Assembly (NCBI RefSeq): GCF_000186865.1 | Contig: NW_008705575.1 | Span: forward strand, 806,910-859,650 | Direction: 5' to 3' | Length of the DNA: 52,741 nt | Source of the DNA: Aureococcus anophagefferens | Lineage: Eukaryota; Sar; Pelagophyceae; Pelagomonadales; Pelagomonadaceae | In this document: positions 1 through 52,741 of the stretch, in pieces | How the letters are laid out: each line of letters opens with the position of its first letter | Numbering within the stretch: the first letter of the stretch is position 1 | The notes under the pieces: generated by a model | Seen by the model: only the letters and a program-made list of their open reading frames with translations | Database searches by the model: none | What the model was told of the DNA's origin: nothing | Program-made: the position numbers and the translations under genes

Positions 1-12
1 CACGCCGAGCGG

Positions 13-1932
13 CTAGTTCACACTCTCAGTCGCCTCCGGGAGGCTAGACTGGTTCACTTTCTGCGCTTCTTGACTCTCGACCTGCCCTCGGCAATACGCG
101 GTGTGTGGATGGTCGCGGCCGTACTCGCGCTCAAAGATCGCGAGCGCGCGCTCGAGGAGGTCGCGCTTCTTGGCGTCGTCGCCGAGGTCGCCGTACGCGT
201 TCCCGAGGTTCATCAGCGCGCTGGCCACCCGCGCGTGGTCGCGGCCGTACTCACGCTCGAAGATCGCGAGCGCGCGCTCGAGGAGGTCGCGCTTCTTCGC
301 GTTGTCACCGAGCTCGCCGTGCGCGTTCCCGAGGTTCAACAGCGTGGTGGCCACCCGCGCGTGGTCGCGGCCGTACTCGCGCTCCTTGATCGCGAGCGCG
401 CGCTCCTTGATCGCGAGCGCGCGCTCGAGGAGGTCGCGCTTCTTGGCGTCGTCGCCAAGGCGGCCGTACACGCCCGCGAGTTCCCTCAGCGCGCCGGCCA
501 CCCGCGCGTCGTCGCGGCCGTACTCACGCTCGAAGATCGCGAGCGCGCGCTCGAGGAGGTCGCGCTTCTTCGCGTTGTCACCGAGCTCGCCGTGCGCGTT
601 CCCGAGGTTCGCCAGCGTGATGGCCACCTGGACGTGGTCGCAGCCGTACTCGCGCTCGTCGATCGCGAGCGCGCGCTCGCAGAGGTCGCGCTTCTTGGCG
701 TTGTCGCCGAGGCGGCCGTACATGCTCCCGAGGTTCCTCAGCACCATGACCACCTGCACGTGATCGCTGCCGTACTCGCGCTCCTGGATCGCGAGCGCGC
801 GCTCGAGGAGGTCGCGATGCTTTTCGTAGTCGCCGAGTCTGTGGTACCCCTCCCCGAGGCTCCTCAGCGTGCTGGCCACCTGCACGTGATCGGGCCCAAA
901 CTCGCGCTCCTCGATCTCCAAGACCTTCTCCCGGACGCGCACCACGCTCGCGTGCTCGGCGATCGACTCGAGCAGCGCCACCAGCTCCAAGAGCAGCTTC
1001 GCGTCCGACGCGCGGTCGGACCCGAGCACGCGATCCACGAGGTCGTCGACGTTCTCCGCATCGGCGACGGGCAACGCGCAGAGCATGTTGAGGCGCTGCT
1101 CGACCGCGTCCTGGTTGCCGAGGAAGTACTCGCGGAAGAACTCGTAGGTCACGTGGCTCTTGTGCATCGGCTCCGACTCCTTGATCGGCGCGTGGTGGAT
1201 CTGGAGCTCGCAGAGGTGTGCGATCTCACCGGCGTCGCCTTCGACGCGCACCGCCACGTTCATGAGAATGTCGCGATAGCCGTTGAAGCACGGCGGGTTG
1301 AACCGGTTCTTGGTCCGCACGATGTCGACGCGCGGGTCTTTGTCGAGCGCTTCGTAGAGCCGCACGATCTCCTCCTCGGTCGCGCACATGACCGAGCCGC
1401 GCACGAGGTCGAAGAGCCACGACGTCGCCGGCGCCGTATTCTTCGCGTACTCGTTGCGCGCCTTGGCCGCGGCGCGCGCGCGCCCCTTGAGCGGCGCGAG
1501 GTTCAGGACCGCGCCGTCCGGGCACGCCGCGGTCATGACCTCGGTGTACTTGAGTAACGCCTTCTCCGCGACCGCGTATAGCTCTTCGAGCGTCTTCGCG
1601 GGCGCGCCGTGCAGCGCGCACTGGCGCCGGTCGTCGCCGAGGCCTTTGCCCCGCCACGCGATTTCGCAGACCGCGCCCGTGAAGTGCTCGTCGTAGACGG
1701 CCTCGATCTGGTTGCGGGCGATCTTGAACTGCCTCAGGTTCTTGAACAGCATAGGCCTTTGGTTGAGGAGGCCGTGCGCCTCGGCGTAGGCCTGGACCTT
1801 TGGCCACGCGACGACGTCGTCCTCCTTGGCCGCGGCGAAGGCCTGCTGGGCCTCTTCGCCGTAGAGCACGCCGATCTCGTTCTTGATGTCGACCTCCGCC
1901 AGGGGCTGCTGCGCCGTGCTCACGGCGCCCAT
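13..1932 (-). CDS. TPR (kinesin-light-chain-like) repeat protein with RelA/SpoT-like domain
   Basis: The 639-aa frame runs from a true ATG to a TAG. The C-terminal half (about residues 345-625) is a run of about seven 42-residue tetratricopeptide repeats with the pattern RDLLERALAI.EREYG.DH..VA..L.NLG, like the TPR_12 repeats of kinesin light chain. These normally bind protein partners. The N-terminal half (about 150-270) resembles the RelA/SpoT nucleotidyltransferase fold: DLVRG at 175-179, NGYRD at 217-221 and ELQIH at 242-246 fall in the order expected for that family. Whether it is catalytic cannot be judged from sequence reading. One repeat contains a short in-register duplication (ALAIKER twice), and the TPRs are also near-identical as 126-bp DNA repeats. 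The function is unknown. A role in signalling or protein-complex assembly is only inference. Confidence 0.8.
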   Translation of the reverse strand: MGAVSTAQQPLAEVDIKNEIGVLYGEEAQQAFAAAKEDDVVAWPKVQAYAEAHGLLNQRPMLFKNLRQFKIARNQIEAVYDEHFTGAVCEIAWRGKGLGDDRRQCALHGAPAKTLEELYAVAEKALLKYTEVMTAACPDGAVLNLAPLKGRARAAAKARNEYAKNTAPATSWLFDLVRGSVMCATEEEIVRLYEALDKDPRVDIVRTKNRFNPPCFNGYRDILMNVAVRVEGDAGEIAHLCELQIHHAPIKESEPMHKSHVTYEFFREYFLGNQDAVEQRLNMLCALPVADAENVDDLVDRVLGSDRASDAKLLLELVALLESIAEHASVVRVREKVLEIEEREFGPDHVQVASTLRSLGEGYHRLGDYEKHRDLLERALAIQEREYGSDHVQVVMVLRNLGSMYGRLGDNAKKRDLCERALAIDEREYGCDHVQVAITLANLGNAHGELGDNAKKRDLLERALAIFEREYGRDDARVAGALRELAGVYGRLGDDAKKRDLLERALAIKERALAIKEREYGRDHARVATTLLNLGNAHGELGDNAKKRDLLERALAIFEREYGRDHARVASALMNLGNAYGDLGDDAKKRDLLERALAIFEREYGRDHPHTAYCRGQVESQEAQKVNQSSLPEATESVN

Positions 1933-2112
1933 TGTGGGCAGAATCTGTGAGCCGTTTCGAGGGCTCCCATTGTTCGAGGTCCGAGTTGAGGTTGAAGCCT
2001 AAATTGAAGCGGTGTTTAACATGTCCGGGTTCTAGAGATGAGGTAAACAAGCGGAGGCGAACCAAAAAAAAACACAGTCCATTTCTTCTTTAGCACAGGG
2101 CGCAGGCTTGTC

Positions 2113-5100
2113 CTACGCGTTGGTGACGTCGGCCATGGGCGTGGCGCCGTCGGGCACGCGCCACGTCGTCCCGTACTTCGTCAGCGCGAGCTTGAACGCC
2201 TCCGCGACGTAGCGCGGCCGCGGGTCCTCGGCGCCGACGCGCGCGAAGCCGCCGTCGGCGTCGAGGACGTCGAGGAACTTGACGCGCGCGACGGCGTGGA
2301 AGCAGAGGTGCTCCGGGCCCTTGCGCTTCTTGTCCGGGAGCGGCTCGCCGACGGCCTCGACGACGCAGCGGTTCGGCGCGGCGTCGACCGTCGACGCCTT
2401 GTCCCAGGCGACGTGGATGACCTGGCCCGCGGTCGGGAAGCGGGGCCCGTCGGGCGCCGCCGTCGGCGTCGACGCGGCCTCGGACGGCGCGGCCGACGCG
2501 GCCTCGGACGGCGCGGCCGACGCGACGGAGTCGCCGCCGGGCGTCGCGTCGGCCGCGGCCGCGGGCGGCCGCTTCTTCTTCGCCTTCGCCTCCGACGGCT
2601 CGCCCGCGTCGTCCTGCTTCTTCTTCTTCTTCTTCTTCTTTGTCGTCGGCGCGCCGCCGTCGCCGCCGTCGCAGACGTCGCCCTCGGCCGCGGCGGCCTC
2701 GGCGAGCGCGCGCGCGCTCTCGAGGTCCTCGGCCTTCTGCTTGGCCTCGAGCTCCTCGATCTCCTTCTGGCGCGCCGTGTCCTGCTGGATCAAGTCCCAG
2801 TCCTGGTACATGCCCATGACGAAGGACACCTGGGGCTGGCCCCGGAGCGCGCGCCGCAGCACCTCGTCCTGCACCGTCGAGAGGTCCGCGTGGTGCGACC
2901 AGTTGTTGAGGTCCTCCTCCTTGGGCAGCGGGTAGAGCTGGCGCTTGAAGCCGTCGCCGTCCTCCGCCGGCGCGTCGCAGGGCGCGCAGACGACCGCGTC
3001 GGCGGCCGCGGCGGTCTCGTCCGCGGCGGCGTTCGCCGCGTAGAGCTGGGGCACGAGGCCCGGCCAGCCGTCCTCGACCTGGCGCACCATGAGCGCCGCG
3101 GCGGTCAGCGTCGCGTGGCCCGCGTCGAAGAGCTTGCGGCAGCAGCGCTCGACGAGGCGCAGGTCTTTCAGGACCTGCTGGATCGTGCCGTAGCCGCGCG
3201 CGGCGAGCTTCGCTTTCACGGAGCCGAGGTCCATGTGGGGCTTGGCGTCGTTCCAGCGCTTCCGCTCGACGGCGCCGTGGAGCGACGCCTCGTCGGCGGA
3301 GACGGCGACGGGCGCCGCGAGCCGCGCGCGCGCGTCCGCGCGGCCGTCGCCCGCGAGCACCGCGTTCTCGAGGAACGCGAGGCACGCGTCGGCGGCGCCG
3401 TCGCTCAGCGCGTTCTTGCCGCCGGCCTTGGACGTGTCCTTGCGCGCCGCGGCCCGCCCCTTGCAGGCCTTGCACTGGAGCTCGTCGTGCAAATCCGACG
3501 CCGTCTTCGGCCGGAACAGGAAGAGCTTCTTCAGGTCGTCCGTGGCGAAGTGGTTCACCTGGGCCTTGTCCTCGATGACGTTCTGGAGCCCCTCCTTGGA
3601 GAGCTGGCGCTGGAGCATGCGCTCCTCGAGCGTGCCCGTGGACACGAAGCGGTACGTGTAGCACTGGTACTTTTGGCCGTCGCGCCAGCACCGCGCGGCC
3701 GCCTGCTTGTCCGTCGCCGGGTTCCAGTCGAGGTCGAACATGACCAGACGCGACCCGCCGATCAGGTTCAGGCCGCAGCCGCCGGCCTTGGACGACAGCA
3801 GGAACGCGAAGTAGCCCGAGCCGGGATCGTTGAAGTCGTCGTTGAACTGCTTCCGCTTCTTCGTCGACGTGTTGCCGCCGAGCTTGCAGGAGTGCCAGCC
3901 CTCCTGGGTGCACATGGCCTCGATGAGGTCCAGCGTCGTCATGAAGACGGAGACGACGACGATGCGCTCCTTGCCGCGCTTGTGCAGCTCCGCCATGAGC
4001 CGGTGGAGCACGAGCATCTTGCCGCTGAGCCCCGCGTCGACGGACCGCGAGAAGCAACTCAGCACGCGGCCGCCGCGGCCCCGCGGCATGTGGTCGTCCT
4101 CGGGCATGAGCGACCGCAGCTCCGCGGCCTCGCGCGCGTTCGCGGCCGAGCCGCCCTCGGGCTGCGCGACCAGGGCCGGGTGGTTGCAGATCTTCTGGAG
4201 GCGCTGGATGTAGCCGAGCGTGTCCTTGACGTGGCCCTCGACGGCGGCCTGCTCGTCGCGCTTCCGGATGACGTGGCGGTACATCTTCTCCTGCGTCGGC
4301 GTGAGCCGGCAGCAGACGACCTGCGTGAGCTTCGGCGGCAGGTGCTGCGCGTTGAGGCGGTTCATGCGGCGGATGATGAACATGTCGCTCAAAGCGCTCA
4401 GCTGGCGCTGGCGGTCCTGGCCCTTGCGCTTCGCCGCGTCGGACGCGTCGGGCTCGCGGCCCCGGAGGATCGGGCCCTCGTAGTGCTTCGTGAACTCCTC
4501 CTTCGTGCCGAAGATGCCCGGGTTCGTGAAGTTGGCCATGGAGAAGAACTCGACCAAATCGTTCTGCATGGGCGTGCCGCTCAGCAGCACGCGGCGCCGG
4601 CACGCGAGCGACGCGAGCGCCTGCGACGTCTGCGCGTCCTGGTTCTTGAGCCGGTGCGCCTCGTCGCAGATGATCAAATCCGCGGAGTCCTTCTTGCGCG
4701 CGAAGCGCTCGACCTGCATGCGGAAGGTCTCGTAGGACACGACGAGCACGTCGTAGTAGTTCGCGGGCGACAGGAACTGGTCGATCATGCCCTCGACGGT
4801 CTTCCGCGTCGTGTCCGCGAGCGCCATGCACTCGATGCGCTCGGCCTTGGTCTTCGCGCGGCAGTTGACCCACTTCTCGAACTCGTCCTGCCAGTTCTTG
4901 ACGAGCGAGCAGGGGCAGACGACGATGACGCGCTTCGCGATGCGCTTGCCGTCGCGGCCGAGCGACTTGAGGAGCGTGTAGAGCAGCGTGATCGACTGGA
5001 GCGTCTTGCCGAGGCCCATGTCGTCGGCGAGGATCGCGCCCTCGCCGCCGTAGTCCTTCATGCCGTAGACGCACTCGAAGACGAACTGCACGCCCTCGCG

Positions 5101-5958
5101 CTGGTGCGGCCGGAGCCACTGGCAGAGGATCGGCGGCACCTCGATGACCTCGGCGCCGGCCTCGACCTCGTCGTCCGTCGGCTCGTAGAGCACGAGGGGC
5201 TCGTGCTCGCGGTAGGCCTAGGTGACGATTGTTTGCCAGTCGGAAACTCTCAAACAGGGCAGCAAAAGAGAGCGAAATTCCCAACTTCAAAGGCTCATAT
5301 CTCGGCCATGAAGGGAGTGATATTCCCAACTTCAAAGGCTCCGATCTCGGCCATGTTCCACTCGTTTCGGCTGATTTTTGGACGAGCGATCATCTCTCGG
5401 AACGGTCTCGAAGCGTGGATGCTTTTTCCGGAACGCGCGCGCGCGGAACACTCACGTTGTAGCGACGTTGAATCACCCTTGTGCTGCCCAGCTCTCAAAG
5501 GGGACGCCGCGGCGCGCCGGCTCCTCCGCCTCCTCCTCCTCCTTCGCGGAGTCGTCCGTCGTGAACGAGAGGTCGAGCATGGGCGCGACGACCTGGCCCG
5601 CGGCGAAGTCGCGGCCGGAGAGGAACTTGGACTGGAGGCCCACGCCCTTGATGCGCTTGCGGCCCAAGGACTTTTGTTTGAGGAGCTCGTCCGCGCGCTT
5701 CGACCGCTTGCCGCCGATGCTCTTGAAGCCCTGGCGGACCGTCACGGCCGTCGTCGACAGGATGCCGGGCATGAAGGACCGGCGCACGACCTCGACGTCA
5801 CCGCCGCGCTCCGCGTCCTCGTTGTCGCGCTTGAAGTTCTCGACCTCGGGCGCGCGCGCCGCGACGGCCAGGCCGCACGCGCCGAGCCGCTTCGTGGGCG
5901 GCGGCGACTTGCCGCGGCTCGGCGCCGACGGCGCCTTGAGCATTTGAAACTTCTTCAT
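2113..5958 (-). CDS. RAD54: RAD54-family SNF2 DNA translocase, two exons
   Basis: The model is complement(2113..5217, 5506..5958), about 1185 aa. Exon 1 (ATG at 5958) encodes the basic N-terminal region, including VRRSF, as in RAD54. Exon 2 opens with EHEPLVLYEP, which matches the RAD54 DALVLYEP segment. It then has Walker A DDMGLGKT (about 216-223), DEAH box ICDEAHRLKN, SGTPMQND, and helicase C motifs SSKAGGCGLNLIG and WRDGQK. Family role: it remodels Rad51-DNA filaments during homologous recombination in the nucleus. The exon 2 frame has a stop just upstream, so it must be spliced. Donor GTCCCC at 5505 and acceptor TAG ending at 5218 join in frame (phase 0). This 288-bp intron holds an antisense introner. 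The C-terminus is unusually long, with a bromodomain-like segment (near 3230-3060) and a lysine run encoded by a CTT microsatellite. Confidence 0.9.
5255..5491 (+). mobile_element. Family 1 introner, antisense inside the RAD54 intron
   Basis: A 237-bp element begins CAGGGCAGCAAAAGAG and ends TGTGCTGCCCAG, so its termini are inverted repeats. It is flanked by a perfect 8-bp duplication CTCTCAAA (5247-5254 and 5492-5499). The interior matches the family 1 copies at 35.8, 45.5, 46.2 and 46.6 kb, including TCGGCTGATTTTTGGACG. Its spliceable AG end lies on the plus strand whereas RAD54 is on the minus strand. It therefore sits antisense, and the TSD supplies no GT. An internal 45-bp tandem duplication (5278 onward) makes it longer than its relatives. 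Confidence 0.85.
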
Positions 5959-6251
5959 CGTGTGGGTCGCAACGCGGGAACTATCGAGGGAGTTGTCAGG
6001 CCCTCGGCGGCGAGCTTGCGGGGCGCGTCGTTCGCGAGGCGCAGCAGTTTGCGTAGAAGAGTGATGTTGCGGCGCGCGCGTCGATGAAGTGGGTGACGTC
6101 GAGGGCGTGCGGCGACAGCGCGCAGGGCGTAAGGTTGTCGACCAGGAACGATCTGCTGAGCAGCACCGAGACAGCAACATCGACGTCGCGCGATGGACCC
6201 GGCGCTCGGCGCGCGCACACCCGCGGCGAGAAGTGCGCGCTCGCACCCTCG

Positions 6252-8243
6252 ATGGGCTCGATGGGCGTGTCGGAGGCCTCCGAGGTCGAGTCCTTTGACT
6301 CCGACTCCGACGCTGCGTCGGTGAGCGCCGAGGTGCCCGCGTGCGCGTCTGCCGTGGAGCGTTCGGCGCCCGGCGCGACGACGTCGGCGAGCGCCGGACA
6401 GCGGCCCGGCGCCGCCGCGACGAGCGACGAGACCGTCGCGGGCCACGGCAAGCAGCAGTCCTCGCGATTCTACGGAATCTATTGGGAAAAGGGTCGATGG
6501 CGGGTGACATATTTCGACGAGCACGGCAAAAGCAGATATATCGGGGTCTTCCTTGACGAGGAAGTGGCGGCGCGGGCCTACAACGCCAAGATCGCCGAGC
6601 TCCGGCTGGGCCATTGCCGCGCGACGAACGCCGAGGTCGACGGCGTCCTGCAGCCGAAGCCGCAGACGTCGTCGCAATACCGCGGCGTCTACTGGGACAA
6701 GACCAAGGGCCTTTGGAAGGTCCAACTAACAGAAAGCGAGGTGGGCTTGAAGGGTCATACCCTCGGCTGCTACGACGAAGAAATCTCGGCGGCGAAAGCC
6801 TACGACCGCTTCCTTCGCGAGGCCATGCCGTCGTCGTTCGCCGCCAAGGCGAACTTTCCGGGTATCGACCCGCCGAGCGAGGCGGTCATCCGCGATTACG
6901 ACGCCATGTCTGCGCCGGCTAAGGTCGCCAAAGCCATGCGCGTCGTCGCGTCCCTGCGGGACTCGGCGAAGCGCGTCCGAGAGTCGAACCGACGCTCGCG
7001 GACTTCGAAAAAGCAGCGCGTCTCCAAAGGCGCCGCCGGCGCCGCGCCCGCCGGCGCCGCGCCCGCCGCGCCGCCGCGGCGGCCCTCGGGCCGGTCGCGC
7101 AAGCAGATCTCCTACGCCGAGGGCGACGACGACGACGACGCGTCCGACGCGTCCGCCGACGACGGCTCCAACGACGTCTCCAAAGACGCCGCCGGCTCCG
7201 CGCCCGCCGGCGCCGCGCCCGCCGGCGCCGCGCCCGCCGGCGCCGCCGACGGCGCCGAAGTCAACGACTTCCACTGCGGCGCGTGCGCCCTCCGGGACAC
7301 GCCGCTCATGATCCAGTGCGAGGCCTGCGACAGCTGGTTCCACTTCGGTTGCGTGGACCTCACCTCCGAGACGGTCCCAGACGGTGCCTTTTTCTGCGGC
7401 CGCTGCGCCGCCGCGCGCGCCGAGGAGGCCTCGGCCTCCGCCGCGCTCGTCGCGCTCGCCGTCCCGACGCTGGACGCGCCGGCCGCGCCTCACGTGCTGG
7501 ACGCGGACCATCGGCTCGTCGCCAAGCTCGGCGGCTTTTTTAGCAACGCCGCGAGCGCCCCCGTCGAGAAGCGAAAACGTGACGACGCTCTGCGAGGCCT
7601 GAAAAAGGTCCCCGACCTGCACCGCGACCTCACGCTGGTGCTCACGAGCCAGAACCAGCACTACCGGTCCCTCCGGGTCTGCTTCCAGTCGTCCGTCGTC
7701 GACGTCGTCTTCCGCCTGCTGGCCTTTACGCTGACCGACGAGTTCTTCGAGGAGGACAACAAAGTCGCGTGCGCGATGGCGTGGCTCGCGGAACTCGTCG
7801 AGACGGTCCACGACCCGAAGACGAGGCGGTTCCTCACGGCCAAAAGAGACATCATCTGCCGCATCGTCGGACGCCTCGGAAACCGGCTTCTCGACTGCGG
7901 CTTCACGGTCCAGGAGGCCCGGCGCGAGGTGGTTGCCACCAATCGGTCTCGGTCGCACGCGGAGATGAAGGCCATGGTTTTCGGGCTCTTCTTCTTCTGC
8001 GTCCGTTACTATCACGAGCCGGACCGACCGTTCGAGATGATCATGCTCATTAGCCGAGTTCCGTGCTCGCACGCCTGCGCGGCCGGCGACGCGCGGGGCT
8101 GCGATCGCTTCCTCAAGGCGATTCGCGCGACTCCCCTCAAAATCGCGGCCTCCCAGGCGCCGCGCAGCGTGCGCCCCGCGGGCGTGTGGCCCGGCGGCTC
8201 CTTCGACGGCGTTTTCGCGTGGATCAGTAAACTCCGCGCTTGA
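6252..8243 (+). CDS. Nuclear regulator with two AP2 domains and a PHD finger
   Basis: The frame is open from 6084, but the ATG at 6252 starts a typical acidic N-terminus and is preferred (663 aa). Two AP2/ERF-like DNA-binding domains follow: RFYGIYWEKGRWRV (about 70-118) and QYRGVYWDKTKGLWKV (about 140-190), each with the Gly-Tyr/Val-Trp core and a terminal A..AY. A low-complexity linker of Ala-Gly-Ala-Ala-Pro repeats and acidic stretches leads to a PHD finger (about 340-388) with the Cys4-His-Cys3 pattern: C..C, C..C, WFHFGC and FCGRC. PHD fingers usually read histone tails. The final 270 residues are helical and were not recognised. It is divergent from RAD54 across about 290 bp. The start is uncertain and an upstream exon is possible. 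Confidence 0.8.
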   Translation: MGSMGVSEASEVESFDSDSDAASVSAEVPACASAVERSAPGATTSASAGQRPGAAATSDETVAGHGKQQSSRFYGIYWEKGRWRVTYFDEHGKSRYIGVFLDEEVAARAYNAKIAELRLGHCRATNAEVDGVLQPKPQTSSQYRGVYWDKTKGLWKVQLTESEVGLKGHTLGCYDEEISAAKAYDRFLREAMPSSFAAKANFPGIDPPSEAVIRDYDAMSAPAKVAKAMRVVASLRDSAKRVRESNRRSRTSKKQRVSKGAAGAAPAGAAPAAPPRRPSGRSRKQISYAEGDDDDDASDASADDGSNDVSKDAAGSAPAGAAPAGAAPAGAADGAEVNDFHCGACALRDTPLMIQCEACDSWFHFGCVDLTSETVPDGAFFCGRCAAARAEEASASAALVALAVPTLDAPAAPHVLDADHRLVAKLGGFFSNAASAPVEKRKRDDALRGLKKVPDLHRDLTLVLTSQNQHYRSLRVCFQSSVVDVVFRLLAFTLTDEFFEEDNKVACAMAWLAELVETVHDPKTRRFLTAKRDIICRIVGRLGNRLLDCGFTVQEARREVVATNRSRSHAEMKAMVFGLFFFCVRYYHEPDRPFEMIMLISRVPCSHACAAGDARGCDRFLKAIRATPLKIAASQAPRSVRPAGVWPGGSFDGVFAWISKLRA

Positions 8244-8302
8244 TTCGCCTTCCGAGTCGGCCATGGCGAGCGGTCGCCGCGCGCGCGCGGGCGCTAGGCG
8301 AT

Positions 8303-9229
8303 TTAGAAGCACGATGTCACGACCGTCGCGCGCTGGTCGGGGCACGCGCCGGGGAACGCGAAATAGATGGCGAGGATGGCGTCGTCCCAGACAGTGGTGT
8401 TGGGGAGCGCGTGGAAGAGGCCGTTGCACCCCATCATGGGGCCTTCGTCCGGAGGGATGCCGTGGCAGCACTTGCGGCTCACCATGATGTCCACGCGGGA
8501 CAGCGGGTTCTCGATCTTGTCCAGGACCCACGCCTTGATCTCCGCATGCCAGGTTCTTTGCGAAGTCAGCAGCGCGCGGGGAAGGCGCGCGAGGCCAGCG
8601 ACCAGATGGTACGCGCCGTCGAAGTGAGACTCGATGGTCTCAATCGCTCGCTCGTGGTACACGTTGGTGAAGAGTTTCTTGAACTTGCGCTCGACGTCGG
8701 CGCGGGAGCACGGCTTTCCGGCGAATAAGATGGCCGCGTCGAAGATTACATGGCAGACTTCGTGCATCCAGTCTCCCTACGCGTACGCGTCCACGGGTTA
8801 AATCCACACGGGGAGAAAGAGCGGCGGGCGCACCTCTTCTGAGTCCGCGTAGATGCCCGACGACGTCACGGCGATCGTCACTTTCTGCTCCTCCAAGTCC
8901 GCGCTCCCCGCGCCCGCGGCGCGGCATCGCGCGGCCGCTGCCGCTTTATATTCCTTGACCGATTTCTGTTGTCGCCATATCTCGAGCAACAGTTTTGCGT
9001 ACTTCCCCGTCGGCGCGGACCCCCCCGCGAGGTCGGCAAACCCCCCAGGTTGTTTGAGTCGGTCTTCGATTGCAGCTTTGGTATGATTGTATATATAGCG
9101 CAGGAAGTTATCGTCGTCGTGCGGCCCGAGAAGGTCTGTGCCGTCGTTGGCCGGATTCAACGCGACTCCAGCGAGCGAAACGAGGGTGCCGAGGCGCAAC
9201 GAGTCTGGCATTTGGTCGCGAGGCGGCAC
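8303..9229 (-). CDS. Unrecognised gene, two reading-frame segments
   Basis: Two minus-strand frames abut. Segment 8798-9229 (143 aa, ATG at 9229) ends in a stop. Segment 8303-8767 (154 aa) has its own ATG. A 33-bp sequence (8777-8809) with GT and AG ends would join them in frame, removing the stop and reading FLPGDWMHEVCHV, but 33 bp is very short for an intron. Two separate genes are the alternative. The downstream segment has HEVCH, which fits the HExxH zinc-protease pattern but could be coincidental. Base composition is less GC-biased than in neighbouring genes. No family is recognised. It converges on the AP2/PHD gene with 59 bp between stops. Confidence 0.45.
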
Positions 9230-9851
9230 AGCTCGAGCGGTCGCCGATTGCCTCTCTCAAAGGCTAACTCGGCGACCCGTCCGGGGAGTTGTCCGGGGCT
9301 CGTCCTAGTCGGCGACTCCTGCGCCGTCCGCGAAGCACGCCGGACGTATAGGCCGTCCGTGGAAGTCGCCCGACGTGCGTGGGCCACGCGCGCGGCGGAG
9401 CCTTGCTGCAACCGGCGACGTCGAGACCGTCGTCGACGAGTCCATCGACGAGTCTGGTCGGCCCAGTCGGATCCACGCGCGCCTGGGCGATCCTCTCCGA
9501 GCTCTTGCCCGCTGCCGCTCATCCACAACGCACGCCCAGCGGCCGCGTCATCGACGACCACCGTGACGTCGGCGATGCTTGGTGCTTGCCGTCGCGATCT
9601 TTGAAGAATCTCGATTCTGATTCTTTGGCAGCGCATTCTAGTGGACAGCCGTCGTTTGCATCGCGCATCGCAGCGTCTGCGCACTGGACACCGCCGCTTG
9701 CAGCGGGATCCTTCCTCAAGTCGACCCCGAAGACGCTCAAGCGGGGCAGCCTCGCGACTTCAGCTCGAGAGTGGTTCTGAGAGAAGCCGCGCAGCGGGGC
9801 AGCCTCTCACCGCCACCCACCACCCAGCCCCCCACAACGCAGGCACCGAAG
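9230..9851. other. Intergenic region, no gene recognised
   Basis: No supported coding frame is seen. The right part (from about 9591) is the start of duplication unit A and is repeated near 13433. It includes the shared stretch TCTAGTGGACAGCCGTCG. Unit A carries about 75 extra bases here relative to unit B, containing a second GCGGGGCAGCCTC motif. This probably includes the promoter and 5' UTR of the gene at 9852. Confidence 0.5.
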
Positions 9852-10465
9852 ATGATCCGCAAGCTCCTCTGCCTCTCCCTGCTCCTCGGCGCGTCGGCCC
9901 TGGCCACGCCGAAGCGCGCCGCGACGCCGCGGCTCCGCGCGGCCGTCGAGGTCCGCGGCGGCGCGCTCATCCCCAAGGAGGGCTTCGTCAAGGCCTGCGC
10001 GTGGGTCTACGGCATCTACGGGATCCAGTTCACGCCAGCGTCGAGCGACAGGAGTGTTTTTTTGCGTGAATTTCGCCTGAAGATGTGAAGACATCCGACC
10101 CGTCGCACTTGGTAGGTTCACGCTGATGACGAAGAAGTTCATCGAGGACCACTTCCAAGGGCCCGCGGACCCGCTCGCGATCTTCATGGCGCGCGGCGCG
10201 GGCGTCTCGATCATGTGGATGGCCTGGTCCCTCACGAAGCTGCCGCTGGAGACGGTCTTCCTGCGCGACGCCGCGTCCCGCGCGATTCCGCGCGTCACGC
10301 GCGACGCGTCGCAGGCCCCTCGTCGTCTACAACGTGCTCACCGGCCTCGTCTACCCCTGGAACGCCGCGTACATCTCCAAGCTCCCCGTCAAGTACCCGA
10401 TGCACTACGTGCCGGAGGCCCTGATGGCCGGCTTCTCCGTCGCCGGCATCCTCGCCGCCATGTAG
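9852..10465 (+). CDS. Small membrane protein with N-terminal leader (copy A)
   Basis: The model is join(9852..10027, 10116..10274, 10315..10465), 161 aa. Exon 1 encodes a hydrophobic leader, MIRKLLCLSLLLGASALA, followed by a basic stretch, consistent with an ER signal or bipartite plastid leader. Intron 1 (10028-10115) is a family 3 introner, and its removal gives YGIQFTLMTKKF. Exon 2 has a membrane-like segment around VSIMWMAWSL. Exon 3 encodes VYNVLTGLVYPWNAAY and ends GFSVAGILAAM. The second intron (10275-10314, 40 bp, GT...CAG) is inferred because the reading frame changes there. The family is not recognised. An almost identical paralogue lies at 13627-14240. Confidence 0.65.
10036..10115 (+). 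mobile_element. Family 3 introner (80 bp) forming an intron
   Basis: The element runs from CAGCGTCGAGCGACAGGAGTG-like sequence to CACTTGGTAG. It is flanked by a perfect 8-bp TSD, GTTCACGC (10028-10035 and 10116-10123). The left TSD provides the GT donor and the element provides the terminal AG, so splicing removes 10028-10115 (88 bp) and restores the frame. The same element occurs at 13811-13890 and, on the minus strand, at 33101-33181. Confidence 0.85.
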
Positions 10466-10485
10466 GTCGACGCCCGAACTTGAAC

Positions 10486-11196
10486 TTAAGACCCCGCGGG
10501 CATGCGCTTCAGCACGAAGAGGCCGCCGCGCGAGCCCCGCGAGAGCCGGAGGTCGCCGTCGACGTACGTCGTCACGATCTCGCCCCGGGGCCGCGGCAGC
10601 GGGAGCGTGACGACGTCGTTGACGTCGAAGCCCTCGAAGGTGATGGCCAGCCGGTCCGCGTCGTCCGTCGCCTCCGCGGAGCCGAAGACGCGGAGCTTGA
10701 GGGTCTGGCCGAGCGCCGTGATGCGCACGCGATTGTCGACGACGCGCGCGGTCACGTCGACGACCTGCTCGTTCGCGACCTTGAGCGGGCCGTCGCGGTC
10801 GCGCGAGTCGCCGCCGGCGAGGAAGGGCGCGACCTTGAAGAGCAGGCCGTAGATGCGGTTCGAGATCTCCTGCGGCAGGTCGCTCAGCAGCGCGGAGCCG
10901 GGCCGGGGCGACGCCGTCTGCGTCGAGTAGACCAAGGCCCAGCGGCCGCTCACGTCGCCCGTGCGCACGTCCGCCTCCTCGACGCGCGCGGCTCGCCGCA
11001 GGATCTCCGCCTCGCCGGCGCGCCTGCCGATGGAGGTCAGCAGGTCCTGCTTCAGCGCGTCGACCACGGCGGTCGCGGCGGCGCGCCGCGGCGGCGCGCG
11101 GAGCGGGTGGCCGCCGCGCGGGCCGACGAAGGCGGTCGTGCCGCACGCCAAGCACAGCGCGGCGACCATGGCGCGCGCGCGGTTGAGAGTGCTCAT
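10486..11196 (-). CDS. PAP/fibrillin plastid lipid-associated protein (copy A)
   Basis: The protein is about 236 aa from the ATG at 11196. The frame is open further upstream, but this start gives a clean leader, MSTLNRARAMVAALCLACG followed by TTAFVGP, which matches the signal peptide plus Phe cleavage motif of secondary-plastid proteins. The mature part has PAP/fibrillin features: ALKQDLLTSIGRRAG, then VSGRWALVYSTQT (about 95-107), and the C-terminal signature TYVDGDLRLSRG followed by GLFVLKR. Fibrillins are lipid-binding proteins of plastoglobules and thylakoids. It is convergent with the small membrane gene, with stops 20 bp apart. The paralogue is at 14255-14965. Confidence 0.85.
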   Translation of the reverse strand: MSTLNRARAMVAALCLACGTTAFVGPRGGHPLRAPPRRAAATAVVDALKQDLLTSIGRRAGEAEILRRAARVEEADVRTGDVSGRWALVYSTQTASPRPGSALLSDLPQEISNRIYGLLFKVAPFLAGGDSRDRDGPLKVANEQVVDVTARVVDNRVRITALGQTLKLRVFGSAEATDDADRLAITFEGFDVNDVVTLPLPRPRGEIVTTYVDGDLRLSRGSRGGLFVLKRMPAGS

Positions 11197-11474
11197 ACCG
11201 CAGCGTCGCCGGTGAATCATGGCGCGCGGGCGCGCGCCGGCAGAGGGAGAGCGCATGCCTCCACAGTCAATTGCCATGGCGCCACAGTGATCTCACAGTG
11301 AGCTATGATGTTGACCAAGTTATTGAAGGGGAATGCGCCATGTTGAATCGATGGTGAATCATATATTAGAGTTTCATGCATAGATTAGAGTTGCTCTCAG
11401 CGCCGAGCGCCTCGACCTTTGGGCAGCCGTCCTGACCTGGGCAGCCGTCCTGAGAGAGAAGAGGCGGACCCGTC

Positions 11475-12371
11475 ATGTCGGCGCCCCTGGCCGCGTCCGG
11501 CTCGGAGCCGGACCTCGGCGCCGTGTCGACGAAGACCGTGGACGCCGAGGGCAACGCGACGGTCGTGACCGTCGCGTCGGGCAGCGTCGCGTCGGCCCCG
11601 GCGCCCGTGCCCGAGCCGGAGCCCCTGCCGGCGAACATGAAGGCGCAGCTCGACAAGGCGAGGAAGGCCGAGGAGAAGTACGAGAAGTCGCCCTGGAGCA
11701 CGAACAAGCTCAGCGAGGCGCTCAAGTGCTACGAGACCGTCCTGGAGTTCTACGACGCGACGCCCGCGTGGGCGGACCACCTCGACGTCGCTAAACTGCT
11801 CGTGGCCATGGGCGACTGCAGTCGAAAGAAGAACGCGCAGGGCGTGGAGAAGGCGCTGGCCATGTACGAGCGCGGCTACGCGATCCTCGAGAAGCGCCTC
11901 GGGCCCGAGTCCATCGAGCTCGTGGAGCCCATGGAGAAGATGGCCGGCGTGCTCGTCAAGGCCTTCTCCGGCGAGTTCGCGAACGCGGAGAAGCTGCTGC
12001 GGCGCTGCGTGCAGCTCATCGAGCAGCACCGCGGGCCCGACGACGCGTCCATGGCGGCGGCCTGCGTCGACCTCGGCGCCGTGCTGCGGAAGATCGGCTC
12101 GTGCGACGAGGCCGTGGCCGTCGAGGAGCGCGCGGTCGCCGTCCTCCTGAAGACGGCGCCGGACAAGCCCGACGCGGGCGTGCTCCAGGGCGCCGTCGCG
12201 CTGGCCGTCTGGAAGCTCGGCGACCTGCCCAAGGCGACGACGACGATGGAGGCGGCCTGCGCAGAGCTCGCCAAGTTCCCCGACATGTCCGAGAAGCCGC
12301 CGACGAACCACTACATCGTCATGCTCCAGAAGATGAAGGCCGGCGAGGACCGGCCCATCACGCCCGAGTAG
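11475..12371 (+). CDS. TPR / kinesin-light-chain-like protein (copy A)
   Basis: This is a single-exon, 298-aa protein. After a Val/Ala/Pro-rich N-terminus (about 1-55), helices with tetratricopeptide spacing follow: EALKCYETVLEFY, KALAMYERGYAILEKRLG, NAEKLLRRCVQLIEQHRG and EAVAVEERAVAVLL. The repeats are more degenerate than in the gene at 13-1932. This suggests a cytosolic protein-binding scaffold, with no catalytic motif. It is divergent from the fibrillin gene (278 bp between starts) and almost identical to the paralogue at 15213-16109 (two substitutions, Thr/Ala and Lys/Thr). Confidence 0.85.
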   Translation: MSAPLAASGSEPDLGAVSTKTVDAEGNATVVTVASGSVASAPAPVPEPEPLPANMKAQLDKARKAEEKYEKSPWSTNKLSEALKCYETVLEFYDATPAWADHLDVAKLLVAMGDCSRKKNAQGVEKALAMYERGYAILEKRLGPESIELVEPMEKMAGVLVKAFSGEFANAEKLLRRCVQLIEQHRGPDDASMAAACVDLGAVLRKIGSCDEAVAVEERAVAVLLKTAPDKPDAGVLQGAVALAVWKLGDLPKATTTMEAACAELAKFPDMSEKPPTNHYIVMLQKMKAGEDRPITPE

Positions 12372-12400
12372 GCGCCAAAGGGGGGGGTTCTCACGTGTTT

Positions 12401-12579
12401 CTATGAGTGGACCTCGGCGGCGCAGCCGGCCGCGTGCTGGTGGCCGCGCGTGCCGTCGAGCGCGCCGCACATGCCGTCGACGCAGCCGTAGCCCGGCGAG
12501 TTGCAGGGCAGCCCCCAGAGGCACATCTCCGGGACCCGCGCCGCGCCGAGGAATTCGGCGCGCGAGTCCGGCGAGTGTC
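12401..12579 (-). CDS. DOPA-dioxygenase-like protein, copy A, 5' part lost in gap
   Basis: This is the 3' end only (about 59 codons plus stop) of a gene whose complete paralogue lies at 16139-16840. The visible part, from about SRAEFLGAARVPEMCLWG to the end, is identical in protein sequence to the paralogue. The reading frame enters the 50-N gap, so the rest is missing from the assembly rather than shown to be deleted. Confidence 0.75.
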
Positions 12580-12629
12580 NNNNNNNNNNNNNNNNNNNNN
12601 NNNNNNNNNNNNNNNNNNNNNNNNNNNNN
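12580..12629. other. Assembly gap (50 N)
   Basis: A run of exactly 50 N joins the 3' end of the copy A dioxygenase-like gene to intron sequence of a second RAD54 first exon. The round length suggests a scaffold gap of unknown size. Confidence 0.98.
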
Positions 12630-13118
12630 TGGTGATTTGCCGTCGAAATTCTCAAAGGGGACGCCGCGGCGCGCCGGCTCCTCCTCTGCCTCCTCGTCCT
12701 CCTTCGCGGAGTCGTCCGTCGTGAACGAGAGGTCGAGCATGGGCGCGACGACCTGGCCCGCGGCGAAGTCGCGGCCGGAGAGGAACTTGGACTGGAGGCC
12801 CACGCCCTTGATGCGCTTGCGGCCCAAGGACTTCTGCTTGAGTAGCTCGTCCGCGCGCTTCGACCGCTTGCCGCCGATGCTTTTGAAGCCCTGGCGGACC
12901 GTCACGGCCGTCGTCGACAGGATGCCGGGCATGAAGGACCGGCGCACGACCTCGACGTCGCCGCCGCGCTCCGCGTCCTCATTGTCGCGCTTGAAGTTTT
13001 CGACCTCGGGCGCGCGAGCCGCGACGGCCAGGCCGCAAGCGCCGAGCCGCTTCGTGGGCGGCGGCGACTTCCCGCGGCTCGGCGCCGACGGCGCCTTGAG
13101 CATCTGGAACTTCTTCAT
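12630..13118 (-). CDS. Second copy of the RAD54 first exon, partial gene or fragment
   Basis: The exon (12663-13118, 152 codons, ATG at 13118) is nearly identical to RAD54 exon 1 at 5506-5958, differing by a few substitutions and one extra Glu codon. It keeps the same GTCCCC donor. The following intron sequence resembles the first copy without the introner (TTTGAGAATTTC against TTTGAGAGTTTC), then runs into the gap. Upstream, similarity stops a few bases 5' of the ATG. It may be the start of a second RAD54 whose remainder is in the gap, or an isolated fragment. Confidence 0.6.
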
Positions 13119-13626
13119 CGTGGATGTGGCGGGTCGCGGCGTGCGGGCGGCGGCGCGCGGGCGATGCGCGCGATCGGGTCACGGCGCGCGGGCGGCGGCG
13201 CGCGGGCGATGCGTGCGATCGTGGAGGTGGTGAAGGTTCCCTGAGGAACGTGCGTGTGACGACGAAGGTGATGTAAGAGACGACGGCGCGGCCAACTGTG
13301 GCGGCGTGCGCCGGCGCAAAACCGAGCGGTCGAGCGGGGAGCCTCACGATCGAGACGGTTCTGCGTGTTGAAGAGGAAACGTCGTGGAGTGTCGTGGATG
13401 TTGCTGTGCTTGGTGTTTGTGCGGCTGCCCGTGTCGCGATCTTTGATTCTGATTCTTTGGCAGCGCATTCTAGTGGACAGCCGTCGTTTGCATCGCACGT
13501 CGCAGCGTCTGCGCTAGTTTGGTACTGGACACTGCCGCTTGTAGCGGGATCGTAGCGGGATCTTTTTTAGTAAATTGGAAGACGCTCAAGCGGGGCAGCC
13601 TAAACCCCACAACGCAGGCACCGAAG
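13119..13626. other. Intergenic region with a short GC-rich tandem repeat
   Basis: No gene is recognised. Two tandem copies of a roughly 45-bp unit rich in GCGGGCGGCGGCGCGCGGGC lie at about 13139-13222. Duplication unit B begins near 13433, with sequence matching 9591 onward and internal indels relative to unit A. Confidence 0.5.
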
Positions 13627-14240
13627 ATGATCCGCAAACTCCTCTGTTTCTCCCTGCTCCTCGGCGCGTCGGCCCTGGCCACGCCGAAGCGCGCCGCGAC
13701 GCTGCGGCTCCGCGCGGCCGTCGAGGTCCGCGGCGGCGCGCTCGTCCCCAAGGAGGGCTTCGTCAAGGCCTGCGCGTGGGTCTACGGCATCTACGGCATC
13801 CAGCTCACGCCAGCGTCGAGCGAAGGAGTGTTTTTTCGCGTGAATTTCGCCTGAAGATGTGAAGAAATCCGACCCCGTCGCACTTGGTAGGTTCACGCTG
13901 ATGACGAAGAAGTTCATCGAGGACCACTTCCAAGGGCCCGCGGACCCGCTCGCGATCTTCATGGCGCGCGGCGCGGGCGTGTCGATCATGTGGATGGCCT
14001 GGTCCCTCACGAAGCTGCCGCTGGAGACGGTCTTCCTGCGCGACGCCGCGTCCCGCGCGATTCCGCGCGTCACGCGCGACGCGTCGCAGGCCCCTCGTCG
14101 TCTACAACGTGCTCACCGGCCTCGTCTACCCCTGGAACGCCGCGTACATCTCCAAGCTCCCGGTCAAGTACCCGATGCACTACGTGCCGGAGGCCCTGAT
14201 GGCCGGCTTCTCCGTCGCCGGCATCCTCGCCGCCATGTAG
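13627..14240 (+). CDS. Small membrane protein with N-terminal leader (copy B)
   Basis: The model is join(13627..13802, 13891..14049, 14090..14240), 161 aa, with exon lengths identical to copy A. The leader is MIRKLLCFSLLLGASALA. Intron 1 carries the same family 3 introner. The upstream TSD here reads GCTCACGC instead of GTTCACGC, so the donor would be GC rather than GT. The second, 40-bp intron (14050-14089) is conserved with copy A. Family and function are unknown. Confidence 0.65.
13811..13890 (+). mobile_element. Family 3 introner, copy B
   Basis: This 80-bp element is paralogous by segmental duplication with 10036-10115. It ends CACTTGGTAG. The flanks are GCTCACGC (13803-13810) and GTTCACGC (13891-13898), 7 of 8 matching. 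One substitution turns the presumed GT donor into GC. Confidence 0.8.
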
Positions 14241-14254
14241 GTCGGCGCCCCGAC

Positions 14255-14965
14255 TTAAGACCCCGCGGGCATGCGCTTGAGCACGAAGAGGCCGCCGCGC
14301 GAGCCCCGCGAGAGCCGGAGGTCGCCGTCGACGTACGTCGTCACGATCTCGCCCCGGGGCCGCGGCAGCGGGAGCGTCACGACGTCGTTGACGTCGAAGC
14401 CCTCGAAGGTGATGGCCAGCCGGTCCGCGTCGTCCGTCGCCTCCGCGGAGCCGAAGACGCGGAGCTTGAGGGTCCGGCCGAGCGCCGTGATGCGCACGCG
14501 ATTGTCGACGACGCGCGCGGCCACGTCGACGACCTGCTCGTTCGCCACCTTGAGCGGGCCGTCGCGGTCGCGCGAGTCGCCGCCGGCGAGGAAGGGCGCG
14601 ACCTTGAAGAGCAGGCCGTAGATGCGGTTCGAGATCTCCTGCGGCAGGTCGCTCAGCAGCGCGGAGCCGGGCCGGGGCGACGCCGTCTGCGTCGAGTAGA
14701 CCAAGGCCCAGCGGCCGCTCACGTCGCCCGTGCGCACGTCCGTCTCCTCGACGCGCGCGGCTCGCCGCAGGATCTCCGCCTCGCCGGCGCGCCTGCCGAT
14801 GGAGGTCAGCAGATCCTGCTTCAGCGCGTCGACCTCGGCGGTCGCGGCGGCGCGGCGCGGCGGCGCGCGGAGCGGTTGTTTGTTGTGTGGGCCGACGAAG
14901 GCGGTCGTGCCGCACGCCAAGCACAGCGCGGCGACCATGGCGCGCGCGCGGTTAAGAGTGCTCAT
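14255..14965 (-). CDS. PAP/fibrillin plastid lipid-associated protein (copy B)
   Basis: This is the paralogue of 10486-11196 with the same leader (MSTLNRARAMVAALCLACG, TTAFVGP) and the same fibrillin signature (VSGRWALVYSTQT, TYVDGDLRLSRG, GLFVLKR). Differences cluster just after the leader, where PRGGH becomes PHNKQ, with isolated changes elsewhere. That is the pattern expected of a transit peptide under weak constraint. It probably acts in the plastid on lipids or plastoglobules. It is convergent with the copy B membrane gene. Confidence 0.85.
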   Translation of the reverse strand: MSTLNRARAMVAALCLACGTTAFVGPHNKQPLRAPPRRAAATAEVDALKQDLLTSIGRRAGEAEILRRAARVEETDVRTGDVSGRWALVYSTQTASPRPGSALLSDLPQEISNRIYGLLFKVAPFLAGGDSRDRDGPLKVANEQVVDVAARVVDNRVRITALGRTLKLRVFGSAEATDDADRLAITFEGFDVNDVVTLPLPRPRGEIVTTYVDGDLRLSRGSRGGLFVLKRMPAGS

Positions 14966-15212
14966 ACCGCAGCGTCGCCGGTGAATCATGGCGCGCCGGC
15001 CGGCAGGGCAGAGGGAGAGCGCATGAGATGAGCGCATGAGTGAGCGCACGTCGAGGTCCACAGGCTAAAGCTGAATCGATGGTGAATCCTATATTGAGCC
15101 TCGGGAGAGTTTCGCAATAGATTAGAGTTGCTCTCAGCGCCGAGCCGCCTCGACCTTTGGGCAGCCGTCCTGACCTGGGCAGCCGTCCTGAGAGAGAAGA
15201 GGCGGACCCGTC

Positions 15213-16109
15213 ATGTCGGCGCCCCTGGCCGCGTCCGGCTCGGAGCCGGACCTCGGCGCCGTGTCGACGAAGACCGTGGACGCCGAGGGCAACGCGACGG
15301 TCGTGACCGTCGCGTCGGGCAGCGTCGCGTCGGCCCCGGCGCCCGTGCCCGAGCCGGAGCCCCTGCCGGCGAACATGAAGGCGCAGCTCGACAAGGCGCG
15401 GAAGGCCGAGGAGAAGTACGAGAAGTCGCCCTGGAGCACGAACAAGCTTAGCGAGGCTTTGAAATGCTACGAGGCCGTCCTCGAGTTCTACGACGCGACG
15501 CCCGCGTGGGCGGACCACCTCGACGTCGCGACGCTGCTCGTGGCCATGGGCGACTGCAGTCGAAAGAAGAACGCGCAGGGCGTGGAGAAGGCGCTGGCCA
15601 TGTACGAGCGCGGCTACGCGATCCTCGAGAAGCGCCTCGGGCCCGAGTCCATCGAGCTCGTGGAGCCCATGGAGAAGATGGCCGGCGTGCTCGTCAAGGC
15701 CTTCTCCGGCGAGTTCGCGAACGCGGAGAAGCTGCTGCGGCGCTGCGTGCAGCTCATCGAGCAGCACCGCGGGCCCGACGACGCGTCCATGGCGGCGGCC
15801 TGCGTCGACCTCGGCGCCGTGCTGCGGAAGATCGGCTCGTGCGACGAGGCCGTGGCCGTCGAGGAGCGCGCGGTCGCCGTCCTCCTGAAGACGGCGCCGG
15901 ACAAGCCCGACGCGGGCGTGCTCCAGGGCGCCGTCGCGCTGGCCGTCTGGAAGCTCGGCGACCTGCCCAAGGCGACGACGACGATGGAGGCGGCCTGCGC
16001 GGAGCTCGCCAAGTTCCCCGACATGTCCGAGAAGCCGCCGACGAACCACTACATCGTCATGCTCCAGAAGATGAAGGCCGGCGAGGACCGGCCCATCACG
16101 CCCGAGTAG
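15213..16109 (+). CDS. TPR / kinesin-light-chain-like protein (copy B)
   Basis: This 298-aa paralogue of 11475-12371 differs at two residues (Ala for Thr in CYEAVLEFY, Thr for Lys in DVATLLV). The same degenerate tetratricopeptide helices are seen. Several changes are synonymous, so both copies look under coding constraint. It ends 30 bp before the stop of the convergent dioxygenase-like gene. Confidence 0.85.
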   Translation: MSAPLAASGSEPDLGAVSTKTVDAEGNATVVTVASGSVASAPAPVPEPEPLPANMKAQLDKARKAEEKYEKSPWSTNKLSEALKCYEAVLEFYDATPAWADHLDVATLLVAMGDCSRKKNAQGVEKALAMYERGYAILEKRLGPESIELVEPMEKMAGVLVKAFSGEFANAEKLLRRCVQLIEQHRGPDDASMAAACVDLGAVLRKIGSCDEAVAVEERAVAVLLKTAPDKPDAGVLQGAVALAVWKLGDLPKATTTMEAACAELAKFPDMSEKPPTNHYIVMLQKMKAGEDRPITPE

Positions 16110-16138
16110 GCGCCAAAGGGGGGGGTTCTCACGTGTTT

Positions 16139-16840
16139 CTATGAGTGGACCTCGGCGGCGCAGCCGGCCGCGTGCTGGTGGCCGCGCGTGCCGTCGAGCG
16201 CGCCGCACATGCCGTCGACGCAGCCGTAGCCCGGCGAGTTGCAGGGCAGCCCCCAGAGGCACATCTCCGGGACCCGCGCCGCGCCGAGGAATTCGGCGCG
16301 CGAGTCCGGCGAGTGGTCGCCCCACTGGCAGCCGCTGTTCGGATGGCGCATGACGGGAATCGTCAGGTTCTCGTACGCGCGGACCCAGCCCGCGACCTCG
16401 TCGATGTAGACGGCGGGCACGTAAAACTCGTTCTGGCACGTGCTCCACGGGCCCTCCGGGGGTTCGCCGACCGGACAGGTGCCGTTTCCACACGTCCACC
16501 CGTTGGACCGCGTCGCGAGCGCGGTCGCGGCGCACGCGCCGTAGATGTATTTCGCGCCGTCGGCGATGCAGTTGGGGCCCCAGGGGCTCGGTTCGACGCT
16601 GCCGCCCTTGCCGTACTTCGCGAACGCCGCGCAGAAGTCGCGCTGGAAGCGCTGCACGGCCGCCTCTTCCTCGTGTGTGTAGTGCAGGTAGTGAATATGC
16701 CACGAATAGCCTTTTTGCGCAGTGAAGCTGCCGTTCTTCTCGCTCACGGGCTGGTGCACTCGCGGGTCGGCCCAGCGCAGGTCGTCGCAGCGGCTCGTCA
16801 GCGCGGACGCCGTGACCGCGAGCGCTAGCAGCGAGAACAT
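16139..16840 (-). CDS. Secreted DOPA 4,5-dioxygenase-like protein
   Basis: The protein is 233 aa with an N-terminal signal peptide (MFSLLALAVTASALTSR). The motifs HIHYLHYTHEEE (about 48-59) and VMRHPNSGCQWGDHSPDSR (about 163-181) match the two histidine-containing segments of the DOPA 4,5-dioxygenase family (HIHYL and HP.(T)...DH). The protein is Cys-rich, with at least ten Cys in the mature part, and has N-glycosylation-type NGS/NGT sites, both consistent with secretion. The substrate is unknown. The family call rests on these two motifs. A truncated copy is at 12401-12579. Confidence 0.65.
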   Translation of the reverse strand: MFSLLALAVTASALTSRCDDLRWADPRVHQPVSEKNGSFTAQKGYSWHIHYLHYTHEEEAAVQRFQRDFCAAFAKYGKGGSVEPSPWGPNCIADGAKYIYGACAATALATRSNGWTCGNGTCPVGEPPEGPWSTCQNEFYVPAVYIDEVAGWVRAYENLTIPVMRHPNSGCQWGDHSPDSRAEFLGAARVPEMCLWGLPCNSPGYGCVDGMCGALDGTRGHQHAAGCAAEVHS

Positions 16841-16899
16841 GGTGAATTCCAGGCCAATCGATTGTGATTGGTTTTAAATTGCGCGCTTCAACAACAGGT

Positions 16900-18246
16900 C
16901 TAGAGCGCCTTGGCGAAGATGGCGTCCGTGAAGGCCGTGGCGCGGGCGACGGTGTCCGGGTCCTTGGAGAGGGGCGCCGACTTCGGTCGGAGGAGGTTCG
17001 CCAGCGCGCCGCTGTCGACCTTCTCCGTGAGGCCGAGCTGCTTGACGAGGTTCCGCTCCGCGACCGCGCGCTTGAGCTTCGTCGTGATGATCTCGCCGAG
17101 GGCCGCGTCGGCGGCGTGGTCGCCCGACGCCGACCGCTCGAGGAGCGCGCCGGCCTCCGGCGCCGCGAGCAACGACTCGCGGGCCGCGGCCTTGTGGCTC
17201 TCCTTCGCGCGGACCGACTTCAGCGTCACCTGCGTCATCAACGCCAAATCCGCCGCGAGGACCATGCGCGGCAACGACGCGTCGGTCTCGGACTTGGCCC
17301 CGAGCGTCGGCATGGCCACGTCGAAGGGCTGCCAGCGCTCGCGGGCCATGGCCGCCGCGATGGCGTCGGCGATCTTCGCCGCGCCGCGCCGCGTCGTGAG
17401 GCAGATGCCCGGCTGGCACGTGATGACGAGCGCGCCCTTCCAGCCGCCGGCGCCGCGCGCGTAGCGCGGCCAGGTCTCGTAGAAGGCGCCGACGCCGTGG
17501 CCGCCGGGCGGCTCGGGGATGCCGAGCTGCTCCCGGGACTCCGCGTAGGTGCTGGACCAGAGCCAGACCGCGTCGACGGTCGCGGGCATTTTTTCCGCGA
17601 GGACCGCGAGGCGCGCGCGGAAGTCCGCGGGGAAGTGGGCGTCGTCCTCGCTCACGAGGCGCGCCTCGTGGGCGTCGCCGGCGCCCGCCGCCGCCGCCCG
17701 GAAGGCCTCGAGGAAGCTTAGGACGATCGCGTTCGCGCCCGCGCCCGTAGCGACGTCGTCCGTCGGGATCATGTGCGGCGACCGCGCGGGGTCGTTTTGC
17801 GCGGCGACGTAGGCGGCGCAGGTCGGCGTGACGGCCCTGACGCGCCGCGGCACCATGTCCAGCGCCGCGCACTGCTTCTCCTGGAGCGCGCGGCGGTCGC
17901 CGCACGCGTCCGTGTTCACGAAGTAGAGCGGCAGCTTCGCGGACGCCGGCGTCTTCAGCGACGGCGGTTTCGGGAGCGCCGGCGCCTTGATCGGCGCGGG
18001 CGTCTCCGGCGCGTCGACGCGCTTGAGCACCTTGCGCGACACGTAGCCGGCCGCGGGCTGGACGAGGCGGAGCCGCTCGAGGTTGGCCTCGACCGTCGGC
18101 GCCCCGGCGCTTACTACCGCCGTCCCTGGCGCCAGCACCGTGACGAGCTCCGACGCGATGGCCACGCCGGACCGCACGGCGGCGCCGCGCTTCCCGCAGA
18201 CGACCCAGTGCGCGAGGCCCGCGTCGAGCTTGTCGTTCCACCCCAT
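16900..18246 (-). CDS. Glycosyltransferase family 25-like protein
   Basis: The protein is 448 aa from the ATG at 18246. The frame is open further upstream, but this start lies just downstream of a divergent promoter region. The central part has LYFVNTDACGDRR and, later, LVSEDDAHFPADF, resembling the LVNLDRR...LEDDA..P layout of GT25-type glycosyltransferases. It is followed by VWLWSSTYAES and a block ending TCQPGICLTTRRGA. The N-terminal 80 residues (VAIASELVTVLAPG) and the C-terminal 130 helical residues are not recognised. There is no clear signal peptide. Donor and acceptor sugars cannot be inferred. Confidence 0.5.
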   Translation of the reverse strand: MGWNDKLDAGLAHWVVCGKRGAAVRSGVAIASELVTVLAPGTAVVSAGAPTVEANLERLRLVQPAAGYVSRKVLKRVDAPETPAPIKAPALPKPPSLKTPASAKLPLYFVNTDACGDRRALQEKQCAALDMVPRRVRAVTPTCAAYVAAQNDPARSPHMIPTDDVATGAGANAIVLSFLEAFRAAAAGAGDAHEARLVSEDDAHFPADFRARLAVLAEKMPATVDAVWLWSSTYAESREQLGIPEPPGGHGVGAFYETWPRYARGAGGWKGALVITCQPGICLTTRRGAAKIADAIAAAMARERWQPFDVAMPTLGAKSETDASLPRMVLAADLALMTQVTLKSVRAKESHKAAARESLLAAPEAGALLERSASGDHAADAALGEIITTKLKRAVAERNLVKQLGLTEKVDSGALANLLRPKSAPLSKDPDTVARATAFTDAIFAKAL

Positions 18247-18435
18247 CAGCTTGCTCTCCGAAGTGGGCTGCATCGATGGGTAAATTAGAAAATATGAAAT
18301 GCTTGAGGCAGCCCTAAAAGGAGGCCCCACGATGCGCAAGTTTAAAGGCATGGCCGACGGCGCGAGACGGACGCAGGAGGAGGGGCGAGTGAGAAAGAAG
18401 GCTTGAGCGCCGGCGCCTTGACCGGGGCGGGGGCG

Positions 18436-19986
18436 ATGACCGACGGCGGCGACGACGAGTGGCGCGTGCGGCCGTGCCTCCGCGAGTGGACGGCGCACCG
18501 CCACCCCTGCGGCTTCTACCGCTGGGGCCGCGACTGCGACCGGTCCTGGGCCGAGCTCGTGCCGCGCCGCGCCTTCGACGTCGTCACGGCGCTCTGCCTC
18601 GCGAACACGCTGGTCTGCGGCGGCTTCGTCGTCCGCGGCGTCGTCCGGTCCCGCGCCGCGCGGCGCGAGCGCCGCGACCAGCGGCGGAACGCGCTCGAGG
18701 AGGTGCTCTACGTCCACCTCGCGAGCCTCGCGTGCCAGGCCGTGGCCTTCTCGGACATCAACGGCTTCGCGCGGCGCTTCCCGCCGGCCGTGGGCGACGG
18801 TGCGATCTGCGCCGCGCACCTGTGCTGCGAGCTCGTCATCTTCAAGTACTGCGTGGCCTACCGCGACGCGATCGACGGCATGGTCCGCCGCTTCAAGGGC
18901 CGGAAGCTCGCCGCGGAGGGATTCTCCGGCTCGCTGCGGCGCGCGGGCGAGACCTGCGCGGCGCAGGCAGCCGCGGCGTTCCGTCGGCGGCGCTTCGAGG
19001 TCTTCGCGACGGTCGCCGTGGGCCTCAACGTGTCCCTGTGCGCGACGGAGCACCACCCGGACGACCGCGGGGGCTGCGTGCGGTCCCGGCTGAATCTCGC
19101 GAAGCACGCGGGGCGGGGCCTGCTCGAGGTGTCGTTCATGCTCGAGTGCCTGCGGCACGGCTTCAACGTGCGGCGCCAGCTCCTCGGGGCCGGCGACGCG
19201 GCGGCGCGGTCCGAGCGGACGCGGGCGGCGATCCGCGCGGTCATCGCGCGGCTGACGTGCCTGAGCGTCGTCATCGTCCTCGAGAGCGTCTGGTTCTGCG
19301 TGACGGCGTTCACGATCGTCAAGCTCGAGGCCGCGAGCTGCCACCAGCCGGCGTGTACCGTCGACGCCTTCGTCTTCGGCGAGGCCGCGTGGATCGCCGT
19401 CTACGTCTTGGTGGACTGGTGCGTCGTCGTCGCCTTCGCGCCGCCGCCCGTGCCTCCGCGCGTGCGCGAGTGCCTCGTGGAGTACAGCTGCTTCTTCGCG
19501 GGGCGGCCGCCGCCGCCGCGGCCGGCGCCGGCGCCGAGCGACGGCCACCGGCCGACGATCACGATCGGCTCGAAGCGGTTCCGCGAGCCCGCGCGGGCGC
19601 CCGAGTCGCCGCGGCCGCCGCGGAGCAGCTCCGCGGCGACGGAGCAGGACACGCGGCGGAGCGTCGAGGCCGTGCTGACGCACGGCGCGTCGTTCCTCGC
19701 GGACGACGTCGTCGGCGGCCTCGAGCTGCCGGGGAACTCCCCGCGCCTGGGCCACGGGGAGTCGGGCGACGGCTCGAGCTACGCCGACGACTCGAGCTTC
19801 GCGCCGGAGACGCCCGACGCGCCCGGCGCCTTCGACGACGCGGACGCGGCCGCGTGCGACGCCGGCTCGAGCTGCGGCTGCCTGTCGGACCTGGGCAGCG
19901 ACGACATCGCCGCGCTCGTCGTCGCCGACGAGTCGCCGCGGAGCGCCCGGCGCCGCTCGCGCCTCGCCGACGCGCTCCCGTGGTAA
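18436..19986 (+). CDS. Multi-pass membrane protein with acidic C-terminal tail
   Basis: The protein is 516 aa starting at the first ATG (MTDGGDDEW). Hydrophobic segments are seen at about AFDVVTALCLANTLVCGG, VYLHLASLACQAVAF-like sequence, AICAAHLCCELVIF, FEVFATVAVGLNVSL, LTCLSVVIVLESVWFCV and EAAWIAVYVLVDWCVVVA, suggesting six or so membrane spans in the first 330 residues. The remaining 185 residues are low-complexity, Pro/Ser/Asp-rich, and probably cytosolic. The family is not recognised. Cys and Trp are frequent in the predicted membrane region. Confidence 0.7.
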   Translation: MTDGGDDEWRVRPCLREWTAHRHPCGFYRWGRDCDRSWAELVPRRAFDVVTALCLANTLVCGGFVVRGVVRSRAARRERRDQRRNALEEVLYVHLASLACQAVAFSDINGFARRFPPAVGDGAICAAHLCCELVIFKYCVAYRDAIDGMVRRFKGRKLAAEGFSGSLRRAGETCAAQAAAAFRRRRFEVFATVAVGLNVSLCATEHHPDDRGGCVRSRLNLAKHAGRGLLEVSFMLECLRHGFNVRRQLLGAGDAAARSERTRAAIRAVIARLTCLSVVIVLESVWFCVTAFTIVKLEAASCHQPACTVDAFVFGEAAWIAVYVLVDWCVVVAFAPPPVPPRVRECLVEYSCFFAGRPPPPRPAPAPSDGHRPTITIGSKRFREPARAPESPRPPRSSSAATEQDTRRSVEAVLTHGASFLADDVVGGLELPGNSPRLGHGESGDGSSYADDSSFAPETPDAPGAFDDADAAACDAGSSCGCLSDLGSDDIAALVVADESPRSARRRSRLADALPW

Positions 19987-20047
19987 ATTTGAAGTTCAAG
20001 GTGATGTGCAACCATTCGCCGATTTCGGGGCATCCCCTCGAGAGTCG

Positions 20048-21853
20048 TTACGACGACGACGCGAGCTTCGAGTGGCCCGGCGGGGGCTTGTCGCGCTTGG
20101 AGCCGAGGGGCGAGCCCGGCGTGTGGCCCCGGAGGAGCGCGGTCTTCTCCGCGCCCTTGACGAGCGAGTCGACGTCGAGCTCGCCGACGGAGTGGCCCTC
20201 GTCGAGGGACTGGGACATGTAGGACCGCTCCTCGACGCTGAGGAGCGACATGACGTCGCTCTGGTGCGGCACGGCCGCCGTCTCGGCCGTCATCGCGCCC
20301 GTCGTCTTGCCCGACGCGACGGACTGCGGGAGCGCGCTCGAGCCGCCGCTCTCGCGGCTCCGCGACGACGGCGGCACGGAGCGGTCGCCGCCGGAGGAGA
20401 TCGTGGCGACGTCGAGGGACGCGGAGCCCAGGCTCGCCTCGTCGAAGCCGAACTTCTCCGTCGCGGAGCTGAGCACGGAGAGCGAGTCGGCGACGGAGCC
20501 GTCGACGAGCGGCGGGCCCGCGCACGCGCGCCGCGCGGCCAGGAGCTCCGCGCGCCGCTCGGCCTCGGCCTGCTCCTGGAACTGGATCTGCTGCATCTGG
20601 TAGAGGTGCGAGAAGAGGAGCTCGACGAAGTCGTCGCGCTTGGGCCGCGGCAGCTTGTTCGCCTCCGAAGCGTAGAAGCCCCCGGCCGTCCGCGGGGCGC
20701 CGCGCGTCTTCGGGGTTCTCGAGCTCGAGCCGCGCGTCTTCGGGAGGGCGATCTGCTGGGTCCGGGGCCGCGGCGCCGGGGGGAGCGCGTGCTTGGCGGC
20801 GACGAAGAGCGCCGCGACCTCGAAGTCCTGGTCGCCCGACGTCGCCGCGTGCACGTCGCGGAGCGCGGCGGCCTCCCTCGCGGCGTCGTCGCGCTCGGCG
20901 GACGCCTCGTCGAGCTCGGCCCGCAGCGCGGCGATGGCCGCGTCGCGCACGACGTCCTCCGCCGCGAGGGCCGACGCCGTGCGCTCGCGCGTCTCCCGCG
21001 TCTTCGCGTCGCGGTCCTCCGCCTGCTGGAGCTCGCGGTCGCCCCTTTCCTTCCTCCGCCGCGTCGACGTGCGCTTCGCGAGGTCCTTGTGGTCCCGGCG
21101 CACGGACCGGAGCGACGCCGACAGCGCGTCGACCTTGGCTTTCAGCGCCGCGTTGGCCGTTTCGAGCTTGGCGGATTCGGACGCGTGGAGCGCGAGCTCT
21201 TTTTTCATGCGCGACAGCTCGCCGATGCGGCGCCGCGTGGTCTTGTCGAGCTTCTGCTTCGCGTCCTCGAGGGCGACCTTGCGCGCCTGGGCCGCGGCCT
21301 CGGCGGCCTCGCGCGTGAGCATCTTCCTGTCCGCCTCGCAGGACCCGAGGAAGCTCCGCTCGGCCGCGCGGCGCTCCTCCTCGACGAGCTCGCACCGCGC
21401 GTGGACGGCGACGAGGTGGGCCGTGAGGCCGCCCCGCTCCGCGGCGAAGGCCTCCAGGGCCTTGCGCTCGCCGTCGCAGCGCTCGACCTCGCCGTCGTGG
21501 GCGTGGATCTCCTTCGCGTTCGCGGACCGCGCGGCCGCCTCCTCCTCCGCGAAGCGCCGCCGCGCCTCGCGGCCCTCGGCCTCGGCGGCGTTGATGGACG
21601 TCTCGAGCTGGGCGATGCTGTCGAAGTTCTCCTCGAGGCGCTTGTTGACGAAGGCGTAGACCTCGGCCTGGGCGTTGCGCCGCCGGATGATCTGGGCCTT
21701 CGTGTCGTCCTGGCGCTCCTCGTAGCTCTTGATCGTCGCCTCCGTGTCGACCATCTGCTTATCCACGAGGGACCGCCGCAGCAGCACGGCCGCCGTCATG
21801 CTCGTCTCCCGCTTCACCGGGTCCTCGGGCGGCGCCTCGCCGGGGGCGCTCAT
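20048..21853 (-). CDS. Long coiled-coil protein
   Basis: The protein is 601 aa. About residues 20-340 are a continuous coiled coil rich in Glu, Arg, Lys and Ala (for example QLETSINAAEAEGREARRRF and AALRAELDEASAERDDAA). A short conserved-looking segment then follows (KRDDFVELLFSHLYQMQQIQ, about 405-425), and the tail is Ser/Gly-rich and low-complexity. The layout resembles ciliary or basal-body coiled-coil proteins, and a DRC12-like protein lies elsewhere in this window, but no family is assigned. Its start region is followed by a short 5' duplication preceding the divergent gene at 22066. Confidence 0.75.
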   Translation of the reverse strand: MSAPGEAPPEDPVKRETSMTAAVLLRRSLVDKQMVDTEATIKSYEERQDDTKAQIIRRRNAQAEVYAFVNKRLEENFDSIAQLETSINAAEAEGREARRRFAEEEAAARSANAKEIHAHDGEVERCDGERKALEAFAAERGGLTAHLVAVHARCELVEEERRAAERSFLGSCEADRKMLTREAAEAAAQARKVALEDAKQKLDKTTRRRIGELSRMKKELALHASESAKLETANAALKAKVDALSASLRSVRRDHKDLAKRTSTRRRKERGDRELQQAEDRDAKTRETRERTASALAAEDVVRDAAIAALRAELDEASAERDDAAREAAALRDVHAATSGDQDFEVAALFVAAKHALPPAPRPRTQQIALPKTRGSSSRTPKTRGAPRTAGGFYASEANKLPRPKRDDFVELLFSHLYQMQQIQFQEQAEAERRAELLAARRACAGPPLVDGSVADSLSVLSSATEKFGFDEASLGSASLDVATISSGGDRSVPPSSRSRESGGSSALPQSVASGKTTGAMTAETAAVPHQSDVMSLLSVEERSYMSQSLDEGHSVGELDVDSLVKGAEKTALLRGHTPGSPLGSKRDKPPPGHSKLASSS

Positions 21854-22065
21854 AGCGCTGCCGCTCCGGGGTGGGCTGCAATAACGTCGTGATTAAGGAT
21901 ACTGCTGCCCACCTGGGTGCAACTTCTCCCCAGCCCCCCGGAGAGCATGATGGCGCTGCTCTCGGCCTAGCGAACCGACGCCCTCGACCCGGGGCAGCCC
22001 GGTGTCGCCGCTCCTGGCGCCGCCCTCGGCCTAGGGAACCACCGCCCTCGGAAAAGGCCAGCCCG

Positions 22066-22791
22066 ATGTCGCTGCTCCTGGCGCCGTCGGACCTCGTGCC
22101 CATCGTCGAACAGAGCCGCAACAAGCGGAGCCGCACGAACTACCTCGAGTCGAGCAACGAGCCGCTCCTGCGCCAGGCGTCGACGATCTCGCGGTTCGGC
22201 AAGCGGGCCATGGAGGCCTGCTGCCACGAGGAGAGCAAGAAGGGCGACGTCGCGTCGGCCGGGTCGTCGTCGTTCTGGCACGCGCGGCTGCTCGCGCGGA
22301 AGGCGCGCGTGGTCCCGAGCTACGACAAGTGGTCCAACGCCGTGAGCGACGTCGCCGCGGGCCCGTCGGGCCACCCGGCCTTTTACGGCGCGGCGTCCCC
22401 GACGGGCCTCGGCTCGCGGCCGGGGTCGCGCTGCTTCCCCGGCGGCTCGCGCGCGTCGAGCCGCCAGAGCGGGCGGAGCTTCCCCTCGGACGCGTCCTCG
22501 CGGTCGACGAACCCGGAGCCGCTCCACGGCACCATGACGTGGCGCGCGGGGCAGCAGGCGCACTTCGGGCCCGGCGCGAAGCTGCGGCAGCGCCTGGGCC
22601 ACTACGCGGACATGGCGCTGGACGACGACGCGGAATCCCTGGCGTCGACGTTGATGCGCGAGAATAACGCGGGCAGCGGCATGTTCAAGGAGGTCGTCGG
22701 CGACAAGCTGTACCAGTCGAGTCTGCGCGCCTTCCGCGGGCCCAAGACCATCTTCAACCAGCGAAACCCCCACCTGACGCGCCGCCACTAA
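22066..22791 (+). CDS. Hypothetical basic protein, Ser/Arg-rich
   Basis: The protein is 241 aa starting MSLLLAPSDLVPIVEQSRN. There are no recognisable domains. The middle is rich in Ser, Gly and Arg, and the ends look more ordered (KRSRTNYLESSNEPLLRQ near the N-terminus, GPKTIFNQRNPHLTRRH at the C-terminus). The frame extends upstream, but this ATG sits in the second copy of a roughly 60-bp duplication whose first copy has GTG at the equivalent place, which favours 22066. It is convergent with the next gene, with only 7 bp between stops. Confidence 0.65.
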   Translation: MSLLLAPSDLVPIVEQSRNKRSRTNYLESSNEPLLRQASTISRFGKRAMEACCHEESKKGDVASAGSSSFWHARLLARKARVVPSYDKWSNAVSDVAAGPSGHPAFYGAASPTGLGSRPGSRCFPGGSRASSRQSGRSFPSDASSRSTNPEPLHGTMTWRAGQQAHFGPGAKLRQRLGHYADMALDDDAESLASTLMRENNAGSGMFKEVVGDKLYQSSLRAFRGPKTIFNQRNPHLTRRH

Positions 22792-22798
22792 GGCGTCT

Positions 22799-24151
22799 TT
22801 AGTCGCGCCCGGGCCGCGCGAGGTCCTCGGGCCGGAGCGCGTCCGTCGCGCGCGGCAGCACGCCGACCTCGTCGCGCCACTGGTTGACGACGTCCGTGTG
22901 CTTCTGGAGGAGCCACGCCGTGTGCGCCGCCGCGGAGACGTCGGGCTTCGCGGGGAGCCGCATGAGGATCATGGCGAGGACCTGGTCCAGCAGCGCGCTC
23001 GGCCCCTCGGCCGGCGGCGCCGGCGCGTCCGGCGGCGGCGGCGGCGTGAAGCCCGACCGCTCGAGGCCGCGCTTCAGCGCCTCGGTCTCCTCGGGCGTCG
23101 CGACGCGGCGCGACTCGCCGCGGCGCTCGTACTTGGGCAGCGTCACCTCGGCGCCGTCGGCGCGCGCGGGCGCGAGCGGCGGCAGGACGACCGTCTCGTC
23201 CTCCTTCTCGGAGTCGTCGTCGTCGTCGCCGCCCGCGTCGCCGCCGCCCTCGTCGCCGCCCTCGTAGTCCGGGTCCGGCGCCTTCTCGTCGACGAACTCG
23301 CGGTCGAGGTACGGCTGGAAGGGCTCCGGCTCAGGCTCCGGCTCGGGCTCGGGCTCGGGCGGCTGCGGGACGTCCGCGAGTTGGTCGAGGAGCTTGTCGA
23401 TCTGCGCCAGGCGCTCGTCGATCTGGGCCGCGGCGGCCTGCTGGGCCCGGTCGTGCTCGTCGAGCGGCAGCGACTTGGCGACCTTGTCGTCGAAGGACGC
23501 GAGGAACGCGCCGCGCCGCTCCTCGAAGGCCTTCCTCGCGTCCCGCAGCTTGTTCGACGCCTCGACGCGGCGCGCGCAGCCGCCCGCGAGCTTGTCCAGC
23601 TCCATGGCGAGGGCCGCGCACCAGCTCGGGTCGCGCGCGACGCCGCAGAGCATGGTCTTGAGGTCGCGGACGACCTCGTACATCGAGGGCGCCGTCGTCT
23701 GCTTCAGCAGGTCGAGGCTCCGCACGCCGTCCATCTCCTCGGCGTAGGCGCAGAGGACGAGGCCGTCCTTCCGGGCGTGCGCGAAGGCGACGCCGAGCTC
23801 CGCCGCCGGCACGGACACGCACGGCGGCACGGACCCGCAGCCGGAGACGAGCGCCTCGACGTCCGCGCCCCTGTCGAGCGTCGGCGGCGCCGCGGGCAAC
23901 TCCTCCGCCCGCGTGTAGGCCAGCCAGTCCGCCTCCGTCACGAGCAGGCACCGCGCGTCGCCGTCGTACCAGGGCGGGCAGTGCCAGCGGTCGTCGCGCG
24001 GCTCCTCCTTCTCTTCCGGCGCGGCGCCGGGCGGCAGCGTGAGCATGTCGTCGTCCTTGATGCTCTCCCAGTCGTCGCTCGTCTTCTTCGGCGCCTTCTT
24101 CGCGTTGCGCTGCGGGCCGAGGCGCCGGCGCTCCTTCTCCTTGGGCGGCAT
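22799..24151 (-). CDS. Hypothetical acidic protein
   Basis: The protein is 450 aa with a basic Lys/Arg-rich start (MPPKEKERRRLGPQRNAKK), then a mixed region that includes WHCPPWYDGDARCLLVTEADW and a helical stretch (QIDERLAQIDKLLDQLAD). A run of alternating Pro-Glu and an acidic Asp/Gly segment follows, then a C-terminal helical part (LLDQVLAMILMRLPAKP). No family is recognised. The MPPK-type start and composition resemble axonemal proteins of protists, but this is weak. Confidence 0.7.
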   Translation of the reverse strand: MPPKEKERRRLGPQRNAKKAPKKTSDDWESIKDDDMLTLPPGAAPEEKEEPRDDRWHCPPWYDGDARCLLVTEADWLAYTRAEELPAAPPTLDRGADVEALVSGCGSVPPCVSVPAAELGVAFAHARKDGLVLCAYAEEMDGVRSLDLLKQTTAPSMYEVVRDLKTMLCGVARDPSWCAALAMELDKLAGGCARRVEASNKLRDARKAFEERRGAFLASFDDKVAKSLPLDEHDRAQQAAAAQIDERLAQIDKLLDQLADVPQPPEPEPEPEPEPEPFQPYLDREFVDEKAPDPDYEGGDEGGGDAGGDDDDDSEKEDETVVLPPLAPARADGAEVTLPKYERRGESRRVATPEETEALKRGLERSGFTPPPPPDAPAPPAEGPSALLDQVLAMILMRLPAKPDVSAAAHTAWLLQKHTDVVNQWRDEVGVLPRATDALRPEDLARPGRD

Positions 24152-24323
24152 GGCCGGCAGGTTGTGGAGCAGCAGCGCTGGAGCTGCGCTTCTATCGCCT
24201 CTCCGAGATGCCTCAACTTGGCCGGTGGAGTCGATGTTTGACTAGTTATTGAAGGGGACGCACATGTTGCCTCACACGCCAACTTGCAGCGTTTCTCAAT
24301 TTCGCTCGTCATTCCCGCTTACG

Positions 24324-25541
24324 ATGGCTAGCTACGGGAGCGTCATGGGCACGTCGCGAGCCCCGCCGAGTAAGGTGGACCCCCACCCGGCCGTGGCGCC
24401 GATGAGCCCCTCGTCGACGCGGCGCCACAGCGGGCTCCAGCCCGGCGAGGGCGGCCCGGAGACCGTCGTCGAGTCGATCCGGGCCTTTTACAGCCACCGG
24501 AGCAGCGGCCGCGACGCGCGCCTGCGCCTCGTCGTCGCGCTGCCCTGCGTGTTGGCCGTGGCGCTCTGCTACACGATCTGGTACGGCAACTTCCTGGGGC
24601 TGGGGCTGCTCAACTCGCTCTACTTCTTCGCGATCACCGTGACGACGATCGGCTACAGCAGCCCCGACGAGGCGTCCGACGGGTCCAGCGAGGACTTCTA
24701 CCTCATCTTGTACATGTGGCTGAGCGTGCTCTGCGCCGGCGTCGCGCTGGCCGTCATCATCGCCGCGGTCCACGAGGCCGCGGAGAACACGTACGTGCGG
24801 CTGCTGCTCCAGGAGGCGGACGGCGACGGCGCGGCGCTCGAGAAGACGCTGCACCACGACGTCGCCGCGCGCGCGACGGGCGAGAGCCGCATCGTGCGCG
24901 CCGCGCGGACGAAGGCCGACTTCTTCCGGAGCCGGCTGGGGCACCAGGTCTTCCAGATCTTCGTCGTCTTCTTCATCGGCACCGTCGCGATCATGGCCAT
25001 GGAGGACTGGTCCTACGTGCGCGCGTGCCTCTGGTCCACGGAGACGATGACGTCCATCGGCTACGGCAACGACGAGGCGTCGACGTCCGCGGGGAAGGTC
25101 TTCACGGTGTTCTACGCAGTGACGGCGACGTTGGTCTTCGCGCGCGTCGTCGGGCTGCTGAGCTCGTACCCGCGCCAGGAGCTGGGCATCACCTACGTGA
25201 CGGAGGCCCTCGAGGCCTTCGGGTTCGGGGAGCGGAGCGACGTCGACGCGGCCAAGGTCGCGGCGATCTTCCCCGCGGACGCGCCGGGCGCGGCGCTGTC
25301 GAGGCACGAGTTCGCGCTCCGCTTCCTGCTGACGCTGGGCAAGATCGACGCCGACGACGTCGGCGACGCCTGCGAGCTCTTCGACCGCCTGTCCAACGCC
25401 GCGCCGCGGACGGGCGTCCTCGGCGGCGTCTTCGGCGCGGCGGACCCGGAGGCCCCGCAGGACGGCGCGGCCCTCTCCGCGGCGGCGGCGGCCCAGGCCT
25501 GCGCCGCCATCAACAAGAAGAACAGCAGCCTCCTCGTCTAG
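24324..25541 (+). CDS. Two-pore-domain potassium channel
   Basis: The protein is 405 aa from the ATG at 24324 (MASYGSVMGTSR). The frame is open a little further upstream. It has two pore loops with K+ selectivity-filter sequences, TVTTIGYSS (about 106-113) and TMTSIGYGN (about 240-248). Each is preceded and followed by a hydrophobic span: LRLVVALPCVLAVALCY, YMWLSVLCAGVALAVII, VFQIFVVFFIGTVAIMA and VFYAVTATLVFARVVGL. This is the TWIK/TPK layout. The C-terminal 130 residues (SDVDAAKVAAIFPAD, IDADDVGDACELFDRL) may form an EF-hand-like or helical regulatory region, although canonical Ca2+-binding loops are not clear. It probably conducts K+ across the plasma or vacuolar membrane. Confidence 0.88.
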   Translation: MASYGSVMGTSRAPPSKVDPHPAVAPMSPSSTRRHSGLQPGEGGPETVVESIRAFYSHRSSGRDARLRLVVALPCVLAVALCYTIWYGNFLGLGLLNSLYFFAITVTTIGYSSPDEASDGSSEDFYLILYMWLSVLCAGVALAVIIAAVHEAAENTYVRLLLQEADGDGAALEKTLHHDVAARATGESRIVRAARTKADFFRSRLGHQVFQIFVVFFIGTVAIMAMEDWSYVRACLWSTETMTSIGYGNDEASTSAGKVFTVFYAVTATLVFARVVGLLSSYPRQELGITYVTEALEAFGFGERSDVDAAKVAAIFPADAPGAALSRHEFALRFLLTLGKIDADDVGDACELFDRLSNAAPRTGVLGGVFGAADPEAPQDGAALSAAAAAQACAAINKKNSSLLV

Positions 25542-25616
25542 CGTTGCTTTTAACATACTCGTCATTTTTCTATCCAGTGATGGCGCAGTTCTAGGACATG
25601 TCGAGCGCATGTGCAC

Positions 25617-26204
25617 TCAGGCCTTGCCGGCGCTAACCTGCTTGAACTTTGGGCCGCGCCTCGTGACCGCGGGCCCCGGCTGCTTACCCGGCCGGACATA
25701 TTTGTGTGCGTCCTCGATCCCCTCAAATTTCCGATGTAGGTCGAATTTGTCTCCGCGCATGTGATCGCAGGCTTCTTTGAGCACCGTGATCCAGCAAGAT
25801 TCGCAGGACGTGCTGCGTTTCCTTTCTGGATTGAAGGAGCTGACGTAACGAACGCCGACGGCGGCAGGCGCATTACAGCCGATCCGTGTGCAGCGCGGCT
25901 GCTTTCCACGAAGGCGCCCATTTGCTTTGAACGAAGGTTCTTTGATCAAGGTGTTTTCTCCTATCATTGTGACGAGCTCCTCACGATATTCCTTCTTCGT
26001 CCCGCGCGCCACGAGCTTGTTGGCTTTGATCTGGGCTCGCACTCCCTTGATAGTGCCGCATACAGCTCGATGCTGATCCTTCCAAGCCCGTTTCTGGCAC
26101 GACTTCGAACAGAAGCGCACGGAACGGCAATTCGCGCAAACTAGCGGAGTTTCTGTGCCGCACACGCCGCACACGCCCGTGTAGTCGTCGCCGCCGCCCT
26201 CCAT
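25617..26204 (-). CDS. MYND zinc-finger protein
   Basis: The protein is 195 aa. It has an N-terminal MYND finger (about 12-49): CGVCGTETPLVCANC, then FCSKSCQKRAWKDQHRAVC, giving the expected C..C, C..C, C...C, H...C ligands. The remainder is basic and contains further Cys pairs (RCTRIGCNAP, SCESC) that could bind another metal. MYND fingers usually mediate protein-protein contacts in transcription or chromatin. Codon use is less GC-biased than in neighbouring genes, as in the gene at 30373. Confidence 0.85.
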   Translation of the reverse strand: MEGGGDDYTGVCGVCGTETPLVCANCRSVRFCSKSCQKRAWKDQHRAVCGTIKGVRAQIKANKLVARGTKKEYREELVTMIGENTLIKEPSFKANGRLRGKQPRCTRIGCNAPAAVGVRYVSSFNPERKRSTSCESCWITVLKEACDHMRGDKFDLHRKFEGIEDAHKYVRPGKQPGPAVTRRGPKFKQVSAGKA

Positions 26205-26501
26205 TGCACGTGCGTCGCGTCGCGTCGCGCGGGGCGCGGGTCGCAGCCGAGGCGGCTCGAGACGAGGCTCGGTGCCCAGGTCGAGATGGGATCAGTACGA
26301 CGAGACGGGGCGCTGGGACGATGCCGCGTGCGCCGCTAGCCGCACGGGGGACGGGGGGGGGGGCGGGCCGCAGCCGGAGGCCACTCGAGACGCCCAGGTC
26401 GATTATCGATTCCGGGGCCCGGGGGCTCCTCCTTGGGCTAAACAAGGCTTCAAATTGAAGTGCAACAAGACCTCAGTGCAGCCAGATAGTGCAGCCGCAG
26501 C

Positions 26502-27653
26502 ATGGCCGTGCCGCAACTGAAGTCGCTGCTGCTCGCAGCATGCGTCGTCGCCAACGTGCACGCCTTCGCGCCGCCGCCACACACACACTTGCCGGCGCGC
26601 AGGACCGCCGGCAAGACCGCCGACGCCGGCAGGACCGCCAACAACATCATCGTCCGCGCCGCGCCGGAGGAGCTGGAGAACCCGGTGGCCAAGGACGCGC
26701 CGGCCTACGCGCTGGCCGTCGCCGCGCAGGCCATCCCCGTGGTCACGACGGACAAGCTGTCGCACTATGTCTTCTTCCTCGCGCTGAGCGCGACGACGGT
26801 CTACCTGGGCAGCCGCGCGCCGTCGCTCGCGCCGCCCGAGGAGCAGCTCACGTTCAAGCAGGCCGCGCTCGCGCCCGTCGCCGCCGGCGTCAGCCTCACG
26901 GGCCTCTACTTCGTCATCACCGTGCTGAAGATCGACCCGTCGCTGGGCTACCGCTTGCTCACGTCGCTCTTCGCGTCCTTGGCGAGCTTCATCGTCTTCT
27001 ACGACGGCTTCGACGCGCTCGTCGCCGCCGACGCGGCCAACGCCGCGGCGGCCGCGGCGACGGTGATTCTCGCCGCCGTCTACCTCGGCGGGAGCCTCGT
27101 CGGCCTCGACGACCTCGTCGTCAAGGTCGGCGCGGCGAACTTCCTGGGCTGGTCCCTGGCGCTCTTCGCGGCGCGGACCGTGCCCCTCCGGAGCTTCGCG
27201 GTCGGCGCGGCGCTCCTGGGCGGCCTCTTCTTCTACGACATCTTCTTCGTCTTCGCGTCGGACATCATGGTCACCGTCGCGACGAAGATCGACGCGCCGG
27301 TGAAGCTCGTGGCCCCGAACGCGCCGGGGTCCGCGAACCCCTTCGCCCTGCTGGGCCTCGGCGACGTCGCGCTGCCGTCGCTCATGGTCGCCTTCCTCGG
27401 CCGCTACGGCGACGCGCGCGGCGAGGCGAAGTGGCGCCGCAACGCGGTGGTCGCGTACTCCGTCGGCCTCTGCGCGGCGTTCTACGCGAACGAGTGCGTC
27501 CGCGCGGGCCAGCCGGCGCTGCTCTACCTCGTCCCCGCGGTCGTCGGCTCCGGCGTCCTGAGCGCGGGCTCGGGGGACGAGCTCCGCGCGCTGCTCGACT
27601 ACGCGGAGCCCCGCGCGCCGCCGCCGAAGGGGTCCCTCTTCAGCCGCGAGTAA
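26502..27653 (+). CDS. Signal-peptide-peptidase-like GxGD protease with plastid-type leader
   Basis: The protein is 383 aa with about nine hydrophobic spans. The three signatures of GxGD intramembrane aspartyl proteases are all present: FFYDIFFVF with catalytic Asp at 246, GLGD at 285-288 with the second Asp at 288, and QPAL at 337-340. It therefore probably cleaves membrane-spanning peptides within the bilayer. The N-terminus is MAVPQLKSLLLAACVVANVH followed by AFAPP, which matches the signal peptide plus AFAP motif of proteins imported into secondary plastids. A plastid or plastid-envelope location is thus likely, whereas typical SPPs are in the ER. Confidence 0.88.
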   Translation: MAVPQLKSLLLAACVVANVHAFAPPPHTHLPARRTAGKTADAGRTANNIIVRAAPEELENPVAKDAPAYALAVAAQAIPVVTTDKLSHYVFFLALSATTVYLGSRAPSLAPPEEQLTFKQAALAPVAAGVSLTGLYFVITVLKIDPSLGYRLLTSLFASLASFIVFYDGFDALVAADAANAAAAAATVILAAVYLGGSLVGLDDLVVKVGAANFLGWSLALFAARTVPLRSFAVGAALLGGLFFYDIFFVFASDIMVTVATKIDAPVKLVAPNAPGSANPFALLGLGDVALPSLMVAFLGRYGDARGEAKWRRNAVVAYSVGLCAAFYANECVRAGQPALLYLVPAVVGSGVLSAGSGDELRALLDYAEPRAPPPKGSLFSRE

Positions 27654-27675
27654 TCGGCCGTTACGTCGTCGCGGC

Positions 27676-28161
27676 TCACGACTGGTGGGACTTCGCCGCG
27701 GTCTTGCGCTTCGGCGTTTTGAAGAGCCGGCCCGGCGACGGCGGCGCCTGGAGGATGGCCACGCGCGACGGCGCCGGCAGCGACGCGTAGACGCACGCGA
27801 GCGTCGCGGCCTCGCCGAGGACGACGACGAGGAACCCGGACGACATGCGGCCGAGGAGCACCGCGGCCGCGTGGAGGACGACGATGAGCGAGCGCGGCAG
27901 GCAGAGCGTCGCCGCGAGGTTGCTGTCGCCGTAGAACGCGACTTTGGCGTAGAGCACGCCGACGATGATCTGGCTGTTGAGGCCGAAGCACGTGAAGTCC
28001 TTCGAGCCCTCCTCGGGCACGAAGGAGCGGCCGTAGCTGCTCTGCTGCGCGAGGTTCCCCTTGCCGACGAAGGGCCAGCCCTTGTAGAGAAGGACGACGC
28101 CGACGAAGTGGTAGAGCGCGATGGCGCCGTGGATCAGGCGCGACGGTACGGAGATGGGCAT
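27676..28161 (-). CDS. Small multi-pass membrane protein
   Basis: The protein is 161 aa. It has hydrophobic segments near LIHGAIALYHFVGVVLLY, NSQIIVGVLYAKVAF, LIVVLHAAAVLLG and GFLVVVLGEAATLACVYA, so about four membrane spans, and a basic C-terminal tail (KTPKRKTAAKSHQS). No family is recognised. It is convergent with the protease gene (22 bp between stops) and divergent from the gene at 28321, with which it shares a 159-bp promoter region. Confidence 0.7.
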   Translation of the reverse strand: MPISVPSRLIHGAIALYHFVGVVLLYKGWPFVGKGNLAQQSSYGRSFVPEEGSKDFTCFGLNSQIIVGVLYAKVAFYGDSNLAATLCLPRSLIVVLHAAAVLLGRMSSGFLVVVLGEAATLACVYASLPAPSRVAILQAPPSPGRLFKTPKRKTAAKSHQS

Positions 28162-28320
28162 AGTGCACACGCGTCGGCGCGCACGCTCGAGGCGTCGAGA
28201 GTTGCTGAGCGAGCTGTTTTGGCGCGAAGACTTGTGGTATTTTTGAGCTTCGCCGATCTCGGCAGCGCAGCACCGCGTGGGCCAGCCGCAGCACCACCGC
28301 CGGCAGCCGCGCCGCGCGCG

Positions 28321-29697
28321 ATGGACTCGTTCATGGCCTCCTTGCAAGCGGCGAAGAAGAAGCGCAAGCCCGTGACCGGCTACGCGGAAAACGCGCAACC
28401 AGCGGCGCCGGCAACACCCGCGGCGCCGGCGCAGCCCTCGCCGGCGATGCCGCCGCCCTTCGCTGCGTCGACCGCTGCCTCGGCGCCGATCTTCGGCGCG
28501 TGGCCGGCCTACGCCGGCGCGCCGACCGTGCCGGAGATGCCGCGGAAGCGGCCGCGCGACGACGGCCGCGAGCCGCGGCCGCCGCGGCCGCCGCGCGACC
28601 GCGGCGACGGCGACCGCGGCGACCGCGGCAAGGGCCGCGGCGGCGGCAAGGGCGGCCGCGGCGGCACGGGCGGCTTCCGCGGCGGCAAGGGCGGCCGCGG
28701 CGGCAAGGGCAAGGGCTTCCGCGACGGCGGCAAGGGCAAGGGCTTCCGCGACGGCGGCAAGGGCAAGGGCCGCGGCTCCGGCGGCGGCAAGGGCAAGGGC
28801 CGCGGCCGCGGCGGCAAGGGCAAGGGCAAGGGCAAGGGCCGCGACGACGGCCCCCGCGCCGCCGCCGCCGTCTGCGTCGCCCTCGACCTCGACCCGGCGG
28901 AGGCGCCGCGCGTCGACGAGCTCGTGCGCGCGTTCGCGTTCGCGCACGCGCAAAAGGTCAAGGACCACCTCGCGGCGGTCCGCGCGCAGAAGCAGCTCGA
29001 CCGCCGCGCGCGCCACGACCCGACCTTCCTCAAGCAGCTCCTCCTCGGCGCCCTCCGCCGCGCGCAGCGCGCCGCGGCCAAGGCCCGCGAGGGCGGCGCC
29101 GACGCCGCCGACGCCGCCGCCGCCGCCGAGGCGCCGGCGCCCGCCGCCGACGAAGCTCCCGCCGCCGACGCGGCAGCGCCCGCGGATGCGGCGGCGCCCG
29201 CCGACGCCGCCGAATCTCCCGCGGCCGACGCGGCAGCGCCCGCGGCCGACGCGGCAGCGCCCGCCGTCGCGAGCGCCGCGGCTCCCGAGGCGGCCGCCGC
29301 CGACGCGGCGGCGCCCGCCGTCGCGAGCGACGCCGCGGCGTCCCCGTCGGCGGCGGCCGACGCGGCTCCCGAAGCGGCCGCCGCCGAGACGGCCGCGGAC
29401 GCCGCCGACGCCGCCGAGATCGCCGACGCGCCGCCGCCCGCGCCCGCGCCGCCGGCCGCGCGGCGCCTCGGCGACGCGACGGCGGCGCTCGCGCGCGTCG
29501 AGGCCATCTTCGCCGCCGCCCACGACGNNNNNNNNNNNNNNNNNNNNNNNNNNNNNNNNNNNNNNNNNNNNNNNNNNTCGCCCAGATGCTCAGCGGCGTC
29601 GCGCGGGTGTGGCAGCAGCAGGACAAGGAGGCGGCGCGCGCGAAGGCGCGCGACGACGCCGCGAAGCGCCGCGAGCCCGCCGCCGCCGCCGCGCCGC

Positions 29698-29733
<36 letters not shown>

Positions 29734-30020
29734 GCGACAGCGACAGCGACGACGACGACGACGAGTCGGCGCAGGGCGGCGTCGTCCGCGCGCACCCGCT
29801 CCTCGGCGCGGCCGCGCCGCCGCCGCCGAAGCGCCGCCGCGGGGCCGGCGCCGGCGCGGGGCGCATGTCCCGGGACATGCAGGTCGCCGCGCGCGCCGCG
29901 GGCCTGGACGAGTCCGACGACGAGTCCGACGACGACGAGTCCGACGACGACGAGTCCGGGGCGGGCGCGCCCGTCGCGAACGACCTCCTCGTCGCGGCGC
30001 AGGCGGCGGGGTTGCTGTAA
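28321..30020 (+). CDS. RGG/GKG-repeat nuclear protein, interrupted by gap
   Basis: The frame starts MDSFMASLQAAKKKRKPVTG and runs to the 50-N gap at 29528. After the gap it resumes in another register and ends at 30020. The gap length is unknown, so the shift is not evidence of a break. About residues 80-180 consist of Arg-Gly and Gly-Lys-Gly repeats, then a helical segment (VDELVRAFAFAHAQKVKDHL), a long Ala/Pro-rich stretch, and after the gap an acidic run and a basic patch (PPPPKRRRGAG). Such composition is typical of RNA-binding or nucleolar proteins. A specific function cannot be assigned. Confidence 0.7.
29528..29577. other. Assembly gap (50 N)
   Basis: A second run of exactly 50 N, inside the RGG-repeat gene, at a low-complexity GC-rich site where assembly or sequencing would be expected to fail. 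Confidence 0.98.
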
Positions 30021-30372
30021 GGTGTCGCTTCGAGTCGCATGTGTGCTGCCTCGGCAGGTGGCCCGGCGCCGGGGCGCACGGGTGCGGCGTGTGGCGGCGG
30101 CGCCGGTCGCGCGCGACGGCGTCGAGGGCGGCGGCGCCGCGCGCGGGATCGATCAGCAGAACCCGAGCTCCGGCGCCGGCTATTGCGCGCGCGCGCCGCT
30201 GCGCACCGTCGACGCACCGCTGCGCTGTACACCGCACTCGACGCGCCGCAGCGTGCTGCGTTTTCGACGCATCGCTCGACGCGCCGCGCCGCGCACTCGA
30301 CGCGCACTCGACGCGCCGCGGCGCTCGACGCATCGTTCGCAGCGCACATTCGACGCGCCGCGCCGCGCGACC
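30021..30372. other. Spacer with many short TCGACGC repeats
   Basis: No gene is recognised. From about 30205 to the ATG at 30373 the motif TCGACGC followed by GCCG or A recurs about eight times at irregular spacing. This probably includes the promoter and 5' UTR of the downstream gene. Confidence 0.5.
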
Positions 30373-32520
30373 ATGGATTTCGACGACGACGCTCTGCTCG
30401 CGCTGGCCGAGAGCGCAGACTGGGGGCGCACGAACTCGGAACCCATCGCGACTCCGGACGCGCCGTCGCCGGCGGCCGCGCCGTCGCCCGACGACGCGCC
30501 GGGCGACGCCGCCGACGTCGCCGACGACGAGATCGCAGAGTGCTCCGACTACGAAAACGCAGTGGCGCAGTTCAACGAGTATCTGAACAATGAGAGCATG
30601 GCGCGCCAGATTATCAAGGCGCTCGAGCACTCAGCGAATCACTTTAATCATACGTTGCTCGAGATCGTGTCGAACGTTCTGATCGAGCTCTACGTGGACC
30701 TGCAAGAGCAGGAGCACAAGGAGAATGATGCCACGGGTCGCCTCCTGGCCATGTGTGAGAAGCGCGCGGGCGACGTCGTGCAACTCAGCCAGCTGATCCC
30801 GGTGGCCCCCAACGATCGAAAGACCGCGAAGCTCCGCGCTGAGCTGCGAAACCGCGAGTACGTGAAGCCGAAGCAGAAAGACACCAAGATCTCTAACTTT
30901 TTCCAGCGGAAGCCGAGCAGTCCGAATAAGCGCGCTCCATCCGAGCCGAGCCCGCTCGAGCATGCTGCATCTGAGCCAGGCGCGCTCAAGCGCAAACAGG
31001 ACATCTACGACATTAATGATATCCTGCAAATCGACACGCTCGACTGCGAATCGGACTCTGAACCGGATTCCGACGAGTATTTAGGGTTCCCCGCCAGCGT
31101 GCTCCCGAATCCGGACGCGCCCCACATGTCCCAGGCCCGCAACCTGCCTCCCGCGCCGGAGCCCGAGGAGTCGGTCCCGGAGCCGGAGTCCGCGGTCTCG
31201 TCGCAGTTCGATAACGGCACCGGCGCGGTCTCGTCGCTCTCTCAGGATGACGACTGCGACGGTGCGGTGACCTCTTCGCAGATGAGCGGATGTGCCAATA
31301 ATGACCACATCGGAGGCGATCAGATGCTCGGCAAAGTTCGATCGATGCGAAAGGAACTGCTGGAAAAACAAATGGCAGCCCGCAAGCTGTCTCGGCGCGA
31401 TTTGGCACCGGGGCTCACCACTCATTGGCGCCGGACGCCGCGCGCAGAGCTGTTGCTTCGGCTGGCACGTTTTCTGCCGCCAAACAGCGAGCACGTCGCA
31501 TTGCTTTCGCCGGACGTATGGGAGTCTATTCAAAAATTGCCGCATCTGAATGTTGAGGAACTATCGAAGCTCGTCGACGTCATCGAGATCTCGCGTTACG
31601 AGCCGTCCCGTCAGTTCGCTCATACTTTGCGACATCAGAATCTCACCTTTGCAGACGCCGAAGAGCTCGACATGCGCAGCGTCTCGAGGACGACATTGGT
31701 CGTCGTTACTGACCACGCTGGCATCAAAAAATTTCATGGACCGCGCGCACCGGAGGTCTTGGCGCTTGCCCTTTTCGTGTCAAAAAAGGATCAGACGATT
31801 CGAGATACGTTCGGCTCCTCGGACCGCGGCGATTGGGGACCGGCGCGACTCTCGGTCCTACGGTTGGTGTCGAAGGCAGCAAAGTATTGCCGTAACATCA
31901 GAGAGGAATCAAAAGGGCACATCGGCCGCATGCACGCCGAAGGCACGCGCAGGATGCGGGCGGGTCTGCAGAAGGACCCAGACAAGTGCGACATCGGCGG
32001 CTACGCGCACATCGACCCCAGTTGGCGCGACGACAAAGATTACGGCGACGATGTCACTTTCAACGCGGTGAAGGTCTGTCACCTGGAAATAACATTCGTG
32101 CCCTTTCTAGCTGCTTTCCGCAACGCCTGCCGGGAAAGCGTCGGTCTGCCTGGCATCAATTATTCGCTCGGCGACGCGGTAACGGCGCCTGCCGTCATGT
32201 TTTCAAGCAATTACCAATCTCCGATGCATGTGGATGGCGGTAGCGCGAATTCATTTCCCGAGTCGATCGCTTGGGTCAAGCTGCGGGTCACGGGTGAACC
32301 CTGGCACTTTTGCATTCCGGCAGCGAGCTGCGTCTTCGACCTCGATAAGTCGGCTCCTTGTTTCTGCGTCCTTCAAGCGGCTGACACCCTCCACGGCACG
32401 CTCCATCATTCAGGCTACGAGCACGATGGCTGCGGAACGGTCCTCGTGTCCAGCAGCAAGCTCATGACGGAGGCCGCGCGGGAGCTCATGAAGCGCGGTG
32501 GAAAGCGCCCGCGGCATTAA
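30373..32520 (+). CDS. Protein with PIP-like motif and possible 2-oxoglutarate oxygenase domain
   Basis: This single exon encodes 715 aa. An acidic N-terminus leads to a helical stretch (about 60-165), then DTKISNFFQRKP, which resembles a PCNA-interacting PIP box (I..FF) without the usual Gln. A Ser/Pro/Glu-rich region follows. The C-terminal 300 residues include MHVDGGSANSF (an HxD pair) and TLHGTLHHSGYEHDG (candidate distal His), which would fit a double-stranded beta-helix 2-oxoglutarate/Fe(II) oxygenase. This is a motif-level inference. Base composition is clearly less GC-rich than that of flanking genes, with A/T in many third positions, so recent transfer or a mobile origin is possible. 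The family is not recognised. Confidence 0.6.
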   Translation: MDFDDDALLALAESADWGRTNSEPIATPDAPSPAAAPSPDDAPGDAADVADDEIAECSDYENAVAQFNEYLNNESMARQIIKALEHSANHFNHTLLEIVSNVLIELYVDLQEQEHKENDATGRLLAMCEKRAGDVVQLSQLIPVAPNDRKTAKLRAELRNREYVKPKQKDTKISNFFQRKPSSPNKRAPSEPSPLEHAASEPGALKRKQDIYDINDILQIDTLDCESDSEPDSDEYLGFPASVLPNPDAPHMSQARNLPPAPEPEESVPEPESAVSSQFDNGTGAVSSLSQDDDCDGAVTSSQMSGCANNDHIGGDQMLGKVRSMRKELLEKQMAARKLSRRDLAPGLTTHWRRTPRAELLLRLARFLPPNSEHVALLSPDVWESIQKLPHLNVEELSKLVDVIEISRYEPSRQFAHTLRHQNLTFADAEELDMRSVSRTTLVVVTDHAGIKKFHGPRAPEVLALALFVSKKDQTIRDTFGSSDRGDWGPARLSVLRLVSKAAKYCRNIREESKGHIGRMHAEGTRRMRAGLQKDPDKCDIGGYAHIDPSWRDDKDYGDDVTFNAVKVCHLEITFVPFLAAFRNACRESVGLPGINYSLGDAVTAPAVMFSSNYQSPMHVDGGSANSFPESIAWVKLRVTGEPWHFCIPAASCVFDLDKSAPCFCVLQAADTLHGTLHHSGYEHDGCGTVLVSSSKLMTEAARELMKRGGKRPRH

Positions 32521-32545
32521 CGTCGCCTCATTAAACCACCCCTGC

Positions 32546-33918
32546 CTAGAGGTCGATCTCGATGGTCTTCTGGAGCGTGTTGGCTTTGGACTTGTAGAGG
32601 TAGATCTTCTTCGTGGCCCAGCACTTGGCGCCCGCGGCCGTGATCGCCGTGAGCTTGAGGAAGTAGGCCGTCTCCGCGACGCCCTCGCCGCCGACGTCGA
32701 ACTCCCAGTCGTCGTCGGCGTCGGGGAAGGTTCGCGCGTCGTCCATGTCCGCGCCGCCCGTCGGCGAGCAGGCGGCGGACTTGGACGGGCTCCGGGGCTC
32801 CGCGGCGTCCGTGGCGATGTCCGGCACGTTCTCGAGCGCGAGCTTGCGGTAGGACGGCGTGAGCGACCGGCCGCGGCCGTCGCCGTCCGGGTCGAGGCCG
32901 GCGAGGTCGCAGGTCACGGAGAAGGTCCGGTCCTCGGAGAAGCCCCCGGCCGACGCCGGCGGGATGAAGACGTCGCCGCCCATGCCGCCGGGCTCGACGA
33001 GCTCGACGGCGTCGTCGCCGTCCTCCTCCTCGCTCTTGACGACCTTGTTCTTGAGCCAGCCCTTGCTCGCCTTGGCCGGGTGGAGCACCGTCGTCCAGAC
33101 CTACCGAGTGCGACGGGGTCGGATTTCTTCACATCTTCAGGCGACATTCACGCGAAAAAACACTCCTGTAGCTCGACGCTGGTCCAGACCGCCGTGTCCA
33201 TGGAGAGGAGCTCGGCGAACTCGACCTTGACGAGCTCGACCTTGGCGAACGCGACTTTCGCGTCGCCGAGCCCTCTGAAGACGACGTCGCCCGCGATGGC
33301 GCCGTCGAGGTCGTGGCAGTTCTTGCCGTAGTCGAAGACCACCGTGGCGCCCGGCGCGACGTCGTCGAGCGTCAAGATGTGGGGCGGCGGCAGGCCGGGC
33401 AGCGCCGCGACGGATCGCGCGGGCGCCGAGTGGACGCGGAGCAGGTGGACGGGCGCGCGCGCCTCGACGAAGCCGCCGGAGAAGGAGTACCAGGGCTTGT
33501 GCGCCTTGGCGAAGATCTGGTGGCGGATGTAGTAGAGCGTGCCCGCGTAGGTCGGCCGGAGGCCGTCCCTCGGGTAGACCTCCGAGAGGTCGATCTCGAA
33601 GGGCAGCGTCGCGCCGCGGTCGTCCAATTTCAGATTCTCCGAGTCGGCGACGGTCCACTCGCGGAAGGCGAGCGTGTGGCCCTCGATGGACTTGTTGTAG
33701 GTCGAGAACTGCTCGAAGGCGATCGTGATCTGGTTCACGTAGACGGGCAGCTTCGTGCTCGCCTTGGCGGTGACGCGGCCGCGGATGACGCCGTCGTGCT
33801 TGTAGCAGCCGACCTCGCCGTACTCGTTGAACGGCTTGAGGTAGGGGTCGTCGACGAACCGCAGGCACTCGTCGCCCTCGAGCGTGAGCTCCAACGACAT
33901 GCCATCGAGCCAGCCCAT
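32546..33918 (-). CDS. VPS26-like arrestin-fold protein
   Basis: The model is complement(32546..33100, 33190..33918), 427 aa. The N-terminal beta domain has GVIRGRVTAKAS, LPFEIDLSEVY and YAGTLYYIRHQIF. The segment VVFDYGKNCHDLDGAIAGDV followed by KVAFAKVELVKVEF lines up with the VPS26 linker between its two arrestin domains. The C-terminal domain ends FLKLTAITAAGAKCWATKKI, then YLYK, as in VPS26-type C-domains. VPS26 proteins form part of retromer-type endosomal sorting complexes. The intron (33101-33189) is a family 3 introner, and splicing restores DTAVWTTVLHP in frame. The N-terminus begins MGWLDGMSLELTL. A general alpha-arrestin is the alternative. Confidence 0.65.
33101..33181 (-). mobile_element. 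Family 3 introner (81 bp) forming an intron
   Basis: On the coding (minus) strand the element starts CAGCGTCGAGCTACAGGAGTG-like and ends CACTCGGTAG. It is flanked by a perfect 8-bp TSD: GTCTGGAC in sense, seen as GTCCAGAC at 33093-33100 and 33182-33189 on the plus strand. The 5' TSD supplies the GT donor and the element the AG. It is closely similar to 10036-10115 in an unrelated gene, showing independent insertion. Confidence 0.88.
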
Positions 33919-34055
33919 CTTCTGCCGGTAGTTTCTATTCAGAAAGTAATACTTGAAGCAATCCTTGAACTGAGCTGAAGCGACGCACTCGTCTCGCCCG
34001 ACTTAGAACTCGCCACTTGTCGCCCTCGTCGCACCAAAGCCGTGCGGTCTTTATT

Positions 34056-37000
34056 TTACGACACGTCGCGCATCTCGCCGAGCGCGCTGAGCGTCGAGTC
34101 GAGGAGGTGGAGCTCCGTGGTGAGGTCGCCCTCGCGGTCGCCCGCGGCCGGGTCGACCTCCTCGTCGGCGTGCGTCGCCGTCTCGTGGGCCGCGGTCTCG
34201 AGCCGGACGCGGCGCTGGAGGAGCTTGAGGCTGCGGAGGTCGCTCTGGACGACGTCGTACTGGACGAGGCCCGGCGTCGTGCCGCCGTGGCGGTGGCGCC
34301 GCGGCGTCTCCGCGGCCTTGCCGTAGCCCGCGACGGCGACGCGCTCGCGCTCGTCGCGGCCGGCGCCGCGCGTCTCGAGCGCGACGGCGCGCGGGCCGCG
34401 GCGGAGCTCCTCCTCGAGGCGCGCGTCGCGCGACGACGCGAGGCCGGACACGCGCTGGTCGTCGGACCGCTGCGCGAGGCCCGACGTCGCGCCGGCGACC
34501 GTGGCGCCGCGGATCATGTCCACGAGGTCGACCTTCTCCTGGCGCAACAGCTCCGCGAGCCGCGCGATGCGCCGCGCGTCGCGCTCCGCCTCGCGGACGC
34601 GGCGCCGCGAGTTCGCCACGAGCTCGTGCGTGACGTGCCAGCGGCGGAAGCCCGACGGGTGCGACGTGATGCGGCTGTGCAGGCCGAGCTCGTAGGCCGG
34701 CAGGCCCTGGCGCACGACGATGTCGTCGGCCGCGCGCGCCGCGGCCGCGCGCGGCGGCGGCGGCGCGGGCGACGCCGGGCCCGCGGCCTCGGCGGCCTCC
34801 TCCGCGGCGCCGGCGTCGTCCTCCGCCTCCGACGGCCCCCGGTCGCGCCCGTCGGCGCGCTCGTCGTTGCCGAGCCAGGCCCGGGCGAGCGGCGCGGCCT
34901 CCGTGCGGTCCGCGGCCGCGGCGAGCTCCGTCGAATCCTGGGAGTCGGACCGCGCGTTCGAGTCGCGGCGCGCCCGCGGCGCGTCCCGCGGCGCCTCGCC
35001 GCCGAGCCAGAGCCGGTCGTCGGGCCCGCGGCGCGCCGCGTCGGGCGGCCGCGGCGCCGCGTCCGATTTCGCGAGCACGGCCATGAGCGGCCGCACGCCG
35101 CCCGCGTCGCGGATGCGCATGCGCGCGACGAGGTCCGACGACGCGATGGTGCGCAGCGTCTCGGCGAGGTCGTGGGCCGCGGCGAAGCCCTCGCCCTCCG
35201 CGCGGACCATGTCCTGGAGCAGGTCGACGATGGTCTGGATGACGCTCCGGTCCGCGTCGATCGCGTCCTTCAGCTGCGCCTTGAGCTGGGCCTGGTCGAA
35301 GCGGTTCGCCGACGAGCCGCCCTTGACGTCGCCCGGCGGCCGCTCCCAGTCCGGCCCCTCCGGCGGCTCCGGCGCCTCCTCGGACGCCTCGGAGCGCACG
35401 GGGCTCGGCGACCGGCTCGCGGAGCGGTCGCGCCGGTTCGGCGCGGGCGACGGGCTGCGGCCGCGGCACCGGCCCGGGTCGCCGACGAGGGCGACCAGCG
35501 CGCCGGCGGCCTGGACCGCCGCCTGGGGCCGCTCGCGGCCCCGGCTCAGCATGGACACGAGCCGCGGGACCGCCGACGTCCGCGCGAGCTCGCCGCGCAG
35601 CGACCCCTCCACGGGCGCCTCGTCGGCCACGGGCGGCGGCGCCTCGACGCAGTCCTCCTCCGACGCCTCCTCGACCGTGTCCAGCGGCGTCTTCGCCGCG
35701 CCGCCCTGGTCGCCCGCGCGGACGAGCGCGCGGAGCGTCAGCGCCGCGCCCGCCTGGGCAGGACGAGAGAGATTCAACGTCGCTTCAACGTGAGTGTTCC
35801 GCGCGCGCGCGTCACGGTAAAAAACATCCACGCTTCGAGACCGTTCCGAGAGATGATCGCTCGTCCAAAAATCAGCCGAAACGAGTGGGAACCGGCCGAG
35901 AAAGGAGCCTTTGAAGTTGGGAATTTCGCTCTCTTGTCCTGCCCTGGCGCCCGCCTGGCCCCACTCGTCGCGGTCCGCGAGCAGGTCGACGACGGCGTCG
36001 ACGCCGCCGGCGTCGCGCAGCGCCTGGAGCCGCGGCAGGACGTCGTCGCCGTTGTGGGACAGCGCGTCCTCGTCGACGTCCGCGTCCACGAGATTCCGCA
36101 TCGCCGCCATCGCGGCCAGGTTCCGCCGCCGCCGGTTGAAGTCGCCGTCGTCGCCCTCGTCGTCGTCGGCGACGTCGTCGTCGACGCGGGGCGGCTCGAA
36201 ACCGTTCTCGCGGCCGTCGTTGTCGGCCTGGATGACGTTGACGACGGCCGTCGCGGCCGCGTCCCTACCTTCCCGGCCCAGGCCCACGAGCGCGTCGTTC
36301 GCCTCGCGCGCGGCCCAGACCTCGCGCCGGTCGATGGGCTGGCCCACGCTGCAGCCCAGGCGGTGGAGCACGGCCTCCTCGTCGGGCGGCAAAGCTTGCG
36401 TCGCGGCGTCCACGATCGATTTCACGACGCCCGGCCGCGCGGAGATCGCCGCGCGCGCCGACGCCGAATTCAGCTCGTCGTCGAGCATGAGCTTGAAGAC
36501 GGACACGGCCTCGGCCGCGTCGACCTCGGGCCGGCTCCAGCCGACGCGCTCGTCGGCGACGTCGAGCAGCCGCGGGAGCAGCTCGGGCTCCTGGAAGATC
36601 TTCGCGCGCGCCTCCTCGGAGTTGTGCACGAGCTCCGACATGGTCCCCAACGCCGACGTGCGCACGTTCTCCGACGGGTGCTCCAGCAGGCCCAGGATGG
36701 GCTGGACGATGTCCGCCTCCTCCATGATGAGGCGGTTCACGCGGTCGTCCTTGTCGTCGCCGCCGGACGCGCCGTCGCTCGCCGCGAAGGACGCGTCCTC
36801 GGGCTTCTCGACGCGCGGCGCCTCGCGGACCTGCTCCCGGTCGTCCGCAACGTCCAACACGTCGGGCACGAAGATCTCGTGGTCGTTGGCGTCGTCGCGC
36901 GCCGTCGACGAGATGACGTTGCGGAGCACGTCCGCGGCCGCGCGCTGCGTCTCCGCGTTGTTCGTCGACGACAGCAGGTCCACGAGGGGCGCGACGCCGC

Positions 37001-38029
37001 CGTTGGCGACGACGGCGCGCACGACGCGCCGCCGCTGGTGGCCGTCGTCGTCGGGCGCGGACCGCCACGACGCGTGCGGGCTCGTCGCGCCCGCGGCCGC
37101 GCGGAGTTCCCGGGTCGCCTCGCCCCACGCCCACGCGCCGCGGCCCGGCTCGCCCCAGGCGGGCGCGACCTCGCGGCGCGAGACGCGCTCGACCTTCTCG
37201 CCCTCGCGCCAGCGGGCGTCGCCCTCGTCGCCGTCGTGGGTCAGGGACCGCAGCGTCTGCACCGCGGACGCGCGGTTCGACGGCTTGGGGTCGTGGAGCA
37301 TGTCGCAGATCGTCTGCCAGCCGGACCAGTGCGCGGAGCCCATGATGCTCCCGCCGTCGCTGCCCGGGCCCAACGACGGCGGCTCGAGCGGCGCCGCGAG
37401 GCCGTCGCCGCCGAAGAGCGTGTGGAAGCCGCCCGGCGCGGTGAAGCCCGGGAGCGGCGCGGCGCGCGGCGGCGGCGGCGCGGCGGGCGCGAACGCGGGC
37501 GTGGCCCGGGCCGTGCCCCCGCCGAGGGGCGCGCCGGCCGGCGGCGCGAAGGCCGGCGCGCTCGGCGTGAAGGCCGGCGCGAGCACGCGGAGCGCCGTGC
37601 CGTCGGCCGCGCGCTTCTCCGCGGCCTCGCGCGCCGCGGACCGCGCCTCGCGCCGCCGCTCGAGGGAGCCCTGGCCCCGCCGCTGCTTCCGGGCCGCGCC
37701 GCGCGGCGCCGCGGCCGGGGGCTCGTAGGCGCCGGCCCACTGCGCGGCGCCGCCGAAGCCCCGGCCGCCGTCGCCGCCGCGGCCGCCGCGGCCCCCGCGG
37801 CCGCCGCGGTGCCGCCGGCCGTCGGTGCCGTAGCCGCCGCTCTGCTGCTGCGAGAGCCGCGACCGCTCCAACCTAGGAATAACGCGTGGACTTCGGCGGG
37901 GCGCGTACGACGCGGCGGGACGCGCTCGAGGGCCTGCTCCTCGAGCTGGAGCCGCTTCAGCTCGACTTCGCGCCGCTTCCGGCGCAGCATGGCCTCCTCG
38001 AAGTCCTCGCCGGCGGCGGCGGCCTCCAT
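34056..38029 (-). CDS. Large armadillo-repeat protein
   Basis: The long frame (34056-37871) has armadillo-type repeats, such as VAPLVDLLSSTNNAETQRAA with DVLRNVI, and VQPILGLLEHPSENVRTSAL. The N-terminal part is Gly/Arg-rich (RGG) and Ala/Pro-rich, and the C-terminal half is Asp/Ser-rich with helical stretches. The frame has no ATG at 37871. A probable first exon starts at the ATG 38029 (MEAAAAGEDFEEAMLRRKRR). A GT...AG intron of about 74 bp (roughly 37848-37921) would join GAGCGC to CAGCAG in phase 0, but this junction is a guess. A family 1 introner sits at 35754-35946. It leaves the frame open if retained. ARM proteins are scaffolds or transport receptors. The specific role is unknown. Confidence 0.7.
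35754..35946 (-). mobile_element. Family 1 introner in the armadillo gene
   Basis: This 193-bp element (plus strand CTGGGCAGGACGAG to CTTGTCCTGCCCTG) is flanked by a perfect 8-bp TSD, GCGCCCGC (35746-35753 and 35947-35954). In sense it ends CTGCCCAG. The 5' TSD reads GCGGGCGC, so the donor would be GC. Element plus one TSD is 201 bp, with no stop in the host frame, so it can be read through as 67 extra codons. Removal joins WGQ to AGAALTL. Confidence 0.88.
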
Positions 38030-38715
38030 GGGCTCGTCGACGAGCGAACCGGGAGCTACGGGGACAGGCTTTCTGCGACGATGCAGCCCATGTCCTTGAT
38101 ATATGCCGCCGCCGCGGCGCCTCTCATGCACTTCACGATGCCGCCGCTGAGCGATCGCCGACGAGTTTCTACGCTGCGCATCGATCGTCACCCGCGCGTT
38201 TGCCGCGTCTGTCTGTCGCTGGGGCTTGCGCGCCCGACGCGGTGGCGTGGCGTCCGTCCCGAAGCGGCGCGTTCGTAAAAACGAGCCGAGCTCCGAGCTC
38301 GCCGAATCACCACAGCTCGAGCTGGGGTGTGGATCGTTATCTCAGACGCGTGTCGCGCTCTACGCCGCCGTCTCTCGTGCGTGCGCCCCACCCGCCTCGC
38401 CCGCCTCGCCCGCGCCCCCCCGCGCCCGCCCTACCCTCCGCCCGCCCGCCCTGCCGCGCGTCGAGGCCCGCCCCGTCGGCCCCGTCGACGCCCATCATCG
38501 CCTCGGCTCGAGGGCCGTCGACGGGGCCGATTCGGGGCGGGCCTCGAACGTCCGCGTCCCCGCGGGCGCCCCACCTGCCCCCTACCGCCCCGGGAGCGCC
38601 GCGCCCGAACGCCCGCCCCGCCCCGGTGCCCGCGCGCCTCGCGCCGCTCGCTCCGACGTACTCGATGCGCGCGCCGCGGCGCCGACGAGTTCGCGTCCCC
38701 CCCCGCGCGCAGGCC
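38030..38715. other. Spacer with strongly C-rich plus strand
   Basis: This is the region between the divergent armadillo gene and the gene at 38716. From about 38390 to 38710 the plus strand is markedly C-rich with runs of CCCGCC. No coding frame is convincing. Frames remain open through it only because of the GC bias. It probably holds two promoters and 5' UTRs. Confidence 0.45.
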
Positions 38716-39072
38716 ATGTCGCTGCTCGCCAAGGCCGTGAAGAAGTGCGTCGCGCGCGACATGTCGTCCCAGGACTTCGTGACGAGCGTCAAGAACATGT
38801 ACCGCGAGGGCGACACGTTCGGCGGCGAGCGCCGCCGGGTCAAGGAGATCCTGCGGCGCCGCGAAAGCCCGAAGACGACCTCGAATCGACGTCGACGCAC
38901 TTTCGACAGGACTCATCGACGACCTCGTCGTCGCCGGCACGGTCCCGCCGCGATGCCGATTTGGAAGGCGGAACGGGATCAATTGCGCGCGGAGCAGCAG
39001 GAGGCGCAGTGGCGGCAGGGCCAGGAGGTCCAGAATCTGATCCTGGTGTACACCTATCACCAGTACGACCCC
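38716..39072 (+). CDS. Possible short gene or 5' exon, frame disturbed
   Basis: The ATG at 38716 starts MSLLAKAVKKCVARDMSSQD, which looks like genuine helical protein to about residue 55 (KEILRRRESP). Beyond about 38865 the same frame becomes Arg-rich nonsense, whereas another frame reads IDVDALSTGLIDDLVVAGTV, which looks like coding sequence. A frameshift or a missed intron is likely. The frame is open into the following secreted-protein gene, so this could be its 5' exon. No family is recognised. Confidence 0.3.
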
Positions 39073-39765
39073 ATGATGTCGTTCAAAGAGATGCTCCTCT
39101 GCTGCGTGGTGCTGTTCGCGTGCCTGCTCGGGCCGGCCGGAGCAGGAGAAGGAGCGACGCCGACGTGCGGTGACGAGTACCACGAGAAGATGGAGGACTC
39201 GAAGTGCTGCGGCGCGCACACGCGTGACATGGCGAAGGGCGAGTTCCGCGCGTCGATCTACATGAGGCGGCTGGGCGATCCGCGCGTCCCCGCCGTCGAG
39301 GCGGCGCTGAAGCCGCTGATCCCGCTCGCCGACGACCTGATGCGCGAGGAAGCGGAGCCCCGGCGCTGCCGCGTCTTCGCGACGGGCGTCAAGGCGTTCT
39401 GCGAGCGCAAGGCGCGCGAGCTCAACGAGTCCGACGTCCTCCGGCGCGCGAACGCCGAGCTGGCTGCGGCGCCGGGCTGCGCCGGCCTGAGCCTCGTCGC
39501 CTTCGCGCACCACTGCAATTCCATCCCCTCGGATTGCACTTCCTCCGCGTTCTCGCTCCTCGAGCTCCGCGTCCGCGACTCGGAGGGCCCGCCGGCTGCG
39601 CCGGTGGCCATGGTCGCGCCGGCGGCTCAGGTCATGGACGTCGACGTGCCCGCCTACGCCGCGCCGGGCTCGACGCTGGCCGTCGCGGCGCCGGACGGCC
39701 GCGTGGCCAACGTCGTCGTCCCCGAGGGCGCGACGCCCGGCACCAAGATCCGGGTCGCCATCTAG
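39073..39765 (+). CDS. Secreted protein with C-terminal stramenopile-type beta domain
   Basis: The protein is 230 aa from the ATG at 39073. A signal peptide (MMSFKEMLLCCVVLFACLLG) is followed by a Cys-containing domain (TCGDEYHEKMEDSKCCGAHT) and a helical region to about residue 155. The last 40 residues, DVPAYAAPGSTLAVAAPDGR followed by VVPEGATPGTKIRV, match a short beta module (PG..L.V..P.G....V.VP.G..PG) that I associate with many stramenopile proteins. The function is unknown. The open frame continues upstream to 38716. Confidence 0.55.
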   Translation: MMSFKEMLLCCVVLFACLLGPAGAGEGATPTCGDEYHEKMEDSKCCGAHTRDMAKGEFRASIYMRRLGDPRVPAVEAALKPLIPLADDLMREEAEPRRCRVFATGVKAFCERKARELNESDVLRRANAELAAAPGCAGLSLVAFAHHCNSIPSDCTSSAFSLLELRVRDSEGPPAAPVAMVAPAAQVMDVDVPAYAAPGSTLAVAAPDGRVANVVVPEGATPGTKIRVAI

Positions 39766-39896
39766 GCGCCGCGGTATATAGGACCCTAAGTACGACATCG
39801 CGTCAGTTGGTTTGCACGATCGTCTAGATAATTCAACGGACATGCCACCTACTTCGCGCCTCGAATGAAGGTCGGTCGTCGTTTCCCGGCACACGC

Positions 39897-41257
39897 TTAC
39901 CACCAGGGCCAGATGCGGCCCTCGGCCTCCGGCGACGCGGCGGTCTTGAGCTGGGGCACCTTGTCCGCCGTCGCGCGCATCTTCGCGACGCTCTCCCAGT
40001 GGCCCTCGAGCGCCGCCGCGCGCGCGGCCGCGTCGTCGTGGTGCTCCGCGAGGCAGTCGGCCATGTGCTGGGCGTGCTTGAGCTTGCCCGCGGCGGACCG
40101 CAGCGCCGACAGGGCGCTCTTCTGGCCCCGCTGGGCCTTGGTCGCGGCGCGCCGCTTCGCCGCGTCGTCGTAGAGCCAGAGCGTGAAGCAGTAGCGCGGC
40201 GCCGTCGACGGCCTGTGTGGAAATCAACCAGTGAGCTGGGACGTCGGGGCCAAACTTGAGAATTCTCTAGCTCGGTCAAATCGAAGTCGATTCGGCTGAT
40301 TTTTGGACGGATCGATTGCTCTCGTCGAGTTCTCGAAGCACAGCGAAAGAGTCTGGTCCAAATCGTTCGATTACGCTCACATTGAAGTCGGGTTGAATAT
40401 TTGATTTCCACACAGTCGACGGCTTCGTCGCGTGGAGCATCGCGTGCGCGGAGAAGAGCACGAGGCGCCCGGCGACGGGCGGGAAGGCCGCGGGCGGCTC
40501 GGGCACGGGCAGCAGGCGCAGCTCGCCGCCGTGGGCCGGCGCCCAGGCCTCGTTGAGGTAGAAGAGCGCGGAGATCTCGCGCGCGTCGAGCCCCGGCGAC
40601 GAGTCGCAGTGGTAGTCGAAGGCGCCGCGGACGCCGTCGTTGACCTGGAGCCGCATCTCCTGCTTCTCCAGATCCGGCAGCAGGGGCGCCAGCGCGCGGA
40701 TCAGCGTCCGGTCGCGGTAGAGCTCGAGGAAGAGCGGCGCGTGTTGCTGCACGTCCGGGTGGTACGGCTCGGCCTCCCAGATGCCGCGCTTCACCGTCGT
40801 CCCGTCCAACGTGATGGCGCCGCCGTCGTTCGTCGCCGCCGCGATGGTCCGGTGGAGCGCCGCGCGGTCGTCGGCGCCCGACTCGCCGCCGCCGACGTTG
40901 TAGGACCGGTTGCTCCGCATGACGTTCGCCGCCCGCATGGCCTCGAGCTCGGCCTTGAGCGCCCGGCACAGGTCCGGGGGCAGCACGCCATCGACGCAGC
41001 AGTGGCCGTGGACCTTGAGCGTGGCGCAGGTCTCCGCCGTGACGAGCGTCGACAGGTTCTCTAAACCCCGCCGGAGCCGGCCGTCGCGCGGCGGCGGGCC
41101 GTCCCAGGCGCCTTTGACGCAGGCCGTGGGCCGGAGCGCCTTCTGCGCGAGCCAGGCGCCGTGGATCTGGGACACCATGTCCGCGGGGTTGCCCAGGAGC
41201 GCGTCGACGGGCGCCTCGGCCGCCCTGGGCTTCTCGGGCGACCGCTCGGGCTCGCGC

Positions 41258-41288
<31 letters not shown>

Positions 41289-42528
41289 GTGCCGCGGGCG
41301 CCGGCGGCGGCTTCGGCGGCGCCGCGAGCGGTTTCGGCGCCGGCGTCCGCTCCGGCGCCGCGCCCTTCTTGGCGGCCATGAACGCCGCGAAGGACCCCTG
41401 CTTCGGCGCGCGCTTCGGCGCCGACGACGCCGGCGGCGGCGGCGCCGCCTTCGTCGCAGGCTTCGGCGCCGGCACGGGCCGCTCCGGCAAAGGCGCCTGG
41501 TCCGGCGCGGGCGCCGCGCGAAACGACGGCGCGTCCTTGAGGGCCTTGAGGATGTGGACGCAGACGCGCGGGTCGGCCGCGATCCTCCGCCGCAGGGCGT
41601 CGTCCTTCGTCGCGTTCAGCGCGAAGTGCGCCAGCGGTAAGACGCGGCAGTGGTAGGCGGCGAGGTCCCAGTCGCGGTCGTCCCTGGCGTCGCGCGCCGC
41701 GTCGCGCGCTCCGACCATCCGATAATGGTGGTCCTTGACGTTCAGCTTGTAGGACGACGGGTCGAGGTCGAAGACGCCGCTGTTGTCGCGCATGCGCAGC
41801 GCCCGGGCGCGGTGCGTCTTCGGGAACTCGGCGAGGGCGTAGTTGAAGTAGAGCTCGTACTCGGAGCCCGCGGCGATGTCGCCGCCCTCGGGCACGACGG
41901 CGTACTCGAGGAACGCGCGCCAGAGCGGCGAGCCCGTGGCCGTGCGCACGACCGCGCGCAGGCCGTCGAGGCAGGCCTCGTCGAAGACCATGTGGTGCGC
42001 GACGCCGCTCATGCGCTCGTCGACGCGGCGCACGCGGCCGCCCGTGATTTTATCCAGGTGCTCGAAGTAGGGCCCGTGCTTGTACTCCGGCTGCCAGGAG
42101 AGCAGCGCCACGCCGTCCTCGACCATGGTCACGCGCCGGAAGAAGACGATGTCGCTGTCGACGATGAGGTGGCGCCGGCTCAGGGCCTCGCCGCACCACT
42201 TCGACGCCTCGAGCTTGATGCACTGCTGGTAGAGCCAGCCGAGGCGCCCGTAGTCCTTCTCGACGCCGCGCGGGGACTGGCCCGGCCGCTTCGTGCCCAC
42301 GTGCCTCGACGCCTCCTTCAACGTCGCCGGGCCCGTCGCCTCGTCGACCCACCTGACGCGCGCGGCGTGGGCGGCGGCGAGGTCGGCCAGGGGCGGCCGC
42401 TCCTTCGACACGAGCCAGACGAAGCGCACGTCGGCGACGTAGCGGAAGATGGACGTCACGCACTCGCCGAGGGTCGGGTAGTCCTTGGTCACCGTGGGAA
42501 TGACCACGTCCAATGGCTCCACCATCAT
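39897..42528 (-). CDS. Glycosyltransferase-prolyl 4-hydroxylase fusion protein
   Basis: The model is complement(39897..40212, 40424..42528), 806 aa. Residues 1-290 look like a nucleotide-sugar-type glycosyltransferase: LDVVIPTVTKDYPTL at the start, HLIVDSDIVFFRRV with the DxD-like pair, and MSGVAHHMVFDE. A Pro/Ala-rich linker (about 330-450) leads to a 2-oxoglutarate/Fe(II) prolyl-hydroxylase-like domain with DYHCDSSPG (HxD), FYLNEAW, GELRLLP, HATKPS (distal His) and PRYCFTLWLYDD across the exon junction. A helical tail ends the protein. Such a fusion could hydroxylate proline and glycosylate the product. The intron is a family 2 introner. The donor is GC at 40423 if the pre-insertion frame is restored exactly, or GT three bases downstream with one extra Pro. 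No signal peptide is seen. Confidence 0.75.
40213..40415 (-). mobile_element. Family 2 introner with 15-bp inverted repeats
   Basis: This 203-bp element has ends that are perfect inverted repeats (CTGTGTGGAAATCAA and its complement). It is flanked by a perfect 8-bp TSD, TCGACGGC (40205-40212 and 40416-40423). In the sense strand it ends CCACACAG, providing the AG acceptor. It is about 85-90% similar by eye to 45656-45856. It shares the core TCGGCTGATTTTTGGACG with family 1. Confidence 0.92.
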
Positions 42529-42603
42529 AGGCCACTGGCTGCCCCCAAATTACTTCAAGTTAGGAAAGTTTACCCTCGAGTGCATCGATGGGCTGCCTCT
42601 GAG

Positions 42604-43327
42604 ATGGCCGCCTACGCGAACGGCTTCGCCATCGGTGCGACCGTCGAGCTCCAGGGCCTCGTCTCCGCCGCGGCGCTGAACGGCCGCCGCTGCGTCGTCA
42701 ATGGATCGGTGCTCGATGGGCGACAGCTCGTGGTCGTCGCAGCGGAAGGCAGCGAGCCGGCGCGCACCCTCAACGTGAAACCGGCGAACCTCAAGGCGCT
42801 CGGAGACGCCGCGGCCGCGTCGCCGGCCATCAGCGCGGCCGGTGCCGCAGCGCCGACCAAGAAGTGGCGGCCCACGGCCATGACGGCGCGGCCCGGGAAG
42901 TTCATGGCGAGTTACGACTGGCGGGCCGTGTGGGTCGACCCCGAGACGAAGGAGCAGCAGGCGCTGCCGCCGGGCCTGGAAATCATCGGCTCCCTCGACG
43001 ACGGCGAACCGACGCTGGCGCGCGCGTTCCCGGCGTCCTTGCTCGTTCGACGTCGAACGGACGCGCGCCGCAGGCATCCCGTCCAAGTGGAAGATCCAGG
43101 TGGACGTCTTCGACCGGGGCGACGCGCGACGGACGCCCCTCCGGCTCGAGGTCGGACCGAAGACGACGATCGGCGAGATCCAGGCCGCGCTCAGGCGGCT
43201 CCACCCCGCGCTCTTTCCCGACGCCGCGCCGGCGCTCGAGTTCGACGACACGACCCTCGCCGACCCGGCCCTCGTCGTCGGGCGGACCCGGCTCTTCGGC
43301 GAGCGCGTCTCCTGCCGCGCGACGTAA
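42604..43327 (+). CDS. Protein with SH3-like N-terminal and ubiquitin-like C-terminal parts, frameshifted
   Basis: The first frame (ATG at 42604) encodes FAIGATVELQGLVSAAALNG with RRCVVNG, a small beta domain often fused to other modules in algae. It is followed by MTARPGKFMASYDWRAVWVD. Near 43040 the meaningful frame changes by one base: from there SFDVERTRAAGIPSKWKIQV and TPLRLEVGPKTTIGEIQAAL look real and resemble a ubiquitin-like fold. Either a small intron, an indel, or a sequencing error explains the shift. The stop at 43327 belongs to the second frame. Function is not assigned. Confidence 0.5.
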
Positions 43328-43370
43328 GGAGACGCCCCGGACATTAGCCCCGGCGACCCGCGCGCGAAAA

Positions 43371-43958
43371 TCACGCGCCGTACTCGCCGATGTCGTGGGC
43401 CGGCGGGATGAGGGGCCCCTCCATGTCGAGGTTCGTCGACGAGAGCTCGATGCGCTCGCGCATCTTGTCCAGCGTCTCCTTGAGCATGCCGCCGAACTCG
43501 CGCGCCATGTCCTCCATCTTCGCCTTCATCGCGGAGATCTCCTCGTCTTTCAAAGAAATGATGCGGTCCTTCTCGCGCATGGTCTTCTCGAGGTGCTGCT
43601 CGGCGTCCTCGAGCTTGTCCTGGAGCTCCTGGACCGTGTGGCTCAGCTGCGTGATGCGGTCGACGAGCTGCTCCTGCATGCCCTTGTACTGCCGCGTCAT
43701 GTCTCGCGTGATCTCGAAGGCCGTCTTCTGCTCCTCCGCGAAGTCCTCCTGGATCTTCGACACCTTCTCGTCGAGGGTGCGCTTCTCCTCCTGGGCCTTG
43801 TTCATGGCCTCGGTGCGGTCCGCGAGCTGCATCTGGAGCGACTGGCACGTCGCGAGGTACATCTTCGCCTCGTCCTCGGGCGTGAGCGGGGCGCCCTCCT
43901 CCGGGCCCTCATCCTTCTTCGCGCCCTTCTTCGCCTTGCCGCCCTTCTTCGGCGGCAT
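43371..43958 (-). CDS. DRC12/CCDC153-like axonemal coiled-coil protein
   Basis: The protein is 195 aa with a Lys-rich MPPKKGGKAKKG start and a coiled coil from about residue 28 to 170 (TCQSLQMQLADRTEAMNKAQ, LEDAEQHLEKTMREKDRIIS). The C-terminal part, MKAKMEDMAREFGGMLKETL followed by DKMRERIE, resembles the conserved end of CCDC153 (dynein regulatory complex subunit 12, DRC12), and the length is right. It would act in the nexin-dynein link of flagella. The assignment is from remembered family features, not a search. It is convergent with the gene at 42604. Confidence 0.65.
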   Translation of the reverse strand: MPPKKGGKAKKGAKKDEGPEEGAPLTPEDEAKMYLATCQSLQMQLADRTEAMNKAQEEKRTLDEKVSKIQEDFAEEQKTAFEITRDMTRQYKGMQEQLVDRITQLSHTVQELQDKLEDAEQHLEKTMREKDRIISLKDEEISAMKAKMEDMAREFGGMLKETLDKMRERIELSSTNLDMEGPLIPPAHDIGEYGA

Positions 43959-44157
43959 GCCCGACGACCGCCCACCGACGACCGACGCAGCGACCGGGTT
44001 TTGTGCCGTACGGGCAGCGCGCCCAGGCCGCTAACGATGAATGAGCTGCCCCGACGGCTCGATGCAGGGCAACGTTGGCCCGCTTGGGCAGTGGCCAATC
44101 CTCGCGGTCGACGGGTCGACTCGCTGCCAGCCACAGGCTCGGAGGTTTAGCAGCATA

Positions 44158-44967
44158 ATGGACGGCGCATTGAGCGCGGGCCGCGGGCCCAAGGCGCCCG
44201 GGGAGAAGAAGGAGCGCCCCCCGCGCGAGAAGAAGGAGCGCGCGCCCCGCGAGCGCAAGCCCCGCGGCGGCGGCGGCTCCTTCGACGGCAAGGAGGGCGG
44301 CTTCCGCAGCGGCGGCGGCCGCGGCGGCGGGCGGCGCGGCGGCGGCGGCGGCCGCGGCGGCGCGCGGCGCGACGCCGGCGGCGGCGTCGGCGGCTCCGGC
44401 GGCGGCGACGGCACGCGGCTCTACGTCGGCAACCTGACGTGGCAGACGTCGTGGCAGGACCTCAAGGACCACTTCAAGTCGTGCGGCGCCGTCGCGCACG
44501 CCAAGATCATGGAGGGCGCCAACGGCCGGAGCCGCGGCTTCGGCATCGTCGAGTTCGAGTCCGCGTCCGACGCCGCCGCCGCCATCGAGGCCATGAACGA
44601 GACGGACCTCGACGGCCGGACGATCCACGTCCGCGAGGACCGCGGCGACACGGTCCGCGACGACGCGCCCCGCGGCGGCAAGGGCGGCAAGGGCCGCGGC
44701 CGCCGCGACGAGCACGACGACCGCGTCGACGACCGCCGCGACTCGGGCCGCGGCGAGAAGCGCGGCCGCGGCGACCGCGGGCCCAAGTCGGCGGAAGACC
44801 TCGACGCCGAGATGGACCGCTACCACGGCGGGCCGGAGAACGAGTCGCCGAACAAGAAGGCCAAGAAGGCGCCGGCGAAGAAGGGGCCCGTGACCCAGGA
44901 AGACCTCGACGCCGAGATGGACGCCTACGCGGCCGGCGGCGCGCCCGCGGACGCCGGCGACGCCTAG
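44158..44967 (+). CDS. ALYREF/THO4-like RRM protein
   Basis: The protein is 269 aa from the ATG at 44158. It has an RGG-rich N-terminus (about 30-80), then one RRM (about 85-160) with RNP2 LYVGNL (88-93) and RNP1 RGFGIVEF (126-133). An Arg/Gly/Asp-rich linker follows, and then two C-terminal copies of a LDAEMD-Y motif (EDLDAEMDRYH and EDLDAEMDAYA), typical of the UAP56-binding motif of ALYREF/CHTOP-type mRNA export adaptors. It would function in nuclear mRNA packaging and export. It is divergent from the DRC12-like gene. Confidence 0.82.
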   Translation: MDGALSAGRGPKAPGEKKERPPREKKERAPRERKPRGGGGSFDGKEGGFRSGGGRGGGRRGGGGGRGGARRDAGGGVGGSGGGDGTRLYVGNLTWQTSWQDLKDHFKSCGAVAHAKIMEGANGRSRGFGIVEFESASDAAAAIEAMNETDLDGRTIHVREDRGDTVRDDAPRGGKGGKGRGRRDEHDDRVDDRRDSGRGEKRGRGDRGPKSAEDLDAEMDRYHGGPENESPNKKAKKAPAKKGPVTQEDLDAEMDAYAAGGAPADAGDA

Positions 44968-45086
44968 ACGGCCGCCGCCGCGCCGCAAGAACCCCAGCCC
45001 CTCGCTCGTATAACACCCATCGTACGTGGCTTCACTTTCGCGACCACGCGGGCACCGTCCATCGTAGAACGCCCGTCGTACGCGAG

Positions 45087-47105
45087 TTACGTGAGGTAGT
45101 ACCACGCGGCGACCGCGACCGCGACCGCGGCGAGAGGCACGAGGTAGCCCGTCGTCGACGCGGCCGCCTCGGCCGCGAGCTCGGCCTTCTTCGCGTCCGA
45201 CGGCGCCTTGCGCGCGCGCGGCGGCGCGGCGACGCGCGGCGCCTCGAGGGGCTCCGCGGCCGCGGGCGCGCCGTAGATGGCCGCGAGCTCCGGCGATCCG
45301 GCGAACAGATCCGCGAGCGACACCTCCACGGCGCCGCCGCCGCAGGACGCGGGCACGGCGTCCTCGGGCACGCCGTCGGCGAGCATCTGCGCCCGCGCGA
45401 AGTCGCGGTCCGTGCCCAGGATGCGCACCTTCATCGCCGTCGTCGGGTGGAGCCACGACTTGACCTGGAACGGGGTGATTCAACGTCGCTTCAACGTGGG
45501 TGCTCCGCGCGTCGAGGGATGATCGCTCGTCCAAAGATCAGTCGAAACGAGTGGAAGACGGCCGAGCCTTTGAAGTTGGGAACGTCGCGCGCTGTTCCCG
45601 CCCTGGACTCGACGACGGTCCAGATCACGCGGAGGTAGCCCGGCGCGTTGACGACCTGTGTGGAAATCAACCAGTGAGCTGGGACGTCGGGGCCAAACTT
45701 CAGAATTCTAGCTCGGTCAAATCGAAGTCGATTCGGCTGATTTTTGGACGAATCGATTGCTCTCAGCGAGTCCTCGAAGCACGGCGGAAGTACTCGTGTC
45801 AAAACATTCGAATACGCGCACATTGAAGTCGGGTTGAAGATTTGATTTGCACACAGTTGACGACGTAGGTGCGCCAGGCGACCTCCGGGTAGACGTCCTC
45901 GAGCGTCTTCATGATGACCTTGAAGCGGCTCCGCACGCGCGACGTGACCATGCGCAAACGCACGCGGTCCATGTCGACGATCAGGACCTGCTTGAGCACC
46001 GTGACGTCCGAGTTGTGGCGGCGCGTCGCGAGGTGCTTGAGGGCGATGAACGCCTCCGTGCAGACCGTGCGCCCCTTCAGGAGGTCCTCGGGGTCCTCGT
46101 CGGCCAAATTGACGCGCGCGAGCGTCTCGTGGACCGTTTCGGTGATGACCTGGGCAGGAACAAGGGTGATTCAACGTCGCTTCAACGTGAGTGTTCCGCG
46201 CGCGCGCGCTCCGTGAAAAGCATCCACGCTTCGAGGCCGTTCCGAGAGATGATCGCTTGTCCAAAGATCAGCCAAAACGAGTGGGAACCGGTCGAGATAC
46301 GAGCCTTTGAAGTTGGGCATGTCGCACACTTTTCCTGCCCGGGTGATCACCGGGTGGCCGTAGGCGTCGTAGCCGCAGAACTTCATGTTGTCCCAGAAGT
46401 TGAGCAGCCGCGCGCAGTCCGCGCGCGCGCCGGGCTCGTCGTTCGCGAGCTCGTCCAGGCCGAAGCGCCTCCGGAAGGCCTCGAACTTCTCCAGCGACGC
46501 GACCATCTCGGTCACGCGGTCCGGGTACCTGGGCAGGAAAAGGGTGATTCAAGTTCTCTTCAACATGAGTGTTCCGCGCGCGCGCGTTCCGGAAAAAGCA
46601 TCCATGCTTCGAGACCGTTCCGAGAGATGATCGCTCGTCCAAAAGTCAGCCGAAACGAGTGGAAAACGGCCGAGATCGGAGCCTTTGAAGTTGGGAATTT
46701 CGCTCTCTTTTCCTGCCCTGCCGGGTACGTCCAGTAGCCCCTGAGCGTGCGCCGCAGGCCGTGGTAGGACCGGTGCGACTCCGCCAGGTCCAGCGCCGCC
46801 GGCGTGAGCTGGGCCCGCACGGCGTTGGCGTCGTCGAGCTCGTAGTCGAGGATCGGGTCCGACTCCGCGGGCTCCTCGGCGCCGAGCGGCGGCGGCGGCC
46901 GGAACGCGCGCCGCGCGAGCGCCTCGTCGATGAAAGCGCCGCCGCGGAAGGTCATGTAGGGCGTGTCGCCGCGCGGGGGGTCGCCCTCGGCCTTGGCGTC
47001 CTCGCCCGGCGGCGGCTCGTCGCGCAGGGACAGCAGGGGCGCCGGCTCCTTGCCCGGTGGCTGCTTCGACGCCACGACCTGCGGCTTGCTCCCGCACTTG
47101 CCCAT
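45087..47105 (-). CDS. SEC14-like CRAL-TRIO lipid-transfer protein, five exons
   Basis: The model is complement(45087..45464, 45614..45655, 45865..46149, 46351..46528, 46729..47105), 419 aa. All four introns are introners and every junction keeps the frame. The start MGKCGSK fits an N-myristoylation site. A CRAL-TRIO N-terminal helical part (EKFEAFRRRFG) is followed by the lipid-binding core: VLIVDMDRV, then TLEDVYPEVAWRTYVVNAPG, YLRVIWTVVKSWLHPTTAMK and VRILG. This is the order seen in SEC14 proteins (YPE, NAP, F..W..VK..L...T..KI). The C-terminus ends in a hydrophobic segment (PLAAVAVAVAAWYYL), a possible tail anchor, so the protein may be held to membranes at both ends. It probably transfers phosphoinositides or other lipids. 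Confidence 0.85.
45465..45605 (-). mobile_element. Family 1 introner, short diverged copy (SEC14 intron 4)
   Basis: This 141-bp copy lacks part of the family 1 interior and has degenerate ends (plus strand CTGGAACGGGGTGATT and TTCCCGCCCTG). The TSD is GACTTGAC at 45457-45464 and GACTCGAC at 45606-45613, 7 of 8. In sense, the donor GTCGAGTC comes from the TSD and the acceptor is CGTTCCAG. The intron is 45465-45613 (149 bp). Confidence 0.85.
45656..45856 (-). mobile_element. Family 2 introner (SEC14 intron 3)
   Basis: This 201-bp element has ends CTGTGTGGAAATCAA and TTGATTTGCACACAG, with one mismatch between the inverted repeats. The perfect 8-bp TSD is TTGACGAC (45648-45655 and 45857-45864). 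In sense, the TSD GTCGTCAA supplies the donor and CACACAG the acceptor. Splicing restores TYVVNAPG exactly. Intron 45656-45864. Confidence 0.92.
46150..46342 (-). mobile_element. Family 1 introner (SEC14 intron 2)
   Basis: This 193-bp element has plus-strand ends CTGGGCAGGAACAAGG and CTTTTCCTGCCCGG. The TSD is GTGATGAC at 46142-46149 and GTGATCAC at 46343-46350, 7 of 8. The sense donor GTGATCAC comes from the TSD and the acceptor CTGCCCAG from the element. Splicing gives GHPVITETV in frame. Intron 46150-46350. Confidence 0.9.
46529..46720 (-). mobile_element. Family 1 introner (SEC14 intron 1)
   Basis: This 192-bp element has ends CTGGGCAGGAAAAGG and CTTTTCCTGCCCTG and a perfect 8-bp TSD, CCGGGTAC (46521-46528 and 46721-46728). 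In sense, the donor GTACCCGG comes from the TSD and the acceptor CTGCCCAG from the element. Splicing gives YWTYPDRV with a split codon. Intron 46529-46728 (200 bp). Confidence 0.93.
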
Positions 47106-47273
47106 GGTCGACGGCGCCGCGCGGTCGCGACCTTCGAGAAGCGTCCGAGGTCGGCCACGCACGATTTCAGGGAGCCCGCCTCCGCACGTCCACCACCATC
47201 ACAACTACGTGATGAGAGGTCGGCCTACAGAGAGTCAACGAGATTAACGTTGCCGAGATACATTTTAAACACC

Positions 47274-47321
47274 ATGGCCACTCAGATAAACACCATGGCC
47301 ATTCAGATGGAAACTTTCTAA
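47274..47321 (+). promoter_or_regulatory. Short upstream ORF before the beta-propeller gene
   Basis: A 15-codon ORF (ATG at 47274, TAA ending 47321) finishes 6 bases before the main ATG at 47328. It lies in a 21-bp tandem repeat (47267-47287 and 47288-47308) that creates two in-frame ATGs. If transcribed, it could reduce translation of the main frame. Confidence 0.35.
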
Positions 47322-47327
47322 GCAGCC

Positions 47328-48693
47328 ATGGCCGCCGACGACGACCTCGCGCCGAAGCGCGTCGCCGTGGCCGGCGCCGCGGCCAACGGCGGCAACTTCG
47401 ACGGCGTCGCCCTGCTCGAGGGCCGGCTCTACCTCTGCCCCTACAACGCGGACTTTGTCGTCTGCATCGACCCCACGGGCGACGTGCTCGGCTGCTACGA
47501 GCGGCCCGGCGAGTCGCCGGCGGTCGTGGACCCGTCCACGGGCTACAGCGTGTCCTACTACGACCTGCCCGCCCCCTTGCGGGGCGGCGAGAAGTGGAGC
47601 GGCATCTGCGCGTGCCGCGGGAAGCTCTTCTGCGCGCCCGCGACGGCGCCCGGCGTGCTCGTCGTCGACCCGGGCGCGAGTCCGCCCGTGCGCAGCATCG
47701 AGGGCGGCCGCGGCGGCGGCGGCCACATGTGGGACGGCATCTGCGTCTGCAACGGGCGGCTCTACTGCGCCCCGTTCGACGCGCGGTCCGTCCTCGCGAT
47801 CGACCCGATTACCGAAGCCGCGGGCACGATCGACGTCTCGGCCGTGAGGCAGGGCGCGGGCAAGTGGTCCGGCTGCGCGGCGGCCTGCGGCAAGGTCTTC
47901 TGCGCGCCCCACAACGCCGGCGTCGTCCTGGTCATCGACGCGCACGACGGCGACGCGGTGTCGTCGATCGACTGCGGCTACGCGGGCAACCAGAAGTGGA
48001 GCGGCATCTGCGCGTCGCGGGGCAAGCTCTACTGCGCGCCCTTCAACGCCGCGAGCGTCCTGTGCGTCGACCCCGCGCGCCTGTCGATGCGGTGGATCGA
48101 GACGGGCGCGTCCTCGCCGGCGAAGTACCGGTGCATCGCCGCGGCCGGCGGCCGCCTCTTCTGCGCGCCCTACTCGTCGCCGCACCTGCTCGTGGTCGCG
48201 CCGGGCCAGAACGGCGTCGACGACGCCGACGGCGTGCGCTTCGCGGACTGCGGGCCGGGCGGCGACGACGCCGCGGCGCTGGTCCGGCGTCGCGGCCTGC
48301 GGCGGCATGCTCGTCGCGGCGCAGTTCGACGCCGGCGGCGCGCTCGTCGTGGACCAGCGCGCGGGCGACGCGCCGCCGTCCCTCGAGGCCCAGCTCCGCG
48401 AGGCCGCGGAGGCCATCGCGTGCGTGTCGTGCGCGGGGGCCAACGAGCCCGCCGTCGCGCTCTGCGACGCGCCCTCGGAGTTCTTCGACGCCGCGGCGCC
48501 GCCGCCGCGGCCCAAGTTCCACTACGAGACGGCCTGGGAGGAGGACCGCGCCGCGCCGGCCGCCGCGGAGGAGGACGCGCCCGAGGACTACACGGACGTG
48601 CCCCTCGTCGACGCGAAGCTCGCGCTCCGGGACGCGTTCGACGCCTACCCGCCCCTGAAGCCCCTGCCCCCGGGGCTCACGGCCGACGTCTAA
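47328..48693 (+). CDS. Beta-propeller-like repeat protein, with apparent frameshift
   Basis: About 450 aa. Repeats of about 50-60 residues share the pattern KWSGICA.RGKLYCAPFNA..VL.IDP (for example EKWSGICACRGKLFCAPATA, GKWSGCAAACGKVFCAPHNA, QKWSGICASRGKLYCAPFNA). This suggests a 6- or 7-bladed propeller of NHL/Kelch type with unusual conserved Cys. Near 48279 the frame shifts by one base: the expected WSGVAACGGMLVAAQFDAGG lies in the next frame, which continues to the stop at 48693. One extra base would explain it, so sequencing error, indel or a tiny intron are all possible. The C-terminal 130 residues are acidic. The ligand is unknown. Confidence 0.65.
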
Positions 48694-48901
48694 GGCCTCG
48701 CTTGCGGGTAGCTTGCGGGCGCGTCTTCGGTTGGCGCACGATTACGAAAATTCAACACGCGTTCAACTACGCTTCAACGCGTCGTACGAAGACGTCTTAC
48801 GTGCGGGGCGCTCGCTGCCGTCCATGGCCTTGCGACTACGCTGCGACAGGGACCACGGCGCAGATAAAAAAAAACAACGTGCGATCAACGGCGCTTCGAC
48901 T

Positions 48902-50023
48902 TTATTCGTCGCGCGCCTCGAGGAGGAGCATGTCCAGGTCCTCGCAGACCGCGCGGAGGAAGTGGCCGTCGAGCGCCGCGTCGCCAAAGTCCGCGACGAA
49001 GGGGTTCGCGAGCTGGTTCGCACAATAATCGAGGCCGTAGTAGCCGAACGCGAGGAAGACCGTCACCGGCAGGATGGCGAGGGGCGTCGCCGGCGCCTTG
49101 CTCAGGAGCGGCAGCGGCACCGAGAGCACGAACGCGAAGATGAGCCAGCGCGACATCTGCAGGTAGGGCTGCGGCGTCGGCGTCGTCGCGATCTTCGCCG
49201 CGCCGTTGAAGTGCGCGGGCAGCGTCTGGAGCACGCGCTCCACGCCCGAGGCGAGCGCGCGCTGCCGGTCGGCGCGGCTCGCGCCGACGAAGACGCCGCG
49301 GCGCGCGCAGGCCTGGAGGTGCGCGCGGATCCACTTCAACACGAGCACGGGGGGACGCGCCGCGGTCGCGAGCGCCGCGCGCTCGCCCTCCGTCGCGTCG
49401 CGGTCGTGGATCCGCACGAGCTCCGCGCGCGCCGGCGCGTCGTCGGGCTTCCAGAACGCGCCGACCTTCTCCGTCTCCACGGACTCGTGGCGCAGGAAGA
49501 CGACGACCTCCGTGAAGTAGACGCGCAGCAGCCGCGCGAGCTCGGCCCTCGCGTCCGCCGCCGCCGCCGCATCGTCGGCCTCGAGGTGCACGGCCCCGAG
49601 CGACGCCGCGTCGACGACGGAGCTCATCAGCGCGCCGACGTGGCCGCGCGCCTCCCAGTAGCGCGCGTAGCCTTGCTGCGAGCGGAATACCGACAAGAAC
49701 GAGACGAGGACGCCGAGCATGAGGTGGCCCGTCGCGTCGATGCCGGCGAACCCGAACGTATCGTGCGCGTAGATCGTCGCGGCCGCCGCGGCGACGGCCG
49801 CGAGTGACGGCGACACGATCGCGGGGAAGACCGTGCCGCGCCAGCCGACGCGCGGCACGAAGTCGAGGTTGAGCACGTGCGGCTGGTGGTCGTCCGCGCG
49901 GAAGATGCGCGCCGTCGCGCCCGGCCGCGGCGCCGGCGGCGCCTTGGCGCGCCGCGCGCCGCGAAAGGGCAGCTGGATGGAGTGGCAGCCGCCCAGGATC
50001 AGGAGCGCGAGGGCGCAGCGCAT
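48902..50023 (-). CDS. Bestrophin-family anion channel
   Basis: The protein is 373 aa from the ATG at 50023 (MRCALALLILGGCHSIQLPF). The frame extends upstream only through minisatellite sequence. A hydrophobic leader is followed by the bestrophin/UPF0187 core: RVGWRGTVFPAIVSPSL, GVLVSFLSVFRSQQGYARYW, and near the C-terminus FLAFGYYGLDYCANQLANPF, typical of the family. Bestrophins form pentameric channels for Cl- or HCO3-. Algal members in thylakoids feed bicarbonate to the CO2-concentrating system. The leader would allow plastid targeting, but the Phe motif is not clear-cut. Confidence 0.8.
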   Translation of the reverse strand: MRCALALLILGGCHSIQLPFRGARRAKAPPAPRPGATARIFRADDHQPHVLNLDFVPRVGWRGTVFPAIVSPSLAAVAAAAATIYAHDTFGFAGIDATGHLMLGVLVSFLSVFRSQQGYARYWEARGHVGALMSSVVDAASLGAVHLEADDAAAAADARAELARLLRVYFTEVVVFLRHESVETEKVGAFWKPDDAPARAELVRIHDRDATEGERAALATAARPPVLVLKWIRAHLQACARRGVFVGASRADRQRALASGVERVLQTLPAHFNGAAKIATTPTPQPYLQMSRWLIFAFVLSVPLPLLSKAPATPLAILPVTVFLAFGYYGLDYCANQLANPFVADFGDAALDGHFLRAVCEDLDMLLLEARDE

Positions 50024-50070
50024 GTTTTGGTGCGTACGGTCAGACGATGCCGCCGACGACGACCGCACGA

Positions 50071-50199
50071 CGAGGGCAGCCGTACAATTGGGGTCGACAG
50101 CAGCCGTACGATTGGGGTCGACAGCAGCCGTACGATTGGGGTCGACAGCAGCCGGACGAGGGCAGCCGGACGAGGGCAGCCGGACGAGGCAGCCGGATA
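50071..50199 (+). repeat. Minisatellite upstream of the bestrophin gene
   Basis: Tandem copies of a 24-bp unit (GGGTCGACAGCAGCCGTACG plus ATTG), with full copies at 50091-50114 and 50115-50138. These grade into shorter 14-bp units (GGGCAGCCGGACGA) at about 50145-50199. The units share the CAGCCG core, suggesting a common origin by slippage. Confidence 0.85.
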
Positions 50200-50254
50200 G
50201 GGCACTGGCAAGCACATCAAGTTCAAGGACATCGAAGGCTTCAACTTTAACTAG

Positions 50255-50965
50255 TCATCGACAATCGAACATGTTCCTCGCCCTGATGCGCCCCTGCTGC
50301 GACCTCGGCGTCCCGATGCGCCTCCACTCTTCCTCGTCGTCGTCATCGTCGCCGCTGCCGTCCCGGAACGCCTCCTTGGCCGCCATGAAGGAGGAGCGGA
50401 TCATGAACTTGCACTTCTTCGTGCATCGGCCGTTTGGGCCGATCAGCCCGGCGGTCGCTAATTCCTGGCCTTTGGCCCAGCCGTATTCCTCGTCGTCGGA
50501 TTCCTCGTCGTCCGAGTCCCTGACGGGCCGCGACGCTTTGCGTGGCTTTCCGGCGTACCGGCCGTAGGCGTTCAGCGCCTCGACCATGTCATCCCTCACA
50601 CCGTCCACGCAGCTGTCGTAGAGCGCTTCTACCAGCCCCCATAGCGCCTCCGAACGCCTCTTTTCGTCGTCCACGCCGCTTTGACCGAACAATGACACGA
50701 CTTCGTCGACGATCGTTTCGTGGACGCCGCACGCGGCGGCCCAGCGATCGAGCTGCTCGATATCCGACCAGCCGTGTTTCTCGTCGATCATCGCATCGAT
50801 CCACGCGTCCCTGGTTTTCCGCGTGGCTCTTCGCGTGGTCGCACTAGGTGGTGGCGCGGCGGCCTCTGGGGCTGTCGTCGCTGCCGGCGCAGGGGCTGCC
50901 GTCGCTGCCGGAGCCGGCGCTGCTGCCGCTGCCGGTGCCGGGGCTGCCGCGGGGCTCTCGCACAT
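50255..50965 (-). CDS. Hypothetical acidic protein with Ala/Pro-rich N-terminus
   Basis: The protein is 236 aa. Residues 1-42 are Ala/Pro low-complexity. The middle (TRDAWIDAMIDEKHGWSDIE through VEALNAYGRYAG) is helical and looks globular, followed by an acidic run and a Lys/Cys patch (RCTKKCKFMIRSSFMAAKEA). Composition is less GC-biased in the globular part, as in the MYND gene. No family is recognised. It is divergent from the XPC-like gene, with 100 bp between starts. Confidence 0.7.
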   Translation of the reverse strand: MCESPAAAPAPAAAAAPAPAATAAPAPAATTAPEAAAPPPSATTRRATRKTRDAWIDAMIDEKHGWSDIEQLDRWAAACGVHETIVDEVVSLFGQSGVDDEKRRSEALWGLVEALYDSCVDGVRDDMVEALNAYGRYAGKPRKASRPVRDSDDEESDDEEYGWAKGQELATAGLIGPNGRCTKKCKFMIRSSFMAAKEAFRDGSGDDDDDEEEWRRIGTPRSQQGRIRARNMFDCR

Positions 50966-51065
50966 GTCGCAGGGCCCGGCAGCATTGCCTGCGGGCAGCG
51001 CCGAGGTCGGGACGCCACCAAGTTTAGAAGTTCAGCATCACTTCAACAACCCGCCGTCGGAGAGC

Positions 51066-52741
51066 ATGGAGGCCCTCTCGGACGGCGACTCGGACGACGC
51101 CATCGACTGGGAAGCCGACGCGTCCGAGTCGGACGACGAGGCGCCGGCGCCGCGGCCGCCCGACGCCCACCCGCGCGCGCCCGAAGAGCCGCCCGGAGAC
51201 GCCGCACCGCCACCGAAGCGGCGCAAGGTGAGCTACCGCGAGGCGCAGGCGGCGAAGCAGCGGCGCGAATCGCGCGTGCTCGTGCACAAGGCCTGCGTCG
51301 TCTGCTTCCTCGGGCGCCTGCGGCTCCTGAGCCGCTGGTGCGACGACGACGTCGCGACGACGGCCGCGGTCGCCGCGATGCCTCCGCACGTCGCGAAACG
51401 GCTCGCGAACGAAACCGACGGCGACGGCGACGCCTTCGTCGGCGGCGTGCTCGGCGCCGTCGAGGCCGTCCGGCGCGCCGTGCTCGGCCGGGGGATGGAG
51501 GCCCGTGACGCGAGGGAGCTCGGGAGCCCGCCCGGGGACCTCGCGAAGCGCGTCGTTCGCGACGGCGGCGCGTCCGCGTGCGAGGCCGCCATGCTCTGCG
51601 TCGCGGCCATGCGGTCCGCGGGGCTCGAGGCGCGCCTCGTCGGCCAGCTCGACCCGCCGCCCTGCGCGGCCCGGAAGCGTTCCGGCACGTCGCGCGCCGA
51701 CTGCCGGTGCCTCGAGGTCCGCCGCGGCGACCGATTTCTCGTCGTCGACGCGGCGACGGGCGCGGCGGCGCGGCGCGGCGACGAGCTCCGCCGCCGCGGC
51801 GGCGCCTCGAAGCCCCGGGCCTACGTCGCGTCCTGCGACGCCGCGGGCGCGCTGCGCGACGTCGGCGACGCGTTCGGGTCCGAGAGGGACGGCCGGCGGA
51901 AGCGCGACGCGCCCTGGCTCGCGGCGACGCTCGAGGCGCTGAACCGGTCGCGCGGCGGCGGCGGGGGCGCGCCGCCCGCGGTCTTCCGGGGCCTGCCGAC
52001 GTCCCGGGGCGCCTTCCGGTCCGACGCGAACTTTGCTTTGCCGTCCGCGTTCTTCTCCCGCGAGCGCCTCCGGCCCGGCGCGGCGGCCGTCGCGACCTTC
52101 AAGGGCGAGGCGGTCTACCGGCGGTTCGACGTCGACACGCTGCGCACCGCGCGCCAGTGGAAGCGCGAGCGCCGCGCCGTCCGGGCCGACGAGCTCGCGC
52201 GGCCCGCGTCGACGGCGGCCGCGGCGCCGGCCGCGGGCGGCGACGACGACGACGCGGCCCTCGAGGCGGCGATGAACGCGGCCTGCGACGCCGCCGAGGG
52301 CGTCGCGGACCCGCGCGCGCTCTTCGCCTACGACCAGACGGAGCCCTGGGCGCCCGAGCCCGTCGGCGCCGACGGCTCCATCCCCGTCAACGACTACGGC
52401 AACGTCGAGATCTTCGACGAGGCCCTGGTCCCGCGGGGCGGCGCCTGGGTCCGGGGCCGCGACGCGGCGGCGGCGGCGGTCGACGCCGGAGCGGCGTTCG
52501 CGCCCGTGGTCGTCGGCTTCGAGCGGAAGCGGGGCGACCCGAAGCCGAAGCCGAAGGTCGACGGCGTCCTCGTCGCCGCGGCGCACGGCGACGCCGTCCG
52601 GGCCCGCGCCGACGCGCGCGCGGCGGACCGCGAGGCCCGGGGCAAGGCGACGCGGGCGAAGAAGGTCGGCGCGCGCTGGGCCGCGATCGCGCGGACGCTC
52701 CTCTCCCGGGAGCAGCTCCGCGCGAGCTACGGCGCGGACGG
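51066..52741 (+). CDS. XPC: XPC/RAD4 nucleotide-excision repair protein, 3' end beyond window
   Basis: The frame is open from the ATG at 51066 to the window edge (558 codons, no stop). An acidic N-terminus (MEALSDGDSDDAIDWEAD) and a basic PPPKRRKVSY patch lead to the transglutaminase-like region (about 70-260), with ACEAAMLCVAAMRSAGLEAR and FLVVDAATG. The beta-hairpin domains follow. BHD1 is near SRGAFRSDANFALPSAF. After GEAVYRRFDVDTLRTARQWK come BHD2-type sequence and the BHD3 signature IPVNDYGNVEIFDEALVPRG, then PVVVGFERKRG. XPC/RAD4 detects helix-distorting DNA damage. The transglutaminase region is shorter than in animals and plants. Confidence 0.88.
   Translation, partial: MEALSDGDSDDAIDWEADASESDDEAPAPRPPDAHPRAPEEPPGDAAPPPKRRKVSYREAQAAKQRRESRVLVHKACVVCFLGRLRLLSRWCDDDVATTAAVAAMPPHVAKRLANETDGDGDAFVGGVLGAVEAVRRAVLGRGMEARDARELGSPPGDLAKRVVRDGGASACEAAMLCVAAMRSAGLEARLVGQLDPPPCAARKRSGTSRADCRCLEVRRGDRFLVVDAATGAAARRGDELRRRGGASKPRAYVASCDAAGALRDVGDAFGSERDGRRKRDAPWLAATLEALNRSRGGGGGAPPAVFRGLPTSRGAFRSDANFALPSAFFSRERLRPGAAAVATFKGEAVYRRFDVDTLRTARQWKRERRAVRADELARPASTAAAAPAAGGDDDDAALEAAMNAACDAAEGVADPRALFAYDQTEPWAPEPVGADGSIPVNDYGNVEIFDEALVPRGGAWVRGRDAAAAAVDAGAAFAPVVVGFERKRGDPKPKPKVDGVLVAAAHGDAVRARADARAADREARGKATRAKKVGARWAAIARTLLSREQLRASYGAD

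Follow-up and report, generated by a model that had tools for sequence, protein, structure and literature searches.

Introner-like introns of different ages in a SEC14-type gene of Aureococcus anophagefferens

The origin of introns is an old question, and the genome of Aureococcus anophagefferens, with an estimated several thousand insertions, offers a natural experiment on it. In a stretch of 52,741 nucleotides from this genome (hereafter the window), a gene of the CRAL-TRIO (SEC14) type on the minus strand (45087..47105) is interrupted four times, each time by a repeat element. The question raised by this locus is whether these elements are themselves the introns of the gene and, if so, what allowed them to become introns. 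Once four stretches of 149-209 bp each are removed, a frame of five predicted exons and 419 amino acids is open, with its ATG at 47105 and its stop at 45087-45089. In addition to the spliced frame, the assignment of the gene is based on a PF00650 (CRAL-TRIO) domain at residues 177-337 (E 4e-17; 62.9 bits against a gathering score of 22.6) and on PDB matches that include human SEC14-like 4 (4tlg) and SEC14-like 2 (14 distinct sequences, E 0.001). The protein begins with MGKCGS (47105-47088), which we take to be a myristoylation-like start, and a hydrophobic stretch is found just before the stop (45146-45090); the protein is possibly anchored in the membrane at both ends.

Each predicted intron is made of one element and one copy (the right-hand one) of an 8-bp duplication. 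On the minus strand, intron 1 (46529..46728; 200 bp, phase 2) consists of a family-1 element at 46529-46720 and the duplication copy at 46721-46728; intron 2 (46150..46350; 201 bp, phase 0) of a family-1 element at 46150-46342 and the copy at 46343-46350; intron 3 (45656..45864; 209 bp, phase 0) of a family-2 element at 45656-45856 and the copy at 45857-45864; and intron 4 (45465..45613; 149 bp, phase 0) of an internally deleted family-1 element at 45465-45605 and the copy at 45606-45613. All four start with a GT inside the duplication and end with an AG that is the element's final two bases, and each would add an in-frame stop if left unspliced. The original prediction, made from the letters alone, had placed the four element starts at exactly these positions and had claimed that removal of an element plus one duplication restores the SEC14 frame at every junction, including one split codon, and that all introns of the coding region are of this origin. 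These points held: the open frame runs through all junctions, the split codon is Thr126 (phase 2), and the ends of every intron in the coding region coincide with an element end and the duplication (4/4), as expected of transposon-derived introners. The remaining junctions (185/186, 280/281 and 294/295) lie inside the conserved SEC14 core and are gap-free in the alignment with human SEC14-like 4 (4tlg); for the first, which is near a gap in the alignment with a paralog (L087), the reading frame is the one line of support. The 8-bp duplications claimed around all four elements are indeed present, but they are exact only for the elements at 45656 (8/8, TTGACGAC) and 46529 (8/8, CCGGGTAC, which reads GTACCCGG on the minus strand), whereas those at 45465 (GACTTGAC/GACTCGAC) and 46150 (GTGATGAC/GTGATCAC) agree at 7/8 positions.

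The four introns had also been described as all recent, which proved to be wrong for two of them. When age was gauged by how far each element diverges from a consensus built on its 12 nearest fetched copies, the elements of intron 1 (0.5%, the youngest of the four) and intron 3 (1.5%) are young, whereas that of intron 2 (8.3%; best other genome copy 93% among the copies scored) is old and that of intron 4 (11.3% plus 51 gap columns) is the oldest and is eroded. The imperfect duplications coincide with the two old insertions. Since these ages differ, the intron set would have accumulated over time, and on these divergences the introns were acquired not in a single burst but successively, forming at least two age layers.

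The feature originally singled out, a complete replacement of the gene's intron set, was not borne out, as no earlier introns were seen. A protein search of the same genome gave 15 matches, comprising the four of the gene's own exons and 11 other places, and four paralogs among the latter were examined (L048, L087, L088 and L154). Three of them are intronless there: no intron was present across junctions 185, 280 and 294 in L048 and L087, or across junctions 280 and 294 in L088. The fourth (L154, G000:C1:1281300-1282900) bears one family-2 introner of its own elsewhere, near residue 251, which is not an intron position of the window gene. This element has an exact duplication (GTTGATGC) and lies in the orientation opposite to that of the family-2 copy in the window SEC14 gene; when it is removed together with one duplication, the protein alignment covers residues 163-349, compared with residues 251-349 in the unspliced sequence. 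This test of orientation rests on homology and is independent of the codon model used below. Because the introners of the two genes are at different places, the two SEC14 paralogs would have gained separately located introners, and the pair fits the use of family 2 as an intron in both orientations. Gain into uninterrupted coding sequence would fit the locus better than replacement of older introns.

With regard to their anatomy, the elements are ~200 bp long and have terminal inverted repeats of ~12-15 bp. The youngest family-1 element has the ends CAGGGCAGGAAA...TTTCCTGCCCAG, and family 2 has the ends CTGTGTG...CACACAG, with an AG available at both ends. Genome similarity searches with three family-1 queries and one family-2 query gave 1039, 2063, 1929 and 1720 first-look candidates, respectively. 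Forty candidates per query were scored, and among these, the query aside, identity was 96-98% for family 2 and 96-99% for the youngest family-1 copy. Terminal inverted repeats and a duplication of fixed length characterize these sequences as MITEs, that is, cut-and-paste elements; they are also near-identical introns in many genes, whose ends are those of the element plus its duplication and which take one splice site each from element and target, as introners do. Duplications of 8 bp are a trait of the hAT superfamily, whose target consensus is nTnnnnAn. In our copies, T was found at target position 2 in 19/41 family-1 and 9/43 family-2 copies, a count confounded by selection for GT, and A at position 7 in 14/41 and 8/43, respectively. 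A search of the same genome for the hAT dimerisation domain (PF05699) gave no match, and control genomes gave none either. A longer family-2 pair (C1:2651791-2652535), considered as a candidate autonomous element, turned out to consist of two distinct family-2 copies, and no autonomous element was found through this pair and the PF05699 search.

The introners of A. anophagefferens, the subject of work by Huff, Zilberman and Roy in 2016, are said to be non-autonomous transposons with terminal inverted repeats and duplications, in which the element reportedly carries one splice site and acquires the other from the gene's own duplicated bases, and they reportedly account for hundreds to thousands of introns. 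The elements of the SEC14 gene equal them in terminal inverted repeats, duplications, and one carried and one co-opted site. A length near 210 bp is given as characteristic of A. anophagefferens introners in PMC9481584. Introners with target-site duplications and terminal inverted repeats have also been reported from other eukaryotes, with families in which up to 50% of the 5' sites are GC (Gozashti et al., 2022; PMC9860276), and the original prediction was right in treating introners with such duplications as already established. Thus, the SEC14 gene is, by its sequence features, a vivid example of an established kind and not a new phenomenon. Differences between systems should also be noted. 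In an Aureococcus sp. example from a Tara MAG (family 4) in PMC9860276, both splice sites are carried and the transcript gains 12 bp, whereas splicing here would restore the exact length. The Amoebophrya introners (Farhat et al., 2021; PMC7789003) are likewise repeated introns with inverted and short direct repeats, but they have non-canonical splice motifs and direct repeats of 3-5 nt, in contrast with GT/GC-AG and 8 bp here.

The relationship between the elements and splice sites was then assessed across many copies. The fetched copies were the best matches to the SEC14-gene elements. L009-L128 and the window together contained 143 element matches (L001-L008 were the same places fetched again or the window itself and were left out). 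Of these, 137 were accepted on the basis of coverage over 85% and a duplication with at most two mismatches, and six were dropped; under this rule the duplication was exact in 111 copies and had one mismatch in 24 and two in 2. The coding strand was assigned by a codon model trained on the window, and thus partly on the SEC14 gene itself. Both flanks were coding, on the same strand and in the same frame after removal, for 102 copies; the flanks conflicted in 2, one flank was coding in 27 and none in 6. The duplication began with GC or GT (GY) on the coding strand in 100/102 copies, compared with 20.0% in the background (p 3e-67), whereas the opposite side, which serves as an internal control, was at background (23/102 versus 21.7%; p 0.46). 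AG was found at the coding-strand end in 100/102, the same two copies missing both tests, and GY was on the coding side in 26/27 copies of the one-flank class. The GT/GC strand and the AG end therefore match the gene strand almost without exception. In all three misfits (L078, L109 and L127:248), a G precedes the duplication and the end is AGG; reread after the fact with a duplication of 9 bp, they fit as GC..AG, GT..AG and GC..AG, respectively. If unspliced, 99 of the 102 coding copies break the frame or meet a stop.

GC and GT accounted for 75 and 60 of the 135 GY starts sampled, respectively, and GT was over-represented relative to its background share of 21.8% (p 6e-9). Retention can be estimated from such data: by hand calculation, it was ~2.9 times higher for GT than for GC, and near zero for other starts. 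Beyond G-Y, no clear splice-site consensus was observed in the duplication at 90 sites, and the results suggest that a 5' splice site here may need little more. In a sample of 20 stretches at preset round positions, drawn from 16 contigs and totalling 60 kb (of which 54.65 kb could be read), six copies were placed, and the five with a perfect duplication obeyed the GY/AG rule. The copy L148 obeys the rule with a weakly scoring left flank, and the sixth, L145, is a degenerate family-2 copy with no GY and unclear ends.

Counts of element ends across the genome showed a similar picture. GY was present 8 bases outside 1186 of the 1250 family-1 ends of the CAG pattern, that is, the end not bearing the AG, and 8 bases before 441 of the 1578 AG-bearing family-1 ends of the CTG pattern (27.9%, slightly above the 20-22% background). 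For family-2 ends the figure was 672/1120 (60.0%), which by hand calculation is about what would be expected if one side always had GY and the other were at background. Reversed-pattern controls for the three end patterns gave 11, 17 and 1. Among 32 family-2 pairs, picked by eye from the first 100 lines of two listings, GY was found at the minus end only in 13, at the plus end only in 8, at both ends in 10 (versus ~7 expected) and at neither in 1. The pair with none (C1:2855254-2855456) has weakly scoring flanks on both strands; a 9-bp reading of its duplication (AGGTAGGGC) would give GC on the minus strand.

On the basis of these results, we consider it very probable that the four introns of the SEC14 gene are introners, that is, non-autonomous cut-and-paste elements that are kept in exons only if spliced and that take their 5' site from the duplicated target. 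A DNA transposon of ~200 bp with no gene of its own would insert and duplicate 8 bp (9 bp in a few copies), and an insertion in an exon would be retained only if it were spliced out. The element end would provide a pyrimidine-rich stretch and the AG, and where the first two duplicated bases happen to be GT or GC in the sense of the gene, they would become the 5' splice site; as this site lies within the duplication, splicing would restore the original coding sequence exactly. Anatomy, frame continuity, the association of strand and letter, abundance and relative ages are read directly from the DNA, and from them we infer that the spliceosome removes the elements and that loss of unspliceable insertions, not target choice, explains GT/GC.

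Target choice would instead make the splice site a by-product of a transposase that prefers sites starting with GC or GT, and the GY beside the family-1 non-AG end (1186/1250) is what such a preference could produce. We consider this very improbable, because GY tracks the coding strand and not the element, with family-2 copies showing it on either side, and because GT is enriched over GC when the flanks are taken as reference, as splicing would predict; the presence of GY on the coding side with the non-coding side at background (23/102 versus 21.7%) would also point to survival by splicing rather than to target choice. As the case for splicing is made from sequence, one could also regard the SEC14 gene as a pseudogene with four unspliced insertions. 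However, once spliced, the gene has an intact frame of 419 amino acids with an ATG start, a stop codon and a SEC14 domain above the gathering score; after insertions as old as two of these, the frame would have been free to decay; and each of the four introns follows GT-AG in the direction of the gene. These features make a pseudogene highly improbable. Finally, transposons often sit in introns and two of the four elements are diverged, as would be the case if they had inserted later into ordinary ancestral introns. An origin of this kind appears extremely improbable: the intron ends are duplication plus element end in 4/4 cases with zero residual intron, the three intronless paralogs have none at the junctions covered, and the same exact fit is seen in 100/102 coding copies.

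Letter 2 of the terminal repeat is unequal between the two ends in 82 of 83 family-1 copies (3/86 were left out for coverage), compared with 1 to 12 of 83 for the other eleven end positions. The letters neighbouring letter 2 are mostly equal within each element, and T at the intron 5' end is very rare. According to the proposed mechanism, letter 2 would set the spliceable strand, C-T-G at an end being CAG when read outward; family 2 has this letter at both ends and would be usable in either orientation, and family 1 has it at one end only. Among family-2 copies with GY on one side only, the coding strand agreed in 19/19 forward and 8/8 reverse copies with both flanks coding, and in 7/7 and 5/5 with one flank coding. 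At L152 (G000:C1:2651300-2653000), where three family-2 matches lie within 1.1 kb, removal of two oppositely oriented copies gives one continuous frame, in which the third exon scores weakly; L028 and L044 are arranged in the same way, with the support for one copy of each pair coming from a single flank. Thus, one element family appears to work as an intron in either direction. In the family-2 tree, the used orientation was little clustered (12 changes; shuffled mean 13.6, with a value as low in 96/500 shuffles), which is the pattern expected if elements insert both ways round.

Family 1 occurs in two polarities. All seven copies with reversed letters had GY and coding sequence on the reverse side (four by both flanks and three by one). 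The polarities were 75:7 among the fetched copies, which are a biased set, and 2 and 2 among the four full copies of the preset sample. In the family-1 tree, the two polarities are scattered and require 5 changes (shuffled mean 6.8, 5/500 shuffles as low), of which 2 were forced by well supported branches, most forks being weak. The two families had been presented as distinct, which is true of their termini; their interiors align in opposite orientation. Family 1 and family 2 aligned with a score of 90.8 in reverse, where 131/167 aligned positions were equal, and with 42.1 when both were read the same way; 300 shuffles averaged 26 and reached 58 at most. For other copy pairs, the reverse alignments scored 88-99 and the direct ones 46-75, and the family-2 profile matched family-1 copies on the opposite strand with E down to 2.7e-11. 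By these alignments, the interiors are homologous but inverted. Because a polarity change by substitution needs two changes, an interior flip between near-identical ends would be the simpler route, and the opposite orientation of the interiors of the two families would fit the same process. We therefore propose, tentatively and with nearly as much confidence as doubt, that polarity may be determined by a single terminal-repeat position, that family 2 may be bidirectional and turn about twice the share of exon insertions into introns that a one-ended element does, and that family 1 may have acquired its two polarities by such flips. The search method of Gozashti et al. allowed for copies in opposite orientation, so orientation freedom was at least foreseen (PMC9860276). 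No statement of an end-letter rule was found in the accessible portions of PMC9860276, PMC7789003, PMC9481584 and PMC12768974, which represent part of the literature.

The effect of letter 2 on RNA structure was also considered. In family 1, the A of the AG was mostly unpaired in the predicted folds, with mean pairing of 0.13 (75 copies) and 0.26 (8 copies); for the single copy that has T at letter 2, the value was 0.98. The notion that letter 2 frees the AG fails as a general explanation, since in family-2 copies with T at letter 2 this A is paired (0.95 in 28 and 0.93 in 14).

The window contains three further copies. A family-2 introner (40213..40423, minus strand; duplication GCCGTCGA on minus) and a family-1 introner (35754..35954, minus strand; duplication GCGGGCGC on minus) both have GC-AG ends and coding flanks on the minus strand in the same frame. 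A family-1 copy on the plus strand (5247..5499, element 5255-5491; duplication CTCTCAAA) has GC/GT on neither side, and its polarity is antisense to minus-strand coding sequence on both sides; this copy looks non-intronic. It also contains an internal direct duplication (a 20-bp repeat 45 bp apart).

With 7 elements in the 52.7-kb window and 7 in the preset sample (one cut by an edge), the joint density was 14 elements in 107.4 kb, which suggests ~6,400 elements genome-wide (95% range 3,500-10,700), or 4,700 without the four of the SEC14 gene. At this density, the probability of at least four elements in a 2.0-kb gene is 1.6e-4, equivalent to 1.9 of the 11,520 genes of A. anophagefferens (gene number from PMC9481584), and the expectation drops to 0.6 if the SEC14 gene is excluded. 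Four introners in one gene are a tail case at the measured density (~0.6-1.9 genes expected) and not a new kind of phenomenon. Among 117 fetched loci of 1.3-1.4 kb with a passing element, 104 had one element, 12 had two and 1 had three. In viral contigs, three 17-mer introner matches were found, none of which was matched by either family profile, and these contigs contained no match to a family-2 26-mer and no relative of the SEC14 protein.

A scan of the window for any terminal inverted repeat with a duplication gave 51 matches; of ten Markov controls, nine gave 1-4 each and one gave 636. As most of the matches look like tandem or GC-rich repeats, only family matches were used. Other repeats are also present in the window. 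At 141-799, the scan brought out blocks that have CGAGCGCG and adjoining sequence in common and recur at intervals of 126 and 147 bp. A 21-bp unit (TAAACACCATGGCCACTCAGA) occurs in two tandem copies that are 95% alike (47266-47307), in the interval that separates the SEC14 gene from the following open frame.
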